From Qipengyuania sp. SS22 (GTDB lineage: Bacteria > Pseudomonadota > Alphaproteobacteria > Sphingomonadales > Sphingomonadaceae), in contig NZ_CP107048.1 in the NCBI RefSeq assembly GCF_025736935.1, positions 1,054,001-1,118,000 of the forward strand: DNA of 64,000 nt, given 5' to 3'. Shown piece by piece: positions 1 to 64,000 of this stretch (the stretch's first letter is position 1; every line of letters begins with the position of its first letter). Position numbers and translations under genes: made by a program. The notes beneath the pieces are model-generated. The model did no database searches and was not told where the DNA came from. It saw only the letters and a program-made list of their open reading frames with translations.

Positions 1-244
1 TGGCCAGGCCATCGGCGCGCGGCAATGCGCCAAGCGCCTTGGCGACGAGGTTGTCGAAGGGATTGTCGAGCCCGCCGGCAAATTCGCCGAGCACCCGCAC
101 GCTATCCTGCGCCGCGCTGGACGCGGTCAGCACATCGCCCGCATCGACGAAGGCGAACAGCGTCTCAAGCTCGTGATACCCGTCCTCGCGCCGCTTGCGG
201 ACATGCAGCGCGAGGTTGATCTTGGCGTATGCGGTTTCAGTCAT
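1..244 (-). CDS. ispE: 4-diphosphocytidyl-2-C-methyl-D-erythritol kinase, N-terminal part
   Basis: Only the first 81 codons are inside the window; the gene runs off the left edge. The protein opens with MTETAYAKINLALHV and continues RREDGYHELETLF, the signature start of IspE, a GHMP-family kinase that phosphorylates CDP-methylerythritol in the non-mevalonate (MEP) isoprenoid pathway in the cytosol. The AKINL and DGYHE blocks line the substrate pocket in this family. The ATG at 244 is the natural start because the conserved block begins five residues later. The next gene upstream on this strand ends at 260, so the two may be co-transcribed. The ATP-binding glycine loop lies beyond the edge and cannot be checked. 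Confidence 0.93.
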   Translation of the reverse strand, partial: MTETAYAKINLALHVRKRREDGYHELETLFAFVDAGDVLTASSAAQDSVRVLGEFAGGLDNPFDNLVAKALGALPRADGLA

Positions 245-259
245 GGCCACTGCGATCGA

Positions 260-763
260 CTAGCCAAGCACTTGCGCGATTTGCGCTTCGATCGAGGCTA
301 CCGCCCCGTCCACTTCCAAAATTGAAGTATCCAGCCGCAAATGCGCCGAACCCCAAGGCTCGAAATTCCGCTCGGAAATCTCAGTCCAAGTGGGATGGAC
401 CAGGCCGTCCACATCGGAGGGGCGCTGCTCGGCGCGCGACCGGTGTATCTGGACGTCGCTACAGACCACTTCGACCTCGATAGACGAACACCCGCTACGC
501 TGGGCCGCATCTCGCCAGCCCTTTCGGCTGGCTTCGATGGGGTTCACGCTGTCCGCGATCACCTCCAACCCAAGTTGGAGATTCGACGCAGCAATCGTCT
601 GAGCAACCACATACCCCAAGCGGCCGGCATCCTCACCGGTTTCGTTGAGCACAGCCTGCTCGATCTCATCGACCCGAACATAGGTTGCCGCACGTTTGGC
701 CGACAACGCCTTCGCAATCGTCGACTTTCCGGTTGCCGGCAGTCCTCCGAGAATAACGAGCAT
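260..763 (-). CDS. Small AAA/P-loop kinase-like ATPase
   Basis: A 167-residue protein starting MLVILGGLPATGKSTIAKAL. The Walker A loop GGLPATGKST lies within the first 16 residues, as in small zeta-toxin, gluconate-kinase and chloramphenicol-phosphotransferase-like P-loop kinases. A DEIEQ segment around residues 33-37 and VEVVCSD later fit the ordinary strands of this fold. The substrate is unknown. The open frame extends 54 bases further upstream into the ETF-QO gene, but the ATG at 763, directly before the Walker A strand, is the sensible start. It lies 5 bases beyond the ETF-QO stop on the same strand, suggesting co-transcription. Confidence 0.75.
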   Translation of the reverse strand: MLVILGGLPATGKSTIAKALSAKRAATYVRVDEIEQAVLNETGEDAGRLGYVVAQTIAASNLQLGLEVIADSVNPIEASRKGWRDAAQRSGCSSIEVEVVCSDVQIHRSRAEQRPSDVDGLVHPTWTEISERNFEPWGSAHLRLDTSILEVDGAVASIEAQIAQVLG

Positions 764-768
764 CAGCC

Positions 769-2418
769 TTACATATTCGGGTAATTCGGGCCGCCGCCGC
801 CTTCGGGGGTGGTCCATTCGATGTTCTGGTTTGGGTCCTTGATGTCGCAGGTCTTGCAGTGGATGCAGTTCTGCGAATTGATCTGGAACTTCATCTCACC
901 CGTATCCTCGTCGGCCAGCCACTCATAGACGCCGGCGGGGCAATAGCGGTTCGACGGGCCATCGTATTCGGCCAGTTCGCTGGTCTTCTGAAGCTCCCAG
1001 TCGCACACTTTCAGGTGAACCGGCTGGTCTTCGGCGTGGTTGGTATAGCTGAAGGCGACATTGGTCAGCTTGTCGAAGCTGAGCTTCCCGTCGGGCTTGG
1101 GATAGGCGATCTTCTGGTGCAGGTCGGCGCGCTGCAGCATCTCGTGATCGCGGTGGTGCTTCATCGAAATCGGCAGGCCGATCTTGAGCGTGCGCATCCA
1201 CATGTCGATGCCCGCCAGCACGGTGCCCAGATCCTCGCCCCATTTGGCGACTGCGGGCTGCGCGTTTTGCACCAGCTTCAGTTCCGTGGCGATCCAGCTT
1301 GCGCGGACCGCTTCGTCGTAATCCATCAGCTCGGTATGTTCGCTACCCGCAGCGACCGCCGCAGCGATGCTTTCTGCCGCCAGCATCCCGCTTTTCATCG
1401 CGGTGTGGCTGCCCTTGATCCGCGGCACGTTGACGAACCCCGCGGCGCAACCGATCAGCGCGCCGCCGGGGAAGGCCAGCTTGGGCACCGACTGCCAACC
1501 GCCTTCGTTGATCACGCGGCCGCCATAGGCGACCCGCTTGCCGCCTTCGAGGATCGCCGCGATCGACGGGTGGTGCTTCCAGCGCTGGAATTCCTGGTAG
1601 GGCGAGACGTAGGGGTTCTTGTAATCGAGCGCAGTCACGAAGCCGAGCGCAACCTGGCCATTGGCCTGATGGTACAGGAAGCCCCCGCCCCAGGTGCCGG
1701 TTTCGCTCAGCGGCCAGCCCTGCGTGTGGATCACGCGGCCCGGTTCGTGCTTGGCGGGATCGATATCCCACAATTCCTTGACCCCGAGGCCATAGACCTG
1801 CGGCTGGCAATCGGCCTCGAGGTCGTATTTCGCCTTCATCTTCTTAGTCAGGTTGCCGCGCGCACCCTCGGCGAAGAGCGTGTATTTCGCGTGGATTTCC
1901 ATGCCCGGCTGGTAATCGCCCTTGTGCGATCCATCCTCGGCGATGCCCATGTCCTGCGTGACCACGCCGGTCACCGCGCCGTGCTCGTCGAACAGCACTT
2001 CGGCAGCGGGGAAGCCGGGGAAGACCATCACGCCCAGCCCTTCGGCCTGTTCGCCCAGCCAGCGCGCCAGATTGCCCAGCGAACCGGTGTAATTGCCGTG
2101 ATTGCCCATGAACGGGGGCAGCAGGAATTCGGGCAGGTCGGACTGGCCGGTTTCCGACAGCACCCAGTGGTGGTTCTCGGTCACCGGCGTTTCCGCCATC
2201 GGGCAGTCCATGTCGCGCCATTCGGGCAGCAGCTCGTCCAGCGCCTTGGGATCGACCACCGCGCCCGACAGCACGTGCGCGCCAATTTCGCTGCCCTTTT
2301 CGAGCACGACGACCTCGAGGTCTTCGTTGATCTGCTTCAGCCGGATTGCCGCTGCCAGGCCGGCGACACCGCCGCCGATGATGACGACGTCGCAGGGCAT
2401 CGATTCGCGTTCGCTCAT
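769..2418 (-). CDS. Electron transfer flavoprotein-ubiquinone oxidoreductase
   Basis: About 549 residues. The FAD-binding dinucleotide fold is at the N terminus (DVVIIGGGVAGLAAAIRL), followed by ETF-QO blocks such as HVLSGAVVDPKAL and WGGGFLYH. The C-terminal 4Fe-4S domain shows CPAGVYEW and QNCIHCKTCDIKDPNQNIEW, the four-cysteine pattern of the family. The enzyme passes electrons from ETF (fatty-acid and amino-acid oxidation) to ubiquinone at the inner membrane. The frame is open 63 bases upstream, but the ATG at 2418 is preceded by an AAAGAGAGAG ribosome site and gives the usual N terminus. An acyl-CoA ligase lies about 5 kb away. Confidence 0.95.
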   Translation of the reverse strand: MSERESMPCDVVIIGGGVAGLAAAIRLKQINEDLEVVVLEKGSEIGAHVLSGAVVDPKALDELLPEWRDMDCPMAETPVTENHHWVLSETGQSDLPEFLLPPFMGNHGNYTGSLGNLARWLGEQAEGLGVMVFPGFPAAEVLFDEHGAVTGVVTQDMGIAEDGSHKGDYQPGMEIHAKYTLFAEGARGNLTKKMKAKYDLEADCQPQVYGLGVKELWDIDPAKHEPGRVIHTQGWPLSETGTWGGGFLYHQANGQVALGFVTALDYKNPYVSPYQEFQRWKHHPSIAAILEGGKRVAYGGRVINEGGWQSVPKLAFPGGALIGCAAGFVNVPRIKGSHTAMKSGMLAAESIAAAVAAGSEHTELMDYDEAVRASWIATELKLVQNAQPAVAKWGEDLGTVLAGIDMWMRTLKIGLPISMKHHRDHEMLQRADLHQKIAYPKPDGKLSFDKLTNVAFSYTNHAEDQPVHLKVCDWELQKTSELAEYDGPSNRYCPAGVYEWLADEDTGEMKFQINSQNCIHCKTCDIKDPNQNIEWTTPEGGGGPNYPNM

Positions 2419-2498
2419 GACTCTCTCTTTTCGTCGCGTAACTTGTGCGAGTGCCTTGATTGGTGGCGCTATTAAGGTCAAGACCTGCGCTTCGAGGA

Positions 2499-3284
2499 AT
2501 GATGCACGCCGACCCGCCGAACACGCGCGATTTCACAGCGCTCGCGAGCCTTGAAGGCGCGCTCGACTGGTGGCGCGAGGCGGGCGTCGATGCCGATTTC
2601 GCCGACGAGGCGAGCGGCTGGCTGGCCGAACCCAAGGGCGACGATGCCGTAGCGGCTCCCCCGCCGCCCGCTCCGCCGCCAGTCAAACGCAAGACCGCGC
2701 TCGAGCGCGCGCTCGAACAGCCCGACGAACCGGCCTCCGGCATCGTTCCGGCCGAGCTGCCCGATACGCTCGAAAAATTTCGCGAATGGTGGATGACCGC
2801 GCCCTCATTGGCGAACGGCGCGCTCGACCGGCGCGTGCCACCGCGCGGGGTCGCGGGTGCCAGACTGATGGTGATGCTGCCCCAACCCTTCGACGACGAT
2901 GGCGACGGCCTTCTCACCGGCGGCGCGCGCCCATTCGTCGAGGCGATGCTGCGCGCGATGGGGATCGCCGCGCATGAGATCTACTTCGCCAGCGCGCTAC
3001 CCGTCCCCACGGCCATGCCCGACTGGCCGCGACTGGCGGCGACTGGCCTGGGCGACGTGACCCGCCATCATATCGCGCTCGCCGCGCCGCAGCGCGTGTT
3101 GCTGTTCGGACGCGCGCAACTCGAACTGTTCGGCATCGCGCGTGAACGCGCGCGCGAGCCGCTGTCGCTTGATTGCGCGGGCAAGCCCCATCCGCTGCTC
3201 GCCGCGCCCGATCTGCGCAACCTCGCGCGCTCGCCTGCGCGGCGCGAGAATTTCTGGAACCGCTGGCTGGACTGGACCCAATGA
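2499..3284 (+). CDS. Uracil-DNA glycosylase superfamily protein, degenerate catalytic motif
   Basis: About 261 residues. The N-terminal 90 residues are acidic with an Ala/Pro-rich linker (residues 50-70). The C-terminal half follows family-4 UDG layout: MVMLPQPFDDDGDG corresponds to the usual GEAPGxxED strand, then GGARPFVEAMLRAMGI, IYFASALP, and a late KPHPLLAAP corresponding to the HPS motif. The catalytic GEAPG box is replaced by LPQPF, and only one cysteine (in LDCAGKPHP) is present, so the four-cysteine Fe-S cluster of family 4 cannot form. It may be a non-catalytic DNA-binding relative. The start is the MM pair at 2499/2502. The stop overlaps the transglycosylase ATG by four bases. Confidence 0.7.
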   Translation: MMHADPPNTRDFTALASLEGALDWWREAGVDADFADEASGWLAEPKGDDAVAAPPPPAPPPVKRKTALERALEQPDEPASGIVPAELPDTLEKFREWWMTAPSLANGALDRRVPPRGVAGARLMVMLPQPFDDDGDGLLTGGARPFVEAMLRAMGIAAHEIYFASALPVPTAMPDWPRLAATGLGDVTRHHIALAAPQRVLLFGRAQLELFGIARERAREPLSLDCAGKPHPLLAAPDLRNLARSPARRENFWNRWLDWTQ

Positions 3285-5005
3285 CCATTCGCCCCCTCCC
3301 CATTACCCTCGCCGCGATGCTCGCCGCGGCCCTGCCCGCCGCGCCCGCACTGGCGCAGCAGAGCAGTGTCGAATATTTCACCCGCTCACACGCCGCCGCG
3401 CTGCCGCAATTGCTGTCGAACGACGACCGCGCCTTTTACGGTTCGCTGTTCGAAGCGATCGACAGCCGCAACTGGGACCGGGTCGAAGTCATGCTGGCGG
3501 GCCGCACCGATGGGCCGCTGCATGGCGCTGCGCTGGCAAGCTATTATCTCCACCCCCAAAGCCCGCGGATCGAGCTTGGACGGATCGAAAGCTGGCTCGA
3601 CCGCTATGCGCGCCTGCCCGCAGCCGAGGCGATCGTCAGGCTCGGCCAGACGCGCGGTCTCGACAATCCGCCCTCCCTGCCCCGCGCCCGCGATCTGGTG
3701 CGCCAGCCCGGCTCGACCAAGCGGATCCGGCCCAGTGCGATCAATGACGGGACGATGCCCGAAAGCGTCAAGGCGGCGATCCTCGAACGGATCACCAATG
3801 ACGATCCCGACGGCGCGCGCCTGCTCCTCGACGGAGTAGATGCGACGCTCAGTTCACAGGCGCGCGCCGAATGGCGCTATCGCGTCGCGTGGAGCTATTA
3901 TATCGAGAACCAGGACGCGCAGGCCTGGGCGCTGGCCGATACCGCGCGTGACGGCGGCAGCGGGGCTTGGGTCGCGGAAGGCGATTGGGCGGCAGGCCTC
4001 GCCGCCTGGCGGCTGGGCGATTGCGACAAGGCCGCCGAAGCGTTCCAGCGCAGCGCGGCGGGTGCGGCCAGCCCCAACCTCGCCGCCGCAGCGCATTACT
4101 GGGCCAGCCGTGCGCTGATCCGCTGCCGCTTTCCTGAAAAAGCCGACGAGCAATTGCGCGGCGCGGCCCGCTTTCCCGAAACGCTTTATGGCATGCTTGC
4201 GCATGAACAGATGGGCCGCGACCTGCCGCGCACGCATGCGCAGCCCGACCTTACCGAGGCCGACTGGCGGCGCCTGCGCGACAAGGAAGCCGCGCGGCAG
4301 GCGGTCATGCTGGCCGAAATCGGGCGGCGCGAAGAGGCCGAACGCGACCTGACCTGGCTGGTCCGCACGGGCGACCCCGACGATTACGGCGCGCTCTCGC
4401 GACTTGCGCGGGCGCTCGGGCTGACCGGGGCGCAGACCTTCATGGCCTATAACGCCCCGCGCGGAGAAGGCGCGCATTCCAGCCTGCGCTATCCGGTGAC
4501 CTTCCGTACGCCGGTGGGCGGCTGGCGGGTCGATCCGGCGCTGGCCTTCGCGCATGCGCTGCAGGAATCGAATTTCCGCGAGCGCGTGGTCAGCCCGGCG
4601 GGCGCGATCGGGCTGATGCAGATCATGCCGATCACGCAGCGCGAATATGCCGCCTCGATCAATATGAGCAGCGGCGCCGATCTCAAGGACCCGGCAGTCA
4701 ATCTCGCCTTCGGCCAGCGGACGCTCGAATCGCTGGGCAGTTCGAACTACACGCAGGGCCGCCTGCCCAAGGTCATGGCTGCCTATAACGCCGGGCCTTC
4801 GCCCGTATCGCGCTGGGAAAGCGAGATCCGTGACCAAGGCGACCCGCTGCTGTATATGGAGTCGATCCCCTATTGGGAGACGCGCGGCTACGTCGCCATC
4901 GTGATGCGCAATTACTGGATGTATCTGCGCCAGGCGGATGCCGCGGCGCCCAGCCGGATCGAACTGGCCGAAAACGACTGGCCGATGTTCCCGGGAGTGC
5001 GCTGA
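3281..5005 (+). CDS. Soluble lytic murein transglycosylase (Slt70-like)
   Basis: A 574-residue secreted enzyme with a signal peptide (MTIRPLPITLAAMLAAALPAA, cleavage near ALAQ), a long alpha-superhelical middle with TPR-like repeats, and a C-terminal SLT domain. The SLT domain shows ALQESNFRERVVSPAGAIG with the catalytic Glu, LMQIMP, and KVMAAYNAGPSPVSRW, all classical family-1 marks. It cleaves the MurNAc-GlcNAc bond of peptidoglycan in the periplasm, releasing anhydromuropeptides. It starts inside the stop of the UDG-like gene and its own stop overlaps the moaB start (TGATG), so the three form a translationally coupled operon. Confidence 0.92.
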   Translation: MTIRPLPITLAAMLAAALPAAPALAQQSSVEYFTRSHAAALPQLLSNDDRAFYGSLFEAIDSRNWDRVEVMLAGRTDGPLHGAALASYYLHPQSPRIELGRIESWLDRYARLPAAEAIVRLGQTRGLDNPPSLPRARDLVRQPGSTKRIRPSAINDGTMPESVKAAILERITNDDPDGARLLLDGVDATLSSQARAEWRYRVAWSYYIENQDAQAWALADTARDGGSGAWVAEGDWAAGLAAWRLGDCDKAAEAFQRSAAGAASPNLAAAAHYWASRALIRCRFPEKADEQLRGAARFPETLYGMLAHEQMGRDLPRTHAQPDLTEADWRRLRDKEAARQAVMLAEIGRREEAERDLTWLVRTGDPDDYGALSRLARALGLTGAQTFMAYNAPRGEGAHSSLRYPVTFRTPVGGWRVDPALAFAHALQESNFRERVVSPAGAIGLMQIMPITQREYAASINMSSGADLKDPAVNLAFGQRTLESLGSSNYTQGRLPKVMAAYNAGPSPVSRWESEIRDQGDPLLYMESIPYWETRGYVAIVMRNYWMYLRQADAAAPSRIELAENDWPMFPGVR

Positions 5006-5532
5006 TGGCGATCGACGAGGGCCTCCCCTTCAAGCCGGTTCGCATCGCGCTGCTGACGGTTTCCGACACGCGTACGCTGGCCGACGACAGTTCGGGCGAC
5101 ATCCTCGCGGGGCGGATCGTCGAAGCGGGACACATCCTCGCCACGCGCGAGATCAGCAGCGACAGCAAGAACGAGATCGCCGCGCACCTGCATCGCTGGA
5201 TCGACGACGACCAGATCGATTGCATAATCACCACCGGCGGCACTGGGTTGACCGGGCGCGATGTCACCCCCGAGGCGCTCGACCGGGTCAAGGACAAGGA
5301 CATTCCCGGTTTTGGTGAACTGTTCCGCTGGCTCAGCTACGAAACGATCGGCACCAGCACGATCCAGAGCCGCGCCTGCGCGGTGCTGGCACGCGGGACC
5401 TATATCTTCGCGCTGCCCGGGTCGAACGGCGCGGTGAAGGATGGGTGGGACAAGATCCTCCTCCACCAGCTCGATAGCCGCTTCCGCCCCTGCAATTTCG
5501 TCGAACTGATGCCGCGGCTCAAGGAACGATAG
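5005..5532 (+). CDS. moaB: Molybdenum cofactor biosynthesis protein MoaB/Mog family
   Basis: A 175-residue MoCF-domain protein. The motifs IALLTVSDTRTL near the start, CIITTGGTGLTGRDVTPEAL in the middle and FALPGSNGAVKDGW near the end are the molybdopterin-binding loops of MoaB/MogA. It would adenylylate or chaperone molybdopterin during cofactor assembly in the cytosol. The ATG at 5005 overlaps the preceding stop by one base. No other molybdenum-cofactor gene is nearby, so its place behind a cell-wall lyase is an arrangement of convenience rather than a pathway operon. Confidence 0.93.
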   Translation: MAIDEGLPFKPVRIALLTVSDTRTLADDSSGDILAGRIVEAGHILATREISSDSKNEIAAHLHRWIDDDQIDCIITTGGTGLTGRDVTPEALDRVKDKDIPGFGELFRWLSYETIGTSTIQSRACAVLARGTYIFALPGSNGAVKDGWDKILLHQLDSRFRPCNFVELMPRLKER

Positions 5533-5824
5533 GCACCGGGATGCTCCCCGTTTTGCGTTAGCCAAGAGGGGAGGTGGACGAGGCTAGCAACCGCGATCCG
5601 AGGGGCACCGGCCTGACCAGGACGCTTCGAACCACATCCACCCACCGTCACCCCCGCGAAGGCGGGGGTCCCGCTACCTTTGGGGATGCGAGACAGCAGC
5701 GGGATCCCCGCGTTCGCGGGGAAGACGGAACGATTGTAAGAGCGCGGTAGGTTGCCGCGCTAGCCCGCTGCCACCCACCAATTCTGCCTGGCGCACCACT
5801 CTTGTTCTATATATGTTCTCGTAT
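5533..5824. other. 292-base intergenic region carrying a REP-like pair
   Basis: No coding signal is seen. The moaB stop is followed by a weak GC hairpin with a TTTT run (about 5537-5556) that might end the operon. The middle holds a pair of palindromic repeats described separately. The last 60 bases, AT-richer (TTCTATATATGTTCTCG just before 5825), probably contain the promoter of the radical SAM gene. Confidence 0.6.
5647..5728. repeat. REP-like inverted pair, family A
   Basis: The first unit has the stem ACCCCCGC / GCGGGGGT around a GAAG loop (5650-5669). The second has TCCCCGC / GCGGGGA around GTTC (5705-5722). Read on opposite strands, the two units share the same outer sequence (GTC..CCCCGCGAA.GCGGGG.TCCCGCT), so they are inverted copies of one element enclosing about 30 bases. 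A diverged pair of the same design lies at 12673-12759. Confidence 0.85.
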
Positions 5825-6922
5825 ATGGAACATCGACTCGCTCCCCCCATATCCGGACGCGGCGCGCAGGGCGGCGAAGTGTCAACGCGCTTCGGTCTCG
5901 CCACGCGCGAGGAAGACGGGGACTGGCGCGATTATATGGAGCAGCTGGCCACCATCGAAGGGGGCCCGCCGGTCAAGCTGCGCACGCAGGTGACCGAGGA
6001 ACTGCCCAAGACGATCCTCAGCTTCAACCAGTCGCCCGACATACCTTTCGACCGTTCGGTCAACGCCTATCGCGGCTGCGAGCACGGCTGTGTCTATTGC
6101 TTTGCGCGGCCGACGCATGCCTATCATGACCTCTCACCCGGGCTCGATTTCGAGACCAAGCTGTTCGCCAAGCCCAATGCGGCGGAACTGCTGCGCGCTA
6201 CCCTGGCCAAGCCCAAATACCGCCCGCGCCCACTGGCGATGGGCACCAATACCGACCCCTACCAGCCGATCGAGGCGCGTTACCGGATTACGCGGCAGGT
6301 GCTCGAAGTGTGCCTCGATGCGCGCCACCCGGTGACGATCACCACCAAGTCGGACCGCGTGCTCGCCGATCTCGACCTGCTGGCCGAGCTCGCCGAGCGT
6401 CGGCTGGTGGCGGTGGCAATCTCAGTCACCTCGCTCGATCCGAAACTGTCGGGCAAGCTCGAACCGCGGGCGGCGGCTCCGGCGAAGCGGCTGCAGGCGC
6501 TGGGGAAACTGGCGGCTGCGGGTGTACCGACGCATTGCTCGGTCTCGCCCATCATTCCCGCGATTACCGACGAGTTCATGGAAGAGATCGTCCAGCGCGC
6601 GGCGGCGCTCGGTGTCGACAGCGTCGGCTGGATTCCGCTACGTCTGCCGCACGAAGTCGCCCCGCTGTTCCGCGAATGGCTCTCGGTCCACTTTCCCGAG
6701 CGCGGCGACAAGGTGATGGCAATCGTCCGCTCAATCCGCGGCGGGCGCGACAACGATCCCGACTTCAACACTCGCATGAAACCCACCGGAGTCTGGGCCG
6801 ATCTATTCCGCGCCCGCTTCCGCCTCGCCTGCAAGCGCTCGGGAATGGGCAAGGCGAAGTTCGAGCTCGATTGCACGCAGTTCAGGCCCCCCGCGCTGGG
6901 CGGACAGATGCGGTTGCTATGA
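5825..6922 (+). CDS. PA0069-family radical SAM protein
   Basis: About 365 residues. The radical SAM cluster motif is CEHGCVYC (spacing CxxxCxxC) after NAYRG. NTDPYQPIE and the later DNDPDFNTRMKPTG are typical of the PA0069/SplB-related group, which resembles spore photoproduct lyase but whose substrate is unknown. The cluster would bind SAM and generate a 5'-deoxyadenosyl radical in the cytosol. The ATG at 5825 (MEHRLAPPISGRG) is preferred over one four codons earlier because the family begins near the ISGRG block. It is monocistronic and convergent with the DUF1330 gene 29 bases away. Confidence 0.85.
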   Translation: MEHRLAPPISGRGAQGGEVSTRFGLATREEDGDWRDYMEQLATIEGGPPVKLRTQVTEELPKTILSFNQSPDIPFDRSVNAYRGCEHGCVYCFARPTHAYHDLSPGLDFETKLFAKPNAAELLRATLAKPKYRPRPLAMGTNTDPYQPIEARYRITRQVLEVCLDARHPVTITTKSDRVLADLDLLAELAERRLVAVAISVTSLDPKLSGKLEPRAAAPAKRLQALGKLAAAGVPTHCSVSPIIPAITDEFMEEIVQRAAALGVDSVGWIPLRLPHEVAPLFREWLSVHFPERGDKVMAIVRSIRGGRDNDPDFNTRMKPTGVWADLFRARFRLACKRSGMGKAKFELDCTQFRPPALGGQMRLL

Positions 6923-6951
6923 CAGCCTCCCCTCTCCCCGTTACGGGAAGG

Positions 6952-7383
6952 CTAAAAGCCCTCGCCCGCATCGCCCGGAGCAAATCGCACCAACCTGCTG
7001 TCCGCCAGCGCGGCGGTGCGGTTGGCCACTGCCTTCTGGTACTCCGGGTCCTTGATCATTTCGAAGAAGGCGCCCGAATTGGGATATTGCGCGACGAAGC
7101 CGTCGTGCCAGCGCATCGCGTCGGGGCCGGTCACCACCGTTTGGAAGACGCCGCGCCAGACCATCGTGCCGCCCACGCGGCGGAAGATCGGGCCGCTGGT
7201 CTTGCCATATTCCTCATAGGCGCGGCGACCGCTCCAGCCCTTGCCGGCATGTTCGTGGCCTTGCGGATATTCCGCCTGCTCGCGATATTCGAGCAGGTTG
7301 AGCATGTGGATCGGCTCGTCGCGCGGCAGGTCCTTGAACGCCTGGAAGTTCGCAGGGCTCGGATCGATATAGGTGTCGGTCAT
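6952..7383 (-). CDS. DUF1330 domain protein
   Basis: A 143-residue dimeric alpha-beta barrel type protein beginning MTDTYIDPSPANFQAF and containing EPIHMLNLLEYRE and YPNSGAFFEMIKDPEYQKA. The pattern of an N-terminal strand with a Asn-Leu pair and the later FxxMxxDPxY motif is the DUF1330 (EthD-like, ferredoxin-like fold) family. The biochemical role is unknown. Its start overlaps the acyl-CoA ligase stop by tight spacing (7383 against 7385), so it is probably translated from the same mRNA and may serve the same catabolic route. Confidence 0.8.
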   Translation of the reverse strand: MTDTYIDPSPANFQAFKDLPRDEPIHMLNLLEYREQAEYPQGHEHAGKGWSGRRAYEEYGKTSGPIFRRVGGTMVWRGVFQTVVTGPDAMRWHDGFVAQYPNSGAFFEMIKDPEYQKAVANRTAALADSRLVRFAPGDAGEGF

Positions 7384-7384
7384 C

Positions 7385-8986
7385 TCAGATCTCCAGCGCG
7401 TAATCGTTGAACCGTTCACGCAGGTCCTTCTTGCTGATCTTGCCCGTCGCGGTGTGCGGGATGTCGTCGACGAACTCGACCGCATCGGGTAGCCACCACT
7501 TGGCCACCTTGTCGGACAGGAAGTTGATCACCTCTTCCGCGGTGACTTCCTGGCCGTCCTGCTTGACCACGAACAGCACCGGGCGCTCGTCCCACTTGGG
7601 ATGCATCATCCCGATGGCGGCGGCTTCGGCGACCGCCGGGTGGCCCACCGCCGCGTTTTCGAGTTCGACAGAGCTGATCCATTCACCGCCCGACTTGATT
7701 ACGTCCTTGGTCCGGTCGGTGATCTGCATCGTGCCGTCGGGGTGGAGGATCGCCACATCGCCAGTGTTGAACCAGCCGTCCGCATCGATCGCGTCTTCTT
7801 CGGCCTTGAAATAGCGCTTCACCACCCAGGGTCCGCGGATATGCAGCGCGCCCGAGCTTTCGCCGTCGCGCGGCAGCACCTTGGCCGGATCGTCGAGATC
7901 GACCGTGCGCAGTTCCACGCCGAAGATCGGGCGACCCTGCTTCATGGTCTTCTCGACCTTCTGGTCGAAGGTCAGCTCGTCCCAGTCGGTCGTCGGCCCG
8001 CCGACCGTCCCGATCGGCGAGGTTTCGGTCATCCCCCAGGCATGCTGGACGCGCGTGCCGTTCTTCATCAGCCGTTCGATCATGAAGCGCGGCGCGGCCG
8101 AACCGCCGATGGTCGCGGCGCGTAGCTTGGGCAGTTCGAGGTTGTTGGCGTCGCAATACTGGAAATGCGCCAGCCACACCGTAGGCACGCCCGCCGAGTC
8201 GGTGACCTTCTCGGCCTTCATTACCTCGTCGAGGACGGCCGGGTCGTTGACCGCGCTGAAGACGAACTTGATCCCCGCCATCGCTCCCGCATAGGGCAGG
8301 CCCCAGCTGGCCGCGTGGAACATCGGCACCACCGGCAACATCACCGACGACGCGGTAAAGTTGAAGGTCGACGGCTGCAGTCCGGCCAGCGCGTGCAGCA
8401 GCGTCGAGCGATGTTCGTACTGCACGCCCTTGGGATTGCCCGTGGTGCCGCTGGTATAGCAGATCATGCAGGGATCGCGCTCGTCGCCATCGACCCATTC
8501 GAAGTCGCCGTCCTGCGCGCCGATCCAGTCTTCGAAGCTGGTGGTGTGCTCGCCGCTGTCGAAGCAGATGTAATGCTCGACCGTGGGCCATTTGTCGCGC
8601 ATCTTGTCGACGATCGGCTGGAACGCCGCATCGTAGATCATCACCTTGTCCTCGGCGTGATTGACGATGTATTCGAGCTGGTCTTCGAACAGGCGCGGAT
8701 TGCAGGTGTGCAGCACGCCGCCCATCCCCGCGACGCCGAACCAGCTGACCAGATGGCGCGCATGGTTCATCGCGAGGCTGGCGACCTTGTCGCCCTTGCC
8801 GAGGCCCAGCGCCTGCAGCGCCTGGCTCATCTTCTTCGCATCACGGCGGACGCACGCCCAGTCGGTGCGGGTCTCGCTGCCATCCGCCCAGCGGGTGACG
8901 ATTTCGCGGTTCGGGGCTTCCCGGGCTGCGTGGTCGATCACATGCGAAATCCGCATGCTCCAGTCCTGCATCGCGCCAAGCGACAT
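7385..8986 (-). CDS. Acyl-CoA synthetase (AMP-forming), medium/long-chain type
   Basis: 533 residues, the normal size for the ANL superfamily. Motif A3 ([18 protein letters not shown], the phosphate loop), [10 protein letters not shown] (A5), [15 protein letters not shown] (A7), [15 protein letters not shown] (A8) and the C-terminal [15 protein letters not shown] with the catalytic Lys are all present. It activates a carboxylic acid to acyl-AMP and then acyl-CoA. The WISSVELE hinge and overall pattern resemble FadD/AlkK-like medium-to-long-chain enzymes, but the chain length cannot be read off. The ATG at 8986 starts [20 protein letters not shown]. Confidence 0.93.
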
Positions 8987-9006
8987 ATGTATTCCTCTCC
9001 ATTCTG

Positions 9007-9108
9007 GTCATTGCGAGGAGCCGCAGGCGACGCGGCAATCCAGCTTCGAACGTCGCAAATCGGAGCGACGGCGGGAAATGGATTGCGTCGCCTGCGGCTC
9101 GCAATGAC
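9007..9108. repeat. Dispersed inverted-repeat element, family B
   Basis: Two arms face each other: 9007-9042 begins GTCATTGCGAGGAGCCGCAG, and 9079-9108 ends CGCCTGCGGCTCGCAATGAC, its reverse complement apart from a short indel. About 36 bases separate them. The element fills almost all the gap between dnaE and the acyl-CoA ligase, so any terminator or promoter there must lie in or beside it. Confidence 0.88.
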
Positions 9109-9115
9109 TGTGTTC

Positions 9116-12100
9116 TCAGGCGACGAGGCGCAGGTTTGCCTTCCCCCGTCGCGCGGTTAACTGCACCTTGGCAAGGCCGGGCACACTTGCCAAGCGTTCG
9201 GCAAGCTCGCCGTCGATAGAAAATGTTCGCCCCAGCCGCACAATGGGCGGGCTGGGATCACCGGTCATCAGGGTCGCGACCGCTTCGTCGCCCCCCTCGC
9301 CGCCCTGGCCCAGCACGATCGCCAGCTCGCCCAGCGCGGCGACGCTCTCGATCTCGAGCGTGAGCAGCATCGCCATGGTGCCCTTGACCGCTTCCAGCGG
9401 AACCGCACCCCGCACGGTGATCCGCGGCGGTTCGTCGGGGCTCGGGCTGTCGAGTTCGACATCGAGCTTCACACAGGTCTGGTCCTGCGCCCACTGGAGG
9501 AATTTCTCGACCAGTCCCTCTTCGAAACAGGCGGCGCTGAACTGGCCCGAACTGTCGGAGAAATCGGCCCGCACAAAGGGTTTGCCGCGCCGGGTGGTGC
9601 CCTTGTTCACCTTCTCGACCATGGCCGCCATCACCGCGCCCGCCCGGCCGCCTACCGGCCCCCCGCCGACCATCAGCGAGGCATAGCTGCGCGCACCCTG
9701 AGCGCTCGCCACCTGCCGCCATGCCTCGACCGGATGCTCGGCAAAGTAGAAGCCGAAGTTTTCCTTCTCGCGTGCCATCAGCTCGGCGCGCGGCCAGGGT
9801 TCAGCCTCTTTCAACCGCAGCACATCCTCGACCGCCGCCCCCTCGCCGCCGAACAGGCCGCCCTGCCCGCTCGACCGCTCGCGCTCGGCCGCATCGGCGA
9901 CCGCCAGCAGCATGTCGGCATTGGCGAACAGCTTGGCGCGGTCGGGTTCGAATTCGTCGAGCGCGCCCGCGCTGATCAATGCCTCGAGCTGGCGCGAATT
10001 CATCGAGCCCCTGGGCAAGCGCTCGAACAGATCCTTGAGATTTTCGAAACGGCCGGCGGTTTCACGCTCCTCGACGATCGCTTCCATCGCGCGTTCGCCG
10101 ACATTGCGGATTCCCGCCAGCGCATAGCGCACGGCGTAACCGTCGTCGGTCTGCTCGACGGTATATTCGGCCTCCGAGTGATTGAGCGAGGGCGGCAGCA
10201 CCGTGATCCCGCTGCGCCGCGCATCGTCGACGAAGATCGCCAGCTTTTCGGACTGGTGCATGTCGAAACACATCGCCGCGGCGTAGAATTCCTCGGGGTA
10301 ATGCGCCTTGAGCCACGCGGTCTGGTAGGCGAGCAATGCATAGGCGGCGGCGTGCGACTTGTTGAAACCGTAACCGGCGAACTTGTCGATCAGGTCGAAC
10401 AGCGCATTGGCCTCGGCCTTTTCGATCCCGCTGACTTCCCTGCACCCGGCAACGAAGCGTTCGCGCTGGATATCCATCTCGGCCTGGACCTTCTTGCCCA
10501 TCGCGCGGCGCAGCAAATCGGCGTCGCCGAGCGAATAGCCGGCCAGGATCTGCGCCGCCTGCATCACCTGTTCCTGGTAGACGAAGATGCCGTAGGTCTC
10601 GGCCAGGATGCCTTCGAGCTTGGCATGCGGAAACTCGATCGCAACCTCGCCCGCCTTGCGTTTGCCGAACAGCGGGATGTTGTCCATCGGACCCGGACGG
10701 TAAAGCGAGACGAGCGCGATGATGTCGCCGAAATTGGTTGGCTTCACCGCGGTCAGCGTGCGCCGCATGCCTTCCGATTCCAGCTGGAACACGCCCACCG
10801 TGTTGCCCGCCTTCATCAATTCGTAGACCTTGGGATCGTCGAGCGGCAGCTTGGACAGGTCGATGTCGATCTCGCGCCGCTTGAGCAGGTCGACCGCCTT
10901 CTTGAGCACCGACAGTGTTTTCAGGCCGAGGAAGTCGAACTTGACCAGCCCCGAGCTTTCAACATTTTTCATGTCGTATTGCGTGACCGGCATGTCCGAG
11001 CGCGGATCGCGGTAGAGCGGCACCAGCTTGGCCAGCGGCCGGTCGCCGATCACCACGCCCGCCGCGTGGGTCGAACTGTTCCGCGGGAAGCCTTCGAGCT
11101 GCATCGCCAGGTCGACGAGGCGCTTCACCTCGTTGTCATTGTCGTATTCGTTCTTGAAATCGGCCGCCCCGTTGAGCGCGCGCGGCAGTGTCCACGGATC
11201 GGTCGGGTGGTTGGGCACCATCTTGCACAGCCGGTCGACATGGCCGTAGCTCATTTGCAGGATGCGCCCCGTATCGCGCAGCACCGCGCGCGCCTTGAGC
11301 TTACCGAAAGTGATGATCTGCGCGACGTGATCGTGGCCGTATTTCTGCTGGACGTAGCGGATCACCTCGCCGCGGCGGGTTTCGCAGAAGTCGATGTCGA
11401 AGTCGGGCATCGAGACGCGTTCGGGATTGAGGAAGCGTTCGAACAGCAGGCCGAGCTGGATCGGGTCGAGATCGGTGATCGTCAGCGACCAGGCGACGAG
11501 GCTGCCCGCACCCGAACCACGCCCCGGTCCCACGGGAATGTCGTGGTCCTTAGCCCATTTGATGAAGTCGGCAACGATCAGGAAGTAGCCCGGGAACCCC
11601 ATCTGGTTGATGATGTCGACTTCGAACTGCAGCCGGTCGAAATAGACCTTGCGTTCCTCCTCGCTCATTTCGCCATAGGGCGCGAGCCGCGCCTCCAGCC
11701 CCTTGCGGGCATCTTCCTCAAGCGCGCGCGCCTCGCCTTCAAGGTCGCCCGCGAGGCTGGGCAGGATCGGCTTGCGATAGGGCGGCGCATAGGCGCAGCG
11801 CTGCGCCACCACCACGGTGTTCTGAACCGCTTCGGGGAGGTCAGCGAAGGCCTCCTCCATCATGTGGCAGGTTTTGACGTAACTTTCGGGGTTCGACCGC
11901 GCGCGTTCCTCCGCATCGACATGCGTCGATCCCGCGATGCACAGCATGGCGTCATGCGCCTTGTGCATGTGCGGTTCGGCGAAATTGGCAGGGTTGGTCG
12001 CCACCAGCGGCAGGTCGCGGGCATAGGCGAGGTCGACCAGCGCCGCCTCCGCGCGTTCTTCCACTGCATCGCCGCGGCGGGCCAGTTCGATGTAGAGCCG

Positions 12101-12607
12101 GTCGGGGAACAGCGCCTGCAAGCGATCGAGCAGCGCCTCGGCATGGCTCTGCTGCCCCTCGGCAAGCAATCTGGTCACCGCGCCTTCGCTCGCGCCGGTA
12201 AAGGCGATCAGCCCGTCGGTGCGACCGCCCAAGTCTTCCAGCCGAACATGCGGTTCGAATTCGAGCGGGCGTTCGAGATGCGCCTTCGAAACAAGGTGGC
12301 AAAGGTTGTCATAACCCGTCTCGTCCTGCGCAAACAGCGGCAGGTAATCGACAAGCTTGCCCTCCGCCCCTTCTTCGCGGCTTGGGCGCGCAACACCCAG
12401 CAGCGCTCCGATGATCGGCTGCACACCTTCGGCTTTGCAGGCATTGGCGAACATGACCGCGCCATACAGGCCGTTGCGGTCGGCAATCGCGATAGCGGGA
12501 AAGCCGCGTTCCTTCGCCAGCTTCGCCATCGCCTTGGGGTCGATCGCGCCTTCCAGCATCGTATAGGCCGACAGGATACGGAACGGGACGAAGGGCTTGA
12601 AGGACAT
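9116..12607 (-). CDS. dnaE: DNA polymerase III alpha subunit
   Basis: 1163 residues, normal for DnaE1. The replicative polymerase core shows GPGRGSGAGSLVAW and MPDFDIDFCETRRGEVI with two catalytic aspartates, GVFQLESEGMR, and GYGFNKSHAAAYA. An OB-fold region follows near the C terminus. The N-terminal PHP domain reads FRILSAYTMLEGA, where a metal-binding PHP domain would have His-Ser-x-Tyr-Ser, so this proofreading-like domain is probably inactive. The start ATG at 12607 (MSFKPFVPFR) is preferred to one 36 bases upstream because it fits the family N terminus. LolC/LolD upstream is common synteny in alphaproteobacteria. Confidence 0.96.
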   Translation of the reverse strand: MSFKPFVPFRILSAYTMLEGAIDPKAMAKLAKERGFPAIAIADRNGLYGAVMFANACKAEGVQPIIGALLGVARPSREEGAEGKLVDYLPLFAQDETGYDNLCHLVSKAHLERPLEFEPHVRLEDLGGRTDGLIAFTGASEGAVTRLLAEGQQSHAEALLDRLQALFPDRLYIELARRGDAVEERAEAALVDLAYARDLPLVATNPANFAEPHMHKAHDAMLCIAGSTHVDAEERARSNPESYVKTCHMMEEAFADLPEAVQNTVVVAQRCAYAPPYRKPILPSLAGDLEGEARALEEDARKGLEARLAPYGEMSEEERKVYFDRLQFEVDIINQMGFPGYFLIVADFIKWAKDHDIPVGPGRGSGAGSLVAWSLTITDLDPIQLGLLFERFLNPERVSMPDFDIDFCETRRGEVIRYVQQKYGHDHVAQIITFGKLKARAVLRDTGRILQMSYGHVDRLCKMVPNHPTDPWTLPRALNGAADFKNEYDNDNEVKRLVDLAMQLEGFPRNSSTHAAGVVIGDRPLAKLVPLYRDPRSDMPVTQYDMKNVESSGLVKFDFLGLKTLSVLKKAVDLLKRREIDIDLSKLPLDDPKVYELMKAGNTVGVFQLESEGMRRTLTAVKPTNFGDIIALVSLYRPGPMDNIPLFGKRKAGEVAIEFPHAKLEGILAETYGIFVYQEQVMQAAQILAGYSLGDADLLRRAMGKKVQAEMDIQRERFVAGCREVSGIEKAEANALFDLIDKFAGYGFNKSHAAAYALLAYQTAWLKAHYPEEFYAAAMCFDMHQSEKLAIFVDDARRSGITVLPPSLNHSEAEYTVEQTDDGYAVRYALAGIRNVGERAMEAIVEERETAGRFENLKDLFERLPRGSMNSRQLEALISAGALDEFEPDRAKLFANADMLLAVADAAERERSSGQGGLFGGEGAAVEDVLRLKEAEPWPRAELMAREKENFGFYFAEHPVEAWRQVASAQGARSYASLMVGGGPVGGRAGAVMAAMVEKVNKGTTRRGKPFVRADFSDSSGQFSAACFEEGLVEKFLQWAQDQTCVKLDVELDSPSPDEPPRITVRGAVPLEAVKGTMAMLLTLEIESVAALGELAIVLGQGGEGGDEAVATLMTGDPSPPIVRLGRTFSIDGELAERLASVPGLAKVQLTARRGKANLRLVA

Positions 12608-12672
12608 AGCAGCCAATATGCGGTGCGGGAGGGGATTCGCCAACCCGCGCGCGCCGCGCTTTCCTCCGTTCC

Positions 12673-12759
12673 GTCATCCCTGCGAAGGCAGGGATCCAGA
12701 TAACGGAAACGTTTCGCCAAAGGCTTGCTTGCCTGGGCCCCTGCCTACGCAGGGGCGAC
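12673..12759. repeat. REP-like inverted pair, family A variant
   Basis: The unit GTCATCCCTGCGAAGGCAGG at 12673 (stem ATCCCTGC / GCAGGGAT) is matched by an inverted unit ending at 12759 (stem CCCCTGC / GCAGGGG around CTAC). The design is the same as the pair at 5647-5728 but with C-T substitutions. It sits between gpx and dnaE, with about 35 bases separating the units. Confidence 0.8.
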
Positions 12760-12775
12760 AGTCATTGCCTAGGAG

Positions 12776-13255
<480 letters not shown>

Positions 13256-13354
13256 GCGGGGCTATTCCTTGCAGCGACGAACAAGTGGGACAGGATCTGC
13301 ACGCGCGGCGCTGACCGCGCAAGCGCGGCCATTGCTGGCGCGAGGCAGCCCCAT

Positions 13355-13633
13355 TCAGGCGGCAGGGAAATCCGGGCGCTGCGACAGGCCCGCCACCTCG
13401 GCAGCGTGATATTCGCGGTCGCCCGCCTTCTCGATGCAATATTGCGCGCGTTCGTCTTCGGGCATCAGCATAATGTGGCGGATCAATTCGGCGAAAGTTC
13501 CGCTGCGCAGCCCTTTGGCCGCATCGAGCACACCGTCGCCGTCATCCACGCGGTGCAGGCTGGCACGGTCATCCCATTCGATGCCGTGGCGGTGGTTGTC
13601 GTCGCCTTTGAAAGTGCTGGGGTGGTCGGTCAT
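13355..13633 (-). CDS. Small hypothetical protein, 92 aa
   Basis: No family is recognised. The protein is acidic, rich in Asp and His (MTDHPSTFKGDDNHRHGIEW) with a later helical stretch TFAELIRHIMLMPEDERAQYCIEKAG. It has no signal peptide or membrane segment. The ATG at 13633 has a GGAGATTT-type ribosome site. Codon use matches its neighbours. It lies between lolD (47 bases downstream of that stop) and gpx on the same strand. Confidence 0.6.
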   Translation of the reverse strand: MTDHPSTFKGDDNHRHGIEWDDRASLHRVDDGDGVLDAAKGLRSGTFAELIRHIMLMPEDERAQYCIEKAGDREYHAAEVAGLSQRPDFPAA

Positions 13634-13680
13634 GAAAATCTCCTTCGCGAAACCTACGATCGAACCGGCTTGCGGGTCCG

Positions 13681-14367
13681 CTATGCCAGCACGCCGTCGT
13701 GCAGCCGGACCACGCGGTCCATCCTTTGCGCCAGGCGTTCGTTATGCGTCGCGATCAACGCCGCGCTGCCTTCGCCGCGCACCAGCCCGAGGAATTCGGC
13801 GAGCACCTTGTCGGCGGTGGCCTCGTCGAGATTCCCGGTCGGTTCGTCGGCCAGCACAAGATCGGGTTTGTTGGCCAGCCCGCGGGCAACCGCCACGCGC
13901 TGCTGTTCGCCGCCCGATAGCTGGCTCGGTCGATGATCGAGCCGATGCCCGAGCCCCAGCGCGACCAGCAATTGGTCGGCGCGCGCCTCCGCCTCCCCAT
14001 GCGGGCGGCCAGCGACAAGCTGGGGCAGGACGACATTTTCGCGCGCATCGAAATCGGGCAGCAAGTGATGGAACTGGTAGACGAAGCCGAGATGGTCGCG
14101 GCGCAGCACGGTGCGCGCGCGCGAGTTCGATTTTTCCGCCGAATGGCCGGCAATGACGATCTCACCGCCGAAGCCACTCTCGAGCAGGCCGACCGCCTGG
14201 AGAAGCGTCGACTTGCCCGATCCCGAAGGACCCAGCAGCGCGACGATCTCGCCCGGACGGATCGCGAGGTCGACGCCGCGCAGCACGTCGATTCGCTCGC
14301 CGCCCTGTTCGAAGCTGCGGGTAAGCTGTTTGAGCTCGACTACCGGTTTCACGCCCGAATTACTCAT
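13681..14367 (-). CDS. lolD: Lipoprotein-releasing system ATP-binding protein
   Basis: A 228-residue ABC ATPase. Walker A is [19 protein letters not shown], the Q-loop is in [14 protein letters not shown], the signature is [16 protein letters not shown] and Walker B is [13 protein letters not shown], followed by the H-loop IATHNERLA. The FQFHHLLP segment is typical of LolD. With the permease gene immediately upstream (eight-base overlap), it powers extraction of outer-membrane lipoproteins from the inner membrane for transfer to LolA. Confidence 0.94.
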
Positions 14368-15601
14368 AACGCAGCACCTGCACGGGATCGGTGTTTGCCG
14401 CCTTCCACGCGGGGTAGAGCGTAGCCAGGAAGCTGAGGCCCAGCGCGAGCAAGGCGATCATGGTCACTTCGCTGCCATCGACCTTCGACGGAATAGTGGT
14501 GAGGAAGCGATATTGCGGGTCCCACAGGTTTTGCCCCGTCAGCGCGCCGATCGCCTGCACGATCTGTTGCCGCCCGGCGAGGATCGAAAAGCCCAGCGCA
14601 AGGCCCACCACCGTGCCGATCGCGCCCACGGTAAACCCGGTGGTGACGAAGATTTTCATCAGGCTTTGCCGCGACGCCCCCATGGTCCGCATGATCGCAA
14701 TGTCGCGAGTCTTGGCACGCACCAGCATGACCAGGCTGGAGAGAATGTTGAACGCTGCCACCAGCACCATGAAACTGAGCGCGAAGGCCATCGCCGCGCG
14801 CTCGACCTGCAAGGCATCGAAGAGCGTCGCGTTGATGGTCTTCCAGTCGTTGACCACCGCACGGCCGCCAAGCGAAGAATTCAGCGGGGCCATGATTTCG
14901 CCGACCTCGTCGGCATCCTCCACCGTGACCTCAATCATCTGCACACTGTTTCCGATAAGCAGGAGCGTCTGCGCATCCTGCATCGGCATCACGACGAAGG
15001 CACCGTCGTAATCGTAGACGCCGACCTCGAAAATGGCGGCGACCTCATAGCCGATCTGGCGCGGCATGGTGCCGAAGGGGGTCGAACGTCCCTGGAGGTT
15101 GATGACCGTAATTGTATCGCCGACGCGGGCGCCGATGTTCTCGGCGAGCCTGACCCCGATTGCGACCTTGTACGCGCCCGGCTGGAGCGCCGAGAAATCG
15201 CCGCTGATCGCCTTGCTCGAAAGGTCGTCGAGGTCTTCCTGCCTATTACCGCGCACCGATACGCCTTCGACGCGGCCGTTGAAACTGATCGCCAGCGGTT
15301 GTTCGATCAGTGGGCTTGCATCGACCACACCCGGCGTCTGACGCACTTCTTCAAGAATGTTCTCCCAATCGTCCATCCGCCCGCCATAGGCCTGGACGAT
15401 GGCATGGCCGTTGAGGCCGACGATCTTGTCGAGCAGTTCGGCGCGAAATCCGTTCATCACGCTCATCACCACCACCAGCATGGCGACCGAAAGCATCACC
15501 ACGCCGATCGAGATGCTTGCCACCAGGGCAATGAAAGCCTCGCCCTTGCCCGGAAGCAAATAGCGTTTGGCGATGGTCCATTCGAAGGGGGAGAGGATCA
15601 A
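14360..15601 (-). CDS. Lipoprotein-releasing ABC transporter permease, LolC/LolE family
   Basis: A 413-residue FtsX-like permease with one N-terminal membrane segment (residues about 22-48), a large periplasmic domain, and three C-terminal segments (about 275-300, 320-345, 375-398). The start [15 protein letters not shown] and [14 protein letters not shown] match LolC/E. Alphaproteobacteria often have one permease that works as a homodimer with LolD. The frame opens with a TTG at 15601; no ATG is available before the conserved region, and AGGG lies upstream. It is divergent from purF across 169 bases. Confidence 0.92.
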
Positions 15602-15770
15602 GAGGGCCCTGGTTTGTGGCTGCGGAGTGCAGCGCGTTTAGGCAGGCAATCCTTGCTGCGCAATGAAATCGTGTCGGATGGGCGGGCATTGGTCGCACTG
15701 CCCTTGTAATCGGTTCGTAACACCGCCATTGGGCGCGCATCCCGATCAGTCGCGGCGGACAGGCCTTTCG

Positions 15771-17243
15771 ATGAACCTCACGCACCCGTTTCTAGACGAG
15801 GATGGCGACAAGCTGCGCGAAGAGTGCGGCGTATTCGGCGCGGTCAACGCGACCGATGCTTCCGCCGTCACCGCCCTGGGCCTCCACGCGCTGCAGCACC
15901 GCGGCCAGGAAGCTGCGGGTATCACCAGTTTCAACGGCACCGAGTTCTTCACGCTCCGCGGGCTGGGTCATGTGGCGGAGAATTTCTCCAGCCAGGAAGC
16001 GATCGCCGAACTACCCGGCATGATGGCCGCGGGCCATGTCCGCTATTCCACCACCGGCGGCTCGGGCCTGCGCAATATCCAGCCGCTCTATGCCGACCTT
16101 GCCAGTGGCGGCTTCGCGGTCGCGCATAACGGCAATATCTCGAACGCGGGTATGCTGCGCGAAGATCTGGTGCGGCGCGGGTCGATCTTCCAGTCGACCA
16201 GCGACACCGAGGTCATCATCCACCTCGTCGCGACCAGCCGCTATCCCACCATCATGGATCGGCTGATCGATGCGCTGCGGCTGCTCGAAGGCGCCTATGC
16301 GCTGATCGTCATGACCCCCGAAGGCATGATCGCCTGCCGCGATCCGCTGGGCATCCGCCCGCTACAAATGGGCCGGATCGGCGATGCGACATTGTTCGCT
16401 TCGGAAACCGTCGCCTTCGACGTGGTCGGCGCGCAATTCGTCCGCCAGGTCGAACCGGGCGAGGTGATCAAGGTCGATTTCGACGGCAATATCGATTCGC
16501 TGCATCCCTTCGGCAATCATTCCGCCCGCCCGTGCATTTTCGAGCATGTCTATTTCAGCCGGCCGGATTCGGTGTTCGACGGGCGCAGCATCTACGAGGC
16601 GCGCAAGGCGATCGGCGCCGAACTGGCGCGCGAAACGCCGGTCGAAGCTGACCTCGTCATTCCGGTGCCCGACAGCGGCGTCCCTGCGGCGATCGGCTAC
16701 GCGCAGGAAGCGGGCATCCCGTTCGAACTGGGGATCATCCGTTCGCATTATGTCGGGCGGACCTTCATCCAGCCCAGCGACGGCGCGCGCCATGCCGGCG
16801 TCAAGCGCAAGCACAACGCCAACCGCGCGCTCGTCGAGGGCAAGCGCATCGTCCTGATCGACGACAGCATCGTGCGCGGCACCACCAGCATGCAGATCGT
16901 CGAGATGATGCGCGATGCGGGTGCCACCGAAGTGCACTTCCGCGTCGCCAGCCCGCCCACCGCGCACAGCTGCTTCTACGGCGTCGATACGCCCGAACGC
17001 AGCAAGCTGCTCGCCGCGCGGATGGATGTCGAACCGATGCGCGAATTCATCAAGGCCGACAGCCTCGCCTTCGTCTCGATCGACGGCCTCTATCGCGCGG
17101 TCGGCGAGAAACCGCGCAATTCGGCCTGCCCGCAGTTCTGCGATGCCTGCTTTACCGGGGATTACCCGACCGCGCTGACCGATCTGGCGCGGCGCGAGGA
17201 TAAGCAGCAGCAGCTCTCCTTCACTTCCGAACAGGTCGCCTGA
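15771..17243 (+). CDS. purF: Amidophosphoribosyltransferase
   Basis: About 490 residues. The class-II glutaminase domain has its nucleophile in REECGVFGAVNA, where a short propeptide of about 20 residues would be removed to expose Cys. HALQHRGQEAAGI and GHVRYSTTG follow. The phosphoribosyltransferase domain shows IVLIDDSIVRGTTSMQIV, the PRPP loop. It converts PRPP and glutamine to phosphoribosylamine, the first step of purine synthesis. The ATG at 15771 is used because the frame upstream is low-complexity and not conserved-looking. The stop overlaps the following SDR start (TGATG). Confidence 0.96.
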   Translation: MNLTHPFLDEDGDKLREECGVFGAVNATDASAVTALGLHALQHRGQEAAGITSFNGTEFFTLRGLGHVAENFSSQEAIAELPGMMAAGHVRYSTTGGSGLRNIQPLYADLASGGFAVAHNGNISNAGMLREDLVRRGSIFQSTSDTEVIIHLVATSRYPTIMDRLIDALRLLEGAYALIVMTPEGMIACRDPLGIRPLQMGRIGDATLFASETVAFDVVGAQFVRQVEPGEVIKVDFDGNIDSLHPFGNHSARPCIFEHVYFSRPDSVFDGRSIYEARKAIGAELARETPVEADLVIPVPDSGVPAAIGYAQEAGIPFELGIIRSHYVGRTFIQPSDGARHAGVKRKHNANRALVEGKRIVLIDDSIVRGTTSMQIVEMMRDAGATEVHFRVASPPTAHSCFYGVDTPERSKLLAARMDVEPMREFIKADSLAFVSIDGLYRAVGEKPRNSACPQFCDACFTGDYPTALTDLARREDKQQQLSFTSEQVA

Positions 17244-17953
17244 TGGACCAACCGTTGGCCAATCGGCTCGCGCTTGTCACCGGGGCGAGCAAGGGGATCG
17301 GCGCCGCCACCGCGCGCGCGCTGGCCGCTGCTGGCGCGCATGTCGTGCTGACCGGCCGCGATGTTCCTGCGCTCGAAGCGGTCGAGGATACGATCCACGC
17401 AGTCGGCGGCGCGTCGACCATCGCCCCGGTCGATCTTGCCGAAAGTGACGGGCTCGCTCGCCTCGCCTCGGCCATTGCCGGTCGCTGGGACAAGCTCGAT
17501 TATCTCGTGATTTCCGCAGCCTATCTGCCGGCCCTCACACCGGTTACGCAGATGGACGGCAAGCAGCTCAGCCAGGCGCTGACCGTCAATTTCCTCGCCA
17601 CCCAGGCACTGCTGGCCAATTTCGACCCGCTGCTCAAACGCGCCGAGGCCGGCCGGGTGATCGGTCTGACCAGCAGCGTCGGGGCCAGCCCGCGCGCCTA
17701 TTGGTCCGCCTATGGCGCAACCAAGGCGGCGTTCGACAATATGCTCGAAAGCTATGCGCAGGAGGTCGAGAAGATCTCCAAGGTCCGCGTCGCGCTGGTC
17801 GATCCGGGCGCAACCCGCACTGCCATGCGGGCCAAGGCCTATCCGGGCGAAGACCCGCAGTCGGTCAAGGAGCCCGCCGCGGTGGCCGACCGTCTTGTCG
17901 AATTGCTTGTTAACGATTTCACCGGCTTCCACCGCGAGCGCGTCGACCGGTGA
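17243..17953 (+). CDS. SDR family oxidoreductase, coupled to purF
   Basis: A 236-residue classical short-chain dehydrogenase. The cofactor motif is VTGASKGIGAATARALA, with a downstream NNAG-like strand (LDYLVISAAYLPAL), a catalytic Ser in LTSSVG and YGATK with the active Tyr and Lys (SAYGATKAAFDN). A late PGATRTAMR segment is typical. The substrate is unknown. It starts on the last base of the purF stop codon, so it is translationally coupled to purine synthesis genes, an arrangement often seen in Sphingomonadales without a known reason. Confidence 0.88.
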   Translation: MDQPLANRLALVTGASKGIGAATARALAAAGAHVVLTGRDVPALEAVEDTIHAVGGASTIAPVDLAESDGLARLASAIAGRWDKLDYLVISAAYLPALTPVTQMDGKQLSQALTVNFLATQALLANFDPLLKRAEAGRVIGLTSSVGASPRAYWSAYGATKAAFDNMLESYAQEVEKISKVRVALVDPGATRTAMRAKAYPGEDPQSVKEPAAVADRLVELLVNDFTGFHRERVDR

Positions 17954-18066
17954 ATTAACCAGCTTTGGCGACTAATACTAAACCCTGATCCGCGATACTC
18001 GTTAAATCCCGCTGCGCATACGCCGGGTCACACTTCATCTGGATTGATCGAGGAGGGGCGCCCATC

Positions 18067-18417
18067 ATGATCCGACATTCGCAAGATCCATACACGCTGG
18101 TCGCGCAGGAGGACCGCTGCGCACCGCGCGCCAAGCTGGCCATTCCCGGCCAGTTGCGCGCCAGTGGCGGCCGCGCCTTCCAGACCGTGATCCACGACCT
18201 GTCGATGTCGGGATTTTCCGCCGCCGCGCTCAACCGCATGCACGAAGGCCAGCTATGCTGGCTCACCCTGCCCGGGCTCGAATCGCTGCAGGCACAGGTC
18301 GTGTGGTGGGAAAACTCGATGGTCGGCTGCGCATTCAGCGAATTGCTGGGCTCGATCGTCCATGACAACATTCTCGCCCGCTACACCAGCGAAGGCGCCG
18401 CCTACCGCCCTTATTGA
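18067..18417 (+). CDS. PilZ domain protein
   Basis: A 116-residue single-domain protein. The c-di-GMP binding marks are RCAPRAKLAIPGQLR (RxxxR-type arginines) and, about 25 residues on, HDLSMSGFSAAA (the D/NxSxxG motif). It would act as a cytosolic receptor for cyclic di-GMP. A strong GAGGAGGGG ribosome site precedes the ATG at 18067. The only diguanylate cyclase in the window is the GGDEF protein at 53551-54711; the two are not adjacent. Confidence 0.85.
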   Translation: MIRHSQDPYTLVAQEDRCAPRAKLAIPGQLRASGGRAFQTVIHDLSMSGFSAAALNRMHEGQLCWLTLPGLESLQAQVVWWENSMVGCAFSELLGSIVHDNILARYTSEGAAYRPY

Positions 18418-18480
18418 TCGACGGTAGTGGCGGGTAGATGGCGGTGTACCGCTGACCGGCCACCGCCACCTTGCTTGCCG

Positions 18481-19683
18481 CTAGTCCTCCAGCGTTTCGA
18501 CCAGCCTGCCCACCAGCGTACGGAACCCGTCGCGGTGTGCGCTGCTGGTCGCGGTCGACCAATTGCTCACCACCGCCACGACCAGTTCCTCTTCCGGGAT
18601 GATCGTGATCGCCTGACCGAAAATTCCCTGCGCGCCATACATGTCGCCGGGATAGGTCCACCATTGGTAGCCATAGCCGAAGCCGGGTGCCTCGGGCGCG
18701 AAGTCCACCAGCGGTGAACCGGCTGTGGCGAACCAGCCTTCGGGCACCACGCCCTCCCCGCCCTCAAGCGCGAACTGGCCCATGCGCGCATAGTCCGACA
18801 GCCGCAGCGAAAGGCAGCAGCCCCCGATATTGCCGCCGGTCAGGTCCTGCATCCAGAACAGGCCGCCCTCGAACCCGGCGGGCTCGACGATCTTCTCGGC
18901 CGCATAGGCAGCGAGCGACTGGCCGGTCGCCTGTTCGACGATCAGGCCGAGCAGATTGGTCTCAAGCGTCTTGTAGACCCACTTCTCGCCCGCGGGCGCT
19001 TCGCGCGTCAGCGTGCGGGCATAGGTCACTGCCTGCGATTCGCCCGCGACCGGGGCGACGCCAAGCATCCGCGCGACGTCGCTGTCAGGGTCGGTGTAAT
19101 CCTCGTTCCACGCCACGCCCGAAGTCATCGTGGCGATCTGGCCGACGCTTACCCCCTCATAGGCAGTGCCCGCCAGCGCGGGGATGATGTTGGTGACCGG
19201 TGTATCGACGCTGGCGATTGCGCCATCCGCAATCGCGGCGCCAAGCAGGGTCGAAGTGAAACTCTTGGCAACCGAGAAGCTGGTCCAGCGTCCGGTCGGG
19301 CCGAAATCCAGACCGTAATCCTCGAATACGATCGCGCCGTCCTTGAGCACCATCAAACCAGCCGCCTGCGTTTGGGCCATATAGGCGCGGATATCGGCCT
19401 GCAGCGCGGCGGGGAGGCGATCCTCCTGTCGCGGCAGCGTGCGGACCGTATTGGCCGGCGCCACTTCGAGCCCGGGGAAGGCCGATTCCATATCGCGGAA
19501 GGCGGCCGACCGGCGTGCGTCGTCCCAGAACAGGATCGAATCGCCCGGATCCAGGCTCGCCATTTGCGCGGGCATCGACTGGGTTACAGCGGGCAGCGCC
19601 GGGGGTGCGGTTGCAACGGTGTCGTAAGCCGTCGCGCAACCGGCCAGCGCCAGTGCCGCCGTCGAAATCAATAATCCACGCAT
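18481..19683 (-). CDS. Serine hydrolase lipoprotein, beta-lactamase/class C family
   Basis: About 400 residues. The lipoprotein signal is MRGLLISTAALALAGC, with LAGC as lipobox. The catalytic SxxK motif is FSVAKSFTSTLLG, preceded by RWTS, and GLDFGP and WWTYPGDMYGAQG lie in the usual region for the late motif of class C-like esterases. Such proteins hydrolyse esters or peptides and are rarely true beta-lactamases. The start at 19683 overlaps the Cfa stop, making a coupled pair. The frame is open upstream but only as a shadow of the Cfa gene. Confidence 0.87.
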   Translation of the reverse strand: MRGLLISTAALALAGCATAYDTVATAPPALPAVTQSMPAQMASLDPGDSILFWDDARRSAAFRDMESAFPGLEVAPANTVRTLPRQEDRLPAALQADIRAYMAQTQAAGLMVLKDGAIVFEDYGLDFGPTGRWTSFSVAKSFTSTLLGAAIADGAIASVDTPVTNIIPALAGTAYEGVSVGQIATMTSGVAWNEDYTDPDSDVARMLGVAPVAGESQAVTYARTLTREAPAGEKWVYKTLETNLLGLIVEQATGQSLAAYAAEKIVEPAGFEGGLFWMQDLTGGNIGGCCLSLRLSDYARMGQFALEGGEGVVPEGWFATAGSPLVDFAPEAPGFGYGYQWWTYPGDMYGAQGIFGQAITIIPEEELVVAVVSNWSTATSSAHRDGFRTLVGRLVETLED

Positions 19684-20930
19684 CAAATCTCTCCCTCTTT
19701 CACCAGCGTAACCTGGTGGACGTCGATCCCGCCACCGCGGAATCCGCCTTCGCAATACATCAGGTAATAGCGCCACAAATCGCAGAACTGTTCGTCGAAA
19801 TCTTTGGGCAGCGCCCCGGCGGCGACCGCCGCATCGAAACTGTGCCGCCAATCCTCAAGCGTCGCGGCATAGTCGCCCCCGAAATCGTGCTGGTCCCGCC
19901 AGGCAAGGCCGCGCTCCTCCGCCAGCTGGCGAAATTCGCTCGTGCGGATCAGCAGCCCGCCGGGGAAGATATAAGCCTGGATGAAATCGGCGCTCTTCGC
20001 ATAGGCGTCGAACAGATCGTCGCGCATCGCGATATACTGGATTGCGGCGCGCCCGCCCGGCTTCAGATTGCGCGCAATGCAGTCCATGAAAGTCGGCCAG
20101 TATTCGCGCCCCAAGGCTTCGACCATCTCGACGCTGACGATGGCATCGAACTGGCCCCCGCAATCGCGATAATCCTGCTTGCGGAAATCGACCCCGACGG
20201 CGTGTCGCGCGCGTGCCCAGGCGAGTTGTTCGTCGGACAGGCTGATTGCCGTGACATTGGACCCCCGCGCGGCAAGGAAGCCCGCCAGCCCGCCCCAGCC
20301 GCAACCGATTTCGAGCACCTCGGGCGCCGCACCGATACGCGCTGCCAATGCGTCCCATTTGCGCCGCTGCGCCGCTTCGAGGCCGTCCTCGCCACACTCC
20401 AGCGCCGAGGAATAGCTCATCGTCGGATCGAGCCATGCCTCGTAGAAATCATTGCCGAGGTCGTAATGCGCACTGATGTTCTTCTGCGCGCCTTCATGGG
20501 TGTTGCGATTGACCAGGTGCGCCAGCTTGAGCGCGTGGCGGAACGGGCCCTTGGCACGCGCGGTATCGCCCAGCCGGGCGGCGTGCTGCATGAACAGCGC
20601 GAACAGTGGCACCGGATCGGGGCTCCACCATTCGCCCGCCTCCCAAGCCTGGTACCAGCCGACCGAGCCATTGCTCGCCAGCCGGATCAGCGCGGTCCAG
20701 CTGCGCAGCTCGACTTCGCATTCGAACCCCGGCGCGTGTCCGCCCAGCGTGCGGCGGCTGCCGTCGGGCAGGACACCGTGAATGGTCCCCGATGTCAGCG
20801 CGGCATCGATGCGGCCGAGGATCCTCTCGAAACCGGGTGCCACCAACCGCGCGAACCAGCCGGGTTGGCGCGCAAAGCGTTGCGATCCGGCGATAAGGTC
20901 GTGCGCACGGGGGGTGGTCGGCATATCCAT
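19683..20930 (-). CDS. cfa: Cyclopropane-fatty-acyl-phospholipid synthase
   Basis: A 415-residue SAM-dependent methyltransferase. The SAM loop is LEIGCGWGGLAGFLA. AHYDLGNDFYEAWLDPTMSYSS is the signature of the family, and IVSVEMVEALGREYW contributes the active-site region. It adds a methylene bridge to unsaturated acyl chains in membrane phospholipids, a stress adaptation. The neighbour upstream is the photolyase gene, and the serine hydrolase follows with a one-base overlap. The photolyase-Cfa pairing resembles the singlet-oxygen stress regulons known from Rhodobacter, but no RpoE-type promoter could be assigned here. Confidence 0.93.
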   Translation of the reverse strand: MDMPTTPRAHDLIAGSQRFARQPGWFARLVAPGFERILGRIDAALTSGTIHGVLPDGSRRTLGGHAPGFECEVELRSWTALIRLASNGSVGWYQAWEAGEWWSPDPVPLFALFMQHAARLGDTARAKGPFRHALKLAHLVNRNTHEGAQKNISAHYDLGNDFYEAWLDPTMSYSSALECGEDGLEAAQRRKWDALAARIGAAPEVLEIGCGWGGLAGFLAARGSNVTAISLSDEQLAWARARHAVGVDFRKQDYRDCGGQFDAIVSVEMVEALGREYWPTFMDCIARNLKPGGRAAIQYIAMRDDLFDAYAKSADFIQAYIFPGGLLIRTSEFRQLAEERGLAWRDQHDFGGDYAATLEDWRHSFDAAVAAGALPKDFDEQFCDLWRYYLMYCEGGFRGGGIDVHQVTLVKEGEI

Positions 20931-20968
20931 CGCGCGCTGCTATTGCGCGGCGCGGCGGCGGACGCAAG

Positions 20969-22363
20969 CTAGCCTTTTGCCGACCGGTACGCCTCCAGCG
21001 CGCGCTCGCGCGCTTCCCGGTGACCGATCATCTTGACCGGATAGCCGCCGCGCCGGTCATCGGGTGGGTCGTGGATGCAATCGTCATCCATATCGGCCAG
21101 TTCGGGCACATATTCGCGGATGTAATCGGCGGCGGAGAACTTTGCGCTCTGCGTCAGCGGCGCCATGATCCGGCTGAACATATTGCTGTCGACGCCGGTG
21201 CCCGAAATCCACTGCCAGTTGACGCCGTTATTGCCGTAATCGGCATCGACCAGGCAGTCCCAATACCATTGCTCGCCATAGCGCCAGTCGATCAGCAAAT
21301 GCTTCACGAGGAAGCTGGCGCAGATCATCCGCACGCGGTTGTGCATCCACCCGGTCCGCCACAGCTGGCGCATGCCCGCATCGACCACCGGATAGCCCGT
21401 CATGCCGCGCTGCCAGCATTCGAGGTCTTGCTCGATCAGATGCCCCGCCTTGGGGTTCCGCCACAGCGTGCGTTCGTCGTAGTCGCGATAGCTGTCGCGC
21501 GGATAGTCGGGAAACTGGTCGATGATGTTCTGCGCATAATCGCGCCAGATCACTTCCTTGGCGAAGGTCTGCCATCCGGTGGAGCGCTTGTCCTTCAATG
21601 CATGCCACACCTGCGCAGGGCTGATCTCGCCCCATTGCAAATGCGGCGACAGGCGCGAGGTGATATCGTCCGAGGGCAGATTGCGCCCTTCGTCATAGTC
21701 GGCGATCTGGTCCGCCCACCAGTCGAGCCGGTCGTGCGCGGCACCTTCGCCGAACTCCCAGAAATCGCGGATGCCGCCGGCCCAATCGGGCCTGGTGGGA
21801 AGCAGATTCCAATTGGCCAGATCGTCGCTGCCGGGCCAGCTGTCGGGCGAATGGATCGTCTCGGGTTCGGGCAGCGGATCACGCGGCGGCATGACCTCGA
21901 GCATCGATTTCGAAAACGGCGTGTAGATCTTGTAGGGATCGCCCGAATTGGTCGTCACGCTGCCCGGCGGGAGCAGGTAATTGCCATCGTAGAGGCACAG
22001 CTTACAGCCTTCACCCAGCGCGTCGCGCAATTCGTCCTCGGCTTCTTTCCACCACGGCTCGTAATGCCGCATCGCGTGGATGCAGGTAGCCCCGACCTCG
22101 TCGGCTAGCGCGGCAAGCACCTGCGGGGCGTCGCCCTCGCGCAGCACGACGCGCGATCGACGCGCGCCAAGCGATTTGCCAAGGCTCTCGAGCGAGTGGT
22201 GCAGCCAGACCTTAGATGCGCCGCCATAGGCGTGGTCGCCAGCGCGCGCATCGTCGAGGATATAGACAGGAATAACGGGCCCGGCTTGCGCCGCCGCGTG
22301 CAAAGCGGGCTGGTCGGCGAGCCGCAAGTCGCGGCGCAGCCAGACGATTTGTGGTTTCGCGAT
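20969..22363 (-). CDS. phrB: Deoxyribodipyrimidine photo-lyase, apparent non-canonical start
   Basis: About 464 residues. The photolyase N-terminal strand IVWLRRDLRLAD and the C-terminal FAD region (NNGVNWQWISGTGVD, MAPLTQSAKF, YIREYVPEL) show a class I CPD photolyase that uses blue light to repair thymine dimers. In frame there is no ATG, GTG or TTG before IVWLRRDLR. The first TTG (22327) would delete this strand. The best candidate is ATC at 22363 (IAKPQIVWLRR), seven bases after a GGAG core in GGGAGAAG (22375-22368). Alternatives are an indel or a sequencing error. Gene identity is certain; the start is not. Confidence 0.9.
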   Translation of the reverse strand: MAKPQIVWLRRDLRLADQPALHAAAQAGPVIPVYILDDARAGDHAYGGASKVWLHHSLESLGKSLGARRSRVVLREGDAPQVLAALADEVGATCIHAMRHYEPWWKEAEDELRDALGEGCKLCLYDGNYLLPPGSVTTNSGDPYKIYTPFSKSMLEVMPPRDPLPEPETIHSPDSWPGSDDLANWNLLPTRPDWAGGIRDFWEFGEGAAHDRLDWWADQIADYDEGRNLPSDDITSRLSPHLQWGEISPAQVWHALKDKRSTGWQTFAKEVIWRDYAQNIIDQFPDYPRDSYRDYDERTLWRNPKAGHLIEQDLECWQRGMTGYPVVDAGMRQLWRTGWMHNRVRMICASFLVKHLLIDWRYGEQWYWDCLVDADYGNNGVNWQWISGTGVDSNMFSRIMAPLTQSAKFSAADYIREYVPELADMDDDCIHDPPDDRRGGYPVKMIGHREARERALEAYRSAKG

Positions 22364-22395
22364 AAATCTTCTCCCGATTGCCTGATACCAACCCC

Positions 22396-22485
22396 GTCAT
22401 GCTGAACTTGTTTCAGCATCCATCCTTCGGCCAACTCAGGTCGAGCGGGAGGAATGATGGACCCTGAAACAAGTTCAGGGTGACG
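22396..22485. repeat. Dispersed inverted-repeat pair, family C
   Basis: Unit one (22396-22423) has the stem TGCTGAA / TTCAGCA around CTTGT. Unit two (22457-22485) has ACCCTGAA / TTCAGGGT around ACAAG, and is the inverse of unit one in its shared core (TGAAACAAGTTCAG). They lie 33 bases apart between the photolyase start and the DUF457 gene. The stop codon of DUF457 (22475-22477) lies inside unit two, so the repeat encodes the end of that protein. Confidence 0.87.
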
Positions 22486-23467
22486 ATAAAGGAACCGGTT
22501 CGCAACGCACGTCGGGTAGCGCTACCGAAAAGCGGTCACGCGCGCGCGGATCGTAAAAGCGCGCATCGCGCAGGAGGACCTGGCCGCTGTCGTCACATTC
22601 GACGAACGGAGCTCTCGACCAGAACAGAAACGCCGCCATGGCACTATTCTTCGTGGCGATCTCTTCCGCAGTCATCGCAGGCGTTCCTCCATGCTCGATA
22701 AACACAATTTTGTCGCTCGAACTAAGGCCACTGGCGACTCCCTCCGGAAACCTCCAGTTTCCCCAAACCGGTCTTGCGTTTTCGGGGTCTGCATCCGCCG
22801 CATGCCAAATCAGTTCTCTCTCCCAGAAAGCTAAAGGAACAGGTGACGCTATGAGATCCGCAACATCGAGATGCTCATCGCCATCCCGCTCCGCTGCTGC
22901 TGTGATCGCTCCATTCATCCCAACATACGCCAGCGCCACCGCAATCGCCACGCGCGCAGGCCTTCGCCACTCCCTGCCCCGCTTCTCGCGGCGGAGCGAG
23001 AACCAGGTCGCGAAACCAAGCAGCGCCCATAGCCAGATGTCGATGATGAACAGCGTGTCGCCGTAGAACCACCTTGAGGAGAATGGTTCGAGCAGGCGAA
23101 TGCCGTAGACGTTGAGCCAGTCGAGCGCGGGGTGGGTCAGGCAGGCGATGAAGCTCAGCAGATAGAGCCATTTGAAACTGACCGGGAGCCTGTCCGCCGG
23201 GCGCTTGCCGCGCCCGGCCTGCCAGCGGTCGAAACCGTAGAGCAGCCCCGCCAGCACCAGCGGCAGCAGCACCCAGGCGATCGGTCCATGCTTGATGCCG
23301 CGGCGGAAGCCGAGATGTTCGACCCCGTCGAGCCAGAAGAAGCAGGCCGCATCGACATCGGGCAGGTTCGCGCCGATGATCAGCGCGGGCATGGCCAGCC
23401 CGGTCTTCCGTTTGAGCCCCGCCTGCCCGATCAACGCCCCGACGAGGCTGTGCGTGAGATTGTCCAT
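22475..23467 (-). CDS. Membrane-bound metal-dependent hydrolase, DUF457/YbcI family
   Basis: A 330-residue integral membrane protein. The start MDNLTHSLVGALIGQAGLKR carries the conserved His of the family (NLTHSLVG), and GANLPDVDAACFF, HRGIKHGP-like FRRGIKHGP and LTHPALDWLNVYG supply further His/Asp residues for the metal site. Four or five membrane segments lie in residues 20-200. The C-terminal 130 residues are soluble. The function is unknown, though homologues group with LexA-regulated YdjM. Its last residues and stop come from a dispersed repeat. The ATG at 23467 is the only natural start. Confidence 0.85.
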   Translation of the reverse strand: MDNLTHSLVGALIGQAGLKRKTGLAMPALIIGANLPDVDAACFFWLDGVEHLGFRRGIKHGPIAWVLLPLVLAGLLYGFDRWQAGRGKRPADRLPVSFKWLYLLSFIACLTHPALDWLNVYGIRLLEPFSSRWFYGDTLFIIDIWLWALLGFATWFSLRREKRGREWRRPARVAIAVALAYVGMNGAITAAAERDGDEHLDVADLIASPVPLAFWERELIWHAADADPENARPVWGNWRFPEGVASGLSSSDKIVFIEHGGTPAMTAEEIATKNSAMAAFLFWSRAPFVECDDSGQVLLRDARFYDPRARDRFSVALPDVRCEPVPLSSP

Positions 23468-23551
23468 CGCGCGCGAGTGTTAGCCCGCCGCGCCCAAAAG
23501 GAAAGGGCGGCAGGTTGCCCCGCCGCCCTCGGTTCATCGGTTCAGCCTCGA

Positions 23552-24166
23552 TCAGGAATCGAAGGTTTCGCCGCGGCGCGCTGCGGTGAATTCACGGCGG
23601 TCGAGATAGGTGTCGCCGTCGTTATCGTAATAGAAGAAGCTGTCGGCGGCCTTGTTGATCGTGTCCGCCTTGAGCTCTGGCTCGCCCTGATCGTTCATCG
23701 CCTCATGCTGCGGATTGAGCGGGATCGCCCAGATCGCATATTCGGCAACCGAGAGCTGGTCGTCGTCGTTCCGGTCGAGATAGCCCCAGGTCATGTTCTG
23801 GCGCAGGCGCATGTTGGTTTCGCCATCGCGTTCCTGCGACGCGGCCTCCATTTCCTCGCGTTCGTCATCGCTCATGTCCTGCGAAGTGTCGGTAGCATCG
23901 GCCTGCTCGACCTGCTCGTTTACCACCTCGTCGCGATAGGTGCGATATTCGCTGCGGAACGCGTCGGAATCGAACGCATCGCGGCGCGTCTGCGCATCGT
24001 CGCCCAGCATGTAATCGCGCGTCATGGGATCGTATTCGTCCACCATGGCGGTTTCAGTATCGGCCATTTCGCTGCCGACTACCGGGTCCTCGGCCACGTC
24101 GTCGCCGCAGGCGACAAGCGCCAGCGCAAGCGTGGACAGTGCGGTCGTCTTGATCGAAATATTCAT
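23552..24166 (-). CDS. EF-hand lipoprotein, highly acidic
   Basis: A 204-residue secreted protein with the signal MNISIKTTALSTLALALVAC (lipobox LVAC). Residues 25-130 are strongly acidic and rich in Glu, Asp and Thr. Two EF-hand loops follow: DRNDDDQLSVAEY and DNDGDTYLDRREF, each with the 1-3-5-(7)-12 calcium-binding pattern. It is probably an outer- or inner-membrane calcium-binding lipoprotein in the periplasm. The molecular role is unknown. It lies beside korB on the same strand, separated by 103 bases that contain an inverted repeat. Confidence 0.82.
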   Translation of the reverse strand: MNISIKTTALSTLALALVACGDDVAEDPVVGSEMADTETAMVDEYDPMTRDYMLGDDAQTRRDAFDSDAFRSEYRTYRDEVVNEQVEQADATDTSQDMSDDEREEMEAASQERDGETNMRLRQNMTWGYLDRNDDDQLSVAEYAIWAIPLNPQHEAMNDQGEPELKADTINKAADSFFYYDNDGDTYLDRREFTAARRGETFDS

Positions 24167-24176
24167 GTCTTCTCCA

Positions 24177-24219
24177 TTGGTTGAACGGACCCTGCAGCGG
24201 CAGGGATATGTCCAACCAA
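24177..24219. repeat. Interrupted inverted repeat between korB and the EF-hand gene
   Basis: Outer arms TTGGTTG (24177-24183) and CAACCAA (24213-24219) enclose inner arms CCCTGC (24190-24195) and GCAGGG (24200-24205) with an AGCG loop and six- and seven-base internal loops. It could stop korAB transcripts or form a 5' structure of the lipoprotein mRNA. There is no T run, so a standard intrinsic terminator is not supported. Confidence 0.55.
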
Positions 24220-24269
24220 CGGAGCCGAACCGCGATCGGTCCGAAAAACTGCCAAATGCTGTCAGCGCG

Positions 24270-25304
24270 TCAGACAGGATCCTGCGCGGTGCCGTCGACG
24301 GTCCAGGTCTGGCCCTTGCCGAGCAACTTGGCGAGGTTGGCTTCCTTGCCCTGGCTCGCGGCGGCCTTTTCGGCCATCGCGGCGGCTTCGAAGGTCGGGC
24401 GCGGATCGTCATAGAGCACGCCCAGCGCCATCGGGAACGGGCCGAAGGGCATTTCGACCAGCATATGCGCGATCGAGCGGTTGGTGACATCGTGGACGAT
24501 CACCCCCGCGGCTTCCCAATCGCCATCGACGACATCGACCACCTTGAGTTCGAGCTTGTCGCGGTCGAGCGCGATGCCCTTCGCATCCTTCGCGAACAGC
24601 ATCGGCTTGCCGTTTTCGAGCCACAGCTGCTGGTCTTCGGCGCCCTTGGGCGCGGCGAAATCGTGGAACACGTCCTTGTTGTAGACGATGCAGTTCTGGA
24701 AGATCTCGATAAAGGCGGCGCCCTGGTGGGCATGCGCGGCCTTGAGCACATCGGGCAGGTGCTTCGACACGTCGAAACCGCGGCCGACGAAGCGCGCGCC
24801 CGCGCCCAGCGCGAACGCGGCAGGACGTGCGGGATGGTCGTAGCTGCCGATCGGGGTCGAGGGCGACTTCGTGCCTTCGCGGCTGGTCGGCGAGGCCTGG
24901 CCCTTCGTGAGACCGTAAATCTCGTTGTTGAACAGCATGATCTGCATGTTCACATTCCGGCGAAGAACATGCATCAAGTGGTTGCCGCCAATCGACAATC
25001 CGTCACCATCGCCGGTCACCAGCCAGATATCGAGATCGGGATTGGCCAGCTTCGCACCCGTGGCGAACGCGGGCGCACGACCATGGATCGTGTGGAAGCC
25101 GTAGCTCTCGACGTAATAGGGGAAGCGGCTCGAACAGCCGATGCCCGAAATGAACACGGTGTTCGCCGGGTCCGCGCCCAGCTGCGGCAGCGTGCGCTGC
25201 ACCGCCTTGAGAATCGCATAGTCGCCGCAACCCGGGCACCAGCGAACCTCCTGGTCGGTTTCCCAGTCCTTGAGCGTGGTTTCGATCTTAACGGGTGCGT
25301 TCAC
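24270..25304 (-). CDS. korB: 2-oxoacid:ferredoxin oxidoreductase, beta subunit
   Basis: 344 residues. The Fe-S/TPP subunit shows VRWCPGCGDYAIL near the start, GIGCSSRFPYY, and the thiamine diphosphate motif GDGDGLSIGGNHLMHVLRRN, followed by MLFNNEIYGLTKGQ. With KorA it oxidises 2-oxoglutarate (or another 2-oxoacid) to acyl-CoA, reducing ferredoxin. It begins with GTG at 25304 and overlaps the korA stop by four bases. The substrate is assigned by the fused alpha/gamma type of the partner and cannot be read directly. Confidence 0.93.
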   Translation of the reverse strand: MNAPVKIETTLKDWETDQEVRWCPGCGDYAILKAVQRTLPQLGADPANTVFISGIGCSSRFPYYVESYGFHTIHGRAPAFATGAKLANPDLDIWLVTGDGDGLSIGGNHLMHVLRRNVNMQIMLFNNEIYGLTKGQASPTSREGTKSPSTPIGSYDHPARPAAFALGAGARFVGRGFDVSKHLPDVLKAAHAHQGAAFIEIFQNCIVYNKDVFHDFAAPKGAEDQQLWLENGKPMLFAKDAKGIALDRDKLELKVVDVVDGDWEAAGVIVHDVTNRSIAHMLVEMPFGPFPMALGVLYDDPRPTFEAAAMAEKAAASQGKEANLAKLLGKGQTWTVDGTAQDPV

Positions 25305-27304
25305 GAGCCGAGCTCCTGCGATTGCGGTGACGACTGGTTCTTCAACGACCCGTCGTCATGTCCGGATTTCAGATGCGGTAGCTGGTCGTCATTGACCGGC
25401 ACTTCGCCGCCCTCATTGCCTTCGACGCCGTCGAAATACTTGCCGATCGCCTCTTCCAGTTCGGCGATCTGGAACGGCTGGCCGCTGGTCTTGGTCAGCG
25501 GCGTCGCATCGACGAGGAACTGGTCGCGCAGCACGGTCTTGAACTGGCCGGTGTTCATTTCGGGCACCAGCACATGCTCGAACCCGCGCAGCAGGTCCCC
25601 GAGGTTCTTCGGCAGCGGCCAGATATGGCGCACATGGATGTGGCTCACGTCCAGCCCCTGGCGGCGCGCATTGTCGACCGCGCGGTGGATCGGGCCGAAG
25701 GTGCTGCCCCAGCCGACGACTGCGAGCTTGCCCGAACTGTTCCCGAGGCACACTTCCTGGTCGGGGATGGCGATTCCGTCGATCTTGCCCTTGCGCAGGT
25801 CGGTCATGCGCTGGTGGTTGTCGGGCGAATAGTCGATATTCCCGCTCAGCTCGTGCTTTTCGATCCCGCCGATGCGGTGCATCAGGCCGGGCGTGCCGGG
25901 CTTGACCCAGGGCCGTGCACCCTTGTCGTCGCGCTTGTAGGGCAGGAAGGTGTCGGCCCCCGCGTCATCGACCGCGTTCTTTTCGGTCAGAAACTGCGCC
26001 GGGAACGGTTCGAACGTGGCCGGATCGGGCACTTTCCAAGGCTCGGCGGCATTGGCGATATACCCGTCGGTGAGCAGCATGACCGGCGTCATGTATTGCA
26101 CCGCGATGCGGCAGGCCTCGATCGCCACCTCGAAGGCATCGCCCGGGCTGCTGGCGGCAATCACCGGCATCGGCGCATCGCCGTTGCGGCCATAGACCGC
26201 CTGGTACAGATCGCTCTGTTCGGTCTTGGTCGGCAGGCCGGTCGACGGGCCGCCGCGCTGCGAATTGACGATCACCAGCGGCAGTTCGGTCATGATCGCG
26301 AGACCCATTGCCTCGCCCTTGAGCGCAATGCCCGGACCCGACGAGCTGGTGATCCCGAGGCTGCCCGCGTAGCTGGCGCCGATCGCGGCGCAGATTGCGG
26401 CAATTTCGTCTTCCGCCTGAAAGGTGGTGACGTCGAATTCCTTGAGCCGCGCGAGATGGTGCAGGATCGCACTGGCGGGCGTGATCGGATAACCGCCGAA
26501 AAACATCGGCAGGCTGGCCAGCTGCGCGCCTGCCACGAGGCCAAGACTGACCGCTTCGGCGCCGGTGACGGTGCGGTAAAGCCCCGGCGCGCTGGGCACC
26601 GGATCGATATGAACCTGCTTGAGCGGCCCCGCGAGCTCGGCGGTTTCGCCATAGGCATGGCCCGCATCGAGCGCGGCAATATTGGCATCGGCGATTTCGG
26701 GCTTGGATTTGAACTTGGCCTTGAGCCAGTCGTGGATCGGTTCGCGCGGACGGTCGAACATCCACAGCGCCAGACCCAGCGTCCACATGTTCTTGGACCG
26801 CAGCGCGTCCTTGTTGCCCAGGCCGTAGGGCTTGACCGCCTCGATCGTCTTTTCGCTGATGTCGAAGGCGAGCAAATCGTATTTCGCGAGGCTGTCATCC
26901 TCGAGCGGATTGGCCTCGTAATGCGCCTTGTCGAGGTTGCGCTTGGTGAACGCGCCGGTGTCGGCAATCACCAGCCCGCCGGGCTTGAGCGCCGCGATAT
27001 TGGTCTTGAGCGCCGCCGGGTTCATCGCCACCAGCACATCGGGCGCATCGCCCGCAGTATTGATTTCGCGGCTGCCGAAATTGATCTGGAACGCCGAAAC
27101 GCCGAACAGCGTGCCCTGCGGCGCGCGGATTTCGGCGGGGAAATCGGGGAACGTGGCCAGGTCATTGCCGGCCAGCGCGGTCGACAGGGTGAACTGCCCG
27201 CCCGTCAGCTGCATGCCATCGCCGGAGTCGCCGGCAAAGCGCACGACAACGCTTTCGGGGGTTGCGGGGAGGCCGTCCTGCGGGGCGGTGGCGGCTGTTG
27301 CCAT
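25301..27304 (-). CDS. korA: 2-oxoacid:ferredoxin oxidoreductase, fused gamma-alpha subunit
   Basis: 667 residues. The N-terminal gamma domain opens with VVVRFAGDSGDGMQLTGGQF, and the alpha (pyrimidine-binding) domain follows after residue 210 (LGLVAGAQLASLPMFFGGYP, SSGPGIALKGEAMGLA and RGGPSTGLPTKTEQSDL, all typical). The gamma-alpha fusion is the form found in many aerobic alphaproteobacteria, where KorAB works beside or instead of the lipoate-dependent complex. The ATG at 27304 fits the family start better than three longer alternatives. It precedes korB and is divergent from the esterase across 175 bases. Confidence 0.93.
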   Translation of the reverse strand: MATAATAPQDGLPATPESVVVRFAGDSGDGMQLTGGQFTLSTALAGNDLATFPDFPAEIRAPQGTLFGVSAFQINFGSREINTAGDAPDVLVAMNPAALKTNIAALKPGGLVIADTGAFTKRNLDKAHYEANPLEDDSLAKYDLLAFDISEKTIEAVKPYGLGNKDALRSKNMWTLGLALWMFDRPREPIHDWLKAKFKSKPEIADANIAALDAGHAYGETAELAGPLKQVHIDPVPSAPGLYRTVTGAEAVSLGLVAGAQLASLPMFFGGYPITPASAILHHLARLKEFDVTTFQAEDEIAAICAAIGASYAGSLGITSSSGPGIALKGEAMGLAIMTELPLVIVNSQRGGPSTGLPTKTEQSDLYQAVYGRNGDAPMPVIAASSPGDAFEVAIEACRIAVQYMTPVMLLTDGYIANAAEPWKVPDPATFEPFPAQFLTEKNAVDDAGADTFLPYKRDDKGARPWVKPGTPGLMHRIGGIEKHELSGNIDYSPDNHQRMTDLRKGKIDGIAIPDQEVCLGNSSGKLAVVGWGSTFGPIHRAVDNARRQGLDVSHIHVRHIWPLPKNLGDLLRGFEHVLVPEMNTGQFKTVLRDQFLVDATPLTKTSGQPFQIAELEEAIGKYFDGVEGNEGGEVPVNDDQLPHLKSGHDDGSLKNQSSPQSQELGS

Positions 27305-27479
27305 CCGGATATTCCTTGTCTGCGCCATCGCTTGCGGCGCCGTTTCCAATGGGAAGCGCCACCTAGGGCGCGCCTCATCCTCTCGCAATGAAGTTTCTCT
27401 GCTAGGCCAAAAAAGCGGCATGGAAAAGCGCTGCGAACACGCTAAGTCCCAAAAAGAAACGCAAATGAGAGAGAACGCA

Positions 27480-28430
27480 ATGGCCGATACCGAACATTAT
27501 GTCCGCGACGATGTACGCGGGTTCCTCGACATGCTCGAAGCGATGGGCGGTAAGGGAGTAGAGGAGGTCGGCGCCGAAGAGGCCCGCCAGCAGATGCGCG
27601 CGATGGGCACCGTGGCCGAGTCCGAGCCGCGGACGATGGCGGTACAGCGCGATCTGACGTGCCCCGGCCCTGCGGGTCCGATCCCGCTGCGATTCTACGA
27701 CGTCAAGGCCGAGCGCGAGCCGGGCCCCTGCGTAATATTCATCCACGGCGGCGGTTTCGTGATCGGCGATCTCGAAGTCTACAACGCGCTGTGCACCGAA
27801 ATTTCGCACCATCTCGACTTGCCGGTAATCTCGGTCGACTACCGTCTCGCGCCCGAACACCCCTTCCCCGCCGCACCCGACGATTGCGAGGCCGTCGCGC
27901 GCTGGCTCGCCGCATCCCCCGCCGAGCTTGAGCGGACGATCACCGGGCTGGTCATCACCGGCGACAGCGCGGGCGGCAATCTGACCATTGTCACCACCAA
28001 CCAGCTGATGAACGAACCCGCCGACGTACCGGTGATCGTGCAGGCACCGATCTATCCGGTGGCCAGCGACACCTCGCAGCACAGCAGCTTCGCGATGTTC
28101 ACCGAAGGCTTCCTGCTGACCGGCGCGGCGATGGCCTGGTTCAACGATCAATATGGCGGCGATGCGGGCGATCCGCGCCACACGCCGATGGTCGGCGATT
28201 GCACGAACACCCCGCCGACCGTCGTGTGCACCGCGGGTCTCGATCCCTTGCGCGATTCCGGCCGGGAATACGCCGCACATCTGGTGCAACTCGGCACGGA
28301 AGTGGTCTATCTCGAGTTTCCCGGGATCATTCACGGGTTTACCACGCTGAGAAAAGCGATACCGAGCGGCCAGAGGGACCTCGAAGCGTTCCTCGACGCG
28401 ACGAAACTGATGGTGGAGCGATACAGGTGA
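27480..28430 (+). CDS. Alpha/beta hydrolase, hormone-sensitive lipase (family IV) type
   Basis: A 316-residue esterase. The oxyanion motif is FIHGGGFVIGD, the nucleophile is in ITGDSAGGNL, the catalytic Asp is in CTAGLDPLRDSG and the His is in GIIHGFTTL. YRLAPEHPFPAAPDD is characteristic of the HSL group. It acts on short-chain acyl esters; the natural substrate is unknown. The ATG at 27480 has a GAGAGAGA ribosome site directly before it, better placed than the in-frame ATG 15 bases earlier. Its stop overlaps the GTG start of rppH (GTGA). Confidence 0.9.
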   Translation: MADTEHYVRDDVRGFLDMLEAMGGKGVEEVGAEEARQQMRAMGTVAESEPRTMAVQRDLTCPGPAGPIPLRFYDVKAEREPGPCVIFIHGGGFVIGDLEVYNALCTEISHHLDLPVISVDYRLAPEHPFPAAPDDCEAVARWLAASPAELERTITGLVITGDSAGGNLTIVTTNQLMNEPADVPVIVQAPIYPVASDTSQHSSFAMFTEGFLLTGAAMAWFNDQYGGDAGDPRHTPMVGDCTNTPPTVVCTAGLDPLRDSGREYAAHLVQLGTEVVYLEFPGIIHGFTTLRKAIPSGQRDLEAFLDATKLMVERYR

Positions 28431-28903
28431 GCGAAATGCTGGGATACCGCCCGTGTGTGGGTGTGATGCTGGTTAACGGTGACGGCAAGGTGTTCGTCGG
28501 GCGCCGGATCGACAACAAGGAAGGCGATTGGTGGCAGATGCCGCAGGGCGGCGTCGACGAAGGCGAAGACCTGCGTGATGCCGCGCTACGCGAGCTGGGC
28601 GAGGAAACCGGGGTTCGTCCCGAGCACGTGACCATTCTCAAGGCGATGGACGAGCCGATCCGTTACGACCTTCCCGAAGAGCTGATCGGCAAGCTATGGG
28701 GCGGCAAGTACCGCGGGCAGGAACAGGTGTGGTATCTGGCGCGGTTTGCCGGCGCGGATGCCGACATCGACCTCGAAGCGCATGATCCGCCCGAATTCTG
28801 CGACTGGAAATGGGTCGAGGCGGAGCAGCTGCCCGACCTGATCGTGCCCTTCAAGAAACGCGTCTACCGCGCCGTAGTGGACGCGTTTCGCGAGCTGGTC
28901 TGA
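28427..28903 (+). CDS. rppH: RNA pyrophosphohydrolase (Nudix)
   Basis: A 158-residue Nudix hydrolase. The Nudix box is GGVDEGEDLRDAALRELGEETGV with all key Glu residues, preceded by WWQMPQGG, and the RppH-type residues YRPCVGVMLVN and KYRGQEQVWYL are present. It removes pyrophosphate from the 5' end of mRNA, which opens the way for RNase E decay. A GTG at 28427 overlaps the esterase stop; an ATG nine bases on (MLGYRPCVGV) is an alternative. No signal for an extra domain is seen. Confidence 0.93.
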   Translation: MSEMLGYRPCVGVMLVNGDGKVFVGRRIDNKEGDWWQMPQGGVDEGEDLRDAALRELGEETGVRPEHVTILKAMDEPIRYDLPEELIGKLWGGKYRGQEQVWYLARFAGADADIDLEAHDPPEFCDWKWVEAEQLPDLIVPFKKRVYRAVVDAFRELV

Positions 28904-28944
28904 GATGGAGTTAGCCCCTCTTCTTCAGGGGAATCCTGACTATC

Positions 28945-29451
28945 TCAGTTCGATTGCGGCGCCGCAGCATCGGGCAGCACCGCTTCGGCGGTCTGTACGC
29001 GCGCCGGGGGTCCGGCGGCGATCCGGGCGTTGAGCTGCTGCGTTTCGGCGCAGGTCTGGCCGCACAGGGACTCCAGCCTGGCCAGGCTGCCGCGCGCCTT
29101 TTCGATCGCGCCCTTCTCGACCAGCGCTTCGCCCTCGCCCGCGATCGCGGCCAGATTGCGCGGCTCGCGCGTCAGCGCTTCGCGGTAATAGCGGATCGCC
29201 TTGCCCTGCAGGCGGTCGGCGCGGGCGGCTTCGGCGAGCCGCAGGAAGATCGGCGTGTGCCCCGGATCGACTGCCAGCGCGGCCTCGTAAGCGTCGATCG
29301 CGCCCTGCGTATCGCCCTGCGCCAGCGCCGCTTCACCCTCGGCAATCAGCACCGCCGCACGCGGCGTCGGTGCGTCATCCCCGGCCCAGCCAACGCTCGA
29401 TGTCACGGCAAGCGCCAGCGAAAGGGCAGCGGCGGCGGGGGCAAAACGCAT
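28945..29451 (-). CDS. Secreted TPR-repeat protein
   Basis: A 168-residue protein with a signal peptide (MRFAPAAAALSLALAVTSSVGWA, cleavage after WAG). About three TPR units follow: LIAEGEAALAQGDTQGAIDAY, IFLRLAEAARADRLQGKAIR and LAAIAGEGEALVEKGAIEKAR. The partner is unknown. The ATG at 29451 begins the signal peptide; the longer frame upstream is a shadow. A perfect 8-3-8 palindrome lies 43 bases upstream at 29494-29512. A weak hairpin sits just after the rppH stop between the two convergent genes. Confidence 0.8.
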   Translation of the reverse strand: MRFAPAAAALSLALAVTSSVGWAGDDAPTPRAAVLIAEGEAALAQGDTQGAIDAYEAALAVDPGHTPIFLRLAEAARADRLQGKAIRYYREALTREPRNLAAIAGEGEALVEKGAIEKARGSLARLESLCGQTCAETQQLNARIAAGPPARVQTAEAVLPDAAAPQSN

Positions 29452-29493
29452 AATCGTCTCCAGCGGGGTCGTCCGTCGAATATGTGGCGGGTC

Positions 29494-29512
29494 AGCCATA
29501 ATGCTTATGGCT
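29494..29512. promoter_or_regulatory. Perfect 19-base palindrome upstream of the TPR gene
   Basis: AGCCATAA - TGC - TTATGGCT, an exact 8-3-8 inverted repeat in the 103-base gap between the TPR gene (start 29451) and the RsmB-like gene end (29555). The length and perfection suit a dimeric regulator site for the TPR gene, but a small hairpin is also possible. No regulator gene is adjacent. Confidence 0.5.
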
Positions 29513-29554
29513 AACACGGGAAGTGTTCAGGCCCAAGCGTGATAATCCCCACCT

Positions 29555-30745
29555 TCACTCCGCGGTCTGAACCCGCGCTGCACAGGCGATGAAGAAACCG
29601 TCGGTGGAATCGGGTCCCGGCGACAGGCGGATGCCCTGCCCGCGCGGACGCCCCAGTGGCAGCGCCAGCGCGCGTGGCTGCAGCGCGGGATGCCGCGCGA
29701 GCAGAGCGTCGAACTGCCCCGCGCCTTCCTCGTCGAGCAGCGAACAGGTGACATAGATGATCCGCCCGCCGGGCTTGACCAGTTGCGCCGCCACATCGAG
29801 CAGATAGGCCTGCAGCGTGGTTAACCGGGACAGTTCCTGCTCGTCGAGCCGCCAGCGCGCTTCGGGATTGCGGCGCCAGGTGCCGGTGCCCGAACAGGGC
29901 GCATCGACCAGCACCGCATCGGCCTCACCAGCGAATTCGGCCAGCGCCTCCATCTCGCGCTGCGGGTTGAGCAGGATAGTGGCGATATTCGCCGCGCCCG
30001 CACGTTCGGCGCGCGGCGCCAGCCGCGAGAGGCGGTTGCGATCGGTGTCGGAGGCGACCAGCCGCCCCTGGTTGTCCATCGCCGCGGCCAGCGCGAGCGT
30101 CTTGCCGCCCCCGCCCGCACACAAATCGACCACGGTTTCCCCCGGTTGCGCGCCAACCGCGAGGCAGGCGAGCTGCGAGCCGGTATCCTGCACTTCGATC
30201 TCGCCGGCACGGAAAGCCGGCCATTGTTCGACCGGTGTGCCCGTGGCGAGCCGCAGCCCGTGCGGGGCAGCGGTGGGTTCGGACGGCTCGGGCAGCGTCA
30301 CCGTGGCGCGCTCGGCCTTGAGCGTGTTGACGCGCAGGTCGAGCGGGGCGCGGTCGAGCAAGGCCTCTGCCTCAGCGCCTTCGACACCCGATGCGGCCAG
30401 TCGCGCAATCAGCCAAGCTGGCGCGACGCCGCCCTCGGCCACCGGCTCACCCTCGGCAATCGGTTGGGCACCATAGTTCGAGCCATCGAACAGTGGGGCA
30501 ATTGCGGGATCGGTCTCGCCCAGCCGCAGCATCGCGGCGCGCCCGCTTGCCGGCACCGGACCGCAGGCGCGGATGGCGGAATAGACCAGTTCGCGGATCG
30601 CGCGCCGGTCCTTCGACCCGGCAAAGCGGTTGTTGCGGAACCACTCGGCGAGGATGCGGTCGGCAGGCGCGGCTTTCGCGCGCGCAGCCTCGACGATCCG
30701 GTCGAGCAGTTCGATCGCAGTCTGGACCCGGGCGGCAGGCGTCAT
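29555..30745 (-). CDS. RsmB-family 16S rRNA m5C methyltransferase
   Basis: 396 residues. The N-terminal NusB-like/RNA-binding part (residues 1-120) precedes a Rossmann SAM domain with VVDLCAGGGGKTLALAAA, DAPCSGTGTWRRNPEARW (the conserved Pro-Cys pair) and YVTCSLLDEEG with the catalytic Cys. It methylates cytosine C5 in small-subunit rRNA. The ATG at 30745 is four bases from the guaB stop, so both come from one transcript. Alphaproteobacterial homologues are commonly annotated RsmB; the exact base is not proved. Confidence 0.88.
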   Translation of the reverse strand: MTPAARVQTAIELLDRIVEAARAKAAPADRILAEWFRNNRFAGSKDRRAIRELVYSAIRACGPVPASGRAAMLRLGETDPAIAPLFDGSNYGAQPIAEGEPVAEGGVAPAWLIARLAASGVEGAEAEALLDRAPLDLRVNTLKAERATVTLPEPSEPTAAPHGLRLATGTPVEQWPAFRAGEIEVQDTGSQLACLAVGAQPGETVVDLCAGGGGKTLALAAAMDNQGRLVASDTDRNRLSRLAPRAERAGAANIATILLNPQREMEALAEFAGEADAVLVDAPCSGTGTWRRNPEARWRLDEQELSRLTTLQAYLLDVAAQLVKPGGRIIYVTCSLLDEEGAGQFDALLARHPALQPRALALPLGRPRGQGIRLSPGPDSTDGFFIACAARVQTAE

Positions 30746-30748
30746 GGC

Positions 30749-33462
<2,714 letters not shown>

Positions 33463-33551
33463 TTGGCTCTCCGGACGTTGTGGGAATGGTCGATTTCGGC
33501 CATTGCGCACATACCAAGCGCTGTAAAGCGGTCAGGCACAAGGGGGAGCGC

Positions 33552-34415
33552 ATGCGGCTCAATCCGTTCAATACCGGCAATATCAACGTACGATCGAGCG
33601 GTGGCGGCGGCGGCGTTCCCGGCGGCAAGGCGGGCGGGATCGGCTGCGGCACGATCGTGATCGCCGCAGTGGGCTATTTCGTCTTCGGACTCGACCCGAT
33701 GCAGACCGCAGGCATGGTCGAAGGCGTCCAGCAGGGGCAGCAGCAGGCGGGCCCCGCTAACACCAACGAACAGGAAATCTGCACCAGCAGCGAATATGCG
33801 CGCGAAGCGTGCAACGGGTTGCAATCGCTCAACCAGACCTGGGCGGGCACCTTCGAGGCGCAGGGGTATGGTGACCAGTTCCGCCAGCCCACGCTCGACC
33901 TGTTTCGCAATGGCCAGGTAGCCACGCAGGGCTGCGGCAGCGCGACCAGCGCCGCCGGGCCGTTCTACTGCCCCGCCGACCAGACGATCTATATCGACAC
34001 CAGCTTCTACGACACGCTCGAACGCCAGCTTGGCGCGGGCGGCGATTTCGCGCGCTATTATGTGCTCGCGCATGAATATGGCCATCACATCCAGACGATC
34101 ACCGGGATCTCCTCGCAGATCCGCAGCGCGCAGCAGCAGAACCCGAGCCGTGCGAACCAGCTGCAGGTGCTGATGGAATTGCAGGCCGATTGCTATGCCG
34201 GGGTCTGGGCGGGCAAGAACCGCAATCTGATCGAGCCGGGCGATATCGAGGAAGGCATGCAGGCCGCCGCCGCGATCGGCGACGACCGGCTGACCGGCGG
34301 GCGCGTGTCCTCGGAGAACTTCACCCACGGCACGTCGCAGCAGCGCAGCGATGCCTTGCGGCTGGGGCTGCAGGGCGATGATCGCGCCTGCGACCGGATC
34401 ACCAATATCGGCTGA
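33552..34415 (+). CDS. YpfJ-family neutral zinc metallopeptidase
   Basis: A 287-residue protein with a short cytosolic, Gly-rich N terminus (GGGGGVPGGKAGG), a membrane segment (GIGCGTIVIAAVGYFVFGL), and a periplasmic domain with the zinc motif LAHEYGHHIQTITG (HEYGHH) and a second ligand region QLQVLMELQADCYAGVWA. FYCPADQTIYID is also characteristic. It is presumed to be a membrane-bound peptidase. A GGGGGAG ribosome site precedes the ATG at 33552. It ends at a good bidirectional terminator. Confidence 0.88.
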   Translation: MRLNPFNTGNINVRSSGGGGGVPGGKAGGIGCGTIVIAAVGYFVFGLDPMQTAGMVEGVQQGQQQAGPANTNEQEICTSSEYAREACNGLQSLNQTWAGTFEAQGYGDQFRQPTLDLFRNGQVATQGCGSATSAAGPFYCPADQTIYIDTSFYDTLERQLGAGGDFARYYVLAHEYGHHIQTITGISSQIRSAQQQNPSRANQLQVLMELQADCYAGVWAGKNRNLIEPGDIEEGMQAAAAIGDDRLTGGRVSSENFTHGTSQQRSDALRLGLQGDDRACDRITNIG

Positions 34416-34446
34416 GGCCGTTTGGCGATAGCGGATGACGCAAAGC

Positions 34447-34480
34447 AAAAGGGCGCGGCTTTATCGGCCACGCCCTTTTT
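34447..34480. terminator. Bidirectional intrinsic terminator
   Basis: AAAAGGGCG (34447-34455) pairs with CGCCCTTTT (34471-34479) around a short inner GGC/GCC stem, with a run of T on the plus strand and of A (T on the minus strand) on the other side. It separates the convergent YpfJ-type peptidase and M56 genes. Confidence 0.85.
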
Positions 34481-34502
34481 CATGTGGTGGTTCGCAGGGC
34501 AA

Positions 34503-36248
34503 TTAGCCGCGCAGCGAGCGCTTCAATTCGCGGATTTCCGCGTCGAGATCCTCCAGCATATCGCGGCGGACCTCGTCCGGCAGGCTTGTGTTGCCGGCGA
34601 TCTTGTCGCGTGTCTTAGCCAGCGACTTCAGCGCGATCCGGTCACCGGCGGTATGGCAAACGTAGAGGAACACCTCGCCGTTGCTCTTCACCTTCTTGGC
34701 GGGGACATCGGGATACCGGCAGCTTTCGATCACCTTGGGGCCGTGATCGATCGAGACCGCAACCGACCGAGGAATTTCCTCGTCCAGCTTCTTGCCCCAC
34801 TCGCCTCCCACCTCGACATGCGCCTCCATCCGGCGCGATGTGGCCTCGGCGTGCGCAACGCGGTTCTCGACCGACGCGATCGTTTGCACCGCCCATTCCT
34901 GGCGACCGCGCGCATGCTCGATGCGCCCCTCTACCCATTGCTGGCGATCCGCAGTGTAACTGGCGACCTGCTTGGCGCGTAGCTTGTCGGCGTGTTTACG
35001 CTTTTCGGCTGCCTTTTCGCGCTTCTCCGCAGCTTTCTCGTACTTCTCCGCGGCCTCCTCGCGTTTCTCGGCAGCCAGCTCGCGCTTCTCTGCTGCCAGT
35101 TCACGCTGGCGTTCGGCGCGTTCGAAGCCTTGCTCGATGGCGACGAATTCGATCACGCTTTCGGGAGCCTCGGGCGCTACCGGAGCGAACGGCGGCGGCG
35201 GCGCGACCGGCGTTTGCAGGGCAAAGGACTCTTCGGGCGACGCAGAAATCACCTCCGCATACCCGATGCTGGCCGTCATCGGCAGCGTGAACACGGCAGC
35301 GACCACCGCGCCGCGCACGGCAAAGCGGCGGCGACGCGAATCGTCGGTCATCGGCAGGCTGCGCAAACGGTGGATGATCGATTTGTCGCCGAGCACGGGG
35401 CAGGCCATCGGCGCCGCCAGCGCGGGCCGCGGCGCAATCTGCGGACGGCGGGCGAAATCGGCGATAATCGCGGCATAGGCGGCGCGCTCTTCGCGGCTGC
35501 GGCTGGCCACCACGCGCGCATCGCAGGCGGCTTCCTGGTCGCGGCGCATGGCCGACCAACCCATCCAGCCCAGCGGGTTGAACCAGTGGATCGCGAACAG
35601 CGGCTGGACCAGCACATTGACGAGGATATCGTGGCCGCGGTGATGCGCGAGCTCATGCGCAATCGCGAGGTCACGCACCTGGCGTTCGCGGCTGGCCATG
35701 AAGCCATCGGGCAAGGCGACGACCTTGTCGAACACGCCGAAGGCCATCGGGCCCGAGATCGCGGTGGTTTCGATCAGGCGGATATGGCCGACCTCGCCGA
35801 CGGGGCGCGCATCCTCGAGCAATTCGTGGCGCAGCTCGCCATAGAGCCAGAACCGGCGACCCATGAAGATCGCTGCACCGACCAGCCACAGGATCACCAG
35901 CGGGGTAAGGAGGTCGATCGGCGTGTCGAGCGGCGCAGTCCCGGCGGGGGAGACGAACTCGCTATAGGAGAACCCATTTTCGGCAGCAGGCGCAAACGCC
36001 AGATCGGCGGCCATCACCTCGCTCGCGGCGTCGCTACCCGAAAGGTCGGGACGCATCCATGCGGGCAGTGTCACCGGCGGGAAGAGCAGCCGGATAAGCG
36101 GCAGGAACCACAGCGCATAAGCCGCGCCCGCGCCGAGATATTTCGCCACCGGGCGGCGCAGCAGCAGCGCAACGCCGATCAGCGCGCCGGTCCACACCAG
36201 CGTATCGAGCAGAAACAGGCTCCAATATTCGCGGATTAGCTCGGTCAT
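34503..36248 (-). CDS. M56-family membrane peptidase, BlaR1-like, with a heptad coiled coil
   Basis: 581 residues. Membrane segments lie near residues 10-30, 40-60, 112-130 and 308-330. The zinc site is IAHELAHHRGHD (HELAH, residues 198-202), followed by QEAACDARVV. Unlike BlaR1, no penicillin-binding sensor follows. Residues 383-420 are instead five heptads of the type AAEKREK, encoded at 34992-35102, then a periplasmic domain with two Cys (IESCRYPD, LYVCHTAGD). Its start overlaps the BlaI-like repressor gene by four bases. By family it would cleave the repressor on a signal that is unknown here. Confidence 0.9.
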   Translation of the reverse strand: MTELIREYWSLFLLDTLVWTGALIGVALLLRRPVAKYLGAGAAYALWFLPLIRLLFPPVTLPAWMRPDLSGSDAASEVMAADLAFAPAAENGFSYSEFVSPAGTAPLDTPIDLLTPLVILWLVGAAIFMGRRFWLYGELRHELLEDARPVGEVGHIRLIETTAISGPMAFGVFDKVVALPDGFMASRERQVRDLAIAHELAHHRGHDILVNVLVQPLFAIHWFNPLGWMGWSAMRRDQEAACDARVVASRSREERAAYAAIIADFARRPQIAPRPALAAPMACPVLGDKSIIHRLRSLPMTDDSRRRRFAVRGAVVAAVFTLPMTASIGYAEVISASPEESFALQTPVAPPPPFAPVAPEAPESVIEFVAIEQGFERAERQRELAAEKRELAAEKREEAAEKYEKAAEKREKAAEKRKHADKLRAKQVASYTADRQQWVEGRIEHARGRQEWAVQTIASVENRVAHAEATSRRMEAHVEVGGEWGKKLDEEIPRSVAVSIDHGPKVIESCRYPDVPAKKVKSNGEVFLYVCHTAGDRIALKSLAKTRDKIAGNTSLPDEVRRDMLEDLDAEIRELKRSLRG

Positions 36249-36634
36249 TTGCGCATCTCCCTCAAGAGCGCTTCGATTTCGACGAGATCGTCGTCGGTGA
36301 GCGCCTCGCTCTCGGCCAGTTGGGCGAAGAGCGGGGCGGCGCGGCCGCCGAACAGGCGGTTGACCAGGCGGCGGCTTTCACCGCCGACATACTCGGACCG
36401 CTCGATCAGTGGGCGATAAAGGAATTTGCGACCCTGGGGCTCGGTGCTGACCACCTGCTTCTGGACGAGACGGCTGAGCAGCGTCTTGACGGTCGGGATC
36501 GACCAGTCGCGCCGGGCGCAGATTGCCTCGCACACCTCGGCAGCGGAGATCGGGTTGCGGTCCCACAGCACTTCCATGACGGCGTGCTCGGCTTCGCTGA
36601 TCCGTTCGCCCGGGGCGTCCTTGCGCTTGCTCAT
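36245..36634 (-). CDS. BlaI/MecI-family transcriptional repressor
   Basis: A 129-residue winged-helix protein. ISEAEHAVMEVLWDRNPISA and WSIPTVKTLLSRLVQKQVVS are the DNA-binding marks of the BlaI/MecI/CopY group, followed by FLYRPLIERSEYV, the region where proteolysis and dimerisation occur. An AGGAGGTGGGA site precedes the ATG at 36634, so this start is preferred over a GTG six bases earlier. The pair with the M56 peptidase forms a BlaI-BlaR1-like switch. Two matching operators lie just upstream. Confidence 0.93.
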   Translation of the reverse strand: MSKRKDAPGERISEAEHAVMEVLWDRNPISAAEVCEAICARRDWSIPTVKTLLSRLVQKQVVSTEPQGRKFLYRPLIERSEYVGGESRRLVNRLFGGRAAPLFAQLAESEALTDDDLVEIEALLREMRK

Positions 36635-36677
36635 TCCCACCTCCTGATCGTCATCTGACCTGCACGCGTAATTCTTC

Positions 36678-36714
36678 GATTACGTCTGTAGCCACAGCGA
36701 CTACGATTGTAAAC
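36678..36714. promoter_or_regulatory. Pair of BlaI/CopY-type operators
   Basis: Two 16-base direct repeats with the consensus GAYTACGWYTGTARMC lie at 36678-36693 and 36699-36714, exactly 21 bp (two helical turns) apart. Each core (TACGTCTGTA, TACGATTGTA) matches the TACAnnTGTA consensus of BlaI/MecI/CopY except for one base. They sit 44-80 bases upstream of the repressor gene and also upstream of the divergent cyclophilin gene, so both could be controlled. Confidence 0.7.
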
Positions 36715-36781
36715 CTGAAGCGTGGATGAATGCGCGGGAAAGGTCCTTGCTTCTCGACCAACAACATATCACTCTGGATCA

Positions 36782-37432
36782 ATGACACGGATTCTGGCCG
36801 CGCTGGCCCCGCTCACCCTTTTTGTCACGCCGCTCGCCGCGCAGGACGACTCGCTACCCCAAGCGGAAAGCTTCGCCACCCAGCTGGTGGTGATCGAGAC
36901 CAGCATGGGCGAAATCGCGGTGGAAATCGAGACCGAGCGCGCGCCGATCACCGCGGGCAATTTCCTGCGCTATGTCGACGAAGAACGCTTCGACGGCACG
37001 TTCTTCTACCGCGCGATGCATCTCGATTGGGGCGAACCGCCCAATGGCCTGCTGCAGGGCGGGACGCAGATGGACCCGGGCCGCGTGCTGGACCCCATCG
37101 CGCATGAACCGACTACCGTCACCGGCCTCAGCCATACCGATGGTGCGCTGTCGATGGCGCGTTACGATCCGGGCAGCGCGACGGGCGATTTCTCGATCAT
37201 GATCAAGGACCAGACGGGGCTCGATGCGACCCCGGCATCGTCCGACCCGAGCCTGCAGGCGGGGTTCGCGGTGTTTGGCCATGTCGTCGCGGGGATGGAC
37301 GTGGTCCACGCAATCCACGCGCTGCCGCCCGATCCCGACAAGGGCGAAGGCTGGATGAAGGGACAGTTGCTGGCCGACCCGGTCGAGATCGTCGATATGC
37401 GCCGGGTAGATGCGCCTGCCGACGCGGACTGA
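36782..37432 (+). CDS. Periplasmic cyclophilin-type peptidyl-prolyl isomerase
   Basis: 216 residues. A signal peptide (MTRILAALAPLTLFVTPLAAQ) precedes the cyclophilin fold: VVIETSMGEIAVEIETERAP, NFLRYVDEERFDGTFFYRAM with the Phe-Phe-x-Arg motif, and ALSMARYDPGSATGDFSIMI. It would assist folding in the periplasm. The barrel is slightly shorter than usual in the QGG/substrate loop (LLQGGTQMDPGR). The ATG at 36782 starts the signal peptide. It is divergent from the BlaI-like repressor. Confidence 0.87.
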   Translation: MTRILAALAPLTLFVTPLAAQDDSLPQAESFATQLVVIETSMGEIAVEIETERAPITAGNFLRYVDEERFDGTFFYRAMHLDWGEPPNGLLQGGTQMDPGRVLDPIAHEPTTVTGLSHTDGALSMARYDPGSATGDFSIMIKDQTGLDATPASSDPSLQAGFAVFGHVVAGMDVVHAIHALPPDPDKGEGWMKGQLLADPVEIVDMRRVDAPADAD

Positions 37433-37447
37433 CGGGATACGCGGCGG

Positions 37448-38716
37448 CTAGGCCGTCGGCTCGTCGCCTTCACCGCACACGGCGGTCCGGTCGATGCGGA
37501 AGATCTTGACCTCCCCCACCCCTTTCAGCGTGTGCAATTCCGCGCTTGAAAAGGGCATCACGTTGCGTGCCGACAGATAGGTGGATTCGCTCACCGCGAT
37601 ACCGCCGGGTTCGGCAATGCCTTCGACCCGGCTGGCGACATTCATCGTATCGCCCCAGTAATCATAGGCATAGCGGCGGCTGCCGACCACACCGCCGACC
37701 ACCGGACCGGTGTGGATGCCGACGCGGACCTGCACATCGAGATCGGCTTGCTGCGCAAAGGCGCGGATGCTGCGGATGATATCGCACGCGAAGGCGATGG
37801 CCTCGCCGGCGCCGCGATCGCCCGAGGCCTGCCCGCCGGATACCGCCAGATAGGCATCACCGATGGTCTTGACCTTCTCCACCCCGGTGCGGTCGGCGCA
37901 GTCGTCGGCGATCGAGAACACCTCGTTGACCACCTTGACCAGCATGCCGGGCGACAGCCTGCGCGCCAGCTTGGAGAAGCCGACGATATCGATGAAGATC
38001 ACCGACACGTCGGAGAAGGAATCGGCCACCGCCTGCCCTTCGCGCAGCCGTGCGGCGACTTCGGGCGGAAGGACGTTGAACAGCAGTTCCTCAGTCTTGC
38101 GGCGTTCGAGTTCGAGCGCCTGCCCTGCGGCGAAGGTCTTGCGCGCGCGGCGGTCGATGTCCCAGTTCACGAAGGTGGCGAAAGTGAAGAAGGTGGTGAA
38201 ATTGGTGAAGGTATAGACCTTGTTCACGATCCCGCGATCGGCCTGCACCAGGACGGCGAGATAGATCACCAGCACGAGACCGGCCCAGGCAAGGTAATAG
38301 CGGGTGGTGGCGACGAAGCCGACGCTGGCGAAGACCATCAGGATGCCCAGGTTGATGATCGCCATTCCGAAGCGCGAAATGCCGGTGATCGCGGCCTGGT
38401 CGCCCAGCGCGTCGATCAGCATGATCATCGCCACACCCAGCGCGGTGAAGATGAGCATATCGACCCATCCCCGCTCGACATAGAACCGCGTAAAGGTGAG
38501 CGCGATAATCCCGACCAGCGCGGCGATGAAAACGCCCGCCGCGAGATTGTAGGCGATCACCCCCTCGCGCGGGAAATGCAGCGGATTGAACCCGATATAG
38601 GACAGCAGCGTGACAATGCCGATCCCGGCAAGGAAGCGCGTACCGGGAATGCGCGCCAACCGCTCGCCCTCGACATAGGCGCGCTCAGTGTTTGGATCCT
38701 CGAAACGGCCCAGCAT
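37448..38716 (-). CDS. Membrane-anchored class III adenylate cyclase
   Basis: 422 residues. Six membrane segments fill residues 28-185, then a cytosolic linker (ELERRKTEELLFNVLPPEVAARL, a signalling helix) and the catalytic domain. VIFIDIVGFSKL holds the metal Asp, EKVKTIGDAYLAVSGG the Lys and second Asp, and DYWGDTMNVASRVEG the Asp/Asn and Arg of the active site. All key residues are present, so it should make cAMP. The ATG at 38716 is better supported than a TTG 42 bases upstream. It is monocistronic on the minus strand. Confidence 0.92.
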   Translation of the reverse strand: MLGRFEDPNTERAYVEGERLARIPGTRFLAGIGIVTLLSYIGFNPLHFPREGVIAYNLAAGVFIAALVGIIALTFTRFYVERGWVDMLIFTALGVAMIMLIDALGDQAAITGISRFGMAIINLGILMVFASVGFVATTRYYLAWAGLVLVIYLAVLVQADRGIVNKVYTFTNFTTFFTFATFVNWDIDRRARKTFAAGQALELERRKTEELLFNVLPPEVAARLREGQAVADSFSDVSVIFIDIVGFSKLARRLSPGMLVKVVNEVFSIADDCADRTGVEKVKTIGDAYLAVSGGQASGDRGAGEAIAFACDIIRSIRAFAQQADLDVQVRVGIHTGPVVGGVVGSRRYAYDYWGDTMNVASRVEGIAEPGGIAVSESTYLSARNVMPFSSAELHTLKGVGEVKIFRIDRTAVCGEGDEPTA

Positions 38717-38824
38717 CGACTGCCCCCCAATGCCCCATGCACCGGCGAACCTACCCAATGCCGCGCGGCAAGACCAGCGGCCGGCGCAGGCAGGTGCCCC
38801 GCGCGACCGGGCGCCGCGCCAGTA

Positions 38825-40132
38825 TCAGCGGGTTTCGCGCGCCAGCCGGCTCATCAGGATGGCCGAGCGCTGCGCCTGCCGCACGATCGAGCGCAAGTTG
38901 ATCGTTTCGCCTTCGGCGTGGCTGCCGCTGCCCGCGGGCCCCATCCCGGCCAGCCCGTCGACATAGGGAGCAACGAAGCTGATATCGGCTGCCCCGCGGC
39001 GCGCCGGTGGATAGGGCTGCATCGCATCGTGCCCCAGGTCGGCGTTGATCGCGTTGAGCCGGTCGAGCAGCGCGGCATTGCCCGCGGTCGGCGCCATCGG
39101 CGGATAGCGGAACTCGATCGCGATGGTCGCCTCGGTACCCGGCAGGTGCTGCGCGACGATGGCGCGCATCCGTTCGGCGGTCGCCTCGTTCTGTTCGGGT
39201 GTCAGCGCGCGCAGATCGCCGCGGGCCACCGCATGCGAGGGGATGATGTTGGTCTTGCCGCTCGTAGTCGCGGAGAGGTCGTCTTCGCCCAGCTCGGCCG
39301 GGGTTCCGCCCCCCATGAAGCCGACGTTGTAGGTGAGGTTTTCCTCGGGCAGTTCGCGCCGGAAAGCATCGAGGATGCGCACTATTTCATAGATCGCGCC
39401 ATAGCCCGCATGGTCGGAGAATATGCCCGAGCTGTGCCCGCTGCCCGCGCGCGTGGTCAGCGTCCAGCTGCCCGACGAACGCCGCGCGATCACGCCCGCG
39501 TCCTTGCCGTCCAGCACCGAAAGCCCTTCATAGCCAAGCGCGACATCGGCCCATCTGCCCGCTTCGACCAGGTCCCGGCGCGCGGCCTCCAGCGGTTCAC
39601 CCGCATCTTCCTCGTCGCCCGTCAGCGCGACGACGATGTTCGCGCCCTCGAGCGTGCCCGCCACCTGCATGGCGCGCAGCGCGGCGAGGATCACCACGAT
39701 GCCGCCCTTGTCGTCGACCACGCCCGGCCCAACCGCGCGGTCGCCCTCGCGCACGAAGCCGGTGAAAGCCGAATCGGATTCGAACACCGTGTCGAGATGC
39801 CCGATCAGCAGCATCTTCGTGGTGCCCGGCGCGCCTTCGTGACGCGCGAACAGATGGCCTGCGCGCCCCTGCGCCGACTGGTCGATCCACTCGACGTCGA
39901 AGCCCAGCGCCGCGAACTCGGGCGCCAGCAGCTCGGCGACCGCCTCGACCCCAGCATGGTTGTGCGAACCCGAATTGATGAGCGTGATCCGCTCGAGCAG
40001 CGCGACATCATCCTCGAACCCGTCCGCGACGGTTTCGACCATGACCTCTTCTGCATGGCTGAGTTGCGCGGAGACGGGGGCGGCAAGCAGCGCCGCGAAA
40101 CCCACGACGAAGCCGAGCGCCCCCGTCCGCAT
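38825..40132 (-). CDS. Secreted M20-family metallopeptidase
   Basis: 435 residues with a signal peptide ([22 protein letters not shown]). Zinc ligands are in LLIGHLDTVF, GPGVVDDKGGIVV and LTGDEEDAG, typical of ArgE/DapE/CPG2-like M20 enzymes, and GAADISFVAPYV holds a late ligand region. It probably hydrolyses dipeptides or acylated amino acids in the periplasm. The start overlaps the sdhA stop by one codon (ATGA), tying it to the succinate dehydrogenase transcript where sdhB might be expected. Confidence 0.88.
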   Translation of the reverse strand: MRTGALGFVVGFAALLAAPVSAQLSHAEEVMVETVADGFEDDVALLERITLINSGSHNHAGVEAVAELLAPEFAALGFDVEWIDQSAQGRAGHLFARHEGAPGTTKMLLIGHLDTVFESDSAFTGFVREGDRAVGPGVVDDKGGIVVILAALRAMQVAGTLEGANIVVALTGDEEDAGEPLEAARRDLVEAGRWADVALGYEGLSVLDGKDAGVIARRSSGSWTLTTRAGSGHSSGIFSDHAGYGAIYEIVRILDAFRRELPEENLTYNVGFMGGGTPAELGEDDLSATTSGKTNIIPSHAVARGDLRALTPEQNEATAERMRAIVAQHLPGTEATIAIEFRYPPMAPTAGNAALLDRLNAINADLGHDAMQPYPPARRGAADISFVAPYVDGLAGMGPAGSGSHAEGETINLRSIVRQAQRSAILMSRLARETR

Positions 40133-42075
40133 CAGTAAACCCGCTTCTTCGGCTCGATGTACTTCGCGTCGTCGGTCAGCGTATATTCGTGAACCGGGCG
40201 GTAATCGATCTTCACGCCGCCGCCATTGCCGCCCCAGCCGTCGAACCAGGCGATGGTGTGCTTCATCCATTCGGCGTCGTTGCGATCGGGGAAATCCTCA
40301 TGCGCATGCGCGCCGCGGCTTTCCTTGCGGTTCTCGGCCGAAGCCATGGTGACATTGGCCTGCGCCATCAGATTGTCGAGCTCGAGCGTCTCGATCAGAT
40401 CGCTGTTCCAGATCAGCGAGCGGTCGAAGACCTTCACGTCCTCCATCCGCTTGTTGATCTGCTTCAGGTTTTCGACGCCTTCGGCCATCAGCTTGCTGTC
40501 GCGGAACACCGCCGCGTGGCGCGTCATCGTCTTCTGCATGTCCGCGCGCAGCTCAGCCGTAGGCGTGCCGCCATCGGCGTAGCGGAAGTGGTCGAGCCGG
40601 CCGAGCGACAGTTCGGCGCTGTCGGCGGGCAGCTCGTCATGGCTGGTGCCCGGCTTGATCAGTTCCTTGAGACGGTGGCCGGTCGCGCGGCCGAACACCA
40701 CGAGGTCGATCAGCGAGTTCGAGCCAAGCCGGTTGGCGCCGTGGACCGAGACGCAGGCCGCCTCGCCCACCGCGAACAGGCCGGGGACGATCTTTTCGGG
40801 ATCGCTCTTGTCGCCGGCCATCACTTCGCCGTGATAGTTACAGGGGATGCCGCCCATGTTGTAATGCACCGTCGGCGTCACCGGCAGCGGTTCGCGGGTC
40901 AGATCGACCCCGGCGAAGATCTTGCCGCTTTCGGTGATCCCCGGCAGGCGCTGGCCCAGCACGGTCGGATCGATATGATCGAGATGGAGGTAGATGTGGT
41001 CCTTTTCGGGGCCCACACCGCGGCCTTCGCGCATTTCCAGCGCCATCGAGCGGCTGACGACGTCGCGGCTCGCGAGGTCCTTCGCGGAAGGTGCATAGCG
41101 TTCCATGAACCGCTCGCCTTCGGAATTGGTGAGGTAACCACCCTCGCCGCGCGCGCCTTCGGTGATAAGCACGCCCGCACCGTAGATGCCGGTCGGGTGG
41201 AACTGGACGAATTCCATGTCCTGCAGCGGCAGTCCGGCGCGCAGCACCATGCCGCCGCCGTCGCCGGTGCAGGTATGCGCGCTGGTCGCGGTGTAATAGC
41301 AGCGGCCATAGCCGCCGGTCGCCAGCACCACCGCCTTCGAACGGAAGCGGTGGATCGTGCCGTCGTCGAGGCACATGGCCATGACACCGACGCAGACGCC
41401 GTCCTTCATGATCAGGTCGAGCGCGAAATATTCGATGAAGAAGTCCGCATCGTACTTCAGGCTCTGCTGGTAGAGCGCGTGGAGCATGGCGTGACCGGTA
41501 CGGTCGGCCGCGGCGCAGGTGCGCTGCACCGGCGGGCCTTCACCCATGTTCTGCATGTGGCCGCCGAAGGGACGCTGGTAGATCGTGCCGTCGTCATTGC
41601 GGCTGAACGGCACGCCGGCGTGCTCCAGCTCGTAAACCGCCTGCGGTGCTTCGCGCACCAGATATTCGATCGCGTCCTGGTCGCCGAGCCAGTCGGACCC
41701 TTTGACCGTATCGTACATGTGCCACTGCCAGTGGTCGGGCGTGTTGTTGCCGAGGCTGGCGGCGATGCCGCCCTGCGCCGCGACGGTGTGTGAACGCGTC
41801 GGGAAAACCTTGGTGATATTGGCGGTCTTGAGCCCGCTTTCGGCAGCGCCCATCGTGGCGCGCAGGCCCGAACCGCCGGCGCCAACGACGATCACGTCAT
41901 AGGTGTGGTCGATGATCGGATAGGCGGCAGCGCCGCTCTGGCGGGTGGTGCCCGGGGCCGAACCGGGCGTGGCCGGCGCGGTGTTGGGCGATTGGTTGGA
42001 ACTGTCCACATTGCCCGTATTGGTATCGTCGCGCCCACCGTGCGGCGGCGCGCCATTGTTCGCACCACTAGTCAT
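40132..42075 (-). CDS. sdhA: Succinate dehydrogenase flavoprotein subunit
   Basis: 647 residues, about 50 longer than usual. The flavoprotein shows [16 protein letters not shown], the FAD-linkage region [15 protein letters not shown], catalytic HPTGIYGAG and [11 protein letters not shown], and ending RPVHEYTL. It oxidises succinate to fumarate and passes electrons to SdhB. Residues 1-47 ([20 protein letters not shown]...) are low-complexity, rich in Asn, Gly, Pro and Thr, with no ATG between them and the conserved fold. Translation is coupled to sdhD (ATGA). No sdhB lies next to it. Confidence 0.96.
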
Positions 42076-42461
42076 CAGGAAATTCCTCCAAGCGCGATGC
42101 GCGCAATCGAAACGAGACCGAAGACACCGCCGCCGATCGCCGCGAGGTTGAGCGCAGCGATACAGGCGAACTTGTTTCCGGGAGTATGGACATAATCCTC
42201 GATCAGCACCTGCAGGCCAAGCCGTGCGTGCCAGAAGACCGAGATGATCAGCAGCGCCAGCGCAGTGGCGGGCACCGTTTGCGCGGCCCAGCCGGCGACC
42301 GTGCCGTAGGAATAGTCAGGCAGCAGCGCGAGGCTGACCGCAAGGAACAGCATCAGCACCAGATTGCCGATGGCGGTGAAGCGCTGCAGCAGCCAGTGAT
42401 GCGCGCCTTCATGCGCCGAGCCGAGCCCGCGTACGCGTCCGATCGAGGTTCCGTTACCCAT
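42075..42461 (-). CDS. sdhD: Succinate dehydrogenase membrane anchor subunit
   Basis: A 128-residue protein with three hydrophobic segments (about 27-48, 60-80 and 98-122). [20 protein letters not shown] is typical of alphaproteobacterial SdhD, with [16 protein letters not shown] carrying the heme-proximal His and the quinone-site Asp-Tyr. It anchors the flavoprotein to the inner membrane. The ATG at 42461 begins [12 protein letters not shown]. Twelve bases separate it from the sdhC stop. Confidence 0.93.
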
Positions 42462-42473
42462 GGGTCTAAGCCT

Positions 42474-42854
42474 TTAGCGAAGCAGGATGAGGGCCCAGAA
42501 GCCCGCAGTGAGAAGAATGCCGAGCAGCGGCGCGAGGATCGACCAGGTCTTGTTCGTGTCGAGCTCATAGCCGGCCCCGAGATCGAGCACGAAGTGGCGC
42601 AGGCCGCTCATCATATGACTGAAAAACGCCCACGACAGGCCGACCAGCACCACCAGCCCCAGCGGCGAACCCATCAGGGTTTCGAACTGGCCATAGGCTT
42701 CCGGCCCCGCGGCCATCGCGCCCAGCCACCACAGCAGCACGCCCAGACCGACCAGCGCCATGCCGTCGCCTGTCATGCGGTGGAGGATCGAGACCGCCAT
42801 ATGCGGGCCCCATTTCCAGATTTGCAGGTGCGGCGCCATCGGGCGGTTGGCCAT
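42474..42854 (-). CDS. sdhC: Succinate dehydrogenase cytochrome b556 subunit
   Basis: 126 residues. RPMAPHLQIWKWGPHMAVSI and LHRMTGDGMAL are the classic SdhC motifs (SIxHRxTG), with SHMMSGLRHFVLDLG supplying the heme His. Three membrane segments follow. The second ATG (42854) lies six bases after GGAAG, better than the first ATG (42860). It heads the sdhC-sdhD-sdhA operon, divergent from the SDR gene across about 108 bases. Confidence 0.94.
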   Translation of the reverse strand: MANRPMAPHLQIWKWGPHMAVSILHRMTGDGMALVGLGVLLWWLGAMAAGPEAYGQFETLMGSPLGLVVLVGLSWAFFSHMMSGLRHFVLDLGAGYELDTNKTWSILAPLLGILLTAGFWALILLR

Positions 42855-42962
42855 GGTCATCTTCCGGTTGAGACAATTGGAGTGCTTCCCTTAGCGATAT
42901 GGGCGTGTGTGACAAGGCGCGCGGCCTCGACAAGTTGCGCAAATTTTTCGAATAGGGTGTGC

Positions 42963-43673
42963 ATGACATGTATTCTTCTTACCGGCTCCAGCCGCGGGAT
43001 CGGGGCAGCGGCGAAAACCGCGCTCGAAGCCCGCGGTGCCCAGGTTATCGGCCAGGCCACGCGGAGCAGCTCGATCGACACCATCCCGGCCGATTTCTGC
43101 GAACCGGGCGCGCCGCAGGAGGTGTGGCAGGCCGCGCTCGCCCGGGCGGGCGGGCAGATCGACGTGCTGGTCAACAATGCCGGGCTGTTCGATCCCAATC
43201 CGATCGAACGCTCGGACATCGCCTGGCTCGATGCATGGGAGGATACCATGCGGATCAATCTGACCGCAGCGGCGCAGCTCAGCCGGTTTGCTGTCAGGCA
43301 CTGGCAGGAACGCGGCACTGCGGGCCGGATCGTCCATGTCGCCAGCCGCGCAGGGCACCGCGGCGATTCGCCCGCGCATTGGCATTATGCGGCGAGCAAG
43401 GGCGGGATGCTGGCGATGCACAAGACCATCGCCCGCCAATATGCGCGCGAGGATATCCTGAGCTTCGCCATCACCCCCGGCTTTACCGATACCTCGATGG
43501 CGGGCGATTACCTCGACAGCCGCGGCGGGCCCGGCCTGCTCGCGGATATTCCGTTGGGGCGCGTGGCCGAGCCCGAAGAGATTGCCAGGCTTGTAGAATT
43601 CTGCGCGCTTGATGCGCCGCCCAGCATGACGGGCGCCACGCTTGATGCCAATGGAGCCAGCTATGTCCGCTAG
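42963..43673 (+). CDS. SDR family oxidoreductase
   Basis: 236 residues. The cofactor motif is LLTGSSRGIGAAAKTAL, with VLVNNAGLFDPNP, and HYAASKGGMLAMHKTIA with active Tyr and Lys. PGFTDTSMAGDYL and the late TGATLDANGASYV are standard. The substrate is unknown; the closest pattern is 3-oxoacyl-ACP reductase-like. The metallo-beta-lactamase gene starts 11 bases before its stop, so the two are translationally coupled. Confidence 0.88.
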   Translation: MTCILLTGSSRGIGAAAKTALEARGAQVIGQATRSSSIDTIPADFCEPGAPQEVWQAALARAGGQIDVLVNNAGLFDPNPIERSDIAWLDAWEDTMRINLTAAAQLSRFAVRHWQERGTAGRIVHVASRAGHRGDSPAHWHYAASKGGMLAMHKTIARQYAREDILSFAITPGFTDTSMAGDYLDSRGGPGLLADIPLGRVAEPEEIARLVEFCALDAPPSMTGATLDANGASYVR

Positions 43674-44571
43674 ATTACTGCCCGCCCTCGCCGCGGCGCT
43701 GCTCGCATCCGCCTGCGCGCCGCCGATCCAGACGCTTGCCCCGCTGCCGGAGCCCGAACAGGTTACCCCGCAGCAATGGGCAGCGACCTGTTCCGAGTGG
43801 GACGAATGGGACAAGCCCGCCCCGCCCTATCGCATCCATGGGTCGATCTACTATGTCGGCACGTGCGGTATTTCCGCTATCCTCGTCGCGGGCGCAAAGG
43901 GTCATATATTGATCGACAGCGGGACGGTGGCGGGCACCGGGGTCGTGCTCGACAATATCGGCAAGCTCGGCTTTCGCCCCAACGAGATCGCCAGCCTGCT
44001 GCACAGCCACGAGCATTTCGACCATGTCGCAGGACACGCGATGATCAAGCGGGCCAGCGGCGCGCATGTGGTCGCCTCGCCCCGCGCCGCCGCGGTATTG
44101 CGCAGCGGCGAGGACGATCCCGACGATCCGCAATATGGCATGCACGGTCCGCTGGAACCGGTCGCGGTCGATGTCGTGGTGCGTGGTGGCGAGACCGTCC
44201 GCAGCGAAACCGCGACGCTGACCGCGATCGCCACGCCGGGGCATACACCGGGCGCGCTGAGCTGGGCATGGGACTCCTGCGATGCGGCAGGTGACTGCAT
44301 TGGCGTCGTCTATGCCGATTCGCTTTCGCCGGTGAGCCGCGACGACTACCGCTTCGGCGATCATCCCGACTATGTCGCCGCCTATCGCGCGGGCCTGCAA
44401 AGACTGCGTGACCAAAAGTGCGACCTTCTGCTGACACCGCATCCCTCGGCCAGCGACATGGTCGCGCGCGCAGCCAGCGGTTCGCTGATCGGCGGAATGT
44501 CCTGCGCCGACTATGCCCATGCAGTGGAAGCCCGGCTCGACGCGCGGCTGGCGGAGGAAACCGATGGGTGA
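43663..44571 (+). CDS. Subclass B3 metallo-beta-lactamase
   Basis: 302 residues. The signal peptide MSARLLPALAAALLASAC may end in a lipobox. All B3 zinc ligands are seen: H116, H118, D120 and H121 in HSHEHFDHVAGH, H194 in TPGHTPGALSW and H260 in LLLTPHPSASD. VYADSLSPVSRDDY is the B3 active-site Ser loop, and Cys253 and Cys281 could make the B3 disulfide. B3 enzymes hydrolyse carbapenems and other beta-lactams in the periplasm; whether this one does is inferred. The gene is coupled to an SDR before it and prmA after it, and has normal GC. Confidence 0.9.
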   Translation: MSARLLPALAAALLASACAPPIQTLAPLPEPEQVTPQQWAATCSEWDEWDKPAPPYRIHGSIYYVGTCGISAILVAGAKGHILIDSGTVAGTGVVLDNIGKLGFRPNEIASLLHSHEHFDHVAGHAMIKRASGAHVVASPRAAAVLRSGEDDPDDPQYGMHGPLEPVAVDVVVRGGETVRSETATLTAIATPGHTPGALSWAWDSCDAAGDCIGVVYADSLSPVSRDDYRFGDHPDYVAAYRAGLQRLRDQKCDLLLTPHPSASDMVARAASGSLIGGMSCADYAHAVEARLDARLAEETDG

Positions 44572-45469
44572 TGCCTGGAAGATCCTCGCCGAAGTGTCGA
44601 AACCCGTCGCCAGGGCCGCGCTGGTCGCGCATGAGGACGCGGTGGACTGGCCGGTAGAATGGGTGGTGACCGGAATGGAAGTCGCCGACCATCTGCCCGA
44701 TGACTGGACCGTCGAAGTCTATCTCGATCGCCAACCGAAATCCGCCGATCTGCAACGCGTAGCGACCCTGTTCGAAGGCAAACCGCCCGCTTTCGTGGTC
44801 GAGAAGCTACCCGATACCGATTGGGTGACCGAGAGCCAGAAAGGCGTCGATCCAATCCGTGCGGGCCGGTTCCATGTCCGCACGCCCGAACATCCGGCCG
44901 ATCCGGCAATGGTCGATTTCATCGTTCCGGCCAGCCAGGCCTTCGGGACCGGGCAGCACCAGACCACTGCAGGCTGTCTCGCCATGCTCGACCGCATGAA
45001 GCGCGAGGGCGTTGTGGCACGCAACCATGCCGATATCGGCACCGGCACCGGCCTGCTCGCCTTTGCCGCGATCCATCTGTGGCCACATGCCAGGGCGACC
45101 GCATCGGATATCGACCCGGTCTGCGCAGGCGTGGTGCGCGACAACATGGCAACCAACGCTATCCGCGAAGGCCACGGTCCGGGCGAGCTGACCATGGTCA
45201 TCGCCGACGGGATGGAGGATCCGCTGCTGGCGCTGCGCGGCCCCTACGACCTGTTCATCGCCAACATCCTTGCCGGGCCGCTGGTCGAACTTGCGCCGTC
45301 CTTCGCTGCGGCCATCGCGCCCGGCGGCAACCTGCTGCTCGCCGGGCTGCTCGAGACGCAGGAACTGCGGGTGCGCCGTGCCTACCGCGCGCAAGGCTTC
45401 CGGCTGGCGCGGCGGCTGGTGCGCGGTGACTGGTCGATCCTGTGGCTGCGCAAAAGCCGCGTGCGGTGA
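44564..45469 (+). CDS. prmA: Ribosomal protein L11 methyltransferase
   Basis: About 301 residues. The N-terminal ferredoxin-like part is followed by the SAM site IGTGTGLLAFAAIHLWP, with FGTGQHQTTAGCLAML before it and DLFIANILAGPLVELAPSF at the active region (NxLAxPL). It methylates Lys and the N terminus of ribosomal protein L11. The ATG at 44564 overlaps the beta-lactamase stop by eight bases, and its own stop overlaps the next gene (GTGA). The N-terminal half is diverged from E. coli PrmA. Confidence 0.92.
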   Translation: MGDAWKILAEVSKPVARAALVAHEDAVDWPVEWVVTGMEVADHLPDDWTVEVYLDRQPKSADLQRVATLFEGKPPAFVVEKLPDTDWVTESQKGVDPIRAGRFHVRTPEHPADPAMVDFIVPASQAFGTGQHQTTAGCLAMLDRMKREGVVARNHADIGTGTGLLAFAAIHLWPHARATASDIDPVCAGVVRDNMATNAIREGHGPGELTMVIADGMEDPLLALRGPYDLFIANILAGPLVELAPSFAAAIAPGGNLLLAGLLETQELRVRRAYRAQGFRLARRLVRGDWSILWLRKSRVR

Positions 45470-46149
45470 AACGCGCGGCGAAATGGACCGCATGGGCGGT
45501 CGCCGTGCCGCTCATCCTGCTGACGCTGTTCCTCCTCGCCGCGTGGATCGGCAGCGCGCTGCCGCGCAATGGCGACTGGGTCGAACCCGACACGGGCGTC
45601 GAGATCATGATCGAAACCAATGGTGTGCATACCGCGATCGTCATGCCACTGGTCACCGCGCAGAAGGATTGGCGGCCCGCCTTTCCCGTGGGCGATCTCG
45701 GCGCGCCCTTTCGCCCCTATACGCATGTTTCGGTCAGCTGGGGCGAGCGCGAGGTGTTCCTCAACACGCCCACATGGGGCGATATCACGCCTGCTACGAT
45801 CCTGGGCGCGGCGGTGGGCGGCGACAGCCTGCTCCATATCGCGCATTACACCCGTCCCGCACCGAGCGACACGATGCGCCCGCTGCGAATTACCCGGGGG
45901 CAATACGCCCGGCTGGTCGCGGCGATCGAGCGCCAGGTCCTCCCGCCCGCCGCGCGCACATTCTACCCCGGATATTACGCCAACGACGTCTTCTACGACG
46001 CGCCGGGCACCTATCATCTGGGGAACACCTGCAACCAGTGGACCAGCGACACGCTGGCCGAAGCCGGTATCCGCACCGGTCGCTGGACCCCGCTGGCGGG
46101 CGGCGTGATGCGCTGGATTCCGTATGAATTGCGAGGGGGTGCTCGCTAA
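45466..46149 (+). CDS. DUF2459 (TIGR02117) membrane-anchored protein
   Basis: About 227 residues. One membrane segment (AVAVPLILLTLFLLAAWIG, residues 8-27) is followed by a periplasmic domain with TNGVHTAIVMP, WGEREVFLNTPTW, and YHLGNTCNQWTSDTLAEAG. The HTA, the W-G-x-R-E, and the C-N-Q-W motifs define DUF2459, suggested to be hydrolase-like with a Cys nucleophile (NTCNQW). The function is unknown. The GTG at 45466 overlaps the prmA stop; an in-frame GTG 24 bases earlier is possible. Confidence 0.83.
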   Translation: MKRAAKWTAWAVAVPLILLTLFLLAAWIGSALPRNGDWVEPDTGVEIMIETNGVHTAIVMPLVTAQKDWRPAFPVGDLGAPFRPYTHVSVSWGEREVFLNTPTWGDITPATILGAAVGGDSLLHIAHYTRPAPSDTMRPLRITRGQYARLVAAIERQVLPPAARTFYPGYYANDVFYDAPGTYHLGNTCNQWTSDTLAEAGIRTGRWTPLAGGVMRWIPYELRGGAR

Positions 46150-47615
46150 GCGAGCCCCGCATCCGCCGCGGGAACGCCCGCCACCGGGCGCCCGACATCA
46201 AGCATCGCGCGCACCCGTTCGGAGAACATCAGCTTGCCCTGCGGATAATAGCGGCGGTGGATGCGCATCAGCTCCGCCAGATGCGCATTGTCCAGCGTCT
46301 TGCAGAACTCGGGGCCCAGCGCGCTCTTGCCGAAATGCGGGCGCGTGTCGGGTTCGTAATGCATCACCAGCCGCTGGAGCCGTTCGAGCCAGGCATAATC
46401 GCGCGGATCGGCGAACAGGTCGATCGCGGCCATCGGGCGCCGGGCATTGGCTGCAAAATGCGGCCCCGCCTCGCCCGGCATTTCGCGCACCGAGATGATC
46501 CCCTTGAGGAAGAAGCCGAGATCGCGCAGCGCATCGGCCTCGCGGATGATGAACTTGACCACCGCCGGAGCTTTTTCCAGCGGGACGAAGAAGGCGAGAT
46601 TATAGCCGGTATAGGTGGTCGAGAAGAGCCCGCGCGTAATGCTCGGCGCGCGGTTTTCCTTCAGCCCCGGCTGCGGATCGTAGAGGTAATCCAGATCAAC
46701 GGGATCGGTTATCACCCGTTCGCTCTGCTTCAGGTCGAGCCAGTCGATGAACCGCTGCATCGGGCGGCGCAGCTTGGGCAAGAACCGGTCGAGCTTGTAA
46801 TAGCGCCGCAGGAACCAAGCGGCGAATTTGCCGCTGCCCCCGCTGGCCTTGGGGTGCGTGGCGATGGCCCCCGCCTGGTCGGTTTCCGCCAGCGCGTGGA
46901 GCATGATCACCGGGTCTTCGGGGTTGGTATAGGGCATCACCGCCCAGTTCACTGCAAGCGCGCCCTGCTTGAGCTCGTCAAGCTTCGACAGGCGGCTCAT
47001 CGAGCTTACCGAGACGTAGGATTCGAGCGGCTTGGTCTCGAGCACCAGTTCCACGATCGGCGCGATCGTCCCGAAGGACAGCGCGACATAGGCGAATTCG
47101 GGATCGCCGCGCTTGAGCGTGACGCGCTGTCCCGCGCCGTCGAGGAAGGTCAGTTCGACGATCGCATCGGCCATCACCGCACGCGGGCCGAAGCCGTGGG
47201 TGCCGGTCGCCAGCGCGCCGATTACCGATTGCTCCATGTAATTGCCTGCATTGTGCAGCCCGCGGCGATGTTCGTCGCGCAGATACTCCTTGAGATCACG
47301 CACCGAGACCGAGGCGCCCACGCGCACGGTCTCGCTCGCCGGGTCGTAGGCCAACGTCGTCAGCCCGCCCTCGCGCATCATCATCGCGGTGACGCTGGGG
47401 ACCACCTGCACCCCGTTATAGGAATGCGACTTGCCCACGCAGCTGAACTCGCCCTCGCAGATCAGTGCGGCAAGCTGCGCCTCATCCTGCGGCACGCGCG
47501 CTTCGGTCTCGGTCCGGAAGACGTTGATCCACGTGCGAATCCAGCGTTTGCCATCGGTGCCCACGGCCCGCGCGTCCGCGCGCCGTTCGCAATAGCGACG
47601 ATAATACCCGATCAT
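46146..47615 (-). CDS. FAD-binding sugar-lactone oxidase, ALO/L-gulonolactone oxidase family
   Basis: 489 residues. The N-terminal FAD domain (PCMH/VAO type) shows CVGKSHSYNGVQVVPSVTAM and NAGNYMEQSVIGALATGTHG, with the ATGTHG motif of the family. The C-terminal ALO domain has HFGKSALGPEF and the end CxxxxxxxHLAELMRIHRRYYP-like pattern LAELMRIHRRYYPQGKLMF. Homologues oxidise D-arabinono- or L-gulono-1,4-lactone. The natural substrate is unknown. The ATG at 47615 has GGGGAAA upstream. It is convergent with DUF2459 and divergent from the next SDR. Confidence 0.88.
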   Translation of the reverse strand: MIGYYRRYCERRADARAVGTDGKRWIRTWINVFRTETEARVPQDEAQLAALICEGEFSCVGKSHSYNGVQVVPSVTAMMMREGGLTTLAYDPASETVRVGASVSVRDLKEYLRDEHRRGLHNAGNYMEQSVIGALATGTHGFGPRAVMADAIVELTFLDGAGQRVTLKRGDPEFAYVALSFGTIAPIVELVLETKPLESYVSVSSMSRLSKLDELKQGALAVNWAVMPYTNPEDPVIMLHALAETDQAGAIATHPKASGGSGKFAAWFLRRYYKLDRFLPKLRRPMQRFIDWLDLKQSERVITDPVDLDYLYDPQPGLKENRAPSITRGLFSTTYTGYNLAFFVPLEKAPAVVKFIIREADALRDLGFFLKGIISVREMPGEAGPHFAANARRPMAAIDLFADPRDYAWLERLQRLVMHYEPDTRPHFGKSALGPEFCKTLDNAHLAELMRIHRRYYPQGKLMFSERVRAMLDVGRPVAGVPAADAGLA

Positions 47616-47754
47616 GGCGTTTCCCCCTGCCAACCCCTTGTGCGCGCGTCATAACCCGCCACTCGCCCGGAAGCGAGGACAGGAACGACAATACGCACCG
47701 GAACCTCCGTCCGGCCAGGGCGCTGTTGGAGAGCCATTCGAATCAGGAGACTTC

Positions 47755-48426
47755 ATGACCAAGACGCTGCTCATCACCGGCGCCTCGACCGGTATCGGCG
47801 CCGCCACTGCCCGCGCTGCGGCACAGGCGGGCTGGAACGTCGCGCTGCTCGCGCGCTCGAAGGACACGCTTGAGGAACTCGCCGGAGACATTGGCGACAG
47901 CGCGCTCGCATTGCCGTGCGATGTGACCCAGCGTGACGAACTGGACCGGGCCATCGCGCAGGCAGTCGCGCATTTCGGCGGGCTCGATGCAGTCTATGCC
48001 AATGCCGGCAAGGGCGTCTCCAGCGCGGGTATCGAACAGGGCGACCCTGAGGAATGGCACGCCATGATCCACCTCAATATCCTCGCCGTACTTGCCACCG
48101 CGCATGCCACGCTGCCGCATCTGCGCAAGACCAAGGGACATTTCGTGGTCACCGGCTCGAAAGCCGGACGCGATCATCTCAAGGGGTCGGTCTATGGCGC
48201 GACCAAGTGGTTCGTGCAGGGCTTCGCTGGCAATCTGGCAGAAGAAATGCGCGAATGGGGCGGCCGCTGCACCGTGATTACCCCCGGCATGGTCGACACA
48301 CCCTTCTTCGACGAACCCAAGCCCGACAAAATCCAGCCCGAAGACATTGCCGCCGTGGTGATGTTCGCACTGTCGCAGCCCGCCACCGCGGTGGTGCGGG
48401 AAGTGCATATCATGCCCGGCGACTGA
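47755..48426 (+). CDS. SDR family oxidoreductase
   Basis: 223 residues. The cofactor motif is LITGASTGIGAATARAAAQ, followed by AVYANAGKGVSS and GSVYGATKWFVQGFAGNLAEEM with active Tyr and Lys. TPGMVDTPFF is typical. It resembles YdfG-like NADP-dependent reductases acting on 3-hydroxy acids; the substrate cannot be told. The ATG at 47755 has AGGAGAC upstream. It is convergent with the CinA-like gene; the stops abut. Confidence 0.87.
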   Translation: MTKTLLITGASTGIGAATARAAAQAGWNVALLARSKDTLEELAGDIGDSALALPCDVTQRDELDRAIAQAVAHFGGLDAVYANAGKGVSSAGIEQGDPEEWHAMIHLNILAVLATAHATLPHLRKTKGHFVVTGSKAGRDHLKGSVYGATKWFVQGFAGNLAEEMREWGGRCTVITPGMVDTPFFDEPKPDKIQPEDIAAVVMFALSQPATAVVREVHIMPGD

Positions 48427-48918
48427 TCAGCCGCGCAGCGCGTCTTCCAGCGTCTGGAGGGCGGCGCGCGCAAAGGCTTCCATATTGGCGATCCGGTCGC
48501 CCTGCCCGGTCTCGGTCAGGCGGGTGAATTCGAAGCCCTCGGGGCCGACCACAGCCGCGCAGCTACGCCCCGCGGGCGCGCCGCTGGGGTGGCTCGATCC
48601 GCCGACCGAGCCGCTTTCGGCGACGCCCCATTGTGCGCCGAAATTGTCGCGGATCGCGCGTGCCTGAAGCAGCGCATAATCCTCGCTTGCCCCGGTCATC
48701 CCGGCATACGCCTCGCGCGGAAGATCGAACAATATATCACGCGCGCGGAAGGAATAGACCACCCCGCCCCCGACGAAAAAATCGAGCGCGCCGGGCACCG
48801 TCAGCAGCGAGGCGGCGATAAGCCCGCCGGTCGCGCCATCGGCAACGGCGATTTTCTCGCCCCGCGCGCGAAGTAGATCGGCAATGCGCGCAGCCTGTTC
48901 GTGGGTCTGGTCCAGCAT
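48427..48918 (-). CDS. CinA C-terminal domain protein with altered active-site loop
   Basis: A 163-residue protein of the CinA/PncC fold (nicotinamide-nucleotide amidase domain). TGGLIAASLLTVPGALDFFVGGG and VVYSFRARDILFDLP follow the family, and GVAESGSVGGS is a late loop. The usual catalytic ESCTGG is here DGATGG, so the Ser and Cys are lost, and the Lys of the YSNxxK-type segment is Arg. Amidase activity is therefore doubtful. It starts beside ligA (one base gap) on the same strand. Confidence 0.8.
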   Translation of the reverse strand: MLDQTHEQAARIADLLRARGEKIAVADGATGGLIAASLLTVPGALDFFVGGGVVYSFRARDILFDLPREAYAGMTGASEDYALLQARAIRDNFGAQWGVAESGSVGGSSHPSGAPAGRSCAAVVGPEGFEFTRLTETGQGDRIANMEAFARAALQTLEDALRG

Positions 48919-48919
48919 A

Positions 48920-51755
<2,836 letters not shown>

Positions 51756-51759
<4 letters not shown>

Positions 51760-53420
51760 ACACCCTCCAGCAGCCGGTCGGCCTGTGCGCGGGCTTCGGG
51801 GGTGACCTCGGCGCCCGAGAGCATGCGCGCGATCTCTTCCTGCCGCCCCGCCTCGTCGAGCAAAGCGACGCCGGTTTTGGTCACCGTGCCCTCGCTCGAC
51901 TTGGCAATCATGTAATGCATGCGGCCGCGCGCGGCGACCTGCGGGCTGTGTGTGACGGCGAGCAATTGCCCTTCGGACGAGAGCCGCGCGAGCCGTTCGC
52001 CGATGGCGCTGGCGACCGCGCCGCCGACCCCGCGGTCGATCTCGTCGAAGATCACTGTCGCTGCCCCGCCCTGCTCCGCCAGCGCGACCTTGAGCGCGAG
52101 GATGAAGCGCGACAGTTCGCCGCCGCTGGCAATCTTGGTCAGCGGCGCGAAATCGGCGCCGGGATTGGTGGCGATGAGGAATTCGACGGTGTCCATGCCC
52201 GCGGCGCCCCATTTGTCCTCGGGCAAAGCGGTCACCGCAGTGCGGAAGCGCGCAGCGTCGAGCTTGAGCGGCGCCAGTTCGCGCGTCACCGCCTCGTCCA
52301 GCCGCAGCGCCGCGGCAAGGCGGCTGGCGTGCAAAGCCTCCGCCGCCGCGCGGTAGCCGGCACCGGCATCCTTGGCCGCCGCTTCAAGCGCATCGAGTTC
52401 GGCCTCGCCGCCTTCGATGCTTTCGAGCCGGCTGCGCATGGCGCGCATCGTCTCGGGCAATTCGTCGACTTCGCAGCGGTGCTTGCGGGCCAGCGCGCGG
52501 AGTTCGAACAGGCGCGTTTCGGCGGCATCGAGCGCGGCGGGATCGTGGACCAGCGCCTCGGCCGCGGCCTGCAGCTTTTCTTCCGCCTCGCCCGCTTCGA
52601 TCACCGCGCGGTCGAGCGCGCCCAGCGCCTCAGCCAGCAGCGCATGTTCGGGCGCGATCCGGTCGAGCCGCCGCGCCGCCACTCGCAGCGATGCGAGCGG
52701 CGAATCCGAGCCTTCCCACAAATGCCGCAATTCCTCGAGATCGCCCGACAGCTTCTCGCCCTTCTGCATGTCGGTGCGCGCTGCGGCGAGCCGCGCCTCT
52801 TCGCCCGCCTGCGGTTCGAGCGCGGTCAGTTCGGCGAGATGCGCGAGCAACAGATCCTGGTCGGCCTTGGCGGTTTCGACCGCGCCGCGCGCTTCGGCCA
52901 GCGCCTCCTCGGCGCTGCGCCATTTGCTCCACGCCTCGGCGACCCGCGCGGTATCGGCCCCGGCAAACCGGTCGAGCAAGACACGGTGGCCGCGCGGATT
53001 GACCAGCCCGCGATCGTCGTGCTGGCCGTGGAGTTCGACGAGGAAGCCCGCCATGTCGCGCAGCAGGGCAACGCTGACCGCCTGGTCGTTGACGAAGGCG
53101 CGGCTCTTGCCGTCGGGCTTGAGCTGGCGCCGCACGATCAGCGGTTCGCCACTCTCCAGCTCGATATCCGCATCGTCGAGCAATTCGGCCAGGCTGCGCG
53201 GGAGGGTGTGGAAGTCGAAGGTCGCCGAAACGCTGGCCTTGTCCTCGCCGCCGCGCACCAGACCGCTGTCGGCGCGGTTGCCCAGCACCAGCCCCAGCGC
53301 GTCGAGCAGGATCGACTTGCCCGCGCCGGTTTCGCCGGTGAGCACACCCAGCCCGCGCCCGAAGGAAAGGTCGAGCGCCTCGATCAGCACGATATTGCGG
53401 ATGGATAGCCGGGTCAGCAT
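51756..53420 (-). CDS. recN: DNA repair protein RecN
   Basis: 554 residues, an SMC-like ATPase. Walker A is GVLTGETGAGKSILLDALGL, followed by a long coiled coil (residues 150-380) and the C-terminal half LTKIASGGELSRFILALKVAL (signature) and TVIFDEIDRGVGGAV (Walker B). It helps double-strand break repair by tethering DNA. The start lies upstream of the conserved MLTRLSIRNIVLIEALDL. It is divergent from the GGDEF gene across 130 bases. Confidence 0.96.
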
Positions 53421-53550
53421 GCAACGCCCTGTTAGCCGCTGCCGCGGGCCAAGTCAGCAAGCCTTTGCGCGCAATCGACAAGCTTTGCAGCGGCAAAATC
53501 TTGCCCATGCGTAAACGCCGAATTAGCAAATGCTACAATAGGACAGGCGG

Positions 53551-54711
53551 GTGTTTTGGCGACGCATCCTGAACGGCCTTGGCGGGCCGGGCATTCCCGC
53601 GCATCTGCGGGACGACTTCACGGTGCTCACTGCCCGCCACATGATAGGCCAGGCGCGGCTGCTGTTCGTCGGGTTCATCCTCAGCCTGCCTCTCGTCGCT
53701 TACGGAGCGAGCCCGGGTGCGGGACCGATGGTCGCCTATGGCTTGCCGCTGGTGGTGCTGGCGCTTGCGGCGCTCGGCCTGATCCTTCTCGCACGGCCGA
53801 TGGAATTCGACGCCTCGACCACTCAGGACGCGCGGCGGATCATCGCCACGGTGTGGAAACTGTGCCTGCTCACCGCCGCGGTCGGCAGTGCGTGGTGCAT
53901 CGCCAGCTGGGCGAGTGCACCGGCGGAAATGCGGATATACTACCCCGCGATCATGTCGCTCGGCGCGCTGATGCTCGGCTATTGCCTGACGGCGGTGCGC
54001 GGCATCGGCCTGTCGGTGCTGCTCGTGACGCTGGGCCCGGTGGCCGCCGCGCTGGCGAGCACGGGACAGCTGATGGACGCGGTGCTGGCCGCCGCAGTGA
54101 TCATCGCGATGGGGTTCCAGCTGCTGCTGATGCGGCGGCACCAGCGTTTGCTGCTGAGCCTGGTCGAGGAACGCTACAGATCGGCCGAACTGGCGCGGCA
54201 GGATCCGCTCACCGGCCTCGCCAACCGCCGCGCATTGATGGAGCATTTCGAGTGCTTTGCCGAGCGCGGCCGCGCGGTGCGGCTGATGGTGGTCGATATC
54301 GATCGCTTCAAGACGATCAACGACCGCTTCGGGCATGATATGGGTGACGATGTGCTGCGCGCCTTCGCAGCGCTGCTGGTGATCCATGCGCGCGGTGAGA
54401 TCTGCGCCGCACGGCTGGGGGGCGAGGAGTTCGCGCTGCTCGCCAGCGCCGATGCGCTCGACCCGGCGATCGCGCTGCAGGTGCTGGGCGAAATCCGCGG
54501 CGCCTACATGCCGCATGGCGAACAGATCACCGCGAGTATCGGGGTGGCGGATGCGGTGGTCACCGGTTCCGAGGACTGGACCGCGCTCTATGGCGAGGCC
54601 GACCGCGCGCTCTACCGCGCCAAGAACGAAGGTCGCAACCGGGTCATGTCATTCGATGAGGAAGAGGCGTCCGCCGCGCAGATCGAGGCCCCGCGCGTAC
54701 GCCGGGCCTGA
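53551..54711 (+). CDS. Membrane-bound diguanylate cyclase (GGDEF)
   Basis: 386 residues. Five or six membrane segments fill residues 35-200 without an obvious sensor fold. The GGDEF domain runs from ARQDPLTGLANRRALMEHFE through VVDIDRFKTINDRFGHDMGDD to LGGEEFALLA (GGEEF active site). The RxxD inhibitory site before it is not conserved. It would make cyclic di-GMP, matching the PilZ protein at 18067. The start is a GTG (FWRRILNGLGG). It lies on the plus strand, splitting recN from bamD. Confidence 0.92.
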   Translation: MFWRRILNGLGGPGIPAHLRDDFTVLTARHMIGQARLLFVGFILSLPLVAYGASPGAGPMVAYGLPLVVLALAALGLILLARPMEFDASTTQDARRIIATVWKLCLLTAAVGSAWCIASWASAPAEMRIYYPAIMSLGALMLGYCLTAVRGIGLSVLLVTLGPVAAALASTGQLMDAVLAAAVIIAMGFQLLLMRRHQRLLLSLVEERYRSAELARQDPLTGLANRRALMEHFECFAERGRAVRLMVVDIDRFKTINDRFGHDMGDDVLRAFAALLVIHARGEICAARLGGEEFALLASADALDPAIALQVLGEIRGAYMPHGEQITASIGVADAVVTGSEDWTALYGEADRALYRAKNEGRNRVMSFDEEEASAAQIEAPRVRRA

Positions 54712-54725
54712 CCTGCCGGACCCGA

Positions 54726-55529
54726 TCAGCTGGGCTTTACGCCCGCGGCGTGATCCTCCACCAGCTCATACGCCTTGTCGTACCAGTCATTGCCCGGATA
54801 GTTCGCACCGAGCACCGCGGCATATTTCACCGCTTCGGCAGGAATCCCCAGCGCGAGGCTGGTCTCGGTCAGCCGGTACAGAGCTTCGGGCGCGTGGCTG
54901 GTGGTCTCGTAATTGTCGACCACGTTCTGGAAGCGGATTTGCGCCGCGATCCACTTGCCCGAGCGTTCGTAATGACGGCCGATCTCCATTTCCTTGCCCG
55001 CGAGGTGATCGCGCACCAGGTCGATCTTGAGCCGTGCATCGGCGGCGTAATCGCTATTGGGGAAACGGCGGTTGATCTCGTTGAGCGCGGTCAGCGCCTG
55101 ATCGGTGATCTTCTGGTCGCGCTGGATGTCGCTGATCTGCTCGTAATAGCTGAGCGCGATCAGGTAGAACGCGTAGGGCGCGTCCTTGTTGCCCGGGTGG
55201 ATCTGCAGGAAGCGCTGCGCTGCCTGGATCGCCTTGTTGTAATCCTGCGCGACGTAATAGCTGAACGAACCCATCAGCTGCGCACGGCGGGCCCAGGGCG
55301 AATAGGGATGCTGACGCTCGACCTCGTCGAACAGCGCGGCGGCCATTTCGGCCTGGCCATTGTCGAGCCGGCGCTTGGCCTCCCAATAGAGCGTTTCCAC
55401 GTCGCGCGCGACATAGGCGGTGTCGCGGGGGCCGTTGTCGCGGCCCGCACATCCGGCGGTGAGGAGCGTCGCACCCGCAAGCGCGGCGCCGAGGATGAGC
55501 TTGGGGGTGGAGCGGGTCTGGGTTGTCAT
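54726..55529 (-). CDS. bamD: Outer membrane assembly lipoprotein BamD
   Basis: 267 residues. The lipoprotein signal is MTTQTRSTPKLILGAALAGATLLTAGC (lipobox TAGC). Five TPRs follow, with LYWEAKRRLDNGQAEMAA, RAQLMGSFSYYVAQDYNKAI, PYAFYLIALSYYEQI and SDYAADARLKIDLVRDHLAGKEMEIGRHY typical of BamD/ComL. It is the essential partner of BamA in inserting outer-membrane proteins. The longer frame upstream of 55529 is a shadow. It is convergent with the GGDEF gene (14 bases between stops). Confidence 0.93.
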   Translation of the reverse strand: MTTQTRSTPKLILGAALAGATLLTAGCAGRDNGPRDTAYVARDVETLYWEAKRRLDNGQAEMAAALFDEVERQHPYSPWARRAQLMGSFSYYVAQDYNKAIQAAQRFLQIHPGNKDAPYAFYLIALSYYEQISDIQRDQKITDQALTALNEINRRFPNSDYAADARLKIDLVRDHLAGKEMEIGRHYERSGKWIAAQIRFQNVVDNYETTSHAPEALYRLTETSLALGIPAEAVKYAAVLGANYPGNDWYDKAYELVEDHAAGVKPS

Positions 55530-55596
55530 GGGAAGCAGCCTATAACCAGCGTCCCGATGAACGCCAAGTGAAGTTCGCGCCGCTGTCCCCCGAGGG

Positions 55597-56745
55597 CTAG
55601 TGCGCGTTGGAAATTTCTTCGGGTGCATCCCACAACAGATGGCGATTTTCGAGCATCACCAGATTGGCGCTGCGGATCACTTCGCCCTTGGTGCGATAGC
55701 CGAGCAATTGTTCGGCCTGCGTATCCGGATTGCTCGTCAGCACGCGCAATTCCTCCGAGGTGAAATCGCTCAGCCCGCGGGCGCGTTCGATGCCCTTGCT
55801 GTCGTAGATATGGAGCACGTCCCCGCGCGAGAAATCGCCGGTCATCGAGATCACGTCGCCGCGGCGGATCGGGCGATCGCCTCCCAGCCCCGAGGCGGTG
55901 GTATCGGAAATCACCAGACTGCCCGCCATCTGCAGGCGGTTGGCGATCCAGCTATCCCAGCCCGACAGCGGATTGGGGTGCGGGAGAATCTTGGTCGAGC
56001 GGCGCGTCTGTGCCAGCACGCTGGTAACCGGGTAATCCACCTCGCCCTGCGCGATCCAGGTGGTGACGCCTGCTTCCTGCGCCATGTTGGCGGCGAGCAG
56101 CTTGGTCTCCATCCCGCCCGTGCCGAGCGTGCTCTTGCCCTTGGTCGCGTCCATGTACAGGCTCACATCCTCGACCTCGGGCACGAATTGCGCCTCGGGA
56201 TCGTCGGGATTGCGGTCGTAAAGACCGTCGACGCCGGTGAGAATCACGAAATCGTCCGCGCCGACCATCTGCGCGACCTTGGCCGCCAGCCGATCGTTGT
56301 CGCCGACACGAATTTCCTCGGTGGTGATGGTGTCGTTCTCGTTGACGATCGGGACCACGTTGGATTCGAGCAGGCGGTGCACAGTGTTGCGCGTATTGAG
56401 GAAGCGGCGGTGATCCTCGAAATCGCCCAACGTGAGCAGCACCTGGGCAATCTCGAAGCCGAATTCGTGCCCGACCTGCTTATAGGCATTGAGCAGCAGC
56501 GGCATGCCGCATGCGGCAGCGGCCTGCTTATCGGATACTCCGGCGCTTTCGGGCGTTTCCCCGATGATGCGCAGGCCCAATGCGACCGAGCCCGACGAGC
56601 ACAGGATCACATTGGTACCTTCTGCGCGCAGTTGGGCAATGTCTTCCAGCAGGCGCTGGAGGAAGCCATAACGCGGAGTTAGGAGCTGTTGGTTGGCGAG
56701 GAGAGCCGAACCGATTTTGACGACGACGTTTCGTTTTTGGGTCAT
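55597..56745 (-). CDS. proB: Glutamate 5-kinase
   Basis: 382 residues. The amino-acid kinase fold starts RNVVVKIGSALLANQ, with VILCSSGSVALGLRI, VPIVNENDTITTEEIRVGDND, and a C-terminal PUA domain (RRGDVISMTGDFSRGDVLHI). It phosphorylates glutamate, the first step to proline. The ATG at 56745 is close to a TATATT/TTGTGC promoter 33 bases upstream, and the longer frame to 56811 crosses that promoter. It is divergent from proC-proA. The divergent control region contains a palindrome and an attenuator-like hairpin. Confidence 0.95.
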   Translation of the reverse strand: MTQKRNVVVKIGSALLANQQLLTPRYGFLQRLLEDIAQLRAEGTNVILCSSGSVALGLRIIGETPESAGVSDKQAAAACGMPLLLNAYKQVGHEFGFEIAQVLLTLGDFEDHRRFLNTRNTVHRLLESNVVPIVNENDTITTEEIRVGDNDRLAAKVAQMVGADDFVILTGVDGLYDRNPDDPEAQFVPEVEDVSLYMDATKGKSTLGTGGMETKLLAANMAQEAGVTTWIAQGEVDYPVTSVLAQTRRSTKILPHPNPLSGWDSWIANRLQMAGSLVISDTTASGLGGDRPIRRGDVISMTGDFSRGDVLHIYDSKGIERARGLSDFTSEELRVLTSNPDTQAEQLLGYRTKGEVIRSANLVMLENRHLLWDAPEEISNAH

Positions 56746-56784
56746 ATTTTCGAATGTTGCGTAGGCTTGAAATTTCTCGAGCAC

Positions 56785-56815
56785 AATATAGATAGTGGTT
56801 GTGCACTGCACAACC
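56785..56815 (-). promoter_or_regulatory. proB promoter with a perfect palindrome over the -35 region
   Basis: On the minus strand a -35-like TTGTGC (56813-56808) is followed, after 17 bases, by a -10-like TATATT (56790-56785), leaving a leader of about 33 bases to proB. The -35 and spacer lie inside a perfect 9-1-9 inverted repeat, GGTTGTGCA-C-TGCACAACC (56797-56815). Such overlap is how a dimeric repressor would act. The -35 match is weak, so an activator is also possible. Confidence 0.6.
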
Positions 56816-56840
56816 GTCTTTTTGAGAATACCGACCTAAC

Positions 56841-56885
56841 ATGAATAGGATCGTATTCGGTATAGTTAAAGCAGTAAGCTTCTAG
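56841..56885 (+). other. 14-codon leader ORF ending in a terminator-like hairpin
   Basis: ATG at 56841 opens a reading frame encoding MNRIVFGIVKAVSF and ends in TAG at 56883-56885. This stop codon is exactly the 3-base loop of a stem AGCTTC / GAAGCT (56877-56891), followed by CTTTTTATA. The arrangement is that of an attenuator before proC (start 56957), but the peptide has no proline codon. It has only a weak ribosome site (GAGAAT). Confidence 0.45.
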
Positions 56886-56897
56886 GAAGCTCTTTTT
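56877..56897 (+). terminator. Intrinsic terminator-like hairpin upstream of proC
   Basis: The stem AGCTTC (56877-56882) and GAAGCT (56886-56891), with a TAG loop, is followed by CTTTTT (56892-56897) on the plus strand. It lies between the divergent proB promoter and proC, so it cannot end an upstream gene on this strand and may be a leader attenuator. Confidence 0.55.
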
Positions 56898-56956
56898 ATA
56901 GTCAAGTAAGTGCAAGATTACACAAGAGCCAAGGCGCTCGGAAACGGATTTTAGTC

Positions 56957-57742
56957 ATTATAAAAACTGTTTGCATTGTCGGATGCGGAAAAATGGGCTC
57001 CGCTTTACTTTCGCAATGGGTCGAAGGGCCCGAAAAGATCACGGTGGTCGATCCCGCTGGCAGCGACGTGCCAGAAGAGGTCACCCTCGTCACCGACCGC
57101 GAACAGATTGCCGGCAAGCGATTCGACTGCATCGTCGCCGCCGTGAAGCCGCAGCTGATCGACGACATCATGGCCGATTATATCGAGCATCTGGCGCCGG
57201 GGGGCTACGTCCTCTCGATCGCCGCTGGCTATTCGGGCACGCGCCTGTCCAAGCTGATGGGTGACGCGCCGGTCATCCGCACAATGCCCAACCTTCCTGC
57301 AGCCATCGGCCGCGGCGTCAGCGGCATCTGCCCCGGGCCACATGCCAGTTCGATCCATGTCACCCATGCCGAGGCGTTCATGCGCCGCGCGGGCGCGACC
57401 ATCACGGTGAGCAGCGAAGACAAGCTCGACAAGGTAACCGCCGTCGCGGGTTCGGGTCCCGGCTATGTCTTCGAGATTGCCCGCGCCTATGCCGAAGCGG
57501 CGATGGCGCAGGGCTTCGACGAGGACGAGGCGCGCGACATGGTGCTCGGCACCATTGGCGGGGCCATCGCCATGGCCAGCGAATCGTCGGCCCCCAGCCT
57601 CGAGGAATTGCGCAATTCGGTGACCAGCAAGGGCGGCACCACCGCCGCCGGTCTCGGCGCGCTCAACGCAGACGGTGGCCTTTCCAAGCGCCTGCATGAT
57701 ACTTTGCAGGCAGCCTACGACCGGGCGGTCGAGCTACGCTGA
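56957..57742 (+). CDS. proC: Pyrroline-5-carboxylate reductase, apparent non-canonical start
   Basis: About 261 residues. The dinucleotide fold reads IIKTVCIVGCGKMGSALL, with IAGKRFDCIVAAVKPQL, RTMPNLPAAIGRGVSGI and VAGSGPGYVFEIARAYAEA (the ProC signature region). It makes proline from pyrroline-5-carboxylate with NAD(P)H. No ATG, GTG, TTG or CTG is available in frame before the GCGKMG glycine loop; the first ATG (56993) would delete it. Candidate starts are ATT (56957), eight bases after GGA, or ATA (56960), which gives the usual MKTVCIVGCG start. The gene identity is firm; the start is not. Confidence 0.9.
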   Translation: MIKTVCIVGCGKMGSALLSQWVEGPEKITVVDPAGSDVPEEVTLVTDREQIAGKRFDCIVAAVKPQLIDDIMADYIEHLAPGGYVLSIAAGYSGTRLSKLMGDAPVIRTMPNLPAAIGRGVSGICPGPHASSIHVTHAEAFMRRAGATITVSSEDKLDKVTAVAGSGPGYVFEIARAYAEAAMAQGFDEDEARDMVLGTIGGAIAMASESSAPSLEELRNSVTSKGGTTAAGLGALNADGGLSKRLHDTLQAAYDRAVELR

Positions 57743-57786
57743 ATGCCAGCGACTCCCGCCCCGAAACCAGATAGATGAGAGACACT

Positions 57787-59052
57787 ATGACCGACCAGAC
57801 ACTCGACCCCCAATTGCATATTCACGACCTTGGCCAGCGCGCACGTAAAGCCGCGCGCGGCCTGCTGTCGGCCAGCACCGAGGCGAAGAACACTGCGCTG
57901 CGCGAAGCCGCCAAGGCGCTGCGTGACCGCATGCCCGACCTGCTCGAAGCCAATGCCAAGGATGTACAGAGCGTCGAAGGCAGCAAGCCCGAAAGCTTCA
58001 TCGATCGCCTGCGCCTGACCGAAGATCGCATCGCAGGCATGGCCGGCGCGCTCGAGGAAATCGCCGAACTGCCCGACCCCGTCGGCCGCCAGCTGGCGAC
58101 GTTCGAGCGGCCCAACGGCCTCACCATCGAACGCGTCGCGGTGCCCATTGGCGTGATCGGCATGATTTACGAATCGCGCCCCAATGTCGGCGCCGATGCC
58201 AGCGCGCTGTGCCTCAAATCGGGCAATGCGGTGATCCTGCGTGGTGGCAGCGAAAGCCGCTATTCGACGCGCGTGATCGTCGATTGCATGCGCGCCGGAC
58301 TCAAAGCTGCCGGCCTGCCCGAAGATGCGGTGCAGACCGTCGGCACGACCGACCGCAATGCCGTCGCCGCGCTGCTCAAGGCCGATGAATTCGTCGATCT
58401 GGTGATCCCGCGCGGCGGGCGCGGCCTGGTGGAACTGGTACGCGACCAGGCCAGCGTGCCCACGTTGCTCCACCTCGACGGCAATTGTCACAGCTATGTC
58501 CATTCCGCCGCCGATCTCGACAAGGCGGTCAAGGTGATCCGCAATGCCAAGCTGCGCCGTACCGGCGTGTGCGGCGCGACCGAAAGCGTGGTTGTCGACC
58601 GCGCGGTGGCGGCAGACTTCATCCCGAAGTTCGCCGACACGATGGGCGCAGATTGCGAATTGCGCGGCGATGCCGACGCTGTGGCGATCGACGATCGCTT
58701 GAAGCAGGCGACCGAGGAAGACTGGAATACCGAGTATCTCGACCCGATCGCCAGCGTAAAGATCGTCGACGGTCTCGATGAAGGCATCGCCTGGGTCGAA
58801 GCGCATTCGAGCCATCATACCGACGCGATCATCACCGAGGACGACGACGCCGCGCGCAAGTTCATGACCAGCATCGACAGCGCGATCGTGATGCACAATG
58901 CCAGCACGCAGTTCGCCGATGGCGGCGAGTTCGGCATGGGCGCGGAAATCGGCATTGCGACGGGCAAGATGCACGCGCGCGGGCCGGTCGGCCTCGAACA
59001 ATTGTGCAGCTTCAAATATCTCGTCCACGGCGACGGCCAGATCCGTCCGTAA
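57787..59052 (+). CDS. proA: Glutamate-5-semialdehyde dehydrogenase
   Basis: 421 residues. [50 protein letters not shown] and the nucleophile region [15 protein letters not shown] are ProA marks; the catalytic Cys is in TGVCGATE. It reduces glutamyl-5-phosphate to the semialdehyde. Together with proB and proC it completes proline synthesis from glutamate. A GATGAGAGA ribosome site precedes the ATG at 57787. It follows proC by 44 bases. Confidence 0.96.
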
Positions 59053-59057
59053 ACCCA

Positions 59058-59308
59058 GTTTGCGCTTTGCGCACCCGCATCCTCGGGGCTGTTCCTCCGT
59101 CGCTGCGCTCCTGCGGGCCCCTGCGGGCGGCCGGTCGGCCTTGCCGTTCGCTGGTCGCGAACGGGACTCGCGCGGTAGGATAGCGGGTCGCGATGATCCC
59201 GAGCTGCAGGCGAGGCAAGGGCGACCGCCCGCCCGCAGCGGGTGCAGCTTGCTGCACATCTAGCGAGGACGAACCCGCGGATGCGAGTTCGAAAAGCAAA
59301 AACTCCCC
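59058..59308. repeat. Roughly 250-base imperfect palindrome (MITE-like or structured element)
   Basis: This fills the 315-base gap after proA, which has no gene. The left side (from GTTTGCGCTTTGCGCACCCG) and the reverse complement of the right side (from GTTTTTGCTTTTCGAACTCG) match in series: the GCATC..CGGG block, TGCGGG, GGGCGG..GGTCG.CCTTGCC and CGCG near the centre (about 59180). Arms are near 100 bases. A perfect GTGCAGC/GCTGCAC hairpin lies at 59242-59257. It could be a MITE, a folded RNA, or an old inverted duplication. Confidence 0.6.
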
Positions 59309-59367
59309 CCTCCCCCTTCCCCTCCCCAAGTTTTCCTACTCGCGCCAAATCTGCTCCACCCCCGCAG

Positions 59368-60222
59368 ATGGACGACCCGAACCCCGACACCGCCCCCACC
59401 CAACACCCCCACACCCCGCGCGGCACGCTGCCCGACTTCACCCCCGTCCCGCGCCTGCGCGAGCGCTCGAACGGCTGGAAACCGCAGGTCCAGCGCGCCT
59501 TTATCGAGGCGCTGGCCGATACCGGCAGCGTCGCCAGCGCCTGCCGCCGCGTCGGCCGCGCCGAGGTCGGCGCCTATCTCCTGCGCCGCCACCCCGAGGC
59601 CGCCAGCTTCCGCAAGGCGTGGGAAGTCGCGCTCGATCTCGGCATGCGGCGGATCGAAGATGTCGCGATGGACCGCGCGCTCAATGGGGTCGAGGTGCCG
59701 GTCTATTCCTATGGCAAGCTGGTCGGCAGCCGCACGGTGCATAACGACCGGCTGCTGATGTTCATGCTGCGCAACCGCGCGCCCGAGCGTTTTGCGGAGG
59801 GCAAGCCCAAGGGCCTCAACGCGGTGGGCAAGATGGAGACCGAGCGGCTCAAGAAGCAATGGCGCAAGGAATGGGAAGCCGAGCGCAACGCCGGCGCGGG
59901 CGAGGAAGAGGCCGAAACGCTGCGTTCGCTCAACACCAAGCTGAACGCGGGCTACGAGAACTGGTACGCCCAGCTAAGCCCCCGCACCCGCGCGGCGTGG
60001 GAGGAGTACAAGCGGCTGGAGGCGCTCGACCAGGAGGAAGGCTACCTCTGCTACGACGACCCCGAGCATGAGCTCTATGACGATCCCGACGCGCGGTGGG
60101 ACGAGGTGGACGAGGCGATGCCGTTACCGGCCCCGGAGAGGGGTGTGTGGGAGGCGCCGGAGGAGCCTGCCGAAGACGACGGCCCTCGCTGCCGGACGAT
60201 CAAGGATGACGGGTGGGATTGA
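59368..60222 (+). CDS. Terminase-small-subunit-like HTH protein
   Basis: 284 residues, no named family assigned with certainty. Residues 25-150 follow the layout of phage terminase small-subunit-type proteins: VQRAFIEALADTGSVASACR, RAEVGAYLLRRHPEAASFRK, and VPVYSYGKLVGSRTVHNDRL followed by LLMFMLRNRAPERF. The second half is acidic and helical (ERLKKQWRKEWEAERNAG, LYDDPDARWDEVDEAMPLP) without phage context. Similar proteins are common, unannotated, in Sphingomonadales. The ATG at 59368 follows a leader similar to that of the next gene. It stands alone, with no large terminase nearby. Confidence 0.65.
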   Translation: MDDPNPDTAPTQHPHTPRGTLPDFTPVPRLRERSNGWKPQVQRAFIEALADTGSVASACRRVGRAEVGAYLLRRHPEAASFRKAWEVALDLGMRRIEDVAMDRALNGVEVPVYSYGKLVGSRTVHNDRLLMFMLRNRAPERFAEGKPKGLNAVGKMETERLKKQWRKEWEAERNAGAGEEEAETLRSLNTKLNAGYENWYAQLSPRTRAAWEEYKRLEALDQEEGYLCYDDPEHELYDDPDARWDEVDEAMPLPAPERGVWEAPEEPAEDDGPRCRTIKDDGWD

Positions 60223-60264
60223 GCCCCAGCTTTTCACACACCCTGCGGCTCGCTGAGCCCGCAC

Positions 60265-60357
60265 CGGTCTGGCGCTAGACCGCGAGGCGCAGCCGAGTGC
60301 AAGCGCGACCGCGCGCCGCGGCTTATGCCGCGTAGCCAAGGGGCGCGGATGCGCCCC
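60265..60357. repeat. Three consecutive perfect hairpins
   Basis: In the 205-base gap before vsr: CGGTCT / AGACCG with a six-base loop (60265-60282), CGCGGC-TTAT-GCCGCG (60317-60332), and GGGGCGC-GGAT-GCGCCCC (60340-60357). All stems are exact. They could stop transcription from the preceding gene, or fold as a small RNA. There is no T run. Confidence 0.6.
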
Positions 60358-60427
60358 GCCCGGCGCTTGAGGGCGCAAACAAAAGACTCTCTCGCCCCGC
60401 TACCCATTCTTACCTACTAGCGCCCCG

Positions 60428-60841
60428 ATGGTGGACAACCTCAGCCCGGAAGACCGCAGCCGCTTGATGTCTCGTATTCGTGGGAAGGATACGAAGCCCG
60501 AGCTGATCGTGCGCCGACTCGTACACAGGATGGGCTATCGCTTCAGGTTGCACCGTCGCGATCTTCCGGGAAGCCCGGATTTGGTGTTTCCGGGGCGCAA
60601 AAAGGTGATCTTCGTCCACGGCTGCTATTGGCACCGCCATGATTGTAAAAAAGCGACGATGCCGAAGACCAACGTTAAGTTCTGGAAAAAGAAATTTGAC
60701 GAAAACGTGATTAGGGACAATAATAACGTGAACGACTTGATCGAACTGGGGTGGGATACGATGGTCGTGTGGCAATGCGATGCCGAAAAGTCGGGAAATC
60801 TCGCCGAACGTTTGGCGGATTTCTTGGGGGACGCTCAATGA
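60428..60841 (+). CDS. vsr: Very short patch repair endonuclease
   Basis: 137 residues. All Vsr catalytic and zinc residues are seen and fall at E. coli numbering: D51 (GSPDLVF), H64, C66, W68, H69, H71 and C73 in VHGCYWHRHDC, N93 and D97 in ENVIRDNNNV, and C117 in VWQCDAE. It nicks next to T:G mismatches formed by deamination of 5-methylcytosine. The gene has no clear ribosome site. It overlaps the methyltransferase start by four bases. Confidence 0.93.
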   Translation: MVDNLSPEDRSRLMSRIRGKDTKPELIVRRLVHRMGYRFRLHRRDLPGSPDLVFPGRKKVIFVHGCYWHRHDCKKATMPKTNVKFWKKKFDENVIRDNNNVNDLIELGWDTMVVWQCDAEKSGNLAERLADFLGDAQ

Positions 60842-61866
60842 GTGCGCGCCCAGAAGTCGTCGATCTCTTTTGCGGGGTCGGTGCCCTTAGCCACGGCCTG
60901 AAGCTTGCCGGGTGCAGGATACTGGCCGGATACGATACGGACGAGCGATGCAAGCACGCCTTCGAGACAAACAACGGAGGCGAATTCGTCAAACGTGACG
61001 TCGGTAAGATGTCGGCGTACGAAATCATGGGTCGCTATTCGGGCGACGCGCCTAGCGTTTTGGCAGGATGCGCGCCGTGTCAGCCGTTTTCGACATACAA
61101 GCAGCGATACGCCGAAGACCCTCAATGGGGGCTGGTGCGGAAATTCGCCGAATTGGCTGCCGAGGTGCAACCCGACTTCGTCACGATGGAAAACGTGCCG
61201 TCGCTTTTGCGCTATAAGGATGGTTCCGTGTTTCGCATGTTCAAAGACATTTTGAATGAAGCGGGCTATCCGTTGAGAGTAACCGTCGCGAAATGCGAAT
61301 TGTTCGGCGTGCCGCAGAAGCGCCGCCGGTTGGTTGTTGTAGCAGCCCGTGGACGAAAGATCGGGCCGCTGATCCCCGCTGAGAATGTAGGCCGAACGGT
61401 CAGGGAGGCCATAGGACACCTTCCCCCAATCGAAGCGGGAGCAAAACACGCCAACGACCCGCTTCATACATCATCATCGCTATCCGACTTAAACATGCGC
61501 CGGATGAAAGCTGCCAAGCCGGGAGGCACGTGGCGAGACTGGCCGGAAGACTTACGCGCGGACTGCCATCGACGAGCGAGTGGCAAGACTTATCCGGGTG
61601 TTTACGCCAGAATGATGTGGGACGAACCGGCACCCACAATGACAACCCAATGCTTTGGCTTTGGGAATGGGCGCTTCGGCCATCCCGAACAAGATCGAGC
61701 AATCAGCTTGCGAGAGGCTGCACTCCTGCAATCGTTTCCCGAGGGCTATGAATTCGTCCCAACTAACGAGAAGCCGAGCATGAAGGAAGTTGGTCGTTGG
61801 ATTGGCAATGCCGTGCCGGTTGAACTAGGGCGGGCGATTGGAAATACAATTTTGGTGGGGCTTTGA
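60838..61866 (+). CDS. DNA (cytosine-5) methyltransferase
   Basis: 342 residues. Motif I is VVDLFCGVGALSHG (9-20), motif IV is AGCAPCQPFSTY with catalytic Cys81, motif VI is MENVPS, motif VIII is QKRRRLVVVAA, and motifs IX-X are REAALLQSFP and GNAVPVELGRAIG. A target recognition region of about 80 residues lies before motif IX (residues 210-285), without a guessable target. It makes 5-methylcytosine, the base whose deamination vsr repairs. It starts inside vsr and is followed three bases later by the GHKL ATPase gene. Confidence 0.93.
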   Translation: MSARPEVVDLFCGVGALSHGLKLAGCRILAGYDTDERCKHAFETNNGGEFVKRDVGKMSAYEIMGRYSGDAPSVLAGCAPCQPFSTYKQRYAEDPQWGLVRKFAELAAEVQPDFVTMENVPSLLRYKDGSVFRMFKDILNEAGYPLRVTVAKCELFGVPQKRRRLVVVAARGRKIGPLIPAENVGRTVREAIGHLPPIEAGAKHANDPLHTSSSLSDLNMRRMKAAKPGGTWRDWPEDLRADCHRRASGKTYPGVYARMMWDEPAPTMTTQCFGFGNGRFGHPEQDRAISLREAALLQSFPEGYEFVPTNEKPSMKEVGRWIGNAVPVELGRAIGNTILVGL

Positions 61867-61869
61867 TCT

Positions 61870-63543
61870 ATGGCCATAGAGCATGATGCAAAAGACTATC
61901 AATTCGCGATTTCCCTCAGCGTTCTCAACCATTTGGGTAGAAACCTCTATCGGAATTTCGTAACTGTTCTTGGTGAAGCGATATCCAATTCTTGGGACGC
62001 TGACGCGACGAGAGTATGGATTGATATCGATCGAGAGAATGACAGTTTTATGATCTCGGATGATGGGGTGGGAATGACGTCGGATGATTTTGAGAATAAG
62101 TTTCTCAAGATTGGATATTCGAAACGCAAAGAAGGGGGAATGGCAAGCGTCAAAGGAAGGCCCTATATTGGCGCCAAAGGTATTGGAAAGCTTGCCCTCT
62201 TATCTTGCGCAGATAAAGTGTCCATTTTCACTCATACCGAAGGCACCCCTTATACTGGCGGCGTTATCATAAATGAGCAGCTTGATGCTGCGATTCAAAA
62301 TGATCTAGTCCCCGATCAGTATCCGTTGGAACAACTTGATTACGATCTCATCGAAGACGTGTTCGAAAGAGATAAACATGGAACCACGATAGTTTTTGAA
62401 GGAGCCGGTCGCGTTCTCAGTAATACTGATGGCTACATCAGAAAAATCCTGGCCCTATCTTTTCAATTTAGTCTGATTGATCCAAATTTCACTATCTACG
62501 TGAACGATGAGGAGATAGCAGTCCACGACCTCGCGGATCTTTCCAAGAATACACAATTCTTGTGGACAATTAACGGGTACGACGATGATTACTTGGGAAC
62601 GCTCGACAAGTTAGCGAGGCCCAAAGAAGAATTGACCACAGACCTAGCGATTTCCGGATATATAGCTTCGGTTGAATTACCGAGACATGCGAAGATACAC
62701 GGGATGGACGAACGGGTGACTATCGATCTTTTCGTCAACGGGAGAGTGAGAGACAAAAACGTTATAAGGCATGTTCCCACCCAGCGAATTGTCGAAAGCT
62801 ACATATACGGGCAACTACATTTCGATGGTCTCGACCGCGAGAATGCGGACCCTTTCACAAGCAGTCGTGAGGGCATCGTAGAAAACGACGTGGAGTTTAA
62901 AAAGCTCCTAGAATACATACAGAAGGTCTTACTGCCGAAGGTCTTCGATGATTGGGACAAATTTCGCGGAGAAATCGGCAAGGAAGGCGATGATGAAAAT
63001 CCTCGCCGGACGAAAAAGGAGAGAAAAGCCGCCGCCCTCGTCTCAGCAGCCGAAGAGGAATTCACCGAGGACCTTCCACCTGAGCAGAAAAATACCGTTG
63101 ATGGGTGGGTGAATGAAATCCGTCCCGACGCACAATTTAACGTGGCTGCTTACATCGATTGCTTCTTGTCAGAAAATTTGGTCCGCAAATTCATGAGCGA
63201 GAAGGATATTGCCGTTCACAACTCGGTGACAGGCGAGGTTACGAAATATCGCACCAGAGAAACGCAGGCAAAACAAAGGGCTAACATAAACTTCGACGTT
63301 CGCCGTGGTGACGACGATTTGCTTTATCTGGGCATGAATGAGCTTGCTATTTGTGCTGAAGGGGGCGCTGCTCAAGACGGTCAAGTGAATCCAATGGTTC
63401 AATCTGCAACCGCCTACAAACCAGTGCGCGATGCAGTTGGGCATACAAGTCGATTGGCAGATCCCGCCAAATTGCATCTGACCGTTACCTTCGAAAATAT
63501 AAAGGGGCGGGTAAAGACGCTGTTGAGCGAGATGGAACCCTAG
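61870..63543 (+). CDS. GHKL ATPase (MutL/Hsp90/MORC-type) linked to vsr and a 5mC methyltransferase
   Basis: 557 residues. The Bergerat fold is complete: N-box LGEAISNSWDADATRVWI (E36, N40, D43), G1 SDDGVGMT (64-71), G2 YIGAKGIGKLALLSC (99-113), and GTTIVF for the last motif. Residues 280-350 read VTIDLFVNGRVRDKNVIRHV and FDGLDRENADPF, resembling an S5-fold transducer. The C-terminal 200 residues have no recognised domain and no nuclease motif. Codon and base use are visibly AT-richer than the chromosome. It follows the methyltransferase by three bases. Confidence 0.85.
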   Translation: MAIEHDAKDYQFAISLSVLNHLGRNLYRNFVTVLGEAISNSWDADATRVWIDIDRENDSFMISDDGVGMTSDDFENKFLKIGYSKRKEGGMASVKGRPYIGAKGIGKLALLSCADKVSIFTHTEGTPYTGGVIINEQLDAAIQNDLVPDQYPLEQLDYDLIEDVFERDKHGTTIVFEGAGRVLSNTDGYIRKILALSFQFSLIDPNFTIYVNDEEIAVHDLADLSKNTQFLWTINGYDDDYLGTLDKLARPKEELTTDLAISGYIASVELPRHAKIHGMDERVTIDLFVNGRVRDKNVIRHVPTQRIVESYIYGQLHFDGLDRENADPFTSSREGIVENDVEFKKLLEYIQKVLLPKVFDDWDKFRGEIGKEGDDENPRRTKKERKAAALVSAAEEEFTEDLPPEQKNTVDGWVNEIRPDAQFNVAAYIDCFLSENLVRKFMSEKDIAVHNSVTGEVTKYRTRETQAKQRANINFDVRRGDDDLLYLGMNELAICAEGGAAQDGQVNPMVQSATAYKPVRDAVGHTSRLADPAKLHLTVTFENIKGRVKTLLSEMEP

Positions 63544-63755
63544 GAACCTATTCCTTGTCCCACAATCAGCAGAGCGGCGATTGACGCGTCCTGCGGGATG
63601 GTTACGTGGCCCGCCACTTTCGCGGGGGTAGGCCGCCCTTCAGGCGATCGCGCGTTCTTCGTCGCTTTGCGTCTTCGCGCGGAGCACCTCTCGCCCGCCG
63701 TCGGGCGCCGCTCCACGATTGCTGGGGCAATCGCTCCATGCGCCCGCAAAATCCC
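63544..63755. other. 212-base intergenic region, end of the accessory segment
   Basis: No gene or clear terminator is seen. The sequence returns to high GC with short imperfect palindromes, and a block CCGCAAAATCCCCTACC near 63745-63760 overlaps the stop of the next gene. Confidence 0.5.
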
Positions 63756-64000
63756 CTACCCCTTCTTCCGCTTCTTCCGCGCCGCATATTTCGCGTCGCG
63801 CGCGGCCTTCAACTCCGCTTCGGTTGGTGCGGGGACCGCCTCGGCTTCGGCCTTGGCCTTGGCGGCGGCCTGTTTGTCGGCCTTGGCCTGCGCGATCGCG
63901 GCGCGCTTGGCGGCGCTCTTTTCGGCGATGGCGGCTTCTCGCGCTTCCTGTGCGGCCTTGCGCTTGGCAATCGTCGCCTCGTCGAGCTTGGGCGCGTCGG
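63756..64000 (-). CDS. C-terminal part of a Lys/Ala-rich protein
   Basis: Only the last 81 codons lie in the window; the gene continues to the right. The tail is a long charged helix (DEATIAKRKAAQEAREAAIA, then AKADKQAAAKAKAEAEAVPA) ending KYAARKKRKKG before the TAG at 63756. It has no recognisable domain. A basic coiled tail of this kind is common on RNA- or DNA-binding proteins in alphaproteobacteria. The protein cannot be named. Confidence 0.55.
   Translation of the reverse strand, partial: DAPKLDEATIAKRKAAQEAREAAIAEKSAAKRAAIAQAKADKQAAAKAKAEAEAVPAPTEAELKAARDAKYAARKKRKKG

Follow-up and report, generated by a model that had tools for sequence, protein, structure and literature searches.

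GHKL ATPases encoded together with cytosine methylases and Vsr in restriction-modification (R-M) operons were described in 2008 (PMC2292703), so the set of vsr, methylase and GHKL genes considered here is not new. This and two later papers describe the closest systems. Iyer 2008 described paraMORC3, which we group with the BbrUII/HgiDII restriction enzymes (NCBIfam model NF050001) and their C5 methylases, and paraMORC4, a GHKL-TIR protein (PMC2292703). In 2013, Anantharaman reported GHKL (paraMORC) proteins fused to Ymh-family HEPN domains in R-M neighbourhoods, proposed to be analogous to PrrC/RloC (PMC3710099). VcSduA (Shedu type I-D), which combines GHKL with PD-(D/E)xK, protects as a single gene; protection depends on the ATPase as well as on the C-terminal nuclease, and the host seems to be spared (PMC12137116).

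We analyzed a 64,000-nucleotide stretch (the window) of the Qipengyuania sp. SS22 genome, which is assembled as one contig of 2.68 Mb and is 100% complete by the tool's figure. Its vsr-methylase-GHKL operon (Table 1) has the GHKL module, the methylase kind and the gene adjacency in common with the BbrUII/HgiDII enzymes and paraMORC3; where those enzymes carry a C-terminal PD-(D/E)xK nuclease, the window protein carries a helical HEPN-like domain instead. It resembles the paraMORC–Ymh fusions in joining a GHKL ATPase, among R-M genes, to a C-terminal domain of HEPN type (in the window, a probable one). With VcSduA it shares a GHKL ATPase, which in that phage-defence protein is proposed to govern the nuclease at the C-terminus (PMC12137116). 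Unlike the window system, VcSduA is a single gene with a PD-(D/E)xK effector and no methylase; the analogy should not be pushed far, because VcSduA works without a methylase and does not seem to kill its host. Among open-licence PubMed Central papers, we found none on this combination of methylase and GHKL–HEPN-like protein. The 2013 account of Ymh already made known the general idea of paraMORC–HEPN fusion in R-M loci; what would be new here is the C-terminal variant.

Table 1. Positions of the operon, its domains and motifs, and the cassette bounds in the window.
Feature	Position	Strand	Basis
vsr, very-short-patch mismatch endonuclease, 137 aa, accessory	60428..60841	+	TIGR00632
C5-cytosine DNA methylase (342 aa) of a kind that accompanies BbrUII/HgiDII-type enzymes	60838..61866	+	PF00145
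557-aa GHKL ATPase, C-terminal domain HEPN-like	61870..63543	+	PF13589, NF050001, motif alignment, AlphaFold2
Residues 1-375, N-terminal GHKL module, homologue of the BbrUII/HgiDII ATPase part	61870..62994	+	NF050001; hhalign
C-terminal domain, residues 376-557, predicted all-helical, replacing the PD-(D/E)xK nuclease	62995..63540	+	AlphaFold2
E435-x3-R439, invariant 8/8; candidate HEPN Ex3[KR] motif	63172..63186	+	alignment
R520-D-A-V-G-H525, R and H invariant 8/8; candidate HEPN Rx4-6H active site, helix end	63427..63444	+	
Cassette bounded against genome G059	60388..63751	.	blastn of flanks
Cassette bounds from two other same-genus genomes	60211-63752; 60385-64168	.	blastn of flanks

The GHKL protein and its C-terminal domain

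The three genes lie on one strand with no internal stops; vsr and the methylase gene overlap by four bases (the methylase starts at ATG 60838), and the GHKL gene follows after a three-base gap. Vsr is complete (TIGR00632, 143.9 bits against an NCBIfam cut-off of 97.85), as is the methylase (PF00145, 176.8 bits over residues 7-338, above the Pfam cut-off), and the third protein has a GHKL domain (PF13589, 69 bits against a cut-off of 25). The GC content of vsr, the methylase gene and the GHKL gene is 53, 57, and 47% respectively, compared to 64% for the window. The first-pass annotation was thus right about the positions and tight packing of the genes, about what each encodes, and, in relative terms, about their shared AT-richness.

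It had also held that no restriction enzyme is present, which does not stand, as the GHKL protein carries the ATPase module of one, with a different C-terminus. The protein matches NF050001, the "BbrUII/HgiDII family restriction enzyme" model, with E 5e-82 and 276.4 bits, its residues 10-375 aligning to profile positions 1-370 of 659; it falls under the curated cut-off of 550 bits because the remainder of the profile finds no match. Two PADLOC REase_II models (type II restriction enzyme) match the same N-terminal part. For comparison, eight BbrUII/HgiDII-family relatives from plasmids, a phage, and other genomes were aligned together; all seven that were scored pass NF050001 (650.6-800.8 bits). 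An hhalign comparison of the window family with these eight gave a probability of 100 and E 4.4e-63 over the first 374 columns only, and their PD-(D/E)xK nuclease part has no alignable counterpart in the window C-terminus. By sequence homology, then, the protein is a restriction-enzyme ATPase module joined to another C-terminus, an exchange of effector that the first-pass annotation had missed.

The C-terminal block of the eight relatives, with invariant R541, D543, H553, K559, and R560, looks like the E-D-ExK nuclease described for paraMORC3 in PMC2292703. A restriction nuclease fused to the same GHKL module, which in close relatives the first-pass annotation would have taken as evidence against its reading, does occur in the wider relatives, and not in the immediate family. 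Shedu SduA_C (PF14082) gives weak, below-cut-off matches in two of the seven scored relatives and none in the window GHKL protein in a Pfam search, and the window protein has no MzaB match at E <= 0.01 in NCBIfam or PADLOC (tested for the Mza system). One full-length BbrUII/HgiDII-type protein, in Escherichia phage PhiR44_1 (L030, 5995-9043), is annotated "ParaMORC3", and its gene is convergent with a Dcm gene, between portal and replication genes.

The same C-terminus as in the window protein was found in 11 loci (L028, L029, L064-L069, L072, L105, L106), on two plasmids, five contigs of an 84,980-species genome collection, and four viral contigs. Not every one is independent: the stretches of L065 and L066 are 99.5% alike, L028, L064, and L065 are about 94% alike in the gene, and L105 and L106 encode an identical protein. 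The L029 copy is interrupted by an IS1380-type element. The C-terminal alignment comprised the window and seven relatives (L028, L029, L066, and L106 were left out), which share 44-48% identity with the window over this domain of about 180 residues. Invariant in all eight sequences are E435, N436, R439, K440, R520, V523, H525, and T526, and the residue following R520 is N in six and D in two, giving the motif R-[N/D]-x-V-x-H. An AlphaFold2 model from this alignment is all-helical (pLDDT 77, pTM 0.70); in it, R-x4-H closes the helix at 133-151 of the fragment, ahead of the last helix, and E-x3-R sits in an earlier helix. According to PMC3710099, the hallmark of HEPN domains is an Rx4-6H motif ending helix-3, its R mostly followed by N, D, or H, and many families have a second acidic residue in helix-2, typically within Ex3[KR].

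In 20,000 column shuffles of the C-terminal alignment, a test devised post hoc with the motif already seen, an Rx4-6H-type motif appeared in 123 and both motifs in 2; neither motif is present in the 375-residue N-terminal part. Fold comparison of the domain with HEPN gave weak matches, and profile searches with shallow alignments found no significant relation to HEPN families. Unlike in the paraMORC–Ymh fusions, none of the eight C-terminal sequences matches the Ymh HEPN model PF09509 in Pfam, and hhalign of the window domain against two Ymh proteins gave no significant match; nor did MAE_28990-type HEPN domains align significantly with it. Taken together, the motifs, the predicted fold, and the weak fold matches suggest that the C-terminal effector is probably a HEPN domain and a putative RNase.

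Partners and effectors of the methylase–ATPase pair

The methylase is paired with the GHKL gene in all 11 relatives, in none of which, within the available locus sequence, does a vsr adjoin the pair (the sequence available upstream of the methylase ranges down to about 690 bases in L064 and 0 in L072, and that downstream is almost 0 in L066 and L106). Of the three genes described by the first-pass annotation as locked together, the neighbourhoods therefore bear out the methylase and the ATPase, and not vsr. Three relatives do have a vsr on the opposite strand, with another methylase and an EcoRII-type gene for neighbours, and vsr is present in 5 of 19 other loci carrying a methylase of the window kind. 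Vsr is thus a recurrent accessory, in keeping with the role at deaminated 5-methylcytosines that PMC8011034 gives for it.

A wider sample, drawn from 196 near relatives and 385 genomes of the class, accepted GHKL matches whatever their strength; of its 20 stretches, some C5 methylase is present in 13 and a Vsr in 4; association of GHKL with a methylase is therefore common, and with Vsr occasional. The methylase is of the window kind (E <= 2e-107) in 5 of the 13 (L080, L081, L083, L090, L091). The same genome contains a second locus with Vsr, Dcm, and GHKL (L079, C1:2236000-2255000, at 8688-15185), encoding a 718-aa HATPase_c_3 + HATPase_c protein, a 461-aa partner, an EcoRII-C restriction enzyme, Vsr, and Dcm; it lies near an ORF that by eye is integrase-like, and resembles the HEF_HK / Response_reg_2 modules of PMC8011034.

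The window methylase is of the same kind as those beside NF050001-positive proteins, a comparison that covered these methylases and not the M.HgiDII and M.BbrUII sequences. It retains its probable specificity region in the methylase alignment, and the columns of the C5 methylase motifs PC, ENV, and QxRxR are invariant in 16 of 16 methylases. In a tree of 29 methylases, including those of the window and 8 of the 11 relatives, eight of the nine HEPN-type methylases form one well-supported group (100/99) together with that of L033, whose effector is of the nuclease type; the ninth, L105, falls outside it. L033 and the HEPN-like L068 are sisters (100/98). The tree has a very long outgroup branch and its deeper order is not settled; its well-supported branches require the HEPN label to have changed at least twice.

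Other effectors accompany the same kind of methylase. At L083 (4019-6956), the GHKL module carries a fused TIR-type domain and is convergent with the methylase, constituting a third effector; this arrangement, like the paraMORC4 GHKL-TIR proteins of Iyer 2008, has the GHKL module and the methylase kind of the window, and differs in its TIR effector and convergent genes. On plasmids of Proteobacteria and Actinobacteria (L113, L114, L116, L117, L118, L120, L121, L122), the methylase adjoins DUF262 and an annotated MAE_28990-type HEPN nuclease; there, unlike in the window, the partner is DUF262 and not GHKL, and the HEPN domains are those without significant alignment to the window domain. The DUF262 protein of L118 matches PADLOC NsnA (2e-58).

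Chromosomal slot and mobility

Of 60 same-genus genomes searched, the three whose copies of the upstream gene are closest were used to compare the chromosomal slot. The flanks are conserved in all three (90-94% in two, 79-86% in the other), and between them lie 3.3-3.5 kb of DNA without a blastn match to the cassette. These stretches (L130, L131, L132), delimited by the copy of the 326-aa gene and the common downstream flank, hold a dGTPase (PADLOC model, 3e-139), an HNH protein, and a 221-aa protein in the first genome, a D12-class adenine methylase and a ParB-like protein in the second, and, in the third, what by eye are close copies of the HNH and 221-aa proteins of the first, plus two small proteins with Pfam matches below cut-off only. 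Some of the cargo in the three related genomes is defence-like. The upstream 326-aa protein itself (59242-60222) has no Pfam match; it has five matches in its own genome and is matched in 58 of the 60 same-genus genomes.

Among the relatives, L069 is a prophage contig in which the ORFs around the pair read as phage tail genes and a PD-Lambda-3 component is nearby, and L072 is a prophage contig with the pair beside an integrase-like ORF; further copies of the family are on plasmids. With slot swapping and these prophage and plasmid copies, the family behaves as a mobile defence cassette. The L069 component is a Ymh HEPN protein (8719-9519; PADLOC PD-Lambda-3_B, 8e-77), about 1 kb downstream of the pair.

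Proposed mechanism and its alternatives

We propose, at roughly even chances, that the operon is a mobile, BbrUII/HgiDII-related, R-M-like defence cassette. The C5 methylase would mark host recognition sites, probably GTCGAC or a site close to it. The GHKL module would serve as a sensor that finds, in incoming DNA, the sites lacking the mark, a task its restriction-enzyme relatives must also perform. In place of DNA cutting, it would activate its own C-terminal HEPN-like domain, a predicted RNA cutter that may arrest or kill the infected cell. Vsr would be an optional repair partner, correcting T:G mismatches from deaminated 5-methylcytosines. One suggestion of the first-pass annotation, a defence system whose ATPase senses DNA state, agrees with this evidence; its other two, Vsr as the nuclease or a mismatch-repair-linked module, do not, as the pair occurs without an adjoining vsr in all 11 relatives, within the locus sequence available.

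The window shares its ATPase module, methylase kind, and gene order with the restriction-enzyme family, as would be expected of an ordinary type II R-M system; the protein would then cleave unmethylated DNA, its C-terminal domain being a DNA nuclease or DNA-binding part that has escaped recognition. We consider this unlikely, given that the nuclease region of the relatives finds nothing to align with in the window protein, the predicted domain is all-helical, and the residues it conserves belong to an RNase motif. Loss of the nuclease domain, along with the differing GC of the three genes, might also indicate that a restriction system has decayed and is retained for its methylase, with the GHKL protein a non-catalytic remnant; decay would not give a conserved domain (44-48% identical to the window's) with invariant polar residues, and this explanation is highly improbable.

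It is also improbable that defence is independent of methylation, with the GHKL-effector protein itself sensing a phage structure or protein and the methylase as a mere travelling companion. What is described of VcSduA, acting alone through its ATPase and nuclease and apparently sparing the host (PMC12137116), offers a precedent, but coupling of the methylase in 11 of 11 relatives, the overlapping genes, and the retained probable specificity region speak against it. As for Vsr being the nuclease of the system, or the operon being a mismatch-repair module with the GHKL protein as a MutL substitute, vsr is complete and first in the operon, and the GHKL protein does match MutL models; these matches cover only 42-66 ATPase residues at less than 30 bits, compared to 276 bits for the restriction-enzyme model, and with vsr adjoining the pair in none of the relatives, within the sequence available, we find either version barely credible.

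Extending the proposed sensor-and-effector cassette, we tentatively suggest, with somewhat less than even confidence, that the HgiDII-type C5 methylase and the GHKL ATPase form one modification-sensor platform that has been repeatedly refitted with a DNA nuclease, a TIR domain, or a HEPN-type RNase, the last of a subfamily unrecognised by the libraries searched. The window operon would then be an "altruistic" R-M system, which reads unmethylated sites, degrades RNA, and stops the cell.

If true, a two-gene operon can link methylation-based discrimination of self from non-self to abortive suicide, which would blur the line between restriction-modification and abortive infection. The small size of the system, and the availability of methylase-tree sisters with a DNA nuclease (L033) and a HEPN-like domain (L068), make it directly testable. 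For annotation, a partial match to the "BbrUII/HgiDII restriction enzyme" model may mean a protein that does not cut DNA.
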